DNA from: Thuidium tamariscinum
Taxonomy: Eukaryota; Streptophyta; Bryopsida; Hypnales; Thuidiaceae
NCBI GenBank assembly: GCA_947034885.2
Contig: OX344749.2
Coordinates: 33,351,182-33,415,181 of the forward strand
Direction of reading: 5' to 3'
Length of the DNA: 64,000 nt
The notes under the pieces were generated by a model. It saw only the letters and a list, made by a program, of their open reading frames with translations. It was not told the DNA's origin and did no database searches. A program made the position numbers and the translations under genes. How positions within the stretch are numbered: position 1 is the stretch's first letter; each line of letters opens with the position of its first letter. This document shows positions 1 to 64,000 of this stretch, one piece after another.

Positions 1-1630
1 TATATGCATTACTTGTATTGTAGTACAATTTCAAATGACAAATAAAAATGTAAAATGCAACAATAGTTTTAAATATTCTAAATTCTATGCCATATATTCT
101 AAACAACTTAATATGGTGAATAATAAACATCATAGAAACATTAAATATAGTTATGATACTAAAACTAAGAAAAACACCAATACTAGCAATATAATATGAA
201 CAACATGAGAAATTGACACTCTAAAAATATTGTAGATTAATCCAAGAATATGACCTCTATTGTAATATAGAGACTATATATTTTATTTTTACATATGCAT
301 TTACAATGATTTTGATTTTAAAATCAAAAAATAAAAGAGTGTTTATTAAACACTAGTAAGAAGAAGATGATTCTAGAAATTTACAAGTATATGTTCAAGT
401 AGTTGAGGCAAATCTAGAGTTTGTAGTGTCAAAGTATAGAAAAGATTCTATGCAAATGTTGCACACTCTACACCAATTTCTTAATGGATACTTTGTGTGA
501 ATACAAATATCCATAGTACAACCTCATTATAAATTTACAACTCAATTCTTTTGTCTTGGAATAATATTTTTTTACATGATGTTACATAATTGGTATACTT
601 AAGGAAAGATTTGTATGTACAGGCTAGAATTATTTGATGATAACAACAAATTTCTTGAAAAACATCCTTAGATTTACTAAATTGTGTAAGTTTTATCATT
701 CAATTAAAAAAGTTTGTTTACATCTATACTCATTGTACTACAAACTTTTTATATGAACCCTATTTGTAAAGGCTAATTTATTAATAAAAATTCCTACTAA
801 ATGATGTTTATACATAGCCTAATTTATATATAATAGGATATGTGACATTTCAAGAACCCTATCGTAGTTCTACATAAATATAAAATTTATCCCCTTTGAA
901 TTAAATAGACCTTATCTTTTAACTCACGTAGTTTTCTAAAAATCGCAAGTAATCTCCCCGGGATATATAAAATAGGGGACATTAAAAAGGCAAAGTGTTT
1001 TAAAAATAAAATAGGGATGATAATATGGCTGATTTTTCCGCTTTATGGTAAAATAGGGGTTCTTTTAATGTTGCCAAGTAATGATTACAAGTAATTGATA
1101 GCCCCCCTAAAAATACCCCACCGCCGCACATGGGTCCCCCAAATACACAAGAAGTGTCCTCCCCGGGTCTAATGGTTACAATTTGCTCCAATGAGATCCC
1201 CATGGTCTGGCGGCCTCTTTTTGGAGACAATAGTCTTTCACGTTTGCTCTTTGATTTCAAAGGCAGGCACGTGTATGCAAGTTGCCATAACAAACAAACG
1301 GGGACAACTTGTTTGTGACGCAGAAGGAATACAATAGGCTCCAAGACAACATTCAATACCAATTTTCAAGCAAGTCCTTCTTTTTAAACTTTGTTTTACT
1401 ATACATTGATGGTTCTGTATATTGTTTGCATTGGGTTCATTTTAAATGTCTCTTAATTAGTCATAGTTATTGCTTGGCTTTTGACACTTGAACATCAATG
1501 AGCTTGTACTTGTCTCCTTTTGTGGCTACAGTAGTTGCTTTCGATGGCCTTGGAAGGATTTCAAAAGTAGTTTGCGATTGTAAAATTATACCTTTTTTGT
1601 GTTGTTTGGTGTGTATGTAGATTAATTTTT
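1..1630. other. AT-rich intergenic DNA, no gene recognised
   Basis: The first kilobase is AT-rich with only short open frames. A moderately GC-richer patch lies around 1090-1330. It is open for 120 codons on the minus strand (1000-1362), but the conceptual protein has no recognisable domain and no clear start context. No TIRs, no coding bias and no RNA gene were seen. Confidence 0.5.
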
Positions 1631-1639
1631 GTATTTCTT

Positions 1640-2425
1640 TCAGTTCTCTTCATTGGGATTAGATTAATCTTCGGATTTTTGGAGGGGATTCTATAGATTG
1701 TAGGATTAGTGACTATTGGTAGCGTGATTATATCCTGATTTATTTTGGGTCTCAATCCTTTGCAAGATCAATCTCAGTGGCTTCATTTTATCTCCCAATT
1801 TGAATTTGGATCTATTAGTCCTTTCAATCTTTTGCAGGATTAGTGACGATGGCTTACATTCTATCTCTCGATTTTTTTTGGGTCCTTTTTTCTGGTTTGC
1901 AAGATGAGTCATGATGGGTTTCCTTTTATGTCCCAATTTTTTTTCAAATTTCTCAGTTCAGATTTTAGATCGATCATGGTGGCTTACATCTTATCTCTCA
2001 ATTTTTTTTTGTGGGTTGCAGAATCAATTACAGACTGATGGTGGTTTCCTGTTATATCCCCATTTATTATAAGGTCTCTTGGTCTTTGCAAGATCAATCA
2101 CGGACTCACATGCCTTAAATTTAATCTCCCCATGTTTTTAGGATCTCTTTACAATGCTTTGCAAGAGTAGTGATGGATTCATGGTGTATTATCTTTTATC
2201 TCCTAAGTTTTTTTGGGTCTTTGTGCTTCCAAGGATTATCGGATCAGTCGTTGTGGTTTACAATTGATTTACTTATTTGTTTTTGGTCTTCAGTGAAGGT
2301 TTGATGGATCAATAATGGAGAAATGGTTGATTCTCTGTGTCCCAATTGAAGGTCTCTTTGTGTTGTAGGATTAGTGACGGTGGATTTTGTTTAATCTCCC
2401 CATTTTTCTTATTGTCACTTTGCCA
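1640..2425. repeat. Degenerate tandem repeat, unit about 80-90 bp
   Basis: Roughly nine diverged units follow each other. Each carries a phrase close to TTTTATCTCCCAATTTTTTT, then GGGTCT, TTTGCAAGAT and a version of GGATTAGTGACGGTGG. Unit boundaries drift and many units have small indels. The array ends about 70 bp before the first recognisable codons of the hAT-type pseudogene, at a TGCAG that looks like a 3' splice site. It may therefore be an expanded intron of that former gene; this placement is inference. Confidence 0.6.
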
Positions 2426-2555
2426 ATGTTGCCTTTTGTGCCATAGTATTCTTCCTCCAAGTTTTTCCTAATAGTGGTGTATTTTAAATATGCAGAAATT
2501 TGCTCAAAACTTATGTGATGAACTAGATCAAAGGTTCCCTCAACAAGACCTCCTT

Positions 2556-3929
2556 CACTATAAGAAACAAGCGTTTTTTTATTACATTAAAAACAACATG
2601 GCACTACGTTACTCCAAACACGATTTTGATGAAAGTTGATGTCCTCTAAAATCTGTTAGAAAAAACGTGCCCAAATTTCATTTGACATGTTCGATTTTTG
2701 CTTGTTTTTTTTTTACATCACATTGAACAAGGTCTTCCAAACAGTGTAGAATACTCCACGTATATAGAAGGGTGAGGTTGTCCACATAAGCAATTTTTCT
2801 GTCGGGCACTACCACGCGGGAAATTTTTTCATCCAAGTCCATACTGCCCCCCAAAATGACGTGGACTTGATAATGTGCTAACGTGGATCCCTCCAAAGCT
2901 GACGTGGATCCCTCGAATTTCTGACATAAAAAATCCTGAAATGTATTGACGTGGACCCAAAATGTGTTGACGTGGCATGCTTTGACAGCACACTTTTTGT
3001 GTCATTTGAAAATTTTAATGGTATTCTTTCAGACATCAAATTAAATGTTTTCCGTAACATCAAATTAAACTTCACTAGGTACATACTCTACCTACAAGAC
3101 CAAGTCAAAAAAAGAATATTTAAAATTAAATGAAAATAAAATGAATAAACAAAATTATTGAATTCAACAAAAATTGAAGGAAACTTACCATCTACCTTTT
3201 AGAGAATTTTTGAAGGCAAAATAAAGAAATTACTCCATTAAAAGTTAATGAAAATGAAGGGGGGGGGGATTATACTTATCTCCATTCTCAGTCCATGGTG
3301 AGACAAAAGATATGGGATAATTAAAATGTGGCAATTTGACCATTGAACATACCGACATTTATTTAGACACGTCCATGTTTTTTTGAACATGTTGACCATT
3401 TTTTAGACATGTAGATGTTTTTTGAGACATCCTAATGTTTTTCTCAACATTTTATTTTAAATCCAATTGTTCATTTGCATATCCCATATGGATTGTTTCT
3501 CTTCCTACCACTCCACTTGTATAAAGACCATTTGTTTTCATCCATTTTATACATCAAAATCATCCATCCATTCCTTTTCTTTTTGAAACATATGCCATGT
3601 GGCTGCCTTTTCCCTACTTTTTTAATTTTAAGTCAAAATTTTACCATTGACCAAAGAAATTTTTACTAACTTATTCATAATCAAAAATAAGTTTTTTGCT
3701 GATGTGGCAATCTATGTTTTTTTTGGATGTCACAAAAAACATTAACTTGTTTTTTTAACATCATTAAAGATATATCTGTCTACAGTGACATCTACTTATT
3801 TTTCAATTGTTTTTTGTGACATCATAAAAAACATCAACATTCTAAAGATGTTTTTGCAAAACGCGTGATGTCTCGAAAAATACAACATGTTTTTTTAAAC
3901 GACACCGAAAACGCGGTTTTTTTATAGTG
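2556..3929. mobile_element. CACTA-like non-autonomous DNA transposon, 1.37 kb
   Basis: The ends are CACTATAAGAAACAAGCG and its near inverted repeat ending in TTTTTTTATAGTG. The flanks are CCTT on both sides (2552-2555 and 3930-3933), read as a 4-bp target-site duplication. No transposase is encoded. The interior holds many short phrases of the type GACATC…ATGTTTTTT in both orientations, as expected of subterminal motif arrays. It sits inside the hAT-type pseudogene. The stretch 3475-3660 has a diverged copy in reverse orientation in the element at 53021-55361. Confidence 0.7.
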
Positions 3930-4399
3930 CCTTGATGCGTTTGGTATAATATCTCCGCAATAGGGGTGCCAAGACGGTGTAGAGGACAATTTTGTCCACC
4001 ACCTGTCACTTCTTAAGAAATTCTATGTTTTAGCAAAGGCAATGAACAATGGCCAAGTGTTGGTTGATAGCCAGGCCTTCACTGTGCTAGAAATGCTTTC
4101 AGGGTCCAATTTAGACAACCAGGCGGGTTTGTTTAAGGTGACCATGAGAGCAAATTCAGAGGTAGCCTATGGCCTACCATTTCAGGTTAATCCGGTTATT
4201 AAGCTTTGGCGAAAGCTTGGTCAATCCCAACACTTGAGTAAGTTGATATCAAAATACTTTAAGCTTATTGAAATTGGTTGTTGTTTGGTTCTTTGCTCAA
4301 TTGAGGATGAGAGGTGTTTTTCTACACTAAAATTTCTCAAATCTTGCCAAAGAAATAGGTTAGGCAAACATTTACCGCTTGTTGTGCGCATGTTTGGCC

Positions 4400-4595
4400 C
4401 ACTATAAGAAACTTGTGTTTTAGATGACGAATTTTAGGTGACATCCAATGATGCAACCCGTGTTTTTATGTCCAAACTAACATCCGCCATAACATCTTGA
4501 TGTTATGGCGGATGTTAGTTTGGACATAAAAACACGGGTTGCATCATTGGATGTCACCTAAAATTCGTCATCTAAAACACAAGTTTCTTATAGTG
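4400..4595. mobile_element. Foldback MITE with CACTATAAGAAAC ends, 196 bp
   Basis: This is an essentially perfect palindrome: the left arm starting CACTATAAGAAACTTGTG is repeated inverted to the last base, with the centre near 4497. It interrupts the hAT-type pseudogene directly after its RMF codons and supplies a TAA stop to the truncated frame. The flanks are GGCC (left) and GGCA (right), an imperfect target duplication. Near-identical arms imply recent insertion or gene conversion between the arms. Confidence 0.8.
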
Positions 4596-4679
4596 GGCAA
4601 AAGTACTTTTTACTTGATAATTTCCCTTAGAAGGAAGCAATAGAATCATGGAAAAGTGTTGTTAAGGTTGGCCGGTAAG

Positions 4680-7600
4680 GGTGTGTATCAAGTAGGAGCA
4701 ATAGCGGCATGAAGCAGTATCTTCACCATACATTTTGATATCTTTAGTTTTCATGAGGTTAAGCAATCTCTGCCCCTTAATTTCCGTTAACATAAATCTT
4801 CAGCTTTTTGGAAAAGTGTTGTGGTATGGTAACTTCTAGAGGGCTATCGGTGGAGCTGTGGAGGTCTGGAGGAGCGGCAGCGTGTGAAAGCTTCAATGAA
4901 TTGGATGTGGGCTTGTTAACTTGTTTATTACTAACCATACTAACGTGTTTTGTTTGTTTTGTCTTGTGCAGAACATTGACACTGCAATTGGACAGCATAG
5001 AGGGTTTAAATCCCTTGTCAATGACTTATTTCATTGGTTTTTTTTCAATTTTCACTTAGTTTATTTCTCTTCCATTTTGGGAAGACAGTACTTATCTTCT
5101 CACAAGAAAATGATGTAATATATTATAAATACGTATTAATAAAAATTGCCAAATTTACTTATTCTGTCAAACAAAAGATGGCAAATTTGCCATTAAGAAT
5201 TGCACCATTTAGTCTCTGCGGCCATTATTAGAAAAATCAAGTAGCATTTTTTCTTGCCCAAATTTTCACACATTTCACAACTTTGCTTTTACCCCCAAAA
5301 TTTGAAGTATACAATATACTCCACTTTCTAATACATTTTATTTTACACCATCTACTCCCAAAATTATATGTCACTGAACTAGTTGCAAAATACTATATAC
5401 CTGTAGCCTTCTGGCGAAACAAAACAAATACTTTCTAGGATCAAAAATTGTTGCAAGAATACAAAATCGTACAAATCTGACGTGGTCAAAAGAATACCAC
5501 TTCATTGATTTTTTTTCTTCAAAAAAAATTAAAAAAATTGGACCTTTTTTTCACATTGTAGGACAAAAAAATATTTTTATTTTTATTTTTATTTTATTTT
5601 GGTAATTGCTGGCTTGACAACAGTCAACAATTAGATGAACAATTCCGGAATGGCCTTCTGAGGCTTTAAATCCCCTCTAATGAAACATCTTCTTGAAAGA
5701 ATAACTTATTGGATTCATTTTTTCAAGCAACTTTTATAATTTTTCAAAAAAAAAAGTTCTACATGGTTTGGTTTGCTTGCTACAACAATCTTACTATTGG
5801 AATTAGTACATTTTAATTCCATTTTGGAGATATTAATAATTTAGATTTTCCTTCTATCTTGTATCTACTTCAAGTGAACAACTTTTTTTTGAATGAAAAT
5901 CAAGTTTTTTAACATTTATGTTTTTTACAAGTTAGACTATTAACCCAATAGAAAACTTTAAAGATTTAAAGCTCAAAACTTTTTAGTGTAAAAGAATTAA
6001 ACTAAGGAGGTTCAAAGTCAAATAATCTAGTCCCACAATGTACAAAAAAACTAGTTTTTTTCACTTTAAATGCAAATATCTTGCTAATTGTACGAACAAA
6101 GTTTTTGAAAATTTTGAAAAAATTTCTACACATTCTTGAGCTAATTGACTATAAGATCCTATGGTTAGATGCCCTAGAATAGAAAATTCAATTTTTTGTA
6201 TTCTTTGTAATTGAAATGGCAATTTTGAGTTTTTTGGGGGAAGACAAATGCCTTTGTCCATTAGGGATTAATAATGTTACAGACCCTAGAAAGATGCAAT
6301 GTCCATAACTAAGTAGTGACCAAAACACTCCTATAATTGAACCAATAGGTGCACTCTTTGTTCCTATAGTGAAGTTATCCATGACATCTTTTAGATATAT
6401 TATAACAGCTTTATGGTATTAACTCCAAAAGGACAAGACCTATCACCAATGTACTTTGGTAAAAATTGTTTTTGGACCAATATGTGCACTCTTCAATTCT
6501 ATAGTGATCTAAAAAGTAATCCATGAGGCACTTTTATGTTGCATGCTAATGTAAAAATTTTTCCTTTTTGTGCTTAGTTGATTTTGTATTTCTTCACTTC
6601 TTGCAAATAAATTTTGAAAATGCTCACAAACCAATTGGAAGGAAAGGTAGAAGCTAGTTTAGATATCAATAGAGATATACATTAGGTTTTTGTTGAATTT
6701 CATCTACCAAATGCAATGGCAAAACATAGTTTAATCAAGAATTCGATGTAGAGTTTTGTGTTTCATATATCATAGTGCACTTATATTAATTAACATATCT
6801 CTCTATTGTACATTGGTCATATTACCTTAAGCACTGAAGGTGGTGTATCAAATCTTTTGTAGGTTGAAAAATCATTTTATTAATAAATTTTTATTATCAA
6901 ATGGTTTCAATGAGTCTAAAATCCACAATGTTGAATGTCAACTATTTTCGTCACCAACTTGAGCCATGTGGAAATGACCAATATCAAATGCAATATAAGT
7001 ATTTCAATGTAGTGTAAAATGGCCATAAATTCATCACATTGTTTTTTTCTAAGTTTATAGAGAACTTTAAAAAGAAAAACTTCTATATAGAATTTTTGTA
7101 GACTATTTGTATTTTGTAGTGATATTCTGATCCAAATTTACATAATTTATTAGCTAAGTTCCACATTAACAATGCAAGAAGAAGGAACACCATTGACATA
7201 TAGTAGGTCCTAGAGCCGTGCTTTTTTGTTTGTTTGATACAAGCATAAGCCTTACTTTACTGTAGAAAAGGTGCAACTACCAAGTAGACAAAGATTTCAT
7301 GTAAAATAATATTGAGTTTTTTGGATTTTTTTCCTAACAACAAATGTTGAAATCAAATTATAACTAAAGTTCCGAAGTAGACATTGATAATTCCAAAAGA
7401 TAGAAGAGTCTTCTCTCACCTCCAAGTCGAGAGAAAACAACCAATTGGCATGAAATTTTGCCAAGATTTGCTTTCTATTTTGAAGACAACATCAAATGGA
7501 CTAAGAGTCCTTTTTCCAAGCCATTTTTCTTCAACAAACTTGAAAGGGATCCTAGAAAAAAAGATTGCAACTTAGATGTAGGCTACATCTCTCTAACTAA

Positions 7601-9160
7601 AACCATAGCATCAAAGGCCAACTATACATTCTACAATACTACCTCCATCCCACTAAAAAGCTCCAAAAATATTCCTCTTGAAGGATTAACTATAACTTCA
7701 ATCACAGTGCCATAAATACATGCATTCAAGAACAAGTAAACCATCCCTTAGATCTATGCAAAATCTTTAGCTTAGGTGTTGTTGTTTAGGCACCCAAAAT
7801 TCATGTGGAAAATGTGGTATTTGAGCACATTTTATAAGTGTCACCAGCTCTATCATTTTAGATGATTTAAAATGTGATGGCAATAATGGGATCTTAGAAA
7901 CATGTTTTCCAACCTAAATATCTAAAAAAAAGAAACCTAGCTCATTTTATGATCAAATTTTCATAGCACCAAAGTGATCACTAAATGCATTGTCAACACT
8001 ATTGTGTGAAGAAACAAATAGTACAAAATGCTTCATATGGTCAAACCAAGCTTGCAAGGCAAAAATAATGCTCCAAGATTGTTTTACTTGCCTCTACGAG
8101 GTTGTTCAACTCAACAAACACTTACTAAATAGTTGAAATAAAAAAATGGAGATTTTTAGTAGGACAAAAATTCTACTTGATTTGGGGCTTTTTAGTGGGA
8201 CGGAGGTAATACTAAACTACAAAGCATAGACCAAATGTAAGCCATAGGCTTATTTATTTGAAGTGTGCTATGAAAGATACAACTTGACCTTACAAGAACA
8301 TGAAGGCTAATGGATGATAGAAAATCCTTCTATTTGAAACAAATGTATAGAGGTTCATTTTGAGAGTTTTGTAAGAAAAAAGGAGGGCTTGTATAGTTTG
8401 GCCTTTAATGAGCAAGTGCTTTTTAAAAATTTAAGCAATGATTTATATAGTACATATTAAAATATAACAATTTTTGTAGTAACCAACATGTTGTCGTTTT
8501 AGGGAAACCTCTAATGTTTGCCTAGACTTTTAGCTACCAAGCAATGTAAAATAATTTGCACATATAGCCCATACAATTTATATTGATGGTCCATACCTTT
8601 AAGTTAGATTGTTTGTATTTTTTTGTTTGTTACAATGAGATTTCCTAGATCTTACATCTAATCACACTCTTGATACTACCAAAGAGCTCTCTACAAAGAA
8701 GGGTGCATGGGCTTTGTTTTGTAGCATTCTAGCTCATAAAATAAAAGATTTTGAATTTTGAATCCTGATGAATAAAGAATCAAAAAGATAATTTTATTTT
8801 TATTTAAGGAAATTGTTAAGGATTAGTTGTCACTTTTGACATCCCAATAATTGTGGCAATAATTCATGGCACACTAGTTTTTACTAATCTATTGTAAAAG
8901 TATTTGTTTTCTTGAAATGGATCCTATAGTTAGATGTTAAACAAACATAAAGTGGTCCTAAAATGGATATGTAACATACATTGAATGGTTTAATTAAAGA
9001 TGAAGTAGGGACATATCCTAGAGGCATAGTAAAGTATATTAGACATTATTACAAGGTTCAAGTATAGATTGATGTTACATGTGCTTCCATCCATTTTCAA
9101 GTATAGTAATGCATAGACATGAGAATTTACTAAATCAAAGTTCATCTAGCAATCACTATA
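4680..9160. other. AT-rich intergenic DNA
   Basis: No supported gene. Short open frames near 4808-5059 (Leu/Cys-rich), 6061-6382 (minus) and 7384-7715 have ordinary AT-rich composition, no recognisable domain and no splice context. Poly-T/poly-A tracts are common. I could not delimit complete repeats here. Confidence 0.45.
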
Positions 9161-9164
9161 TGAG

Positions 9165-10375
9165 TAGGTCTATTTTGGCAACTCATGCCAAAATAGTTTA
9201 CTTTCTTAGTTCCACAATTTGGCAAGCAAATTGAATTTTTTTGTTTTTAACACTTTATGAGGACACTCCTAATTTTGAATTGATTCTTTCTATTCATGGA
9301 TGATTGTGTTCCTTTTTCTATTTTTTCTAACAAATCTTTTTTTTAGATTTTTGGAAATAGTTGTAAACAATTTTTAAAATTTCAACATTTTCTAAATTTT
9401 TCTAAATTATTTACAAAATTAACCTACACGTATGATACCTTTTAATGGAGAATGTGGGATCTACTAGATTAAATTGATTCAAATATGGTTGAGATTTAGA
9501 AAAAAAGAGGACACATATAGGACCCTTGCTTGTTATTTGTAGCAAATTCAAATGCTACTTCTTGGATTTCCCATTTCTCTTTACAAGCTACATTGGTGTG
9601 CAATTTGCTAGACTTATTGCTAGGATTAGATGCTCAGAATTGACATGTTTGAAAAATCATAACTAATTCAATATTGATGGAAAATTATGAAACCACTTAT
9701 GTTACATGCCACATCCATTTTACTTTCTCTTAAAAATAAGCTAAAAATCCACCTATCTATGGAAGCCCATAGAAAGGCAAATTAGCCTTTGAATGGCTAC
9801 TCAATCCTAAATCACTACCAACATGTTGTCCATTCAATTTGATGACAGTTTTTGCTTTGCAATCAACTCATAATGCCCAATTACATGATTTTACATGTAT
9901 AATCAAGCATTGTCAATTTTTCATCCAACATCCAATTCTCATCTTAAATGTTCATCTTCTTCTAATGATTTTTTGGTAGTAGTTTATGTTGGACAATATC
10001 CTTGTTGTCAGGAATCGTAGGAAAAATGTGCCTTTTCAATGGGCTCCACCCTCCTCATCCACACATTTTTTACCTACAATACCATACCTTATGTGTAGGT
10101 CATTTTCGATAGGTCATGCCAATATATTCTACATTTTGCAATTTGACAATTTGGTAGCCATGTAGGAATTTTTTAATTTTCAACACTTAATGAAGATACT
10201 CCTAATTTTGGATTAATTCTTTCTATTCATGAGTATATGTGTTCCTTTTTTTAATTTTTCTCAAGAACAATTTTTTCAAATTTTTAGAAATAGTTGTAAA
10301 TAGTTTTCTAAATTTGGACATCTTCCAAATTTTCCCGAGTTATTTACAAAACTGACCTAAACATACGGTACTCCT
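9165..10375 (+). repeat. Two diverged direct repeats (about 9165-9450 and 10095-10375)
   Basis: Both copies contain the same phrases in the same order: a sentence ending in GCCAA(A)ATA, AATTTGGCAAGC/AATTTGGTAGCC, CACTCCTAATTTTG, GATTCTTTCTATTCATG, then ATTTACAAAA(T/C)T and a GTATGATACC/GTACGGTACT tail. The intervening 0.65 kb is unrelated AT-rich DNA without coding potential. This could be an old duplication or a pair of LTR-like remnants. No primer-binding site, polypurine tract or gag/pol frame was seen. Confidence 0.45.
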
Positions 10376-10381
10376 CAGGCA

Positions 10382-10663
10382 TTGCCCTATGCAAAATTAT
10401 ATCGGAAATTCGGAATCACAGATCACTCAGTTCAACAAAGCGAGGATGAAAACTGTTTCAGTTGGTTCGATGAAGATTTCGTAAAAATAGAAGCAGTCCA
10501 TCGGTCAACTGCTAAACGGAATAGAACGAATCAGAAAGCATACTTGAAACGGCCTCACGGATGTTTCACGGATGGAATTGCGGGAGACGACGGTACTTGC
10601 AGAGTTGCAGACGCTTCCAAGTTCCAAATAACCTCATTGAATGAAACCACAGACAACTTGTAA
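10382..10663 (+). other. Unassigned 93-codon open frame
   Basis: Base composition changes sharply at 10380, directly after the direct repeat, and a 93-codon frame opens with a methionine. The conceptual protein is hydrophilic and charged, with no recognisable domain or signal peptide. It lies 450 bp upstream of the ZFWD start on the same strand, so it may simply be upstream regulatory or leader DNA of that gene. Coding status is unproven. Confidence 0.2.
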
Positions 10664-11111
10664 TTAGGGTTTTAGCAGACCCAGGAGAGGATGCTTTCTC
10701 TCACTTACTCGCTCGCTCTGTCGCTCGCACGCGGTTCCCTAACCGAGGAATCGAAAGTGATTTGCTCATGCTTCAGAAGGTGGAAGCTTCAGCCCCACGA
10801 AAGAGATGATGGGATTGCGTTGTTGAGGGTGGTCACTTCCACTTGATCGTCATCGATGCTGTCCCTGATTGCGTCGTACTGTATTCCATGTCATGATCCA
10901 GTACTCTTAAATTGGATTGCGACGAGCCTCGCTCGTGTCTTGTGCGAGGTTTTGGCTCTTCTGTTGCCATTCCTCTGTCTCAGCACCGGCATCGGTTGGG
11001 GCTTCGGTGGGGGGGCACTTCGCAAGAGATTGTTTTGTCGTCGTCGTCGTCCAATTGCAGTTGTTGGGCGCCGATGTTAGTCGTGCAGCCGTGGGACATG
11101 CATTAGGGTAG
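10664..11111 (+). promoter_or_regulatory. Probable promoter and 5' leader of the ZFWD gene
   Basis: This GC-rich, CpG-rich stretch contains a pyrimidine-rich run near 10690-10730 (CTTTCTCTCACTTACTCGC followed by more TCGC), a common feature of plant core promoters and 5' leaders. Several short upstream open frames are present (for example from ATGs at 10856, 10912 and 10917). No clear TATA box was seen. The transcription start is not resolvable from sequence alone. Confidence 0.35.
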
Positions 11112-13713
11112 ATGGCGGGGATGGAGGTGGACGACGGGCACGCGAGGGTGGGCAGCAAGCGCAATTACTCGCGCTCGGGGCATCCCGCGGGCGCGGGGAG
11201 CGGAGGAGGCGGGGGCCGCCCGCAGAGCACGCAGGTGTGTCGGTTTTGGCAGGAGGGCCGGTGCTACAAGGGCGAGGACTGCCAGTGGCTGCACCCCGGG
11301 AGCGCGGGCACGACGGGGCGAGGCAGCTCCGCCGGGAATGGCAAGCGGGCGAACAGCTCGTACGACCATCGCAATGAGCGGGAGGGCGTGCGGGACGCGA
11401 GGGAGCAGATCAACCAGGCGCACGCGTCCGCGGGCGGCTGGGGTTACTCCGGGGGAGGTGGATTCTCGAGCGGGAGCCACCAGCAGAACCAGCAGCAGCA
11501 GGGGCAAGGGCAGGGTCGTCAGCGGAACTCGTCTGCTCGCTGGGGAAGGCGCGGCGGGAGCCGTGGCGGTCAGGGCCCGAGGGACGCTAGGGTTCACGAG
11601 TCGAGGCCGCACGCGCCGAAGCAGAAGCCGTGCACGTACTGGCTGAAGGGCAATTGCAACCGCGGCGAGAGCTGTAACTTTTTGCACGCGCACACGACGG
11701 CCCCGGACGTGGAGATGAAGACGATGCTGGTGGGTCACGAGAAGGCGATCCGTGCGATCGTGCTTCCGGAGGGGCACACGCAGCTGTACACGGGCAGCCA
11801 GGACGAGTCGGTGCGAGTGTGGGACTGCGCGACGGGGCAATGCACCAATGTGGCGGCTATGGGCGGGGACGTGGGCGCTTTGATTTGCGCAGCCGGTTGG
11901 CTGTTCGTGGGCCTTCCGAACGAGGTGAAGGTGAGCGTGGTTCAAAATTTCGTATTTTGTGCCGTTCGGTTCCGGAACGTGACTCTTGGCCGTCGAATTC
12001 GGCGATCGCTGCGGTTCCTTTCCGACGATCGAGTGGCTGGGAAAGCGGAATGCGATTAGGGCAAGAAGTTGGATTGTGTGTGGACGATGGCAATCTTTGT
12101 GGATTTGGATTTGGTCGATTAGGGTTTGGTGCTGGAGTTCGGCAGCTGACGCAGTGACTGGGAGTGGCAGGTATGGCACATGGCGAGGTTGCAGCAGCAA
12201 AGCTTAGGCGGTCCGGTTGGTCAAGTGCACGCGCTTGCCGTGTCGGACGAGGGCTTCCTTTTCGCGGGCACTCAGGTGAGAGGAGATTCTTCTGTGTGGT
12301 GGTCGTCGCGTTTGAATTGAGGAGGGTTTTGAGCGGCTTTGGAGGTCGTGCGATATGGCTTGATGCACTCGGTAGTGGGTAGCGCTCGAGAGGATGGACG
12401 TTTCGCACGTGGTCTGACTTGTGGTGTGCTCGATTGGGGTTTGGGTGTCCAGGATGGTACGATATTGGTGTGGCAGTTCAGCCCCGCGACGAACCAGTTC
12501 GAGCCGTTGGCGTCCATGAGCGGTCACACGGGCCCTGTGGTGACTCTGATGCTGATCGGGAGTCGTCTGTACTCGGGTTCTATGGACAAGACGATACGGG
12601 TGAGTGTTGGATGGTCTGGTTTGCTGGTTAATGGGTTCTGTTTTTGACGGAGGTAGATGTTTTCGTGTTTGCCCGTGGGTTTGGGTGTGGGATGGTAGGT
12701 GTTGAGGCTTCTGTTGGCGTGCTGTGTTGTGTTGAGTTGGGAGCAGATTCTGACGTTTGTGATGTCGACGTTCAGGTGTGGGAGATGGCCAGCGTGCAGT
12801 GCGTGCAGACGCTGGAAGGCCACACGAACGTGGTGATGGATCTTCTTTGCTGGGACTCGTTTCTTCTGTCGTGTTCTTTGGACGGCACCGTGAAGGTCAG
12901 TTTGGGTGTCGTTGTGTTGTTTGGGTCCCCGTATGCATTGGGAATGGCGGTCTTCTGCATGCCGTCCGATGTGTAGTTGTTTGGGTTTCCCATGTGCTGA
13001 CGACGTGTTGTTGGTTTGTGAGCAGATATGGGCTGTGAACGCCGCGGGTCAGCTTGAGCTGACGTTTTCGTATCCCGAGGAGGAGAGTCCAGCGGATTCC
13101 CGCAGCGTGAGTGTTCGCCCCGGTTTGGCTGCTGCGTAGTTCTTGTTGTATGCGTCATGGCTTCTGTTTTGTTTGGGATGGGATTGTTCGTTTCATGTGA
13201 CGCGTGTGCGGACCGTTTTGCGTGTGTGCAGGTGACTTTGGCGGGTGCGTTGAAGATGTGCGGTTGCACGGACAGGGCCGGCAAGCCGGTGCTGCTGGTT
13301 TCGTACAACGACAACACGGTCCGGCTTTACGACCTCCCGACGTACGTGCTTTTGTCCGATGGATCAGTGTGTCTGATATTTTATTTTTTCCCTGCATTGG
13401 ATTGAGGAAGACGTTTTGGGCTCGTGGTTTCGAGTTCTGTTGCTGCGGAGGGCGGCTACGTCCTGAGTGGGCCGTGTGGCGTCGAGGCGTGCATGGGCGT
13501 GTTTGTTGTCGGTTGTTTGGGTGTTTTTTCTGAGTGGCGAGGTTTCGTTCCTTTTCGTGTTGCAGGTTTACGGAACGCGGTCAGCTGTTTTCGAGGGAAG
13601 AGGTGCGTGCCCTGCAAGTGGGCCCCAACTACCTTGTGTTCTCGGGAGACAGCAGCGGCGAGGTGAAGGTGTGGAGCTGGATAGAACCCCCGGCGGAGGC
13701 ATTGGCGGAGTAG
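11112..13713 (+). CDS. ZFWD: CCCH zinc-finger and WD40-repeat protein (ZFWD family)
   Basis: Seven exons give a predicted 509-residue protein: 11112-11930, 12171-12275, 12453-12599, 12776-12895, 13026-13106, 13232-13341 and 13566-13713. All introns are GT-AG, and phases agree (all phase 0 except the last, phase 2). Residues 43-61 form a CCCH finger (C-X7-C-X5-C-X3-H), as do residues 174-192. Between them lies a low-complexity Gly/Ser/Arg/Gln linker. From residue 206 to the end run WD40 repeats with clear signatures (GHEKAIRAI…VRVWD, DGTILVWQF, SMDKTIR, GHTNVVMDLL…DGTVK, NTVRLYDL, SGEVKVWSW). ZFWD proteins are plant-specific; they presumably bind RNA through the fingers and partners through the beta-propeller, but their role is poorly known. 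Exon 1 is far more GC-rich than the surrounding DNA. The start is the first methionine before the finger region; a second Met at codon 4 is possible. Confidence 0.92.
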
Positions 13714-14872
13714 AATGCGTGTTTTTGCAATGGAGAGTTACGTTTGCAAATGCGAGTCGCGGCTTAGCGCGTAGCTGGCGTTTTGGTTCGGGCAAAGACC
13801 GTCGTTGACAAGAATGATCGGCGATGGATCTTGGAATCTCCAGCTGACTCCCCGATTAAAGAGCCCGGAGGTAGATTGGAGCGTTTAGAACGCCGGCGAC
13901 GTGGGATTCCGTCGTCCGAAGGGACATTGAGGACGGTCTGTACAGACTTATGGCTTGGGGTCATGGAGAACGGGGTCTTTTGATGAAGCGGTTCTTCCTT
14001 GGTGCGGTGGCGATTCACATTCGGTTAGAGTAGTTGGTCTCCGCAGACGTGAGACTGTTGCAGGCATGGAGCATGGCTGTCCGTAGCGTTGGTCGAACCC
14101 CGAGAGAATGATCGACGGCCAGGGTGACTGAAATGGGTCATCGTGCGCTGTATGTTTGGTTGCGGGATCTGGCATTATGTAATTTTGCATTGTGAGGGAC
14201 GGAAGTGGATTGCCCAAGATGGGCAGTCCCCTAATTTATTGAGGCCAATGTGGCTTGTGGATGTGCCGCGTTGTTTGCGCACGCCATTTAATTCCGCTGA
14301 GGTATCATTGTCGATATTGGTGCTTGGGTGCTTTGGGTGCTGTGCATTTTGAGTTTTGGGCTGTGTATCCTCAAGTGCTTTGTTTGTTTGAGAAGTGCTT
14401 TTGACGGAATTTGTGTTTGTTATCTGCTTGACTTGCATGTTTGGTCTTCCTGGGATCGACTTTGGATTTTGAAATTTTGTATTGGGAATTTTGGTCTAGA
14501 TTTGAAGTGTTTGAAATGATTTCTGCTGTTTTAAGGAGGTGAGGGGTCTTGTGATCTTTGTCGACTGTTCGACCACCTTGAAATTTTAGGTCTTTTATTC
14601 GTTGGATTGAAATGCTTAATTTATGTATGCCTTTTTTAATATATTGTGGTCCTTGGTGTTCTCCGTTTCTGCCGCCATCATGTTGAAATTGTATCATCCA
14701 AGCATTCCGTGGACTTATTGCAATCCAAACAATTTTTGACAAGATAGGATGAAATTCTTCACTTCCAAGGAGCAACTCTACTTGATTAGATGGCGTGCAA
14801 ATGTTTAGTTGTTGTTCCCCAAAATATGAAGTCCAATAAAGCCTGTTCTTGTTATCATTTCTGAAAACATTC
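13714..14872. other. 3' flank of the ZFWD gene, then AT-rich DNA
   Basis: GC content decays gradually over about 700 bp, which probably includes the 3' UTR. Open frames on either strand here (for example 14371-14880 minus, 169 codons) have no recognisable domain and no start or splice support. I treat them as chance frames. Confidence 0.4.
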
Positions 14873-14982
14873 GAGTGCAAGCATTAGGATGAGTGTAAAA
14901 AAGCTAGACATTGCCTATAAGAATTAAGAGTGCAAGCATTAGGATGAGTGTAAAAAAGCTAGACATTGCCTATAAGAATTAA
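14873..14982 (+). repeat. Exact tandem duplication, 55-bp unit
   Basis: A 55-bp unit beginning GAGTGCAAGCATTAGG and ending AAGAATTAA occurs twice in direct succession without a mismatch. Perfect identity suggests a very recent slippage or repair event. Confidence 0.9.
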
Positions 14983-15289
14983 GACTACGTATTGAACAAG
15001 GATTTGAATGTGGTAGCTTCACAATTACTTCTATTATGTAATTTTATTAGGATACGTTTTTGGATGCATGTTCCCATGTCAATAATGAGTGTTCTTCACT
15101 AATGAAATTGCCTTCATCCATTGGGTAACTTTGACACTCTTCTTCCTTTGTACTTACATTATTACATTCAATTATGATACAAAACTATATATAGATGTGA
15201 TAATAAGGGCATTGACAAATGTAAAACAAACTATAGTCTACTTTGAGTAGTGGGTGTCCAATTAGAGTGAGGCAATTTTGTATTTTAAT

Positions 15290-15823
15290 CACTACACTAA
15301 TGATGATATTTAGTGTCTTGTACACTAAATACGAAGGCATACACTAAAAGCCAATTACCCTATGAAAGTAAGTAACATTAAATGTCAATTCAAACACTAA
15401 ATGTACTCCATAGTAAATCTGAAATCTGAAAAGGCTTACATTTAGTGTTAGAACACATTAATGGGAAGGGAAGAGAAGAGAAAGTGGAGGCGGTGCATTG
15501 AAGTCAGAGTTGTCATATCGGACAATTTTTTACTGCAAAGTTCAAAGCTCTGTAACTTTTGCAAAACAAATCTGAATCGGACATATGATATGTTTTTTGG
15601 CATCTACAATTTTTGTAGATGCCAAAAAACATATCATATGTCCGATTCAGATTTGTTTTGCAAAGGTTACAGGGCTTTGAACTTTGCAGTCGGTCCGATA
15701 TGACAACTCTGATTGAAGTTTAACACAACACTAATTCTCCTACAGTTCAGATTTAGTGTTGCGACTGGTAGGGTGGTAAAAACACTAATTGTAACCCAAC
15801 ACTAAATATCATCATTCGTGTAG
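15290..15823. mobile_element. TIR element with subterminal ACACTAA motif array, 0.53 kb
   Basis: The left end CACTACACTAATGATGATA is matched inverted at the right end (…TATCATCATTCGTGTAG), with one mismatch in the inner 24 bases. Inside each end, the phrase ACACTAAAT/ATTTAGTGT recurs about ten times in both orientations, at 15309-15460 and 15722-15806. This is the layout of transposase-binding subterminal repeats. The middle is occupied by a separate long hairpin (15504-15712). No coding potential. Target duplication is unclear. Confidence 0.65.
15504..15712. repeat. 209-bp near-perfect hairpin nested in a TIR element
   Basis: The arms begin TCAGAGTTGTCATATCGGAC and end with its exact complement. 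The apex is at about 15608 (CTACAATTTTTGTAG). Only scattered mismatches occur, for example TAACTTTTG against CAAAGGTTA and CTCTGTAAC against TTACAGGGC. An RNA from either strand would fold into one long stem, a plausible small-RNA source. Open frames through it are by-products of the palindrome. Confidence 0.75.
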
Positions 15824-16856
15824 CAAGATTGAGCTTCTTATAAAATATCAAGTTTGATATATTTGTGCAAATCAAATTTGCATTGAAACTATGACTTTCA
15901 ATTTGGAAAAAACTTTGAATATTCCTACTTTTATTAGATGTTGGTCTAAGGTGCATGCTTTTGCTACTACCACTAATTGTTGTAAATAAAATAATGTACT
16001 TGTGACTCATTATAATCCATTTCTGAAAAAGTCTCTCTAGCTTACAAATTCTAATAATAATGTATGTATAATATAGTTTCTATTCATGAAAGCCTAGCTT
16101 GATTCAAATTTGGGTACATAGTACACCTACATACATCACTTATGTGTAAATAATTGATTTATTATGTGTAATTTATTATTAATGTGGTGTCTAAAAATAC
16201 ATATAAAGAGAATTTATACTAGTCACCCTTTTCATTTGATACAACCATAACTTTGATAGTTTTAGAATAGGCACAATACTCAAATGTTGATACAAACAAT
16301 TTCAACTAACAACATTTAATCAATTGTGACTTCTTTCTAAAGCTTCATATACAAAATGTACAACCTCTATTTGTAAGAGCATTTAAGGGTGATTTTAGGT
16401 ACACCTATTTTAGGCACTTTGAGAATTTATAGTTTCTACAATACCCACATGGTATTAAAAAAATGGATCAAAAAAATCTAAATTATTCTTTTGACTTCTA
16501 AGATACAAAAAAGAATTAGGCTATTATAAAGTAGGAATAATGTTTAACTGCATATTTGAATGCAATTAGATGTAAAAATTTAGAGCAATATAGAATAAAT
16601 TTCTATATAAAAAATTGGCTAAGCACTGCAAAGAAGACAAAAATGATGCATGGAATTCTACTTAGTAATTTGCTCATTTAATTGCAAGAGAAGATTTGAA
16701 ACTCCTTGCAAACAAGGTACCTGCTCTTGAAATCTCACCAAGTGTAGTTGCAAGAAAAATGGGCTAATTTTGTAATGTTTTGGTAGTTTTCATACTATCC
16801 TAGGGGAGTATTATAACGATTAGGCAGACCATCTAATATTCTAACTAATGATTACA

Positions 16857-16998
16857 CACTACAAAAAACCAAAGGATATAAATGACTTGTTCACAATGAC
16901 TATAAGGACAACAATGACTGCAAAATGATTGTTTTGCAATCATTGTTGTCTTTATAGTTTCTATAGACAAGACATTTATACCCTTGTTTTTTGTAGTG
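16857..16998. mobile_element. Short CACTA-terminated MITE, 142 bp
   Basis: The left end CACTACAAAAAACCAAAGG is matched by a right end close to CCCTTGTTTTTTGTAGTG. The interior folds back (GACTATAAGGACAACAATG against CATTGTTGTCTTTATAG). Flanks read ACA on both sides (16854-16856 and 16999-17001), the 3-bp duplication typical of CACTA elements. Confidence 0.7.
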
Positions 16999-17024
16999 AC
17001 ATCTAGTGACCCTAATCCACTTAA

Positions 17025-17991
17025 CCCCTCCTCGCCGGAAGACCAATTGTGCTTAAAAAACTGCTTACTTTTCAAGTTGCATAAGTTTATATGCGACTAG
17101 GCTATGAAGATCTTTACTGTACAATATTGTAGTGTGCATGTTGTAGATGACGTGGTTATGATATGTAGTCATTTGACCGCATAGATTGTAAGATTATAAT
17201 GTTTTAGTGCTGAAAAAAGACGATGAAAATTTTCTGAGAACACATTTGGAGGTCAAATTTGTTTTCTAAACCTACTCAAATGTAAAAACTTTGAACTATA
17301 AAGTGCTTCAAAATGAACATATAAACACATTGGTGAAAAAAAATTTCATTGAATTGACTCATTGTGTTTTGCAAAATGACTTTGAAATGTCAAAAAAATA
17401 ACAAAAAAGTGTGCAAAAAACACATTTACAATTGAACCTCCTACTAAAATGCCTCTCAGCCACTTGTAACTTCTTGGATTGATATGAAATTTCAGCCACA
17501 AAATTTAGATTATAGTGTGCAAATTTTTCAAAAAAACTTATTAGAAAGTAACACTGTATGAGGAAGAAACAAGCTACCAAAATTCACTGTAATCCAAAAA
17601 TGTTGTGTTTTTGAATTTTGAATTGCTCCCAAGCATTCAAAACAAGTTGGATTGCCTTGAAAATTTGACCACAATAATTAGACTTGTAGAGGAATGTAAC
17701 CCAATAAATTTTATTGAAGAAAAACATTGTATGAAGGAGATACAAGTGTTCAAAGTTGCAACCATCAACTGCAATGGTGAACTCAAATTGAACCTCTGAA
17801 CTTTGATTGGCTCCCAAATCATATGTATATCTTGGATTGATTTGAAAATTTTACCACACAAACTAGACTAGTATGTGCAACTTTTCTGACAATTTTTTTT
17901 GAATTTGGACATTGGATGCAAAAGTTATAATAATTTTAATCAAACTGCCAAGTTGTAAGGGACACTTTTTATCCTCTGCGGCGATGAGGGG
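17025..17991. mobile_element. TTAA-flanked element with CCCC termini (piggyBac-like signature), 0.97 kb
   Basis: TTAA stands directly outside both ends (17021-17024 and 17992-17995). The left terminus CCCCTCCTCGCCGGAAGA matches the inverted right terminus CCCCTCATCGCCGCAGAG at about 14 of 18 positions. TTAA duplication with CCC ends is the hallmark of piggyBac; Kolobok and Sola3 also use TTAA. No transposase is encoded. The interior from about 17430 to 17960 is a degenerate tandem repeat of about 200 bp (phrases TTGGATTGATTTGAAA and AGACTAGTATGTGCAA recur). Confidence 0.6.
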
Positions 17992-18229
17992 TTAATGTAA
18001 CAACCTTGCTTTGAATGCTTCCAATGACTTTCAATCCAAATGAATGACTACCACTAGTCAAATTAATAACCAGATGTACTTCAATTGAATTTGTACCTCT
18101 ACTATCCATATAAGAGAAGAAATAACTATCGGTGTATGACACTTTTGTGGATTGGAAACTTACTAATTGAACCAAGCCAATTGAATAGAAATTGCCTTAT
18201 AGATAACATATGGTGAATTTTATTAAAAT

Positions 18230-18570
18230 GGTGATATTCTATATGCCATTTTTTAGATTGCGCAGTCTGAACTAAAAGCTAACATCTAAGATAGGTATAA
18301 ATTTCAGACATCTAAGACTCGTATAGAATCCAAAAATCTATGACTTATATAGATTTTAGACTACATGGTTTGAATTGAAAGAAAACATTTAGGACATATG
18401 TAGTTTTTCAGACATCTAGGATTTATATACAATTCAAAAGTCTATGACGTATATAGATTTCAGACTTTATAGTTTGAAACATCTTAGACAAGTGTAGATT
18501 TCAGACATCTATGGCATATATAGATTTCAAAAATCTATGATAGGTTTAGATTTCTGAGTTGCAAAAACTA
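18230..18570. repeat. Degenerate array of TAGATTTCAGACATCTA-like phrases
   Basis: Short phrases such as GATTTCAGACATCTA, AAAATCTATGACTTATATAG and their partial complements recur about eight times. The opening TTTTTAGATTGCGCAGTCTG matches the outer element around 44880-46200 (TTTAGACTATGCGGTCTG … CACAGTCTAAAAAATGG), so this is a member of the same family. No coding potential. Confidence 0.5.
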
Positions 18571-19659
18571 TTGTAATTTTAGGAATTTCAAAGAACTTTC
18601 AAAAACTCAGCCTACATTCCTCCAAAAATGCTATAATGAGAAGCATCTAACCCTGCAACCACACAAAAACCATTTCATCTCCATCTTTTTTTTGGCCAAT
18701 GTTATTTTAGCAATAAGTCCACCTCTTCCAAGTATCATTCCTCTTTTTTTTTTTGACAATGCTATTGTAGAAAAAAAAAAATCCAAATTTCAGTATTTTT
18801 TTCTACCCTTCATTCTTTAAATATACTTTTTTTTTCTCATTTTGGTGATGCTATTTTACTTTTAAATTATTTCAAAAATTTAGGTGCAAAGTAATTATAA
18901 TAACCCTTCATTTGAATGCACGTTACCTATAAAGAAAATGGAAGTGACCCCTTGGAGATTGAAAAGTACTTTGTCAAATTTATTTTTGATCAAATACCAT
19001 TGTATTCATAATACACTATATGACTGCAAAGAGCTTTTAGAGTTTTAGGCACTTCTAGGATTAAATTGGTGATACTTATTCCATTACTTTAGAAACTTGA
19101 ACCTAAAATCTATATGTATTATAGATTGTGGCTTGAAAATAGACCTTTGCAAAGATACATGTCACAAATTGTGGCTCATGAAATACATTGAAATTGCCGT
19201 TTCAAATCCTTTAGCATTGAAACTTACTTCCTCGCAAACACTAGAGAGACCTGGATGAGAACTGAATGATTTGCCTGAGTACCGCCCGGCAGTACCGGGG
19301 TGCAGGAGTCCGGGCCGGACCAACTCCAGGTCATGCACAAGAGAATCAGGAACTGGAATTTGAAATATTCTAAAATACGAAAGGTCTACAGCGTATATTC
19401 ATGCTTAGGTAGTAAGCAACCTCGATTCGTCGCAAAGTTAAGCGCAATCTCTTTGCATTCCCATTGATCGATTTCCTAGCTCGTCATCCACAACCTCTTC
19501 TTGATCTCAAGAGTTAAAAACCAGTGAAATCATTTTAAAGAAATTCTAACAGCATGAGGACAGAGCTCCACGGCATACATTCAAGCGAACTCAAGAGATC
19601 ACCAACTTATTCAAAAGCTAGTCGTCACTGTCTTAGGTATTGCGCGCAAAACTAAAGCG
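18571..19659. other. Intergenic DNA; AT-rich, becoming GC-balanced after 19250
   Basis: Nothing recognisable. A short GC-rich phrase lies at 19280-19335 (GTACCGCCCGGCAGTACCGG). The composition shift marks the approach to the TPD1-like gene's downstream side. Confidence 0.4.
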
Positions 19660-19816
19660 CACAGGAAGAACGGGAGGGCGTTACCCCCCGGGGTATTTTT
19701 TGTAGCATGTAACTATACCCCCCCTTTGACTTTCTGTTTTCAGAAAGTCAAAGGGGGGTATAGTTACATGCTACAAAAAATACCCCGGGGGGTAACGCCC
19801 TCCCGTTCTTCCTGTG
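19660..19816. repeat. GC-rich 157-bp hairpin (MITE-like)
   Basis: The arms are 76-77 bp and identical except for one extra C (a run of seven C against six G). They are joined by a TTTT loop at 19737-19740, whose stem closes CTTTCTG/CAGAAAG. Outer arms begin CACAGGAAGAACGGGAGG. No target duplication could be fixed. The near-perfect pairing implies recent origin or functional maintenance. It lies about 440 bp beyond the stop of the TPD1-like gene. Confidence 0.8.
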
Positions 19817-20254
19817 GCGAATTTCACTGTACAATACATGTACAAAGCTGCTGGAGATATTCATCAGTCTATGAAGATCGATGCAGGGCATACCGTACAT
19901 ATGCTTCACATATGCTTCAGAATGAATTAAAAAAAGCTTTGAGCAATGTACTGCTGACCGGCATGCACATCATAGAGAGTTGAAGACGATCAATTCAATC
20001 CAAATCAGTTCTTTATTATATTATATATTGGAGGCTCATGGAGTCATAGTCTGCAAGCACTGCCAATTGGCTAACATAGTGAATCCAAGCTCGCGAGAAT
20101 CTTCTTCAAAAGTTAGCCATTGGCAACTGCTTCCCAGAGCCTATCTATTCTCTGTACAACACATCTGCAAGCAAGCTACTGGAGATCGAGACTACTGATG
20201 ATATCAAGCAGCTCCATGCATGCAGCTAGAGCTGGTCTCCATGCGATCGATCGA

Positions 20255-20740
20255 TCACCAGCATGTCACCTTCGCAGATTTCAGCGACAGTGGCTCCTTC
20301 ATGATCTCACTATACTGAAACGACACCGTCTCCGCATTCCCAATCTTCTTCCCGTCCAGCACAATACAGGTCCCGGCCTTCGCGTCCAGGCGCCGGAACA
20401 CGTGGGGGTTCACCAGAGTGGGCGTGTGAAATGCACCGCACTGCACGATCACTTCGGAAATCAAGCACAGGGGGTTGGTGCACAAGTTCGTAATCTGGAC
20501 TCCCCAGACGGGAATGCCCACGCCGGAGGCCTCGTACTGCAGGATGCTGATGTCTCGAGGCTGGCAGGGGTTAGTCACGACTTCAGGGGCGACGTCGACG
20601 ACGACGGGGGTCGTCGTCTTCCCCAACGCTTCATCCATGGTAGATGATTCGTATTCAACAAAGGTTGGCCGAGCGGACGCAAAGAACGAGAGGGTGGCGA
20701 GAAGCAGGACGACAGTGGCAAGGAGCTTGAGCGACGCCAT
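20255..20740 (-). CDS. TPD1L: TPD1-family secreted cysteine-rich protein
   Basis: A single-exon frame of 161 residues. Residues 1-23 form a signal peptide (KLLATVVLLLATLSFF core, cut after ASA). After a variable linker, the conserved TPD1 domain starts at residue 59 and keeps six cysteines (59, 87, 92, 101, 125, 160). It has the family wording DISILQYEASG-GIPVWGVQI-NLC, VQCGAFHT, NPHVFRRLD, CIVLDGKKI and VSFQYSE. In Arabidopsis TPD1 is the ligand of the EMS1/EXS receptor kinase in anther tapetum specification; relatives occur across land plants, where roles outside anthers are less known. The frame stays open to an upstream Met at 20857, but only the Met at 20740 puts the hydrophobic segment at the N-terminus. 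Confidence 0.9.
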   Translation of the reverse strand: MASLKLLATVVLLLATLSFFASARPTFVEYESSTMDEALGKTTTPVVVDVAPEVVTNPCQPRDISILQYEASGVGIPVWGVQITNLCTNPLCLISEVIVQCGAFHTPTLVNPHVFRRLDAKAGTCIVLDGKKIGNAETVSFQYSEIMKEPLSLKSAKVTCW

Positions 20741-22990
20741 GGTGCTCGATCGACCGATCGATCTTGGGCGCGTGGATCCGATCCGATTCGGGTCGGTCTT
20801 AACTGATTGTGAGGTCTTGCCTTGGGATAAGTTGCAACCTGGAAACGGAACATGCACAACAGGGAGAACACGGAGGGTCAGTGATCAATTAAATTTGTTG
20901 TCAAGAGGAGTGCAGTGTTAATTTTGCAGCTAGCTAGGTTTTCATTTCTGGACGAGGCGCGCAACAACGGCAGGATGCGCGCAAGCTAGGCGTACGTGGA
21001 CGGAAACTGAAACGATTCATGGCTATTCAAATCAATCCGAACATGAAAAGTTCTTCACGCAACATTGAGAGACTGTTGTTCAACACTGCTTTATTTTGCA
21101 CGAGCAGAAGATCGAATTTACAAACAAAAAGCTGAGCCAGGTTCACTGGCCTGTCCGACGAAAACGCACAAAACTCCCTGACGTGGGAAACTATCCTATT
21201 GTGTTAGATTCAATTCGGGGGGGAGCTCTGATATTCTGATCCTTCACAAGCACGGCAAGAGAATTAGAAAGGGATTTAGAATCATAAGCAAATTCATTTA
21301 CAATCAAGTAAAGACTTAAACCGGTCGGATCGATGGGAATTTAAACAGGTCGGAGCTAGAAAAGGAGCCTACGCGCGCTTGACGACATACTCCAGAGCAT
21401 ATTTGTAACGCAAGAATTGAACGATACAAAACCACGTGAATTTCAATTCTTTTGAGACTCAATCCGATCCGATTGTATGCTGCTGGACCGCGCGCGCGCA
21501 TGCACCCAACTTAACGAACCCCCACAGGTCTACGTACCTAGAGCTGCTATAAACAAACTAAAAACACGATTTGCAATAGGAAATGCATGTAAGCAGAGGA
21601 ACAAGCGCAAACTACAACAGAGAGAGCACTTGCAATTGGGTTGACTATTATACGTAGCTAGCTTGAGAACCCGAACGAGAAGCACGGAAAGTAGACAATG
21701 CAATGAAGGAAGAGCACCAGGTGCACATACCAGGAGTTGATGAGGCAAAGGAGGCAAAACGACGACTGTCACCACGGGAAGAGGAAAATGGAGAGGGAAG
21801 TGAAAGGGCTTCTGAATTTCAAGGAGAGGGTGCTTAGGGCCTCTTTATGTTAGTGACCTAGGGTTGCGATTGGAGAAGGCCATTTACTACGCAAACCTGC
21901 TTTTTTAGAATAATTAAGGTCTTTGGACACTAGTGCAAAGAGGTCGTTAGAGCACTTTGGTCACTTTATCAACTATCGTATATGTGGATTGATTGAATAT
22001 TTTGGATAAGATTAAATAGAGCCGAATAGATAAGGATTAAGACCATTGTGAAAGGGGTAGTCAACAATCCGCGTCTCACACTAGTCTATGGATAATATTC
22101 CAAGTATATATCATCAATTTTGTTGATAGTAGGACCAATGGGAAAGACGTTTTACATCAATAGATGTTACCCTGAGGATAGGGATAAAGATTCTCATAAT
22201 ATAGTTGGTTTGATACATTAGTATGATTTGGGGCACCAAAAATTGTCATATTTATTTTGGACTCTCCAAAAGGCTTTAAAATTTATAGTCTGTACATATT
22301 TATGTTTGAGAGTATGCAACTTGAATGTGCCAAAAGTTGTGGAATTGGTCCAAGTGAAAATCTCCTAGTTTAACAATTTTGACGTTGTAAGTTACATTAA
22401 TAAAAATAATGACAACATTGATTTCTCCTATTATTGAAAGAGAACTATAAAAATTAAATAGAGGATTAAAAATTAAAAAAACAATAGCCTAACAAAGAAG
22501 GAGACAAACCAAAAAATAGTCATTTGGGCTATAAGGGGTAAAAGAATAAATTTGTTCTTTTTGCATGTGAGCATCTCATTTTTGGCAATTTAGACTTACA
22601 AATTTAATCCAAATAACTTATTAAAGTTGTAGAATGATAACCATTTTAATTAATGAAATTCTCAATTGCTATATTTGATTATTTGTCATTATAAGTGATT
22701 ATGATGAAGTTGTTTCAATCTAATATATCTAACCTTCATTGTCCCTCTCCTAAGTTTACTTGTCCACAATTCTTATATTGTTATGTATTCATGAAGATGG
22801 TGGATTAAAAAGGGCCAAATTTTAATAAGACATTCAAGTACAAAGGGTTGTAAAAACAAGGGTGAGTATTTGGTGAAGTCTTAACTTTTTAGGTTTTGCC
22901 ATTTTGCCATTTAAAAAAAATTTGGGCCTCTATAAGGTTACTGGATTTAGAAGTAGTGTAGTAGTAATTCCAAAAATTCAAATCAAATAT
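20741..22990. other. Upstream region of the TPD1-like gene, then AT-rich DNA
   Basis: Up to about 21870 the DNA is GC-balanced and probably holds the promoter and 5' leader of the minus-strand gene. A short minus-strand frame at 21530-21775 is Leu/Val/Cys-rich with no family match. From 21900 the sequence becomes AT-rich without recognisable features. Confidence 0.4.
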
Positions 22991-22994
22991 TAAT

Positions 22995-24380
22995 GGGTGA
23001 TTGCAAGAAAGGACTTGCTTTTTTGGCATTACGATGGAAGTGACTTTTGTGCCATTGGGTGAATGCAAGAAAGACTTGTACTATTTGGCGTCATACTTTG
23101 AGTGATGGAGTTGTCATGAGCTATAACTTTTGAAACATTAACTCTTTTGAACTTGAAATTTTTATTGAAGATGGATGACATGATAGTTATCAAAACCCTT
23201 ATTTTTCAGAATTTTCAAAAATCATTTTTTATTTAAATTCTAATTTCTCTAATTTGTCACATTTTGCGGTTTAGGGGTTTTTAGTATTGGGGAGTACTTT
23301 AAATTAATAATTTAGAGACTATATTTCTAGGGTCTATTCCTACAGACCTACACTAAGTAGGCATGTTTCCACCAAAGTAAATTTAAAAAATCATTATTCT
23401 CTTTCTTCTACATGTGTACTAACAGGCCTCCCTTGCATACACATTTTTGAACAATCAAGATAGTTTTCGGATCATTATTTTGGTGAAATATCTTTATCAT
23501 AAAGTCTTCCCAAATGGGCTATTTTTAGTTTTAAGAAAAATTACTTTCAAGATTTTTTACAAATTAAAATGTGAAACTATAGTGAAAGTTACAATTTTCT
23601 CGAAATTCAGTACTTTTCTAGTTCTCCTACTTAGAGAATTTTTCTATGCTTTTCCTTCTTAGGGTATCTTCTTCTTAAAGGTATATACATCAAACATATT
23701 TTTCACTTTTTTTTAAAATTGATTTACTATTTATATAGTACTCCCAAAGAAAAAAGTGATTACTATGCAAAACGCTACGCTTTTTAGCAGGTCTTTCTTG
23801 CAATGACCCCATCGGTTATAACTTAGCTAATTTGTCACATTAAATTGCAATTTAGGGGTTTTTAGTATTGTATCTAATATCCAAAATTAATGATGTAGAC
23901 TTGAAGTTTGTGTGGTCTATTTCTACACTAGAGATTCATGTGTTAACAAAAAGAATTTTAAAAGCGTTATTTTATGTCCTCTACATTCATGAATCCAAAT
24001 AGAGGCCCCTTGCGCATACAATTCTAAACATTGAAAATGATTTCAAAATCATTCTTTTGTGAAATCTCATTACTATTAAATTATCAATCCTTCCCAAATT
24101 GCCAAGTTTTAGTTTTTTAAGAATTTCTTTTCCTATTTCTTACAAATTAAAATGTGAAAATAATAGTTTTCATGAGATTTTGTACTTTTCTAGTTCTATT
24201 AGTTAGAGAATTCTTCTACACCTTTTCCTTCCCAGGGTGCTTTTTTCTTAGAGGTATATACACTAAGCATATTTTTTCACATTTAAGAAAAATACTTTTC
24301 TAATTAAATAGTATCCTCAAAAAGGAAAATGACAAACAAGACCAAAAAAAAAATAGGAGGCTTTTCTTACAACCATCCTA
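22995..24380. mobile_element. GGGTG-family element plus partial second copy
   Basis: A complete member runs 23057-23819: it begins GGGTGAATGCAAGAAAG and ends CTTTCTTGCAATGACCC, flanked by CATT and CATC. A second GGGTGATTGCAAGAAAG terminus lies just upstream at 22995. A second right half follows at 23820-24375 (shared phrases GGGGTTTTTAGTATTG, TTAGAGAATTCTTCTAC, ending TTTTCTTACAACCATCC). This is a nested or tandem arrangement. No transposase frame. Confidence 0.6.
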
Positions 24381-26789
24381 ATTTTTTTAAAAAGAAATAT
24401 TAAATTTTTATTTAGATTATTGGGTGATTACAAGAAATAGTTTACAATTTTTGGCTCAAAAACATATTTTTGGGCCATAAGATTGGCTATATTATACAAT
24501 CATTAGGGGAGATTTGAGGGCATTAGAAGTTTGTGAGTGTTTTTGAGTTCCTAGATTTTAGGAACATGCCATAGGGTCAAAATGAGGTAATAGGAGCCAA
24601 TTTTGTTGTAACCAGTCCTTTTTAGGGACCATTATTGATTATAAAACTCAAATTTTAATAAATTTGTCTTAAAAAATCATGCCTCATGAATCATAGATGT
24701 TATAGACTTATAGTGTCAAATTTGAACAATTTATAGTTTATGATGTCATCTTGTTGTCTTAATTAAGCACAAAAAGCATATATAACCAATCTTTTTCAGT
24801 CTTTTGTTGAATTTTAAAGTAGAGGATATAGGAACTTTTCAATTGAAATTAATGATATTTTGAATAGAATTGGTCATTGTTGACACCGTTGAATAAGTTT
24901 TTGAACTAATTTTGATGAAAATGATGATATTTTTGAATAAACCATTTCTTAACATTTTCAAAAGGACCTCCAAAAGGAACTAAGGAATTGGCATGGGTGG
25001 CTTCTATTACCTTGTTTTAACCCCACAACAAAAATTACAACTGTCTTTTCTTAGTAATTTTAAAAGACAATTTTAATTACTATTTTAATTTTAATAGACA
25101 TTACTATAGACTAATAACTATTACAAGAAATTAAACAATGTTACATATGAGAAAATTTCAAGCCATAGGAAAGTTGATTTCTTGCATGAAAATAAGCCAA
25201 TGTACAAAATATCAATCCAAATTGGCACTATCAAGTTTATACAAAATCCTACCAATGAACTAAACCATTATACTCCATTAGATTTTTATTTTTAAAATTT
25301 TTTATTATTTAATTTTTTTCACAATGATTTTTTATTTTGTTGTATTTGCACATCCCCGGAAATGGAATGATCTTCTATGTGGCTAAAATTTATTGGCAAT
25401 GGTGCTAGTATGTGAGCATGAAAATATAAGCATGTAAGCATGTAAGCCTTAAGTATGTATATGAGTAGATATTCTACAACCATAAAAAGGTGCTTATAAC
25501 ATAAACATAGAATATAAATACCTATATTATAGGTATTTACAACATATGTGCACTATAATCATGTAAGGTTTTTGTATTATAAGCACATATTCCATAAATG
25601 TATAGCCTTCTAAGCTCATAGGTTTATACTCTTAGGCTCATATAGTAGCAACCCTTGATTTCTTGGAATGATAAAAGTGGTGAAAATATTCCTATAAACA
25701 ATTGATAACCTTTTGTTATGTTACTATTTGAAAATTTTCAAAATTGAACTCAACAAACAATTTTATGTGTTTTTTTGCCTTCAATGCATGCAAAAGAAAA
25801 CTCTTTATAAATTTCACCTTATCGCCTTATCGGATAATTCAAATGCTCAATCTATACAACAATGCTTAGGCTTTGAGTACTAAAATGTGAGCCTACAAGC
25901 ATAGTGGGCTTCTGGAATTCCTTGTGATTAGTTTGGAGAGAATGTAGTTTTTCGTTGCTAGTTGTGTGAATTCATTAGTAAGAAGAGATTTGAGGGCATT
26001 AGAAGACCATGAATTATTTTGAATTCCCAGATTGTAAAAAATGCACCACATCCTTAGTCTAACATGGTCTAGAGATTACAACATCAAAAAATATGATTTA
26101 AAAAATAAATATTTTTTTATAATATTTTTAAAATATTTTTTGAAAAAAAAATTAGTTTTGAAATTATTTAAAATATTTAGAAAAATTTTAAAACTTTTAA
26201 AATTTTAGAAAAATTTTAAAATGTTTTTAAGAAAATAGTTTAATTTTTGATAAATTAAAAAAATTAATAATTTAAACAAAATTAATGTTTGTTTGTTTGT
26301 TTTAATTTTTAAATTCAAAAATTCAAACTAATAGTGGGTGCTTTGTAGCATTGGAAACAATTGCAAGGATCATCCCTGAAGCAATCTCTTAGAGGTTTCA
26401 AATCCCCCCTAAAATCTATGTTTCCTTGTTTTTTAATATTGTTGTAGAAGGATATTTAAAGAATTCCTATACACAAGGAAGTGATGGATTTTCTTTGTAA
26501 GGATTTTTGTAATTTCTTCCCAAATCCCTTATATGCAATCTATATTAGTAGACTCTTCAACACATTGGCATATCTTACATTTTAATGTGGTGTCCATCTA
26601 ATAATTGGTAGATTCAACAAGTTGTAATGGTCAAGGGTATTGTAAGGTAGGACAATAAGTGTTGTAAGTTGTCAATCTATGAGGTATAGTATTCTATTTA
26701 TCAAAATCTATCAATTCTTGAAACTACATATTCTAGAAACTTAAAAGTTTCTATAATAAATAAAATTTTAAAATATTTATATAATTAAA
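24381..26789. other. AT-rich repeat desert
   Basis: Another GGGTGATTACAAGAAAT terminus starts at 24422, but no matching right end was found. A run of A/T-only phrases lies at 26090-26290. Apart from the TIR element at 25401-25653, nothing is recognisable; no coding potential. Confidence 0.4.
25401..25653. mobile_element. MITE of the GTGAGCATG family
   Basis: The left end GGTGCTAGTATGTGAGC pairs with the right end GCTCATATAGTAGCAACC. The body contains CAACCATAAAAAGGTGCTTA and repeated TATAAC/GTATAT phrases. Related segments occur at 27480-27672, about 46255-46344 and 57576-57745, all sharing an 'ACCATTGAAGGTGTTTATAA' type centre and the GCTCACAT(A)NTAGCA end. Confidence 0.5.
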
Positions 26790-27059
26790 CACTATAAGAA
26801 ACCCCCGTTTTAGGTAACGAGCCCTAATTTTTTATAACGGATTTTGGGTGATGTCAATGTTGATAACTCAAAATTTTTATGTCGACAAGACCGTCCAATG
26901 TAACATCAATGTCAACAGTCCAATGTTTTTATGTCAACATTGATGTTGCATTGGATAGTTTTGTCGACATAAAAATTTTGAGTTGTCAACATTGACATCA
27001 CCCAAAATCCGTTATAAAAAATTAGGGCTCGTTACCTAAAACGGGGGTTTCTTATAGTG
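26790..27059. mobile_element. Foldback CACTA-like MITE, 270 bp
   Basis: CACTATAAGAAACCCCCG at the left is exactly complemented at the right (CGGGGGTTTCTTATAGTG). The two arms stay nearly identical to the centre, around 26924. AAA lies on both sides (26787-26789 and 27060-27062), a 3-bp duplication in A-rich DNA. Same terminal sequence as the elements at 2556 and 4400. Confidence 0.8.
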
Positions 27060-27479
27060 AAAATCTACGTATTACCTATAATTTGAACTCTTGAAATCTA
27101 GAAAGGATCTACATCAAAATTTTGAAATGTACCAATCACTAAGATTGGAAATTTCAAATCTACATAAGAGAGGGATTTAAACTTTGAAAATCTATGAATT
27201 ATACTCCGTACTAATCTTATACATTGAAATCTACAACAAAGTTAGATTTTAGAGGCATAAATCTACATTTGTAAAGGCTAAGTCTTGTAAATTGGTTTGA
27301 TCTAGAGATAGAAACATTTTCACAAATTCATTGTCTTACTTTTCTAGTTTTCCATATGATGGCTACATTCCTTGTATGCAATGAAATAAGATTAAAAATA
27401 AAAAAGTTCTTGTAGGGGATTATTGTTACTTTGCCTACAAAGAATACTAAAACCACTCTATAAAGCCTTGAATTTAATT

Positions 27480-27672
27480 GTAGGTATATTCCTACAACCA
27501 TTTGAAGGTGTTTATAACATATGTACTTGAAATATAGATATACTACAACATGGAAAGAGTCTATATCATAGGTACCTATAACATAAATATCCATAACCAT
27601 AGAAGGTGTCTATAATATAGATCTCAAGGCTCATAGATTCTATATATGCTCACATGCTAGCACTTTCTAGCT
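27480..27672. repeat. Diverged GTGAGCATG-family copy
   Basis: Shares CTACAACCATTTGAAGGTG, TATAACATA and the end GCTCACATGCTAGCA with the elements at 25401 and 57576. The left end was not resolved. Confidence 0.4.
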
Positions 27673-27977
27673 TCAAACATAGGTTTTGTAAACAATGTAG
27701 TTTAGATGAGATATAGTCTTAACAAGGACCACTTTACAATCTCAATAGATGAAAAATTATGAATTCAATAGAGCATGTCAAAGTTTTCAAAAATCCAAAT
27801 AAGACTCCTTTGTTCTTTAGAAATCAATTGATATATAATGATTATCTATAATACTAAGCTACTATTGTAAAAGTAATCTCTTCTTTGGTCCCTAAATTTT
27901 AGATTGCATTTGAATTCTATTATTATGAAAACCAGATATGATTGCATGCTATTGAATCACATATAAATTATAGTATT

Positions 27978-28720
27978 GGGATGATTTCAAGAAACACCTA
28001 TGCTATTTTGCGTCACACTTAGAATGATGGAGTTGTCATATGCTATAAATTTTGAAGCATTAATTTGTTGAACTTGAAATTCTTATTGGAGATGGATAAT
28101 TTGATAGTAATCAAAATCCATACTTTTCATTAATTTTCAAAAATCATTTGATATTTAAATTTAAATTTAGCTAATCTGTTACACTTTGCGATTTAGAGGT
28201 TTCCAGTACTAGGGAGTACCTAAAATTAATGATCTAGAGCTAAGGATTCTAGTGCTTGTTTCCATATTAAGTAGGCATGCACCTACCAAAAGTCACTTAA
28301 AAAATATTATTTTATATCCTCTATAATCATGCAAATAGAGCTCTTTTGCCCATGCAATTCTGAACATTGAAAATGATTTCAAGATCATTCTTTTGGTGAA
28401 ATTTGTTCACCATAAGGTCTTCCCAAATGGCCGATTTTTAGTTTCAAAAAAATTACTTTTCCTATTTTTTACAAATTAAAATGTGAAACTAAAGTGAAAG
28501 TAATTATTTCCATGAAATTATGCTTTTTTCTAGTTCTCCTACTTAGAGAATTTTTCTATGCTTTTCCTTCCTATAGTGGAGTACCTTCTTCTTAAAAGTA
28601 TATACATCAAATATATTTTTCACTTTAAAAAAAATTACTAATTATATAGTACTCCTAAAGAAAAAAATGAGTATTGTGCAAAACACTATGCTTTTTGATA
28701 GGTCTTTCTTGCAATGATCC
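27978..28720. mobile_element. GGGTG-family element, 0.74 kb
   Basis: Begins GGGATGATTTCAAGAAACAC and ends CTTTCTTGCAATGATCC. The interior shares long phrases with 23057-23819 in the same order (GATGGAGTTGTCATA, TGAACATTGAAAATGATTTC, CTCCTACTTAGAGAATTTT). Termini are more diverged than in other copies and the target duplication is not clear. Non-coding. Confidence 0.6.
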
Positions 28721-30270
28721 ATTTTTCCTACATTAGGCTTTAAACACCAATTTTCACCCAAGGCCACAAGTATTCCACTTCAAAAGAGATCACGGGAAGC
28801 AAGAGCCCAAAGAAAAAAAATAGTAATGAAACTGGGTATAGACTTGGTATGTATTAACAAGAGACTATAGCTAAACTACATTTAATATCTATCATTAGAT
28901 TCAATGTTATAAACTACAAGGTCAATTATATCAACAAGATCTTCATAGTGAGTAAGAGCATCCATTACCATCCATTTAAGCAATTCAATATTTTAAGAGG
29001 AACTCTTTTCTAGAAAAAATAATTTTTGGAATATTTACAATTGAAAATCATGAATTTAAAAAAATAAAATTTGTTGAATGATTCTACTAATTTGTATGAT
29101 TTTTTAAAGTACAACTCTCTAGGGTACCTTAAACCACATCCTAATAAAGCTACCTTGATTTTGAAACCAAATTCTAAATAATAGAAAGTTTACCAACTAC
29201 AATTAAGCATAGAGACAGTTTCAATACTTTAAATCTTTAAAATTTTCATGGACTATATGATTGATATGTTTTTAGAACCATTTTTAGAATTAGGAATGTG
29301 AAAATTCACTTACTCTTAGGCCCATTCTCAAGAAAATAAAGTTAGCTATGAAGTGGTATGTTTAGATTTAGAAGAAGATTCACTATTGAATTTATTAAAA
29401 ATTTCAAAGCGTGGGTGATGTGGAGGTAAGGAGTCCAAAAGTCATTGAATAGGGAACTTTGACCAATGAGGTAGAGGTATGTGTTTTTTTAGCTCTTCAT
29501 GGTCTGTAACTATATATGTAGTGACAACTACTAAAATAGACACCTTAGACTTGGATTTGAGTTGTTATTCAATTTTCTTTTTCCTATTGTGCATCTTTTT
29601 TTGCGCTCTTTTATTTTACCATCTTCAATCTTCAATCTAGGCTCCAAACTTGGGGCAAATCTTTCATTTTTCTCATATTTTTTTGAAATTTAAAAATAAA
29701 AAGGTCACTATTGCAAGACCATTTTGTCACTTGTTTTTGGTCCTAAGATTACAAGATTTGTTTTCCATGCATGTAGAATTTAGTTACCTAGAGAATAAGC
29801 ATAGTCCTGATGCCAACTTTCTAAAATGCTATGTGTCTAAAAGAGCTAATCAAAGCACAATTTTAGTTACATCCAAATATGGATTTCCTTAAAGTAACCT
29901 TCACTTTTATATTATAATCTTGCAATCTATGAATTGTATTGAAATCAAACTTTGTAGAAGTAATAAGGTCTTGGCTTTCTAGAAGATCCTATCATTAATT
30001 TTGCCTAAAAATGATTCATCACCCTTTGACCTTCAACTCTTTGTAACTTACAAAATTGGCTTCCAAAATACCTTGAAAGTTGCTAGAAATTTTAAGAATT
30101 AAGCATGGAGATGCTTTCAAAAGTACTTTTGGAGACTTTTTTACGGGAACTCTACAATGCAAATGTGAGTACATGAATAGGAATGGATGCTCCTACCTTA
30201 GTTGTGAAAATTTTGCCCATTATAAACTGAGATTCTTATAGAATTTCAATATATTCATCTCATTGATTGA
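28721..30270. other. AT-rich intergenic DNA
   Basis: No recognisable gene or complete repeat. The plus-strand frame 29650-29892 (80 codons) has no domain and ordinary background composition. Confidence 0.4.
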
Positions 30271-31006
30271 GGGTGAATGCAAGAAACACCTATACTATTT
30301 GTTGCGTTTTACTACAGTACTCATGACTTTTTCTAGAGTACTTTAAAATTAGAAAATTAATTTGAAAAAAATTTGAAAAATATGAACAATGTATACACTT
30401 CTAAGATGAAGGTTTTCATTGAAGGAAATTGATAAAAAGAAGTTCTCTAAGTAGGAGAACTTAAAAAGCACCAAACCTCAAGAAAATACATATCTTCATG
30501 TTTTAATTCGATAAAAATAGTAAAAATAAGTCAATACAAAAAATAAAAAATGGACATTTGCAACAACTCTATGGAGATGGTCATTCACCAAAAAGACCAC
30601 CAAAATAATATTTTATATGTTTTAAAATTCAAGCAGAAAGAAGCTCACTTTGTAGACTTCCACACGATATAAAAATAACCTTTTTCAAAATCCTTCACAT
30701 GGAGAGTTATAAGTCTACTAGAAGACCATATCATCCAAATTTTATCTCAAAATCATTAAAAAAAAGGTACTCCTTAGTACTAAAAACCTCGAAATTCTCA
30801 TTTGTGACATTTAATCACTAGTATTATCTTAGTATTAAAATATTTTTAAAAATTAAGAAAAAATTATGTAAGATGTATGATAGTCATGAGTACCTTCTCT
30901 AGAAATCTTGAGTGATTTTGAGCAAAAATGCAAAAGTTATGACCCAAAAACACATCAGCACTTAGGTTGTGACGGAAAATAGTACAAGTGTTTCTTGCAT
31001 TCACCC
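30271..31006. mobile_element. GGGTG-family element with TTGA duplication, 0.74 kb
   Basis: Begins GGGTGAATGCAAGAAACAC and ends GTGTTTCTTGCATTCACCC, perfect 19-bp terminal inverted repeats. TTGA flanks both sides (30267-30270 and 31007-31010). The interior is nearly the same as 56473-57193 (phrases GAAGGTTTTCATTGAAGGAAA, AATTCTCTAAGTAGGAGAAC-like, TGGAGATGGTCATTCACCA). No coding potential. Confidence 0.75.
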
Positions 31007-32132
31007 TTGAAGAGGCGGACAAAGAAAAAAAAAACTTGAAATAGTTAGCATTACATTACGTATTAGTGTGTGTAGGATTCTAAGTGGATTTCACATCTAA
31101 GAGGAACAATGTGGACCTTGTTCATAGTGTCAATCCAATTTGAACTAGTACCTCCTTTTCCACCTATCACTACAATTTGAGAATTCAATACTCTCTAAGT
31201 CCTATCTTTGCAAAAAGAAAGAACTAATAATTAACTAAGACGACAATCTTGACTCCTTGGTATCATACTTTGGGCCTAGGCCTACTTTGTGATGCTTCTT
31301 TAAGCCACAATTCACCCAAATCAAATAGTATTTGGAGACAAACACAAGTGACTCTAAATGTCACATTAAAAAGTTGAAAATCAATTTGAAGTCAACAAGT
31401 TGTCCTCTCCTTGTCGTGGCAATGCTTTTTTCTTGAGCAAAAACTCACTCAACCCACATTCTTACCTCTCTATTGCTCTCCCTTCCCAAATTGGCCTATG
31501 CAATGAACCCATCAAGTTGATGTCCTTGCACCCCAAGAAAAACACCCTTGTTGTGAGGGTTAGGGTTGTGAGGGTTGGGGTGAATTGGCCCCCTCACTTG
31601 ACCACTCCAAGTAATTCCAAGGGGTACAAGTAAAACCAAAGCCCCCTATTCTGGGCTTGACTAATTTACCTTGCACACTCTTCCTAGCTAATTTGGAGCC
31701 TTTGATTGCAAACATGATTCAGAATTTGCAAATTTTATCATGTGGCAAATAAAAAATTTCAGTTTTTTCCCGAGTGGCCAAGAGAGGGGGTTAGTTCAGC
31801 CCAGCCGTAGTGAAGCCCAAGAGCATCTGCTTCACTTCAGTAGATACTTGCAATGGTCATACTCTGAGGGGCATAAAGTATTGATTCCTGGACTCATGAC
31901 AATGGCCGCAATGGAATCCAGTGAGTATGCTACCAGATCAGCAAACGTCCTGAATTTCAGTAAAAGACTTTGCTTGACCAGGACGAAGCTGAGCTCATAC
32001 AGTGACAGTGAGGGAGCCATTGATATGGTAATCTGCAGGGAAAGTTAAGTTCTAACAACTCAAAGCTACCTGAAGAGGTTCCAATTTCCAAATGTTGCAA
32101 TCATCTGGCACTGGGCTTACTGTCTGCCCTGT
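31007..32132. other. Intergenic DNA with an unassigned 102-codon frame
   Basis: Two plus-strand frames (31400-31633, 31740-32048) lie in a slightly GC-richer patch. The 31740 frame is hydrophilic and has no recognisable motif; neither has splice or start support. It may be a decayed gene fragment. Confidence 0.3.
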
Positions 32133-32406
32133 AAGGTGGGTACACCTAAAAGCGCCATGTTTTGGTACTGCGCCTAGTGACTATTACTGGTCTGATCAAA
32201 TTTTCATATAGTCTTCTTGGCAAGTGAAAGCACATTCCAATGCACCAAAAAATGCAGCATTTGGATACGATATGCAAAAGTTATTAAGGTTCAAAGTCTA
32301 TTTCTAAAAGCGCTTCAGCCAAATAGGTACATAATGGAATTCAGAAATGTACAGCAACTATAGATGGCACTTTTAGGTGAGGTGCAATTTTAGGTGTACC
32401 CACCTT
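32133..32406. mobile_element. TIR element with AAGGTGGGTACACC ends, 274 bp
   Basis: TAAGGTGGGTACACCTAAAA at 32132 is exactly complemented at 32388-32407. A second inner TTTTAGGTGAGGTGC copy lies beside the right end. The interior is AT-balanced and non-coding. Related wording (GATTTTAGGTACACCTA) occurs once near 16390. Confidence 0.6.
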
Positions 32407-32615
32407 AATACCGCTGGATGACAAAGAATTCTTGCATGTAAGATAGAAGTGTAATTGTTCATCCTTGGAATGTTGAACAAAAAGGGGAGGTCATGAATAG
32501 TAGTTTGGTGTTCAATGAATACTTTGAATTTTTTTTAAGTAGATGATTGCCACAATTGCCACAATTGCCACGGAGACCAGCGTGTCCTTATAGGATAAGT
32601 TAGTAGCATGAGTAT

Positions 32616-32726
32616 GAGTATCACCACCCATTCACTACGAAGCAACATTGTGAACCACTAATCAAGGATGATTAGTGGTCTACAATGTTTACACTCTTAC
32701 TTTGCAGTGAATGGGTGGCAATACTC
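32616..32726. repeat. Foldback repeat, 111 bp
   Basis: GAGTATCACCACCCATTCACT pairs with AGTGAATGGGTGGCAATACTC. The inner arms ACATTGTGAACCACTAATCA and TGATTAGTGGTCTACAATGT also pair with a few mismatches. MITE-like; target duplication not resolved. Confidence 0.65.
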
Positions 32727-32844
32727 TAATTTAATAAAACTGTGTTGTAAGGTAGGAAGCTCAAAGTCCACGTGAACTCTGACTAGGCATCAAAAACAAA
32801 CATGGTTTAGAGGTACATTTTGCTTTCTTCAATGTACCACCACT

Positions 32845-33566
32845 GGGTGATTGCAAGAAACACTTGTCCTTTTTTTTGTCCCCTTAGACCTTTAGGAGGT
32901 AGTTTTTTGCTCATGACTTTTGCATCTTTTGTTCATTTGACTTGAAACTTGAAATGAAGGTGCCTACAAAAGTTTTACATTCTGCGTAATTTTTTCAATT
33001 TTAAAAAATTATTTTACTATTTTTAAATTGCCCCCAATTGGGTGTCTACTTTGGCCATTTGGGGGGGGGGGGTAGTCCTATTTTTGACCCCAAAATGCAA
33101 ATTTTGAGCTGAAAATTGGCATGCAAGGACCTCACCTAAAGTTGCAGAAGACCACAAAGAGATTTTTTGAAAATACTATACTGTTCAACCTCCACATGTC
33201 ATCAAAGTGGCTGACTTTGCGCAAGTGTAGAAAATAGAATTTATTTTTCCAAAGATTAAATTTGTTGAAAAAGAAAGACCTTTACTTGGAGAAAAATTTG
33301 ATTTTTCATTTTCATTTTTTGAATTTTTTTACTATTTTTACCAAATTAGTGAAAAAAAGAGCTATTTTCATTGTATTTTCCATTGTCTATAACATTTAGA
33401 GAAAAAATTTCTTAGGTCTGAATTTCAAGAGACATGATATTCTCGTTGCTCTTCAAATTATCCATATTTTTTTCAAGCTAAAATTTTTTTATTTCAAAGG
33501 GTCACAGGACTCACTGATTTTGAGTCATTTTGAGACAAAACCGGTAAGTGTTTTTTGCAACGACCC
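32845..33566. mobile_element. GGGTG-family element with CACT duplication, 0.72 kb
   Basis: Begins GGGTGATTGCAAGAAACAC and ends GTGTTTTTTGCAACGACCC, with CACT on both flanks (32841-32844 and 33567-33570). The body keeps the family skeleton (CATGACTTTTGCAT, AAAATGCAAATTTTG, AAGACCACAAAGAGA). It has a poly-G run at 33061-33072. No coding potential. Confidence 0.7.
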
Positions 33567-35300
33567 CACTACACATTTTAGGAGGTGATTTCTTTTTGAT
33601 GACCATTGATGACCAATGCATGTCAACTTCAAAAAATTGTAACTAATTCCACAAAGGTCCAAAACATATGAAATAACTTGGGTTAGATGCCAATTACATT
33701 TATTTTTCTTTGGAAATTTATCAAAATTGTTTCAAGGAGCTTAGCTTCTCTAAAAAGGTGATCAGGTTTTAAATGATTACTTTATAAGCCTCCTACCTTA
33801 GCTATGGTAGGAGGCTCAAAAAGCAATTGGTCATTTGCAATTGTCCCTATGGAAGGCAAAAAAACAATGTGTAGAAGTTCTTAAATGAAGCAATGTTTGT
33901 GTGGTCAAAGGATGTGGGTTCCCTATTCTTGGTTTTTGGCTCCATGCCCTAAACCAAGAATTACAAGGTGACTACTAGTGATTCAATGACTGGTTCTTAC
34001 TTCCATTGTTGGTGAAAATAACCTTCTCAAAAATAATAAATTCTCTAATAGTTGTGGCTCCATGCTGAGACGATGTGCTTCCACATGCGCAATTTCCATC
34101 TAACATGGGGACTACTCTACATTGTTTTTTTAAACAAATGAAATGGAAGACTACTCCAATTTTGATTTCATGAAGACACCGTTCAGACTTTTATGTACAC
34201 TGTGCACTTCTACCTTGGTTACTTCTTGGACTTACTTGCTCTATTAAAAGCCATGTTGCAGCTAAGAATTTTTGCAACCTATAAGCAATAATAGATACCT
34301 ATGCATTTTTACTTCATTAAATTATAGTTTATTCATTATGGCTCAGAAGATTCTAATTCTACTTACATTAGAATTGCTCTTCACTTCTCTGTCCACTGAA
34401 ATCAAGAAAACCCCATTAAGAATTGATTGCATTTAGGGAGAGCTAAATTCCTTGAAACCATCTTCATTAAATTTTGGAGAATGAAAAATGAAATTGGAAT
34501 TCAACCCAAGTTTGTTTCATATTTTTGCACCTTTTTGGAATTAATTATGAATTTTTTAAGCTAAAATGCGGTAGTCACTAAAAGTGACTTCTTCTTGAAA
34601 TGTATAGTACCAAGCAACTTTCAATCGTCCACCTCATTCTGCCATTGAAAAGAATTTTGTATAATATATAATAAGACTAATATTTTTGTCTTGCATATTC
34701 CATTCTTATACAATTTCATACATACCAAATTTGAATTTCAGAAAAATAGAAGTCTAATTTTGGTGAAGTATTTCACATACATGATAATTCATAAAAAAAC
34801 ATTGATAATGAATTTTTTGAATTTGATTGTGGCAATATGTAGGAAACATCCACGTGCACATCTTTTCTTTCAAGAAGCACCTCCAAAAAGTTTTTGAATT
34901 TCTTCAAAAAAGTTTCAAAAGTTCAAATGACAATGTCCAAATTTTGGAAAATTGATGTTTCTTTATTGTAACTAAATTTTGTCAAAACAAGTGTAAAATA
35001 ATGATCAAATGTACAAAATTATTGACAATGTAAAGGTCAAATAGCAAAATCTAATTACAATGAAAAGATATCTATTTTTCAAAATTTGGAGAATATACAT
35101 TTTAGGAGGTGGGCAATTTTAGAACCCTATGCCATCTCAACTTCAAAACTTCATAACTAATTCCACTAATCTCAAAAAAAAAATTGAAACTACTTGAATT
35201 AGATGCGAATTCCACTTGTCTTTCAAAGAAAATTTACTAAAAATAATCTCAAGAAAATTCACCTCTCCAAAATTCAGTTTCCAGTCTATAAATGGTCAAT
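33567..35300. other. AT-rich intergenic DNA
   Basis: Contains a short hairpin at 33787-33816 (GCCTCCTACC…GGTAGGAGGC). Two related phrases occur near 33570 and 35100 (ACATTTTAGGAGGTG followed by CATCTCAACTTC-like text), probably old repeat copies. No gene. Confidence 0.4.
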
Positions 35301-35304
35301 TTAA

Positions 35305-35525
35305 CCCTGAAGCGCGCCGACGTCCATATTCTGGAAAATGAACAGAGGGCTTTAAGGTCCTATTTCACCCAATTAACCTCTCATTTGTCAAATGTAATAC
35401 TTGAATCTAGAAAAGACAATCTTCTTTAATGATCAAATTCATTAAATTCTCGAAAATGATATATATGTACAAAGCTATAAGCAAAAATGTGCAAAAATTC
35501 AAAAAAGGATTGGGACGCTTAAGGG
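35305..35525. mobile_element. TTAA-flanked MITE with CCCT ends, 221 bp
   Basis: TTAA at 35301-35304 and 35526-35529. Left end CCCTGAAGCG and inverted right end CCCTTAAGCG differ at one of ten positions. Same flank and terminal type as 17025-17991 and 58007-58653. Non-coding. It sits about 310 bp upstream of the TANGO2 start. Confidence 0.55.
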
Positions 35526-35838
35526 TTAAGGACCTCCTACCTTACCCACCATCGAGATTACGGGGACAGTCAGTGGTTGAGGCACCCTGCGGCAGCGGCG
35601 GCAGAAGGCGGCCGTCACCGGTTGGACCCTCCTGAGCTTCCTGTGCTGATGCATCCTCAGAAGTCAGAACTGAACAAGCAATCCACCTGCGCCCGCCATT
35701 GAAAGTGGTCAAGCCGTCGAGACATTGTGAGCTTTTGCATATTTCTCTTCTTTTCCTCTTGTTGTGAAGTTTTGCGATCTCAATCTTGCTCTATTGAATT
35801 AGAAGTGGTTGCGTCGGAGAAGAGCTTAGTCTGGAAGG

Positions 35839-37561
35839 ATGTGTATTGCATTCTGGTTGCTGGAAGCTCACTCCGAGTACAAGCTGCTGTTGGCGCTCAA
35901 CCGAGACGAGTTCCACTCGCGCCCCACGCTACCTGTTCATCGATGGAATGACCAGGTAACGTGAATGCATTTCTCTTTCTACACCTCCATCGTTTAGTCT
36001 TTACAGTATTTTCGTTGCTTTCATTTCAAGCAATTTTCTCGTACTTGATTGTAAAATTTTGAATCAAGAATAAGCCAGATTTTAGGTTTACGACCATGTC
36101 AGTTATGTGAAGATGAGCATCGCAATCGTTTTTATCGCCACACCGGAGACACTGATGTCGTGATAAGGAGTTTTGAATTGACAAGGAAAAATTCGTTCAG
36201 AGGAAAGTTGTTGCTGTTTTTTTAACCCTAGAACGAGAGTCTGTACTCCTGACTTCCGATGACACGTTCGAATTCAAATGCAGCCGCATATCATCGGTGG
36301 GCGGGATGGAAAGGAGGGTGGCACATGGTTGGCAATCTCTGAGTCCGGGCGTCTTGCATTTATAACAAATTATCGCGAGCCTGGGAAAGAGAAATCGGGA
36401 GCGTTAAGCAGGGGACGGCTTCCCACGCTCTTTTTAGAGAGCTCTCTGTCGCCCACGGACTATCTGGAGGGAGTGTCTGCTCGAGCTGATGATTACAATG
36501 GGTTTAACCTAATTGTAGCCGATACCAACACTGGAGAGATGGCTTACCTGTCCAATCGGCCCCGTGGGCAGCCCATTGTAGTCAAACAGGTTAGATACTT
36601 GAATAAAATCACCCCTTTTCTCTCTCTCTTGAATTAGAATTCTGGACTCGGCTTGCATATTATTCTTGAGTAGTGTGGCGCTTGTTCCTTTTCCACTTTA
36701 GCCCTGAAGACAAATTGATCACTTAGCAATGAGAGAGCTATCAATGTCAACATCATGTGTCCCGAAGACCGCAACTTAGAACCTTGATGGCTCATGAATC
36801 AGGAAAGTTGCTTTCAAAGGTTGAACTTAACATATTAGTGGAATCGTGTCTAAGAAAGAAAATGTCAGACGATCTTTGAATCTTGAATAGCAGATGGGCC
36901 CAAGGTTTGAGTTGCAGATTTAAAGCATGAGATGTAGGTCTCTGCTGCGTTCAAACCATAACCCTAAACCTAGCAGAATTAGGACAAAAGTGAACGTATC
37001 ACTATGTACCTTCCGTTGGCTGAAAATCTATTTGAGATTGCAAGAGAATAGTTCCCAGCATTCTGGTTGCATTCTAAGACGAGCCTTGCGGATGAATTGG
37101 AGTCCTTGCAGGTTTCTCCAGGCCTCCACTGTCTGAGCAACGCCAACCTGGACTCCCCGTGGCCCAAAGCACTTCGGGGTATAGAAAAGATTGAGGCGCT
37201 GTTGTCTCAATTTCCTGACCAGGTAATACCGGAGGATCGTTTGATTGCTGAAGTACTTACTGACTCAACAAGAGCTCCGGTTTCATCTCTACCAAAGACA
37301 GGCTTGTCTGAAGCAGAGGAGCACAAAGTAAGCCCGATTTTTGTTTATAAAGAGAATCCGCCTTACGGTACTCGGAGCATGGCAGTTATAGCAGTGCTAA
37401 AAAATGGGCAAACAACTTTTTACGAAAAGTATTTGGAGGATGGAGTTTGGAAGCATCATAATCTCTCTTTCTCCTCTACTACTACAGTGGAAAATATGAG
37501 ACCCGAAGGACAGGTTCACCTTATTTCTTCGAATGGAACTCCAAGGTGGGGCCAACTTTAA
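35839..37561 (+). CDS. TANGO2: TANGO2/NRDE-family protein
   Basis: Three exons give 290 residues: 35839-35955, 36284-36589 and 37112-37561, with GT-AG introns of 328 and 522 bp, all phase 0. The N-terminus MCIAFW with Cys2, followed by NRDEFHSRP at residues 21-29, is the family hallmark (N-R-D-E gave the family its name). Then come GGRDGKEGGTWLAIS, GRLAFITNYR and, in exon 3, GLHCLSNANLDSPWPK and YGTRSMAVIAV, all typical positions. The length fits (human TANGO2 is about 276). TANGO2 was named for Golgi organisation; later work links it to heme trafficking and to lipid/CoA balance. The N-terminal Cys resembles an Ntn-hydrolase nucleophile, but catalysis is unproven. The start is fixed because Cys must follow Met. 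Confidence 0.93.
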
Positions 37562-38560
37562 TTTGGTCCAAACGACATTGTAATGTACGTTCCTTAGTGG
37601 AAGAGGACAAATCGTTCTCTAGAGTGATGACGGTATCCATGTGAATATTTAAGTGAACCAATAGAATGGACTGGGCTTATTCTAAGCATCCATTGCAGAT
37701 TGGCCAATGTCTGAATGCTCATAGCCTTGAGAAAGGCGCTACCCTACCAGCCTTTGTTGGTAGACTGTTGTTTAACAAACCGACAACCTGGGAGTAACTG
37801 AAAAGGTGACAATCGCTTTGCACGAGTCCAATTACTTGAGCTCTGAAGTACTACTGTATCAATTTTGTTTGTAATTAGGTACTATCTCGGGAGGATTTGT
37901 AAATTTTCTTGAAATGTTTACCGGTGGCGCTTTTGAAAGTTGCATCAGTAAGAACTTGTGCTATACGGAGTATTAAATACACAGTATACTGTGGAGCACA
38001 CTAATTGCAAGAGGCCTACATTGTAATGTGTCCATTTTGACCATTTTGGAATTTGTGAAGTAGTTTACAAATTTCTGGGACATAACAGTTGAGGCCATAT
38101 TATTTTTTCACCCATTGTTATCTTTACTCAAAAGGAAAGAACTAAAGTGAAGAACAAAAGATGAAAAGTGCTAAAAGTCATGACATTCATATTATGCTTT
38201 TTGAAACAAAAACCTCACATAAAGTAATTAAATACCCTCAGTAGGAAACCTCATGGAGTAACTAAAAAGTATAACTAGAACTTGAGTCAATGATGAAGGG
38301 TTCATCATTAACAAAGTTGCAAACAAAATCCTAATTGAAAATTGTTCAATTTCTCCATCATCTAGGTATGGTTCCATTTTACAAAAGGAAGATTTGAGTT
38401 GGGATTGGTAGGATTTGTTTATAGGTAATATCTAGCAATGTCTTGTTCTTCATCACCATGAAACTCAATCACATCACAATTCCATATTGAAAATGTTGTA
38501 GAAGAGTAGCTTTGTATTTGATTGATTGATACCACTTGAGACCATCACAAGATCATCTAT
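37562..38560. other. Convergent intergenic region between TANGO2 and YUCCA
   Basis: The two genes face each other, so this 1-kb stretch holds both 3' ends. It becomes AT-rich after about 37900. No repeat with clear ends and no open frame of note. Confidence 0.45.
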
Positions 38561-41500
38561 CTATGGCAATATTTGTACATCAGGATTGATGCGAGTTTCA
38601 ACTTTGGCAATGTCATTTGCCACACGTATGGCATCATGGGCACATCCAAATATGCCCGTTTTACCAAAACCAACCCCATACAAGCCACGCGGACCCTTCC
38701 ATCCATGAGGAAAAGCCTTAAAGGGGAACCCATCTCCTCTAAACATGCCTCCATCTTCCTGCACATTGGGGAAAACGCACAATGAGCATCACATGCTAAA
38801 TCATTTACTTCTATTCCACAGTAAATGATTTTAGAAGTAAAATTAGATATGTTGTACAAATTCTCTGTCAACACTGTGCCAAGGTCAACCTACTGATTCA
38901 TGAGAACACCACCCTGTAAGCTTAGTCTCAATGATCAAGTGGAGGCCTTCCAATGAGACTCATGGAAAGGTTTTTGTATGATCACTTTGGTCACCGCCAG
39001 GGAGACTCTCCTCACCTGAGTCTCAATTAGAAGTATTGTTTTTACAAAATTGTCCAAAAGCTCCCCAAAATATATAATATCATGTTATTCAACAGTCATA
39101 TAATAAATGTAAATATTTTATTGAATCTCTTTAGTACAGTTTGATACGCCTGTGCTGCAGATTGGTTTTCAATCATTGCTCATTCCAACAAACTCACTGT
39201 GTATATTTGCTTGTTCAATTAGTCTTTTTTGAGGGACCCTATCATGAAATTATCTAAACATTCAAAATTAATGTGTTGCTCTTCTTCTAGTACAGGTATA
39301 CCTTGAGCCAGTTGCCAACAGAGCTGACGTAACCTGTGGCCATGACGATGGCGTCGAAATTCTCTTCAACTCCATTCACAAATATGGCCCCAGTTTTGGT
39401 TAGTTGATCAATTGCTGGCACCACCTGAATTCATCAATCACACCTGAAAAAAATGAATTTCCAAGCACAATACAAACTTTGCATATCTATGGTGTAACCT
39501 ATTTCTTTCAGAATCTGTTAAAACTCCATAATGAGAAGCTTATATACAATATGCCACTCATATTTCCTTTAAATTCCACAGAATTGTCTTTCTGCAGGGT
39601 GTGTTTTCCCTCAAAAACAAGTAGAGAAACCCTCCCTCTGGCTTAAGCTTGCAAGGATTTAGGTTCTTTCCCAATGTTATCTAAAAGCTCTTCAACAAGT
39701 CTAATTTAAATGAAAAGTTCTTGCGGTTCAGAAGCACTGAATTTCAGAACGGATTAATTACCTTGATGTCTCCGCTCTTCACTTTCGCCACCGTGCCCAG
39801 ATCCAGCACAGGTGTGCGCCCCGTCCTGGCCTTCATTTGCAAGGGGCCTTCCTTGGGTCGGACCAGACCATACTTATCGGTGCTGCCAAGCGTGAGCCAC
39901 GAGAAGAAAACCACGCACTTGTCCACAAACCGCTCGGGAAACACTTTGAGCAGCATCAAAATGACTTGGAATGTGGAAATGTTGAGCCCGAACAAGTCTC
40001 GAGGCATCACGTGAAACTGCACATTCATACAACCGTCGCATTTATTTGGTCAAATTGGCAGAAATTCACACCAAAACATTCCTAAGCACGTCAAAAGATT
40101 CCCCAGAACAAAGGCAGACCTAGAGTCGAAACACTTCATTTAAAACTAGCAGTTATGCAACTTGCTAAAAGTCTTCACCTTAAACACGCAACTATGGATC
40201 ATCGAGAAGCAACATCATGTAGCTCCAGCTCGCTTCTGCATTAAGATTTTAACTTTCTATTACTCAAACTTCCTCACAGGACAGGACAGGACAGTAGCTT
40301 TTGACAATGCAATGCCCCCTCCCCTTGTCTGTCCAGAGCCAACAAAAAGAAAACCAACAAGCTACAGCTGGCCCTCCTACACTCAATAATGCTACCAATA
40401 TCGACACTTTTCCACCAGAAAGCTTAAATCTGTCCAAATTCTAGGTTGAGCACTTTAAATATGAAAGAATTGGATCAAATGAATTCACGAATTCGGCCAG
40501 TATTTATTAATCCATTGAGAGTATAATTATTATGCTCAGATTGAATGTCAAGAGTTGGCCAATTCACAAATTATTCGATTATTATAATCTACAAATTAAT
40601 TGTGCGAAATGCTACAGTTAGTGGATTGAACTTACAATACAGAACACCCAGTCACAGAGGCCACTAGAAAAAGTCGGCTTGATCTAGAGGTTGACATAGT
40701 ATACAGAATGTTTTGTGTGGACTAGAAAAGCTAGATCCAGTTTTCACTGTAGCATTAGAAACTCAATGCACATGAATCGGTGTGTTTTTAGAAGGAGCGG
40801 AAGCGGAGGCACTGAGCAGACTGCAAGCGAGCAGAGAATTCAACTATGCACATGAATTGGACGAGATGCTACTGATAGTGATGGAATTTGCACAACACAG
40901 CACCTACGTATCCCAGTAGACAAGTCGGATGGCTAGCTAGTGGTTGCTACAGACTGTTTTGTTCGCATTCGGAAGGATGCATGCATCTTTCCCTGTGGAA
41001 TTCGGAATTCAATGATGCGCATGAATTGGACGAGATGCGACTGTTAGTGGCTGGAATTTGCACAACACAGCACAACCCATCGCCGACGTATCCTCTTAGG
41101 AAAAGTCAGTTTTAGTGGTTGACATAGTAAACAGAATGTTTTGTTCGCAATAGAAAAGCTAGATGCATCTTTCACTGTAGTAATCGAAATTAATCTATCC
41201 ATGCACATGAATTGTATATTATAAGCAAGGCACTGACCAGACTGCGAGCCGAGAGCCAGGGTCGAGCTCCGAAGTTGGCCAAGTCTAGCGCCACCTCCAT
41301 ACCCGTGTTCCCCGCTCCCACCACCAACACTTTCTGGTTCGCATACTTCTCTCCATTCCGATACTCCATGCCATGGCTCACCTTGCCACCGAATTTTGCG
41401 TCGCCGAACAACCTCGGCACGTAAGGGTCCGCATTCTCTCCCGTCGCCACCACCAAAGACCGCGACACGAACTCCACCACGTGCAAATCCTCAGGCTCAC

Positions 41501-41945
41501 CAATTCCACAATTCGTGTTCGGATTCTTCTTCTGCTTTGCTGTGATGATCCACAATCCTCTTTGGGTTGAAAACTCCGCGCTCGTCACGGTGGTGTTGCA
41601 CACGGGCTCAATGCCGAAGTGGAGACGGTAATGCTCCAAGTAGGAGATGAACTGATCGCGCGAAGGGTACTGAGGGTAAGAAGCGGGCATGGGGAGGAGA
41701 GGTAAGTTGCAGAAGTGCTTGGGAAGGTGCAAGTGGAGACGGTCGTAAGTGCGGTACTTCCACAGGGAAGCGATACAGTCCTCACGTTCTAGGATGAGAG
41801 ATGGAATGGAGGCGCGGGACAAGCACGCTGCGGTGGCGAGGCCGGAGGGTCCGGCGCCGATGATCAGCACGGGCAGAATATCCTTTTGACCACCGTCAAG
41901 CTTCATCGCTGCTGGAGAATCCGGCATGCGGGGCACTTCCTCCAA
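38561..41945 (-). CDS. YUC: YUCCA-type flavin-containing monooxygenase
   Basis: Four exons read on the minus strand: 41945-41238, 40016-39762, 39424-39302 and 38758-38561 (708, 255, 123 and 198 bp; all phase 0, GT-AG). The product is 427 residues, the usual YUCCA length. FAD-binding GAGPSG lies at 30-35, the FMO fingerprint F-x-G-x3-H-x3-Y at 186-195 and NADPH-binding GAGNTG at 210-215. Exon 3 carries [10 protein letters not shown]; exon 4 carries [28 protein letters not shown] enzymes convert indole-3-pyruvate to the auxin indole-3-acetic acid, the rate-limiting step, usually in the cytosol or at the ER. The start follows from the FAD motif's usual distance. Intron 1 (40017-41237) contains partial duplications of itself and of the exon 1 donor region. 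Confidence 0.93.
40686..41220 (-). repeat. Three diverged tandem copies inside YUCCA intron 1
   Basis: Copies lie at about 40686-40865, 40930-41035 and 41112-41220. They share ACATAGTAAACAGAATGTTTT, AAAAGCTAGATGCATCTTTC, GCACATGAATTGGACGAGATGC-like and GGAATTTGCACAACACAGCA phrases. The copy near 40808 also repeats the exon 1 donor edge (CACTGAGCAGACTGC against CACTGACCAGACTGC), but its GT has become CT. Confidence 0.6.
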
Positions 41946-44870
41946 TTGATGGATGGGAATTCAGTGGAATCGCAAAGCTTTCAGCATGGGCACTTGGATC
42001 AAAGTTGGTTCACAATCTTCAGCTAGTGCCACTGATCTGGATCAAACTCTACACAGCGACGACTCCGATTCTTTGCTACTAACTTAGATCGAGGCCTGCA
42101 CAGAAGCTGCAGAATGGGAGAAGATTTAGAGACTTGAAGAGCATTAAAACGCGAGCTAACACACACGTCTAATTTCGAGTTTCTTTTGTTGTGATCCAGA
42201 TGGTGAGTCTGGCTGTGTCGAATGTGTGGAAAGTAGTAAGCCACGCCTCAAGTGCCCACACAGGTGGAGGCCACACTTGCGCTTGTTCTTCATCATTTCC
42301 AGAAATTGCACGACATTGGAAAATAGGGACACACATGATTTACAGAATCAGTGTGATGAAACCAGTGTACGCCTGTCCGTCGTTCTGTCTAACGTCTAGC
42401 TAGCTGCAGATCTAAGCCACCATGTCTTGCTTGATCAAGCCGTCTAACTTAGTGACCCGGCCGGGTGAATGCGACATTTCGCTCAATTGACAAGTATTGT
42501 TGCACGAAGATGCCTAGCGACAATGATCGACTGAGTATATACCGTTGCTAGCTGGGTATACTTTGAGGAGGGAGATTGTATTGCCTTGGATTTGCACTCA
42601 TCATATGATCAATCTATCGCTAGATGCGTGCTGTACCCCACACTCGGCCGGCCATGTCGCGATCACTCCCTGACTAAGCGTCTAAGCCTTCAGGCGCTTG
42701 GATTAATTAGCTGCATCACTCACTGACTACGGCTTCCATGACGAATGACTTTGCCAGAGAAGGAAACTCGACAGTCGACACCTCCTCCGTGGGCCCTGTC
42801 GAAAACTTTGGGCTCCACTCAGTCGAGTCGCTCACAAGCTATAACGACCCATCGCCTGCAGAGAGAGATGGACGACGGAGCCCTCTTCTGCATGGGAGGA
42901 TACTTTGGAGGGATTTTATACCCGCATGTGCAAAATTAAATGGCAGATTTCAGGGGAGTTTGCAGTCCAATTTGCAGACTCTCGGTTCATTAGTGAAACC
43001 ATAATCCAAGGGGGAAATTACCACATGACTTGAGGGTCTTCGATTCTACTGAAATTAAACCTCGAGCGATCAAAGCTGTACCCATTCCTAGTTTTGAAAA
43101 TCTTGGCACTTGAACACGGCCATCCCAAAAAATAAATAAAAAGACCATTTTATCAAATATGACTCGTACACGTACGCCGACTTTTGCGAATTAATATGAC
43201 TATAGATACAAGTTCACTGAACTGAGATCAATTCCGCCTCGGATCGACATGCATTCAGTGAACTGTTGCAGTGAACTGTTGCAGACTTCCCGTTCCGTAC
43301 CTCTACTGGAGACATGATCTGTGGGAAATTACCCACCAGAAGCCCTGCACATGGCCTGAGGGTTTTTCCTTCCAAACTCCAGGTTTTAGGAGCTCGATCT
43401 GTGCACATCCCCATCGCTCCTACAATAAAACAAACCCTTTTAACAACTATTAATGACACCTCCACGTCATTTTCCACAGCACGAATAGGACTATTGATAA
43501 TTTGATACCGATTCCGTGAACTGATCGATACCCCATCCGTCATTCAGTGCATTTGATCTTAATTTCGATTAAATTAAGCGATTTGAATAATCCCTTCTGC
43601 GTATGGGCAGGGCCAGGCTTCGTAACAGTAAATTAAATGGGACAAGTCAAGCCCGGGTGCATGCCCCCTGGCCTAGCTAGCTAGCTTCGAATGCAGCCGA
43701 CTAGCTAGTGAGTGCCGAGCATGAGGAGGCGGACGGAGCTTTCCTTTTGATCGCGTCAAGGGCTAATTCTCTGGCCCCGCTAACTTAGCTACCGTAGCAC
43801 CCACATGGCGGACTCTTCTCCGCTCCGTTCCGTCCCGCCCTGGCCGGGCCGGGCCTGCGCTTCTTGCTTTCCGTCCGGCCTTCAAGGGGTACTACAGTAC
43901 TGCCGGCGTCGGGAACCGGGAAAGAACTAGCCTGGGAGCTCCCAGCTAGTCCATGACGGAATTCCAGGTACGTCAGTGGGGCAATCATTGCACCTTATCG
44001 ACGCAGACGCCCTTGACTGGAGAAACGAAAGAATGTTGGCAAGCGGAAGGGAAGAAGGGGAACACAAGGTACGGTCAGGCAGTGCAGTTGCCGGCTAGCT
44101 AGCGCAGTCTGGATCCAAGGCACTTTGAACCCTGAAAGCAACCAACGGCAGTTGAGGGGGGAAGCTTAAAAGGGGAATCAAAAATCTCCTTGAAGCCGGC
44201 GGTGTAATGGGTATCAATTGCTTCTTCACCACGGTTCAGTCTGTGAGGGCATGACACGGCATATAAAATTGATCAATGAACAATGCTTTGACTTTAGTGC
44301 CTAGAATTGGTGCTCAGCAAGCCTAGGTACTCACTTTTGGAGTGTGTCCAATAGCGGTTGAAACCATGCTCTCTTTTTTGCAATCCAAAGCTATTCGTGT
44401 GGTCAATGTGTAACAACAGATTTTGAAAGGCCAATCAAACTTGTGGCCATGGTTTTGGTTACGTATTGCAAAAAGAAAGATGGATTGAAACATTCCGAGA
44501 GAAGCCGAAAGCCATTGTTTGTCAAAGGTTCACTTGAAACCAAGCTCAAGGGGCTTGGCCTATGACAAATATTGTCTATTGAATATTGGGAAAAAGTTGA
44601 ACTTTTGAAAGGAAAATACATTGTTTTATAGGTGGAGAAACATTCTTTTGGCTTAGTGTTGCCTCAAAGTACTCCAAGATGTTGTTTGTTCTCTTCATAT
44701 AGTTAATTAAGGTTTATTCATTTAAAGGCTTCAAAGTAAGGTGGTGGTGAATATAGTTGAATGTATAAACAAGGTGAGGTAGAAATGAGAATTGTTCTTA
44801 TGTGAGCTTAGAAGTATGAGTCCATGGGCCTGAAAGACTATGCATCTATGGCAAATCTCGTTAAAATGGT
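41946..44870. other. Upstream region of YUCCA; no further gene recognised
   Basis: GC-balanced DNA with repeated CTAGCTAG motifs (for example 43670-43690) up to about 44250, then AT-rich. It probably contains the YUCCA promoter and 5' leader. Open frames at 42738-43004 and 43785-43988 have no recognisable domain. No TATA box could be assigned with confidence. Confidence 0.4.
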
Positions 44871-46200
44871 AGTATTCCATTATTTTGACAGTTTTGACAA
44901 TTTAGACTATGCGGTCTGAAATCTAAAATTGTCATAGACTTTGCAATCTACATGAATTGTAGATGTTTGAAATCTATACCAGTCCAAGAGATTTCAAACC
45001 TGACATCTAAATGAGTCATAGATTTTGGAAATCTACACACGGGTGAATGCAAGAAACACTTGTACTATTTGTTGCGTTTCGTCACATCCTAGTTTTTGTT
45101 TTTGTTTTTAGTCATAACTTTTGTGTTTTAGCTCTAAATGACTCAAAATTTATAGGAAAGCTACTCATAGCTATTATGTATCTATAATGAATTTTGAAGA
45201 TTTTTCAAAAATAATTTATTATTTTTAAATTGCCCCGAAAATTTCTCACAGTACTCAATTTAGGGGTTTTTAGCCCCCTATATCTCCAAAAAACGAATTT
45301 TGATCTATAATTTGGAGAGCATGGTTTCTTAGTAAACTTATACCTACTGTCAAAAGGAATTCTAAACATACTTATTTTTAGGTGTTGTAGAAGTCCACAA
45401 AGAGAGCTTCATTTTGCATTTTTTCCCAAAGTTATAAAACATTATTTTGGTGAGTTTTTTGGTCAAATCTCATCACCAAAAAGGTTTCTTAAGTTTTGTT
45501 TTTTTATGCATTTTTCAAAAAAATAATCCTATTTTTAACAAATTAAAATGTCACAAGTTGTATTTTCTTCACCGGAACTTTGAACATAGAATTCCGGTGA
45601 AGAAAATACAACTTGTGACATTTTAATTTGTTAAAAATAGGATTATTTTTTTGAAAAATGCATAAAAAAACAAAACTTAAGAAACCTTTTTGGTGATGAG
45701 ATTTGACCAAAAAACTCACCAAAATAATGTTTTATAACTTTGGGAAAAAATGCAAAATGAAGCTCTCTTTGTGGACTTCTACAACACCTAAAAATAAGTA
45801 TGTTTAGAATTCCTTTTGACAATAGGTATAAGTTTACTAAGAAACCATGCTCTCTAAATTTTAGATCAAAATTCGTTTTTTTGGAGATATAGGGGGCTAA
45901 AAACCCCTAAATTGAGTACTGTGAGAAATTTTCGGGGCAATTTAAAAATAATAAATTATTTTTGAAAAATCTTCAAAATTCATTATAGATACATAATAGC
46001 TATGAGTATCTTTCCTATAAATTTTGAGTCATTTAGAGCTAAAACACAAAAGTTATGGCTAAAATAAAAATAAGAAACTAGGGTGTGACAAAAGGCTTTA
46101 AGTGTTTCTTGCATTCACCCATACATCCTAGATGTTTGAAATCTATACTAGTCGTGAATGTTAGTGTTCAGTTTAGACCACACAGTCTAAAAAATGGTAT
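44870..46200. mobile_element. Outer element interrupted by a palindromic GGGTG-family element
   Basis: The left part (TTTAGACTATGCGGTCTGAAATCT, near 44900) and the right part (GTTTAGACCACACAGTCTAAAAAATGG, near 46170) are inverted versions of each other and flank repeated TAGATGTTTGAAATCTA phrases. The same wording occurs at 18230-18570. The palindromic element at 45041-46120 lies between the two halves, so it inserted into an older element. Confidence 0.5.
45041..46120. mobile_element. 1.08-kb near-perfect palindrome of the GGGTG family
   Basis: The left arm begins GGGTGAATGCAAGAAACAC at 45041. The whole arm of about 540 bp is repeated inverted, ending GTGTTTCTTGCATTCACCC at 46120. The centre at about 45581 (TCACCGGAA…TTCCGGTGA) leaves a loop of about 15 bases. 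Only a handful of mismatches are visible, mainly near the outer T-rich segment. Flanks ACAC (45037-45040) and ATAC (46121-46124) fit a 4-bp duplication with one change. Other members of the family are not palindromic beyond their termini. Confidence 0.8.
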
Positions 46201-49200
46201 AAGAAATATTTACCGCAATTTAATGAAATTTGTTATATCTATAGGAGTTTATATTATATAAACACCTTCAATGGTTACATGATATTTGCTTATAAATATA
46301 CTCAAGGTTCACATTTTTATACTTTCATGCTCACATACTAGCACTATTGAAATAGAAATATTGAAAATCTCTCATTTATGTCTACTTCAATTACGACTTG
46401 GTGAAAATATTAAAAAATAGTAATAAACTATATATTAGTGCACATTTAAATTTTTGAAAGAAAAATGTAATTTTTTTTATAGTAAACATATTTTTTGGTT
46501 CATATTGATTCAAAAATACTTAAAGAAGGGTGACTCAAGTCTAAGTATATATTTCAAAGAGTATTCTAACAAATCTAATGAAAAAATGGATCCTCATTGT
46601 AGAATCCAATATACCAAAGAAAAAAAAATTAAAATCTATCAATTCTACATTGGCCTTGAAGAAATATATATATATATATAACATTCAAATTTCATTTCAA
46701 AACTTCAACATACTTTAGCAACAATTTTTCTATCAATGATTGAAAAACAAACCAATTTGGCTAATTGAAAGTCATTGTTGTCAAATAGATTTGTCGCTTT
46801 TGGATCATTTTGCCTTAACAATATTGCATTTCATAGAAACTTTGTATTCATCAAAAGTTCCTAAACAAATTCATAATGGATGTTGTTGAGTGCATAAAAA
46901 AATCATAGGAGAGATAAAAATAAGTTTAATTTTAGAATTTAGTTTTTTTTGCTTATAAACAAATTGGAACTCAAAAAAGTTTAAATGTTTGTATTTCAAG
47001 GAGAGTTTCATAAATTTTGTGAATTTTTTAAGTCAAAACTTGAAAATCGAAACCTACAAAGTATGAAGTGCTACTTTATGATTCATTTTTGTACCAAATG
47101 TAAAGTTAAAGGTATTTAACAATGACAATGATATTAATAACAAATTGATAGGATTGAGGGACAAATTACTTTACATACTTCTCTCTTATCAATTACTAAA
47201 TGGTAGCAATTAATTGTATTCGTATTACGTACTTACTTGTAATATTGTATAATAAAATTATTATCATTAATGAAAGATTTTTTTTCTTTATTAAAAATTT
47301 CTTCATTTAAAGACAATTCAGATATTTTGAACATATTTCATGAGACATATAATTTTAATATTCTACTATGTTGATTACTTTATAATTCTATCTCAATATA
47401 CTAAAATTCAATTCTTGAAGAAGATAATACTTGAAGTAATTAGAAAACTTTGTCAAGAATAATATAGGGTGCTTTTTAATGTTGTAAGATCAAAATTATA
47501 TGTTTTTTAGAAATAATTCAAGGCCATTTTTAATTTAAAAAATATGACATAATTAATATAGGATGCCTTACAATTGTGAATATTAGGTAAAAATTAGAAG
47601 TATGAAGGAGAAATAATTTTGTGCACTAAATTTTTTGTTAGTATGCTTAATTTTTTGGGGTAAGAAATCATGTAACAATATAAATTCAATATTGTGATTC
47701 TCATTTATAATTGACATATATATTGTAACTTTTGTGAAGGAGACAAATTGACCTTGAATGTCACCTATATACATAAGATATTAGGGGTATATAGTTGAAA
47801 GGAAAAAATGTGTATATATGCATTGTACATAATAATCTTGACATTTTATGTAAATGTCTACAATGAAGTGTAGACTTAATATGGAATTATGGATCATATG
47901 TTGTGAACTTTTTTGATTGTAATAAATACAAAGAACATTGGTTTTGTATATTTGAATACACTTAGTAGTCATTCAAGTTGAACATCAATTCTAGCATCCT
48001 ATGAACTCATTTTTGTCGTGTTGTATAGGTTTTACCTCATAGTCTATTATTTTTTTAGAACTTTCTGTACTTTTATTTACCTTTGCAAATTGTTTGTTTA
48101 TCCTCAAGAATTATCTATACACTCTCTTTTTTGTTTTTCTACCATAATTTCTATTTTTTTTCGACACTTTCTAAATTCTAGGTGTACATACCTTAAAACA
48201 AATTTCAAGAAGTAACATCAACAACCGCCAATATGGAGGAAAATGTAAGAAGATTAAAAGAAAGCTATTGGCCTTCACTTAGAGCTATTTGGGAGCCCCT
48301 TTGGAGCCTAGTTACAATTGGTAGGGAGCATAAGGGAGGCAAGGAGAATGTCTGAGTAGATAAAGGAAAATATAGGGGAAGCACACAAAGCAGTGTGAAG
48401 TGGTGTTGTCAAATTTGTGGTCAATCCAATAAATCATGGGGCTTTTGAATTTAGTAGATGCTTGTAAATACTACTACCACTTAACAAATCTCTTTCATCT
48501 ACACCTCTAATCTTAGAATTCAACCTTTAGTATTCAAAAGATACGGTAGTGCTTGACTCGCTTTCAAATTTGTCTATTCCACCTTCTTAAGCTCTCAATA
48601 TAACAATAGAAGAAAATGGGGAGTTTTATAACTATAAAAACATCTATTTTTCTAATTGTATATGAGACGTTTGTGACTACTTATAATTTGAAGACCTGCA
48701 ATTGTGATGAATAAGTCGTAGTAGTTACAAGGTGCATTAAAAGAAATTTGAGGGTAGTGGAGGGCCGTTTCGGGTCTGTTTCTGAAATGGTTCCCAATAT
48801 CGTTGGCCGTTGTCAACCAGTATTAACCTAAAAAAAGATTTTTTGGGGGGTCCTGAAATATGAAAAAAGTCCAAAATTAAAATAAAAAAATTAATGACAT
48901 AGCAACCTCTTGACCACGTAGGATTCTTGTTCCCGCAGTCTTCCAATGCCCTCAAATTTCATCTAATGGAATGAGGTTGTTTCTCATCCAACAACCTACT
49001 CAGAACTTTGTTGATTAACTCTTTTCACTTAGTTGCTTATGTGGTATCTACTTATGAGTGATTTATTTGCAAGTTCATCTAGGACTTCATTGCAAGTTTG
49101 CAACTTGTTTATGGCTAGTTTATAACTCATTTGTGATTCATTTATGACTTGTCTATAACCTCTGGATTTGTAGATTTTGAAATTCCAATATCAATGATTT

Positions 49201-49580
49201 ATAGATTTCAAAAAATTTAGATCTAGCTTTTTTTAAAGATTTCAAAAATTCAAATATAGGTGTTTAATAGATTTCACCAATTTATGAAATTTCTCAATTT
49301 GATAGATTCTGCAATTTTTTGGATTTTAAATAGTTTTAGATTTCTATAAATTGTAGAAATCTACAAACCATAGAAATCTTAGAAGAATAAAACAACTTAT
49401 AAGTCTTATATATGTCTAATCCATCAGTACTCTTAACAACTTATATGAAGCAATTGATACAAGACAATTTGAAAATGATTAGGAAGCAATTAGAAAACGA
49501 CTAGGAAATGACTAGGAAACCACTAAAAACCACTTAAAAACAATTAAAAAGTGATTAAAAAATGACTAAAAAACAACCAA
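46200..49580. other. AT-rich repeat desert
   Basis: Contains a diverged GTGAGCATG-family fragment at 46255-46344, a short (TA)n at 46668-46680 and TAGATTTC-type phrases at 49140-49390. Small frames (46454-46681, 48018-48215) are low-complexity. No gene was recognised. Confidence 0.4.
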
Positions 49581-49581
49581 A

Positions 49582-50310
49582 GGGTCGTTGCAAGAAACAC
49601 CAAGCATTCTCTGTACACTTTTACTATAATATTGAAGATATTTTGGGAATACTTAAAACATCGAAAAATGATTTTTTTTTAAAAATTAATTAATTAATTA
49701 ATTAAAATAAAATAATATATATATATATATACACTTAATGTATATAATTGTAAGAAGAAGGTACCGTGGGAAGGAAAAGTGTAGAAAAATTCTCTAAGTA
49801 GGTGAAATAGAGAAGTGCAAAATCTCATGAAAATAGGCATTTTGACAATTTAAATTGTAAAAAATATGAAAAGTAATTTTTTGAAAAACTAAAAATTGTC
49901 CATTTGGAAAGAGTTGATGGTAGCAAGATCTCACTAACTGAATAATCTTAGAACCATCATCAATTTTCAAAAATTGCATATAGTAGAAGTATTGCTTGCA
50001 CTCATATGCAAGTCATTAAATGTTTTGTTTTTAGATTTCTCTTATATGAATATATTTTTCTACCATTCAAATAGGCCACAAAAATTTAAGCTCTAAATCA
50101 TTAAATTTGGGGACTCTTAACATAGTAAAAAACCCTAAATTGCAAAATGTGATAAATTAGCTAAATTTAAATTTAAATATAGAATGGTTTTCAAATTTTT
50201 TTCAAAAAATAAAGGATTTGATTAACATCAAGTTAGGCATCTCCAATAAAAATTTCAAATTTATAGTGTATATGCTTCAAAAGTTATAGAAAGATATAAC
50301 GATATCAATT
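49582..50310. mobile_element. Decayed GGGTG-family element, reverse interior
   Basis: Begins GGGTCGTTGCAAGAAACACC. The interior (GAAAAATTCTCTAAGTAGG, ACCCTAAATTGCAAAATGTG) is the reverse complement of the element at 23057-23819. The right terminus is lost. Includes a (TTAA)n/(TA)n stretch at 49687-49730. Confidence 0.5.
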
Positions 50311-53020
50311 CATGGTAATGTGAAATAGAACTACTATAGTGTTTTTAACACATAAGAGGTTTTTTCAGGGTGACAAGAGACTATTTTAGCCTTGTTCCCC
50401 AATCTGTGAACCAACCACTAAAAAAAAAGTTGAAAAAAAAAAATTAATTAATTTTTAATTTAAAAAAATTTAAATGATAAAATATTTAATAAAATATTAT
50501 TATTTGATGTGGCAATCCCTCCACCACATTAGTTCAACTACTGGGATAGTTTTCAGCAAGTTCCCACAATCCGGGAACTCATAGTCTCCCAACAAGGCCA
50601 AAAAACCTCTTATGAAGACTATAGAAAACAAATTAAACAACTGAAAACAATTAGAAAACATGGCATTCATCATTTTATAGTTGTAATTGGTTCCTAATTG
50701 ACTCTTTGTCATTTTCTAGTTGTTTTTAGAGTGCAAATCAACACAATGGATTCTACATGGTGTATAATTGTCCACTTCAACAAATGTGATGAATATTAGA
50801 TGGACAATAACTCACATTCATTTTGAAGTTGAACTCTGTTACAATTCTCATAATCCTATACTTCATTCTACAATTTCTTTGCTACTATTCTACAAATGTT
50901 TTGTAATTAAAACATTATATTAATGAAATAAAACAATGACAAAAATCAATTACATAAGATTTGGCACTAATAGGGAGGGCTACAATAATAAGACAATTGT
51001 ATAGAACACTTAATTACTTTTTAGTCAATTTGTTATGGACATTTTTTAGTTTAACCTTTACAAGAGCACAAAGTAATTTAAATCAACTATTAGTAAAATA
51101 CAACTACAATAGTCACTAATAAATATAATCTTTAAAAAAAATGAGATTTGCAAATGAAAGAAGCCGATGTCTCTAAATACCTTCAAAAAGTATTCATGGC
51201 TACAAATGGTATGGAACAAATGCCCTACCTTCCTACCAACAAATCAAACAATTTCCACTTTTCTACTACTATTGAAGAAGCCTAATCACCTTTCTATTTG
51301 GAACAACATATATGCATATCTTTCAACTAATAAATGGCCCACATCACAACAATAGTGGAGCAAATGCAAGAATTAGTTGGGAGTGTTGAATCAAGTGAGC
51401 AAAAAGAAGATTTGGTGGTGGTGGTGCTAGGTTGGTCAGATTGGCAGTATTAGAGCAAGTGTTCACAGTGTCAAGAATAGGACTAGTAGATGGAAGTCTA
51501 ATCCCTATTTTTTATTTTTTTTAAAGAATCAACCATAAAAAATACAATGAACAAAAGAGAGGTTTACAACTATTATAGGAATAGAATGTCAATTGTAAGG
51601 TGTGAGCACTAATCTATTTTTAGAACTATTTTGGCAAAAATAAAAAAAGAGTATTTTTATCTAGCAAAAAGGGAGAGGTTTATCTTCAAGTGATGTAATT
51701 TGGCCCAATGGTGCCCTCAATTAAGGGTTGAATAGAAGGCATGGTAGATAAATTAGTGATTACTTGAGATAAACAAATTAAGAGGATTTGCACATTCTAA
51801 AAACTAACTAGTGCATCACAATATTTTGAATCTAAAAAAAATTTAGGCAAAATTATTAGTGCCACTATTAGCTTAACAGTTAACACACAAGCATGTAAGG
51901 TAGAAGGCTCAGAAACCGCTCATCTAAGGGCTGGTTCGCATTTTTACAGTATTTCTTTAGATGGGAACATTTTTAGCTCATTTTTCAGACCAAGAAAAAT
52001 TGATGGAAAATCTAGCCTAAGTGGTTTCATATTTTTTGAAACATTATTGAATTACTTATGAATTTTCAAAGGAGATGTGTCCTAGGTCCCTATTTATGTT
52101 CCTAGGTCCTTCATATACTGTTCACTTGCAATTCTAAAGAAAAATGGGGAAAGCAAAGACAATGATTGGCTCTTGCAATAAAGAATGCTTTTTCCTTCAC
52201 TTCATTTAATGACTCGTGAGGTCAATTTATAAACTGCATCATGTCCATTCTCCAACCAGTTATAGGGGCGGTTCTTAATGCCCGAATTGTTTTCGAGCCC
52301 TCTACCTTAGCAAATTTGTGGTTTTTATGTACCTATAGTTTCACTAAGCTCATCAACAATTGAGTTTTGGTCAATGCCAATCATTCATGGCAGTAATCAT
52401 ATGCACAAATGAAGAAGAAATAAATGATTAATGAAAAATAGAAAACAATAGTAGAATCAATTTGATGATAATTTTGCGAAAACGAGCATAAAAAAATCTC
52501 ATTTGTACTTTCTAGAGTCATTGTTGAGGGAGCTGCCTCACTAGCATTGATGGCTACAAAACAAACACTTAGTTTTTGGTTGTGTACAAGGCATCTTTAG
52601 CAATTTCCAATTGTCATCCTTATCACAACACAAAGAAGAGAAAGACAAAAGAGTTTGGTTATCAAAAACATATAACACTATGGTCACTCTTGTTGTACTC
52701 TCTCATAATGTAGATATGAAACCTTATGGCTATTGGAGTGTTAGTGATGTTCTTGCGCTATCATTATGTGAATCCCAAATGTGTATTGGAAGTCGTGGGA
52801 AGCAATCCACTTGCATCTACTTTGAGTCTTTGAGACCAACGACGACATACTCCAAGCACCAATACCAAATGGTCTATGTGTGAGAAGACTTGCTCCTTCG
52901 GTGTCACAACATGCAAGAAAAACAGTATTGGACTAGCAAGTAACTACAACAACATTTCCTAAAGTATTTGAATTAGTGAAAACTAGAGTCCCTTGGATTT
53001 ACTAGCGTCCTTGTGTTTCT
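50311..53020. other. AT-rich intergenic DNA
   Basis: No recognisable gene. The plus frame at 52611-52883 (90 codons) lies in slightly GC-richer DNA but has no motif that I can name. No repeat boundaries were found. Confidence 0.4.
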
Positions 53021-55361
53021 TCTACTATAAAGAAACCTACATTTTTGGAGTTGTTTCCAAAAAACATATTATGTTTTTGGAGACATCATGCATTGAATGG
53101 TGAATGGGTGTAGGAGTATGGATTTGATGTGATGTTGTGGAAAACATTGCAACTAAGTTGGAGAATCAGTAGATGTCATTGCAAATGGACATATTCTTAA
53201 TGATGTCTAGAAAACCAAGTTCATGTTTTTTGTAACATCCCCCAAAACATAAACTGCCATGATAGCAAGAAGTCCATTTTGACTATGAATAAATTAGTAA
53301 AATTACCACTTTATATGGTAAAATGCTAACCATATGTGAAAAATTTATGGAAAGGGCAACCATGTAGCATACTTTGCAAAAAAAAAAGGAAATGGATGGA
53401 TGGAAATGGACGTGTACTAGGGGTAAAAAGAGATGGTCTTTATACAAGTGGGATGGTAGAAAGAGAAACAATCCATATGGGACATGTAAAGGAAGAATTG
53501 TGTTCAATGTAAAATATTTGAAATAGTATGGTGAAGATGTTTACATCAACATTTAGATGTTCAAAATAACACCCAAATGTTTGAAACAACATCCACATGT
53601 ATAGTACTAGGATAATAATCAAAATGGTGTTTTTGAATTTGCAAGAAAAAAAATTTCAATGCTGCCATCTTTGACATCCTTTTAAGGGGGGGGGGGGGTG
53701 AAAAATTGTTATTTTTACCATGAATTGTTTTTCTCAAGAACACCTCTATGATAATAACCTATGTCCAAAATTTCAAGCTCAAAAGATTTTTCCAAAAAGA
53801 AATATTTGAAATGTATCAACATGTGTAGGTTTGAAAATGATTTTTTTAGTCCTAGGAGTAGTATCATTATGTGGGTCAAAGTTTGACACAGATGTAAAAA
53901 ATCATTCTCACGACTATGTATGTTGGTAGATTCTAAGTATATTTTTTTTGGTGAAAATTTTGAATTTCAAATTTGTCACACACTCACACATCTAAGAAAT
54001 ATAAAGGTGATCTCATGACAAAAATTTCATGGTAAATAATAAAAAATTCAGCCCTTAGGAAGGGGTCAAAGTTGGCTATAGAGAAATTGTTTTTCACAAG
54101 TACACATGTTGGTAGACTTCAAATATCTCTTTTTGGGAAAATCTTTTGAATTTGAAATTTTGCACATATTTTATTAACATAGAATTGATCTCGGAAAAAA
54201 AATTCATTATAAAAAATAATTTTTCATCCCTTAGAAGGGTGTCAAAGTTGGCAGTAATAAAATTGTCTCTTACAATAGCTCATGTTGGTAGATTTCAAAT
54301 ATCTTTTTTTGTGTGAATCCTTACACTTGAAATTTAGTGAAAATATTACCAAAATACTTATAATTTCATGGCAAAAATTTAATTGAAAAATAAAATTCCT
54401 TCAATCCTAGCAAGGGTGTCAAAGTAAAAAGCAATGAAATTTTTCTCATAGCTACACATGTTGGTATATTTTTGAATATCTTTTTTTGTATAAACCTTTT
54501 GGCCTTGAAAATTGGCACGTATGTTATTAACATAGAGAATATACTAAAAAATTCATGATAAAAAAACAATTTTTCGATCCTTGGAAAGGTGTCAAAGTTA
54601 GAAGCATTGAAATTTCTTTCCCTACAAATTCAAAAATGCCATTTTGATTGGTATCCTACTATACAATGGCCAAGTTGTCATATTCTAGTTATCTCATATC
54701 TTTTGTTCCACCATGGATAGAGAATGGATATAAATATGATCTCTCAACCTTTTATTTACACTAACTTTTAATGAAGTGAATCCTTCATTTTACCATAAAA
54801 ATTCTCTTCATTGTAGATGGTAAGTTTTTATAATTCTTGTTGAATTTAACAATTTTTTCTTTTTCTTTTTCTTTTTCTTTTTCTTAAACTTTTATTGTTG
54901 ATCTTGCTTTATGGGGTAGAATATGCACCAATTGATGTTTCAAAAAATGTCTAATTTGACATCTTAAAAAACAACATCAAAATTTTCAAACAACATAAAA
55001 TTGATAAAAGTATGCTAATTAGGCATGCCACATCATCATTATTGGTTACCACGTCACTTTCTCCACCATCACATCAAGTGCTACATTACATGCCACATCA
55101 GTAATCTAATGGATGAAAAAATCATATATAGCATTGCCTACCAAGTATGTACTTATGTAGAGTTGATTTGTCTACCACATGCGGCACATTGTGGGGTCCT
55201 AGAATGACCATATTTTAAGGGATGTTAAGAAAAACCGGATATGTTTTTTGATTTTTATCAACATTTTTGGCCTACCTATTGTATTGCATTGTAGATGACA
55301 TCTACATTGACATAAATTCATGTTTTTCTAGATGTCCAAAACTCCCCTATTTCTTATAGTG
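53021..55361. mobile_element. Probable CACTA-like element, 2.3 kb, related to 2556-3929
   Basis: The left end reads CTACTATAAAGAAAC (from 53022), a slightly changed CACTATAAGAAAC; the right end is TTTCTTATAGTG. TTCT lies on both flanks (53017-53020 and 55362-55365). The segment 53290-53500 is the reverse complement of a diverged copy of 3475-3660: both encode by chance the string YGLFLFLP-HLYKDHLF in opposite strands. The interior also has repeated about 170-bp phrases between 53750 and 54600 (ACATGTTGGTAGATTTCAAATATC and GGGTGTCAAAGTTGGCA type). No transposase recognised. Confidence 0.5.
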
Positions 55362-56472
55362 TTCTCAAAGCTACCATTTCACTTAGTAATAGAGTAGTCT
55401 AACTACATTTATAATTTGAGTCATAACCATCATAGTGTAATGACTTAGGCTATTAAACTTGCAAGATTGCATATTGTACAACATGACTAGTGGTTGTAGT
55501 ATTTTTTATTGCATCATAATGGCTTTATGGCGGGGATGCTAGTTTGTAAGCTTGTGAATGTGAGCCTGTAAGTGTGAGCCTGTGAGCCTCCATTTTTTTA
55601 CCCATTTAAGATTCCTAAATTTGTTAAGGACCTATGACCATGGAATTAAATGCAAGGATCTATAGTCCATGAACAACAAATGAATATGTTACTATGTGAT
55701 TTTGTCCCCCAAAATTGAACCAAAATATATTTTTAAATTGGAATATTATAAAAAATAGAAAGTATTTTGTAAGCAACACATGATGATGAAAATAGGTGTA
55801 TATAGTAGTCTAGTATATCTCACTACAAAGACATATATGAAAAAATACAATGCATCATAACACTATTATTTAAGGGGGACAATTATCAAGTTAAAAATAG
55901 AAGGGGCAATAAACATGGATTGTAAAGGTTGAATATAAATTTGGTGATAGGCAAAATATTACAAGCACTACATCATGAACAATGGTTTTGAGCTTATGAT
56001 TAAGGAATAAATGTAGTCTTAATTGTTGGTCTTCATGTAAATTTAAAGAATGAAAATGGTCCTATCTTAATTTTATTTTTATAACAATGCTTTAAAATTA
56101 AAAACAAAAAAATCTTGGATAGAAAATATTTAAATTATACATAATAGTCATATATTATATACTAAATATATGTATTAACCTAAAATGAATTAAGCAACTA
56201 TTTTTCTAGTGAATGCTTTTATTTTTGGACTATCTTAGTGAAATTTTTTTCTTCTAAAAACAAATGCAATGCTAGTAGGTTAATTGAATTCCAAGCTAAA
56301 GTGTACTATGTAGAATTTTATAAAGTCTAATGATGTAGTGTAATTCAAGACTCGTAATTTTATTGTTCAATTTGGGCATAGGGTGAAGTCTTAGGCCATT
56401 AATTGGGATTGTTGCTACATCATGCATAGTTAGATTCAATTTGAAAATAAAGTAAATAGAAATGAAATATGA
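55362..56472. other. AT-rich intergenic DNA
   Basis: A short GTGAGCCTG repeat (55554-55590) resembles the end of the GTGAGCATG family. Nothing else is recognisable. Confidence 0.4.
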
Positions 56473-57193
56473 AGGTGAATGCAAGAAACACTTGTACTAT
56501 TTGTTGCGTTTTACTATAGTACTCATGACTTTTTCTGAAGTACTTTAAAATTAAAAAATTAATTTGAAAAATATGAATAATATATACACTTCTAAGATGA
56601 AGGTTTTCACCGAAGGAAATTGATAGAAAATTCTCTAAGTAGGAGAACTTAAAAAGCGCCAAACCTCAAGAAAATACATACCTTCATGTTTTAATTTGGA
56701 AAAAATAGTAAAAATAAGTAAATACAAAAAACAAAAAGTGTCCATTTGTAACAACTCTATGGAGATGGTCATTCACCAAAAAATCCACCAAAATAGTATT
56801 TTATATGTTTCAAAATTCAAGCAAAAAGAAGCTCACTTTGTAGACTTCTACACCATGTAAAAATAACTTTTTGCAAAATCCCTCACATGGAGAGTTGTAA
56901 ATCTACTAGAAGAACATCTCATCCAAATTCCATCTCAAAATTATTAAAAAAAGGTACTCCTTAGTACTAAAAACCTCCAAATTGTCATTTGTGACATTTA
57001 ATCACTAGTACTATTTTAGTATTAAAATATTTTTGAAAATTATGAAAAAATTATGTAAGGTTTATGATAGTCATGAGTACTTTCTCTAGAAATCTTGAGT
57101 CATTTAGAGCAAAAATGCAAAAGTTATGGCCAAAAAACAGATCAGCACTTAGGTTGTGACAAAAAATAGTACAAATGTTTCTTGCATTCACCC
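56473..57193. mobile_element. GGGTG-family element with ATGA duplication, 0.72 kb
   Basis: Left end (A)GGTGAATGCAAGAAACAC and right end TGTTTCTTGCATTCACCC. ATGA flanks both sides (56469-56472 and 57194-57197). Very similar throughout to 30271-31006, so the two copies descend from one recent master. Non-coding. Confidence 0.75.
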
Positions 57194-58002
57194 ATGAAAT
57201 CATAAAATCAAACTCAAATATCGTTTGACTGAGATGCATTGAGTTCAAAATAAGAACATGTTCTAGGATTATAAGATCTATGAGGTGATGAAGAGACTGA
57301 AGATGAATAAGATGAAACATTAGTATAAGCTAAAGTTAAATCTTTGGCATCTCAAAGTAGGACTTCTAAAAAATCTAGGGTGTTGATAAAAATGCAAGGT
57401 TTGTCTTGATGATGGACTCATCCAATTGCAAACAACAAACCATATATTTGAGTATGTAGTAACAAATTAGAATATTAAGGATAGAATTTTGAATTGAAGT
57501 TGTTAAAAGAGAAACAAACATAAATAAAACTTACTCACATAAGTCAAGTAGTTCAATATATATATATATATATATATATCATGCAACCATTGAAGGTGTT
57601 TAAAACAAAAACACCTATAATATATGTACTTATAGCATATATACACTATTAACATAGAAGGTTATTATAATATGGACACTTATATCATAAGTGTATAGAG
57701 TTCTAGGCTCATAGGCTCATACTTTTATGCTCACATAATAGCAACCCTCATATCTAGATATGTAGCAACTCAAAAACCAAGTCATTTGTCTCAAAAACTT
57801 TTTGATCATATGCCACAAGTTCTCTCTTGTCTCATCAATCATGATTAATAGCAAACAAAAAGCAACAAATTTTTGAGTGCATTGTAATATGATCAGTGAA
57901 AAAAAATTAAAAAATTAAAAAAACAAAAAAATATCCGTATATATATGGATTTGGAATTCATATTGATTAAAAAAATCCTATTCCAATAAAGAACACCAAG
58001 CA
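57194..58002. other. AT-rich DNA with microsatellite and GTGAGCATG-family copy
   Basis: A (TA)n microsatellite runs 57558-57579. It is followed by a GTGAGCATG-family copy (57576-57745) ending in GCTCACATAATAGCAACC. No coding potential. Confidence 0.45.
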
Positions 58003-58006
58003 TTAA

Positions 58007-58653
58007 CCCCTAACTACCCAAGGCACCAAAATCTGGTGTTTGTAAAATTTTGAAGTTAAATAAAACCTAACCAATTTGCTATTTTGAGTAGTTTGTATTT
58101 TTGAAAAGTTCTTCTAGAAGTCTAGTTTCAGTGTCAAAAATCCGATCTGGAAAATGAATGATAGTGATTTTTCTATACAAGATTTTGTACAAGGGTACCC
58201 CTTGCAATCTTGACTTTGTGTAGTGTTGAAAGCTCTTGAAAATGAGCCTCAAATACACTAGATCTTGAAGAAAAAATCACATTCAAAATTCATTTAAAAA
58301 AATTGTAGAATAGATTTTGAGGAGCCGTAAATTGATTGGAGTTGTGCATGTTAGGCCCTTTCACCTCATATTTTTTTGGTCACCAACTTTTTAGATTCAA
58401 CTTGCAAAAAGAGGATAAAAACACTTTACATCACTTTTGCAGTTTTAACACCCTCATGGTCAAACATTATAATCTTTCACTCCACAAGGGTTATTGTCCT
58501 GTTTTCTTTTCCTATGTAATCTCTAACATGTCTAATTTGAATTTGTACGGTTACAATTCAAAAAAGATTGATACAACTTATCAATATGTTGGCATTTTGT
58601 TCAACTTAGAGCAAATTCTAAGAAGCTAGAAACAGGCCTTGAGCAGTTAGGGG
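58007..58653. mobile_element. TTAA-flanked element with CCCCTAACT ends, 0.65 kb
   Basis: TTAA at 58003-58006 and 58654-58657. CCCCTAACTACCCAAGGC matches the inverted right end CCCCTAACTGCTCAAGGC at 16 of 18 positions. No transposase. A plus-strand frame of 97 codons (58336-58629) lies inside, with no recognisable domain. Same signature as 17025-17991 and 35305-35525. Confidence 0.65.
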
Positions 58654-58657
58654 TTAA

Positions 58658-59178
58658 GATTAGCATTTTCTTGCAAACGTCATCAATTCTTCTACATTTC
58701 AAATGGCTGACTTGTAACTAAATGCCGCCGGTACTCCCCGTACATTGGTTGTTCTAATCCTGAAGTTGCAGCACTTTTTGTTGAAATCTGACTGCGAAGA
58801 AAACTCGTAAGAATATTGGACCCGACTGTACTCTTCTGTATTCGGAACTGGCGTGTCTGCAGTCGGGGAGCTTCTGCAGTCAGAAATTCCAGAAATTTCC
58901 CTGCCGTGCCTGAAGGGAGCAACCGTAACTTAGTTTGAAGAATTTCCATCATAGAGCATCTTCGCACATTTGAAGAAGTATTCTCGATGGCGAAGATCAA
59001 GAATCTGTACCATTGAAGCCGTTCTTCCAATGTCTTTTCTTCGTCGACGAGAAAAGTGGTCTTGGATCGCTTGGCTGATCACACCATGTTTCTTTAGCTG
59101 AAGCTTTGAATTGGCCGAAGGTGCTCTTGGTTAGGGTTCCGGCTTGCACCTCCTGGGGAAGAACCATTAAACAACAGA
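58658..59178. promoter_or_regulatory. Probable promoter region of the PDF-PPR gene
   Basis: GC-balanced DNA between the TTAA-flanked element and the inferred leader exon. It is open for 112 codons on the minus strand (58692-59030), but that frame has no recognisable motif and no splice support. The transcription start is not fixed. Confidence 0.3.
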
Positions 59179-59425
59179 ATGTCGCGGAGTGAGAGGATTC
59201 CCAGAGATGGTTGTAGGCAGGGGTCGGACGGGCCAGACGCCATTTCCAACGGAGAACAGGATTGCTCAGATTGTGGATCTGAGGACGTCCACTTCTGTCG
59301 TCACTCACGAGATCTTTGGATTGAAAAATCGACTTCTCTGCCTTCACCAACAACGAGTCTTTTGCTTGTGACTCCTGAACAAGATCATCAAAACCCTAAA
59401 CCGGTCGTTGAGTCTCCACTCTCAG
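59179..59425 (+). other. Inferred 5' leader exon of the PDF-PPR gene
   Basis: A strong donor CAG|GTAAGC closes this segment at 59425, and a matching acceptor TTGTTGCAG ends at 60999. An ATG at 59179 opens 82 codons before the donor. Read across the junction that frame stops at CGATAA shortly after, so it is at best an upstream open frame. The true 5' end is unknown. Confidence 0.35.
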
Positions 59426-59539
59426 GTAAGCTTTCGCTAGGGAGCAGGGAAATAATTCCTTCCACATGGCCTTTTCTCTGCAACAAAGTCAAGATTTTGA
59501 GCTTTTGCTTACGATGAGACTTGCGGTTGTTGTGAATTC

Positions 59540-60960
59540 TCTACCTGCTTGGGGGCTGGCTAATTCGAGTTTATCAAATCGGAGGGTAGCACGGACAGAG
59601 TTGGAATGTGGCTTAGAAACTCAATAGGGACGATTCTTATGTGATACTTTATGGCTAGATTGAAGTCAAGGTTCGTTGTCTGTTGTCCCTATGGAGTTTC
59701 ACTTGCAGAAGTTAGGGTTTAGTAATTCGAGACTGAGCTCAGGCACAGTCGAAAGGTAGCTCAAGAACTCGCAGAGATTGATTCTTGTATGATAGATTGA
59801 GGTCAGAACTAAGTTAGGTTAAGGAACTTGTAGTAAATATCGGACGATTTTTCATGACAATCTACTAGTCGATTTATTTTCCTCTTTGTACTCGTTGTTA
59901 AGCGACTTGATGGGTAGAGGCAGTTGCGAGAGAGTATCTAATTCGGAAGCTGCAGATACTGGGGTCGAGGGTTTGTGGTTTAGGGTTTCTTGTTCTTCAT
60001 AATTTGCAATTTTCAGTAGAAGTTTGGATCTGCTCGAGTCCAGTATCTGTTGCAGCGTTCTTGCAGGCTATAGAAGGGTGTAAGGAACTAGAAGAATCTT
60101 AGAGATTGACACATTCACATTCGAAACTTTCTCCGGACCAAAGTCAATTTCTAGTCAAGTTTTCGGAAGCTGAATACATTGGAAGTTGTTTAAACTGATT
60201 TCCAGCTGTTGTTGAAGTTGGTTCTTCCTCCCTGCTTGGATTCTGAGAGGTTAGGGTTTAACAGTGTGGAGAATCGAACAGGCAGTTGAAAGGGAGCAGA
60301 AGACTCAAAGAGATTGTTTCGTATGTGACATATGATATTTTGTTTTCACTGAAGCTTACTATTAAAGCTGCATACATTTGTGGTGGTTGATGTAGAGAAC
60401 TGTTTTCCCTCCGAATTGAGGGTTTAGCAATCTGGGGACAGTTCGCGGAAGTGAGAGAGCGTATACATATGAAGAGGACTGGAAAGTTTGAAGAGATGGA
60501 TTCATGAATGAAATTTGTGTGTGGACTGAAGTGAAGTTCTACTCAACTTCTGGGAAACTGCATTTATTGGAAGTTATTCATGCTGAAGACACCGAGAGAG
60601 CTATACAAAGCTCGCAAGGAACTGACTCAATTGAACAGACTTGAACATATTGACAATCATACATGCTACTTTGTCTCTATGCTGAAGATAAGTTTTGAAG
60701 CTTGCTGCATACATTGGACGTTGCTGATGTCGATGTTGGGGATTGGTGTATCAAACAAGAGAATTTTCTCTTCCTACCTGGAGGTTTAGCAATTTGAAGA
60801 TGAGAACAAAGTCAGTTGAAAGGAGTAGATTGATACTTATCTCAACTTTGACTGAAGGTTACATATGTATGAGGAGTTTCACATAACAGCCCTAGAACAT
60901 TCACTTGAATGGAAGCCGAAGACTTTTCGAGATTCATTCGTTTACTTTCTCTAGATAAGA
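59540..60960 (+). repeat. Degenerate tandem repeat within the leader intron
   Basis: About five or six diverged units of roughly 250-300 bp recur in order: GGGTTTAGCAATTTG, GGCAGTTGAAAGGGAGCAG, ACTCAAAGAGATTG, GAAGTC…TTCT, CTGCATACATTGGAAGTTG and GCTGTTGTTGAAG. They fill most of the intron between 59426 and 60999. Confidence 0.5.
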
Positions 60961-61036
60961 AATTAGATTTTTGTTTATGGTGTTACTTTGTTGTTGCAGA
61001 GGAATCTTTAGATGTCTGTAGATTCCGAGTCTCAAA

Positions 61037-64000
61037 ATGTCTGCATTCATGCTCCTTTTATTACGTCATAAGCAGCAAACGATAAGATATTTGGTGCGTG
61101 GAGCTGGTGCCCAGGTGAGTGGCTGTTGACTTATGGCCATACACCTGTTATACATAATTGGCTAGATGACTTGTGACTTGTCTCGACTGCACCACTATGG
61201 TCAATTAGCAACATGTGGGTCCAGCATATTTAGGTTCCTCCCGCAGCTATATTTGGTATTTAGGGTCTTCCGTTTTCCTCCAATTGACATGACATGAACT
61301 TGGTTGTTTGAACGTTAAACGTGAAATATTAGTACTTGAGTATTTTATGCTCAAATTGCTATTAATGTGTTTTCTGACCCACTGTTGGGATTCTTGTGAT
61401 CAGGATGCATGTGTGACTGGACTCTTGAAGTCTCCATGGCTTATACACCCTTCTTTATTACTGGTCTCGGTCTCCCATGGAAGAAGAAACAGGGGAGAAA
61501 TAAGGTGTTCATCCTCATCAGTTTGGAGGAGACCATCTGTGAGTAGCAATGCTTTAGGTATGTATCAGATGCCCGTCCTCATGGAAAGAAGTGGGTGCTG
61601 TCTGTCTCTTAGAAAGAATGTGACTGACGTGTATGAAGCATGTTCCAGTTGAATCAGGTGAAGCACAGACAATTGGACAAATTTGGGAGGAGTATTTTGT
61701 GGATCCTTCCCAGTGGTGGGACAACAGAGATCGCAAGGTATCTTTAGAACTTTTTGCTGGAACTACCAGTTATTTGTTGTTAGAAAGTTGCGAAATAGTA
61801 AATGAGGAAGCCATCTTTGCTTGCACAAGGTCATGGGCATTTTGGAAAACAACAAGCATATTGTACTCTGTTTTGGGGTGGAGTGAAGGCTAGATAGATC
61901 TTTTTAATTTTTAACAACATATATTCCTTGATCTGTATGCGATATTTGGTGGTTGGTTGTGGTGCCTACAGATGAATCCCCAAGCACCCGACTTTAAACA
62001 CAAGGTAACAAAGAAAGCGCTTTGGGTAGAAGGCTGGTCAACACCTCCATGGGTGAAGGCGATGCTCAAATCGGTGACTCAAAGTAAATTACCATCCCGT
62101 GGTGGTCATCACATCAGCGATTCTCAAGAGATTATACAATCAAATAGGTAATGACATGAAAATGATTCGTCTCCCTTTGTGACAAGAAGTAGGTGCAAAT
62201 TGCCTTGCTATAGATGAAGCTTACATATTGGAGGTGGATCTGAAATCGGCAGTTTGTAATTTGCGTTGTTTGATGGAATATGAAACTTGTGAGTTGGTTT
62301 GGTTTGGGTTTTTTGTGTGCAACATTATTTTCTTTGTTTGCTTTATATTTCATTATGTACGTGTTTATTAGATGCATTTAAAAGTGCAATGACTTCTTGA
62401 GAAATATTGTGGATGCAAGATACATAATACTGAATAGATAACCCAAGTATGTGTAATTGATTGAGTAGAGTTGTTCTCATGAAGAATGTATTGATGAGTC
62501 AGGTTTCCCAAGGGCAATCTTGGCACTTTGCCCTCTAGTGCAAGGAAGGTGAAGGAAGCTGTTCAAGTTGGCGGTGGCAGTATGCACCTGCAAAGTGCAA
62601 AAAATGCGAGTGAAGCCATCGATGTTTTGAATAACCGACTACAACAAGGCATTGCTATAAGCTCGTACATGTATGTTGAAGTTCTGAAGTGGTGCTTGAA
62701 ACAGGAAGATCTTACTATAGTCAAGCAAGTTCATGAGTGCGTCATTGAGAGTGGAATGCAGCAGAATATACGTGTGGCAAACAACCTTATTAGTGCCTAC
62801 ATCAGATGTGGGAGATTGGAAGACGCACGCCGAGTGTTTGATGAACTTGTGGGGAAGAATGTATTTAGTTGGACCAAAATGATTGGAGGCTATGCTCATC
62901 ACAATCGTGCCAAAGATGCAATGGAATGTTTTAATCAAATGCGCAAAGATGGTGTCCAGTCGGATGCAGTTACTTACTTGAGCATCTTGAAGGCTTGTGC
63001 CAGCCCATCAGCTTTAGAATGGGGCAGAGAAGTTCACGCACATATCAAACAGGGTGGCCTTGAATCAGATGTGCGAGTTGGGACTGCACTCCTAAAAATG
63101 TATGCCAAGTGTGGGAGTATCAAGGAGGCCAGGAACACTTTTGATCAGTTGACCTACCGTGATATCATTTCCTGGAATGTGATGATTGGAGCTTATGCAG
63201 AAATTGGCTGTGGTGAGGAAGCGTACGGACTCCTTGTCCAAATGAAACGGGAAGGTTTTAAACCAGATGCAATCACTTTTGTGAGCATCCTGAACGCATG
63301 TTCAAGCGCAGAGGCTTTGGACTGGGTGAAGGGGGTTCACCGCCATGCCCGTAAAGCGGGATTTGAGTCAGATGTACGTGTGGGCAATGCGCTCGTTCAC
63401 ACGTATGCAAAGTGTGGCAATATCGTAGATGCGCGACTAGTTTTTGACAGAATGGGTGGACGCAATGTAGTTACATGGAACGTGATGATTGGCGCATATA
63501 CTGGAAGTGGATTTGGTGAAGAAGCATATCGATTGTTTCTGCAAATGATACGGGAAGGCCTCAAACCAAGTTCAGTCACTTATATGAATATCCTGAAGGC
63601 ATGTGCAAGCACGGGGACTTTGGATAGGGTGAAGGAGATTCACAGACATGCTTTTGAGGCGGGATATGAATCTGATGTGCGTGTGGGCAATGCGTTGGTT
63701 CACACGTACGCGAAGTGTGGCAGTATTGATGATGCGAGACAGGTTTTTGACAGAATGGAGCAACTTGATGTGAGAACATGGACTGTGATGATTGGTGGAC
63801 TTGCACAACATGGGTGTGAGGGTGAAGCCTATGGTCTTCTTCTCCGAATGAAACGGGAAGACTTAAGACCTGACGCATTTACATATGCCAGTATCCTGAA
63901 CGCATGCGCAAGTACAGGGACTTTGGAGTGGGTGAAAAAGGTTCACAATTATGCCCGCGAAGGGGGCTTTGAGTCTGATGTGCGTGTGGGCAATGCTCTG
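61037..64000 (+). CDS. Fusion of OSB-type PDF motif and PLS-class PPR array (partial, runs off the right edge)
   Basis: Coding exons by hand: 61037-61114, 61404-61557, 61658-61737, 61972-62147 and 62503 to the window end. Introns are GT-AG, phases agree, and the frame is open for 662 codons. Residues 1-77 are Arg/Ser/Leu-rich, like an organelle transit peptide (MSAFMLLLLRHKQQ…). Residues 87-135 hold the PDF motif of plant organellar single-stranded DNA-binding (OSB) proteins: W-EEYFVDPSQWWDNR then NPQAPDFKHKVTKKALWV. No OB fold precedes it. From about residue 195 there are at least four P-L-S style PPR triplets with tandemly similar wording (SDVRVGNALVHTYAKCG, WNVMIGAY, FKPDAITFVSIL). PLS PPRs bind organellar RNA one base per repeat, often for C-to-U editing with a C-terminal DYW domain; the C-terminus is outside the window. 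Without the 62148-62502 intron the PDF frame stops at 62149-62151; splicing turns AG|G into Arg and enters the PPR frame. Two separate genes remain the alternative. Confidence 0.75.

Follow-up and report, generated by a model that had tools for sequence, protein, structure and literature searches.

A predicted organellar PPR-DYW editing factor with an N-terminal OSB-type PDF motif in the moss Thuidium tamariscinum

Introduction

Can a motif of organellar DNA maintenance and a site-addressed RNA editor be parts of one plant protein? This question is raised by a stretch of 64,000 nucleotides of the moss Thuidium tamariscinum (contig OX344749.2, positions 33,351,182 to 33,415,181 of the forward strand), which is referred to here as the window. 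Near its end, exons for a PDF motif of the OSB type stand ahead of a long PPR frame. A sequence-only reading of the window had proposed that both are spliced into one protein. In reviews (PMC6963530), the OSB PDF motif is given a length of 50 residues that include Pro, Asp, and Phe, and that of AtOSB1 is reported to be sufficient for the binding of single-stranded DNA (ssDNA). Recombinant AtOSB1 and AtOSB2 are reported to favour ssDNA over double-stranded DNA or RNA (PMC4166229). If such a motif were joined to an RNA editor, the coupling of editing to the nucleoid would become directly testable.

Gene model and reading frame

Judging from the sequence, the exons listed in Table 1 very probably belong to one nuclear gene, which would encode a PPR editing factor of the PLS type, acting in organelles and bearing on its N-terminal side a PDF motif derived from OSB. 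When the five exons are joined, no stop is found in the reading frame. Exon 3 ends with WWDNRDRK at the donor at 61738, and exon 4 opens with MNPQAPDFKHKVTKKALWVEGWSTPPWVKAML; the second half of the motif, its exon ends, and its frame are as had been claimed. At the next junction, the AAT AG that ends exon 4 meets G TTT at 62503 and continues in the PPR frame. The phase compatibility proposed for this junction is borne out by a frame that is open across it in all 21 loci compared below.

In the window's own genome (363 Mb, 19 contigs), exon 5 continues uninterrupted beyond the window to a stop at window coordinate 66812. The PPR frame comprises 1436 codons from 62504 and ends in CSCKDYW, and the model protein has 1599 residues. 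An exon 3 start at 61649, which would give 1602 residues, was rejected, as AG is present at 61647-48 in 2 of the 21 loci and at 61656-57 in all of them.

Table 1. Predicted features of the locus in window coordinates.
Feature	Position	Strand	Description
Exon 1	61037..61114	+	Start Met and beginning of a transit-like N-terminal region; open, in phase with exon 2
Exon 2	61404..61557	+	Arg/Ser-rich, transit-like
Exon 3	61658..61737	+	First half of the PDF motif, GEAQTIGQIWEEYFVDPSQWWDNRDRK
Exon 4	61972..62147	+	Second half of the PDF motif and loose linker
Intron 4	62148..62502	+	Between PDF exon and PPR exon
Exon 5	62503..64000	+	PPR head and PLS array; truncated at the end of the window
Candidate 5' leader intron	59426..60999	+	Donor ranked 1/404, acceptor 1/415 (plant weight matrices)

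Splice evidence within the window

Taken alone, phase compatibility and splice signals are weak support for the junction, and 26 of the 95 GT/AG pairs able to join the PDF exon to the PPR frame leave the frame open. With plant weight matrices, the exon 4 donor ranks 18th of 404 and the exon 5 acceptor 31st of 415, although the latter is the top-scoring acceptor between 62200 and 62600. The best composition change-point lies at 62539 rather than at the exon edge at 62503 and was rejected as a marker of that edge. These ranks and the change-point count against the one-gene model. Because the splice signals of the window are weak on their own, evidence from outside was needed.

Codon preference was scored against stop-free shuffles, which are stricter than plain shuffles; the latter gave better-looking values. 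The 26 codons ahead of Met 62582 have a modest coding signal, their score being reached by 47 of 2000 stop-free shuffles, and the signal of exon 4 is weaker (294 of 2000). Intron 4 contains 38% T and 34% G+C, with 8 to 10 stops per frame. Between 62148 and 62700, neither AATAAA nor any of five AATAAA variants was found, which is weak evidence in plants. A scan of the interval for bacterial-type signals, of little use for plant DNA, gave one promoter-like site (1.5 expected) and no terminator.

Exon structure in paralogous loci

The sample consisted of the window gene and 20 loci fetched with their flanks, these being the first 20 listed of the 67 other loci with a split PDF motif. All 20 show the order of the window gene, namely PDF motif, PPR head, PPR array, and DYW, on one strand. 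In the alignment, GT is kept at the donors of exons 3 and 4, and AG at the acceptors of exons 3, 4, and 5, in 21 of 21 loci; each of them reads open from exon 3 through exon 4 into exon 5. Differences in length from the window gene within these exons are multiples of three in four of four cases, whereas this holds for 14 of 32 differences in the intron between exons 3 and 4 and for 7 of 50 in intron 4. Exon 3 shows no length change across the 21 loci, and exon 4 shows a single one, of 3 bases. The PPR-DYW frames are intact in all 21, with 708 to 1415 residues from the head onward. Such a pattern is predicted by one gene and not by two, and it supports the fusion structure. The exon structure of the model, as far as sequence comparison can establish it, is settled by the paralogues.

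The same loci bear on a different view, in which two neighbouring genes are present: one for a short PDF protein whose frame closes at 62151, and a separate PPR-DYW gene that starts from Met 62582. The frame of exon 4 does meet TAA at 62149-51, and the three bases after the exon 4 donor are TAA in 15 loci, TAG in 1, and TAT in 5, so that a stop stands there in 16 of 21 and an unspliced message would end at this point. The PPR frame has no transit-like start of its own, which had been taken as a sign of fusion. However, P. patens PPR proteins predicted as 'other' have been found in organelles (PMC9459714), and the missing transit-like start is therefore not decisive alone. Against two genes, 5 of the 21 loci have no stop after the donor, and Met 62582 is ATG in 15 loci and is absent from the other 6. 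The exon 5 acceptor is among the sites kept throughout, the length differences upstream of the Met are multiples of three in three of three cases, and the codons ahead of the Met fit the PPR frame.

N-terminus and 5' leader

Exons 1 and 2 together encode 77 residues, among which a composition count finds 11 Arg/Lys, 2 Asp/Glu, and 12 Ser. All 20 other loci contain a match to exon 2, with E values no higher than 5.4e-6. Exon 1 is matched separately in 5 of 20 (L022-L026); in L027, a single continuous match runs across residues 2-61, and the 14 loci L028-L041 match exon 2 only. Codon preference is absent from both exons, since 768 of 2000 stop-free shuffles reach the score of exon 1 and 1837 of 2000 that of exon 2. 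Exon 1 is the least certain part of the model, and the start of the gene is less sure than the rest.

Farther upstream, an ATG-started open frame at 59179-59425 (MSRSERIPRDG...) ends at the strongest donor of the scanned stretch. Joined to the acceptor at 61000, it meets an early stop, and its frame is not that of the PDF exons. It has no Pfam match and may be either an upstream frame or a leader exon.

Origin of the PDF motif

That WWDNR, PDFKHK, and ALW match OSB proteins was at first presumed and was then tested by comparison within the genome. The PDF region has no match in Pfam or NCBIfam, and such fusions could therefore escape routine annotation. PDB sequences gave chance-level matches only, and no relative was found in the viral and prokaryotic contigs scanned, as expected for a plant motif. 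With an E limit of 10, the SSB model (PF00436) does not match the joined exons, and it has no match in 10 forward frames from 59110 to 62151, which agrees with the earlier statement that an OB fold is absent; the scan of those frames gave two chance matches below the cut-off, both outside the PDF region.

In a search of the window's own genome with the SSB model, four matches were obtained at two places, on contigs C1 and C3. At the C1 place (35468243-35468977), two segments that both score above the cut-off make up an OB fold, and a PDF motif follows; no PDF motif was found in the stretches fetched around the C3 place. The C1 motif is identical to that of the window in 25 of 49 residues, and the second half of the window motif matches the place with a tblastn E of 9.9e-9. 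Both motifs are interrupted by an intron at the same position and in phase 0, with WWDNRAKK/PSPKSPDFKHK on C1 and WWDNRDRK/MNPQAPDFKHK in the window. The common intron position indicates common descent of the PDF exons, and these comparisons support homology between the window motif and the OSB PDF motif. Most likely, the PDF exons came from an OSB gene, a donor that we infer, by exon shuffling.

The likeness to OSB proteins, as described in PMC6963530 and PMC4166229, is in the motif of about 50 residues with Pro-Asp-Phe. In contrast, the protein predicted here has no OB fold, carries the motif N-terminally, and continues as a PPR-DYW protein. By its predicted protein, the window gene has an OSB motif but no OB fold, and it is hence not classed as OSB.

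PPR-DYW part and predicted target

The partner of the PDF motif had been read as a PPR array. A PPR frame is indeed present, but it is more than an array, as a full PLS-DYW editing factor emerges beyond the window. Inside the window, exon 5 has room for four full L1-S1-P1 triplets, and a fifth begins before the window ends; they follow one another without gaps, in units of 35+31+35 residues. Over the whole exon, 11 such triplets tile without gaps and are followed by E, E+, and DYW. Pfam matches over the cut-off are PPR_2 (1.3e-188), E_motif (2.7e-22), Eplus_motif (1.3e-9), and DYW_deaminase (2.6e-39). The deaminase of the window gene contains HSE and CVDCH; HSE and C..CH are present in 20 of the 21 loci, and L023 has HCE.

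When the PPR code published for P. patens PPR56 (PMC10482289) is applied, the predicted target of the window gene is 5'-YGnGUnYCnUGnUGnUGnUGn?AnUGn?AnUG. The parsed code strings are all different in the 21 loci, and the members should thus differ in target; the parse misses some triplets (4 were found, for example, in L023 and in L024), and array lengths are stated below from frame lengths. The code positions are not the most variable positions of the repeat (ranks 10 to 19). At the DNA level, triplets 8 and 10 are 99% identical and triplets 9 and 11 are 91% identical, with a period of 606 bases (window coordinates 64784-66000). From this identity, triplets 8-11 appear to be a recent two-triplet duplication inside the array.

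The family in the genome

The PDF motif was searched for in the window's own genome, where 150 of 200 candidates were scored, and the counts are lower bounds. Before the DYW search, the 150 matches were sorted by eye into 68 of class A, 37 first halves, and 45 others. Class A comprises second halves of the motif that are split as in the window, and it includes the window gene (at least 68 loci); each of the 37 first halves adjoins one of these 68. One of the 45 others, C8:11295911, is 63% identical over residues 24-61 in a 41-residue frame and could be read as a second half; no DYW match lies nearby. Class B (loci L003-L021) is a second group with a PDF motif; the frames read there encode a short protein whose N-terminal part includes a hydrophobic stretch and whose PDF motif is unsplit and lies close to its end. 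No PPR match was found within 1.5 kb in 19 of 19.

The search with the Pfam DYW model, in which all 91 first-look candidates were scored, gave 86 matches. Among the listed PDF matches, every one of the 68 in class A is followed on its own strand by a DYW match at a distance of 2083-4741 bases; within 8 kb, the upstream side and the opposite strand are free of DYW matches in all 68. The 45 PDF matches outside class A among the listed 150 have no DYW match within 8 kb at all. At least 68 of the 86 DYW matches come after a class A PDF motif.

For the PPR head, 150 of 596 candidates were scored, and 72 of those listed match at 93 bits or more, the next match being at 71. A class A PDF motif stands 422-836 bases ahead of 68 of these 72 heads. 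Four heads are without a listed PDF motif (C1:52910859, C5:27899084, C1:44071646, and C8:17810170, the last with a stop within the match), which may reflect PDF loss or a pre-fusion state. Eighteen DYW matches have no listed PDF motif; for five of them, the upstream stretch of 2401 bases (four cases) or 1301 bases (one case) was searched, and no PDF match was found; heads C1:44071646 and C1:52910859 belong to these five.

The complete association of class A with DYW among the listed matches is difficult to reconcile with two neighbouring genes, and together with the order, splice sites, and intact frames of the 20 further loci, it upholds the claim that the PDF and PPR exons form one gene. The four heads without a listed PDF motif, an exon 1 matched in few loci, and a linker under little constraint count against this model; even so, two genes are highly improbable, and the one-gene reading is followed below.

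Selection and growth of the family

Two groups were compared: group I, with the window gene and L022-L027, and group II, with L028-L041. In the DYW region, dN/dS is 0.16-0.25 in five pairs with the window gene. The median is 0.26 in group I (20 of 21 pairs, one pair with near-zero dS being dropped) and 0.22 in group II, where the median dS is 0.125 (91 of 91 pairs). Medians over 28 pairs of 8 loci give 0.25 for the PDF part and 1.22 for the exon 4 tail, and the residues ahead of Met 62582 show 0.63. By these ratios, the exon 4 tail and the residues ahead of the Met look like a loose linker.

Many copies appear, on sequence divergence, to be recent. Of the 68 listed class A loci, 23 are no more than 1.5 Mb away from the end of a contig, where 8.7% would be expected from length. 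Contig C4 carries 21, most of them at 20.1-23.1 Mb. Homology between loci extends into the flanks, and 3' of the stop, it ends at widely differing points. A mobile element is disfavoured for this reason, as a unit with fixed ends would fit variable 3' ends less well than segmental duplication does. Among the class A DYW frames of at least 700 codons, most lengths step by about 101 residues, which is one triplet. The family probably grew by segmental duplication together with the gain and loss of whole PPR triplets.

It could be asked whether duplication close to the ends of chromosomes has produced most of the copies as a side effect, so that only a few members work. The crowding toward contig ends and on C4, the youth of group II, the homology into the flanks, and the DYW frames of fewer than 700 codons in 5 of the 68 loci would suit this explanation. 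It is nevertheless unlikely, given that 63 of the 68 have DYW frames of at least 700 codons, all of the fetched frames are intact, dN/dS is low even within the young group, and the code strings, although some triplets are missed by the parse, differ throughout.

Proposed function

Most likely, judging from its predicted domains, the protein edits RNA in an organelle and has gained a further hold on nucleic acid, perhaps at the nucleoid. The N-terminus would direct the protein to an organelle, and the PPR array would bind one RNA site through the PPR code. The DYW deaminase would then convert a C just downstream, 3' of the array, to U. The PDF motif may serve as a second nucleic-acid contact, most likely with ssDNA or nascent RNA at the nucleoid, and such a contact would keep the editor close to transcription. 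This added hold is suggested by the ssDNA binding reported for AtOSB1 and AtOSB2 (PMC6963530 and PMC4166229); their preference for ssDNA over RNA (PMC4166229) is less easily matched to a role in RNA editing. The connection of DNA maintenance with RNA processing that had been envisaged for this locus is one that we infer.

It should be considered that the PDF motif in this protein no longer binds DNA and instead holds on to a partner protein or to the RNA that is edited, or is a mere spacer. The fused partner reads RNA, and the purifying selection on the PDF part suits any binding role. On the other hand, the WWDNR, PDF, and ALW parts are conserved and are common to the OB-fold place on C1, and the sufficiency of the AtOSB1 motif for ssDNA binding, as reported in PMC6963530, speaks for a retained activity. 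This explanation is a serious one, if somewhat short of an even chance.

Restorer-of-fertility PPR clusters in flowering plants are an analogue for the reading of changing targets. By this analogy, the PDF-PLS-DYW genes might be diversifying, nucleoid-tethered, sequence-addressed cytidine deaminases at transcribing organellar DNA, whose targets would go beyond routine editing sites and would change over time, organellar sequences that are selfish or rearranged being examples. Such a role is decidedly unlikely.

Comparison with known systems

The predicted protein shares L1-S1-P1 triplets, E, E+, and DYW with deaminase residues with the PLS-type DYW editing factors of P. patens, as these are described in PMC9459714 and PMC10482289. 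The table of 107 P. patens PPR proteins in PMC9459714 includes 10 DYW proteins and names no PDF or OSB part; here, most DYW matches of a plant genome follow a PDF motif. Added parts, some of them nucleic-acid binding, are known from P. patens PPR proteins with RRM (AtPPR4 type), SAP (pTAC3 type), SMR, NYN, CBS, or LAGLIDADG. However, in the table of PMC9459714, these are P-type proteins without DYW, whereas the added part here is a PDF motif.

The architecture had been thought new. No report of a PDF-PPR protein was found in the open-access literature, and the window gene belongs to a large family in its own genome and is not one odd gene. As Pfam has no match to the PDF region, it is quite possible that published proteomes hold the motif unnoticed. 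PPR proteins with added modules are known; what appears to be new, on the predicted proteins, is the PDF motif as an added module on PPR-DYW, in a strikingly large family. Since the arrays seem to grow and shrink by whole triplets, the family offers a natural series for the evolution of PPR specificity.

Organellar sequences were also noticed in the assembly. Several pieces of cox1, in order, lie on contig C18, which suggests that it is a mitochondrial contig. Further cox1 fragments, some with stops, are found on C1, C2, C4, and C9 and are probably nuclear copies.
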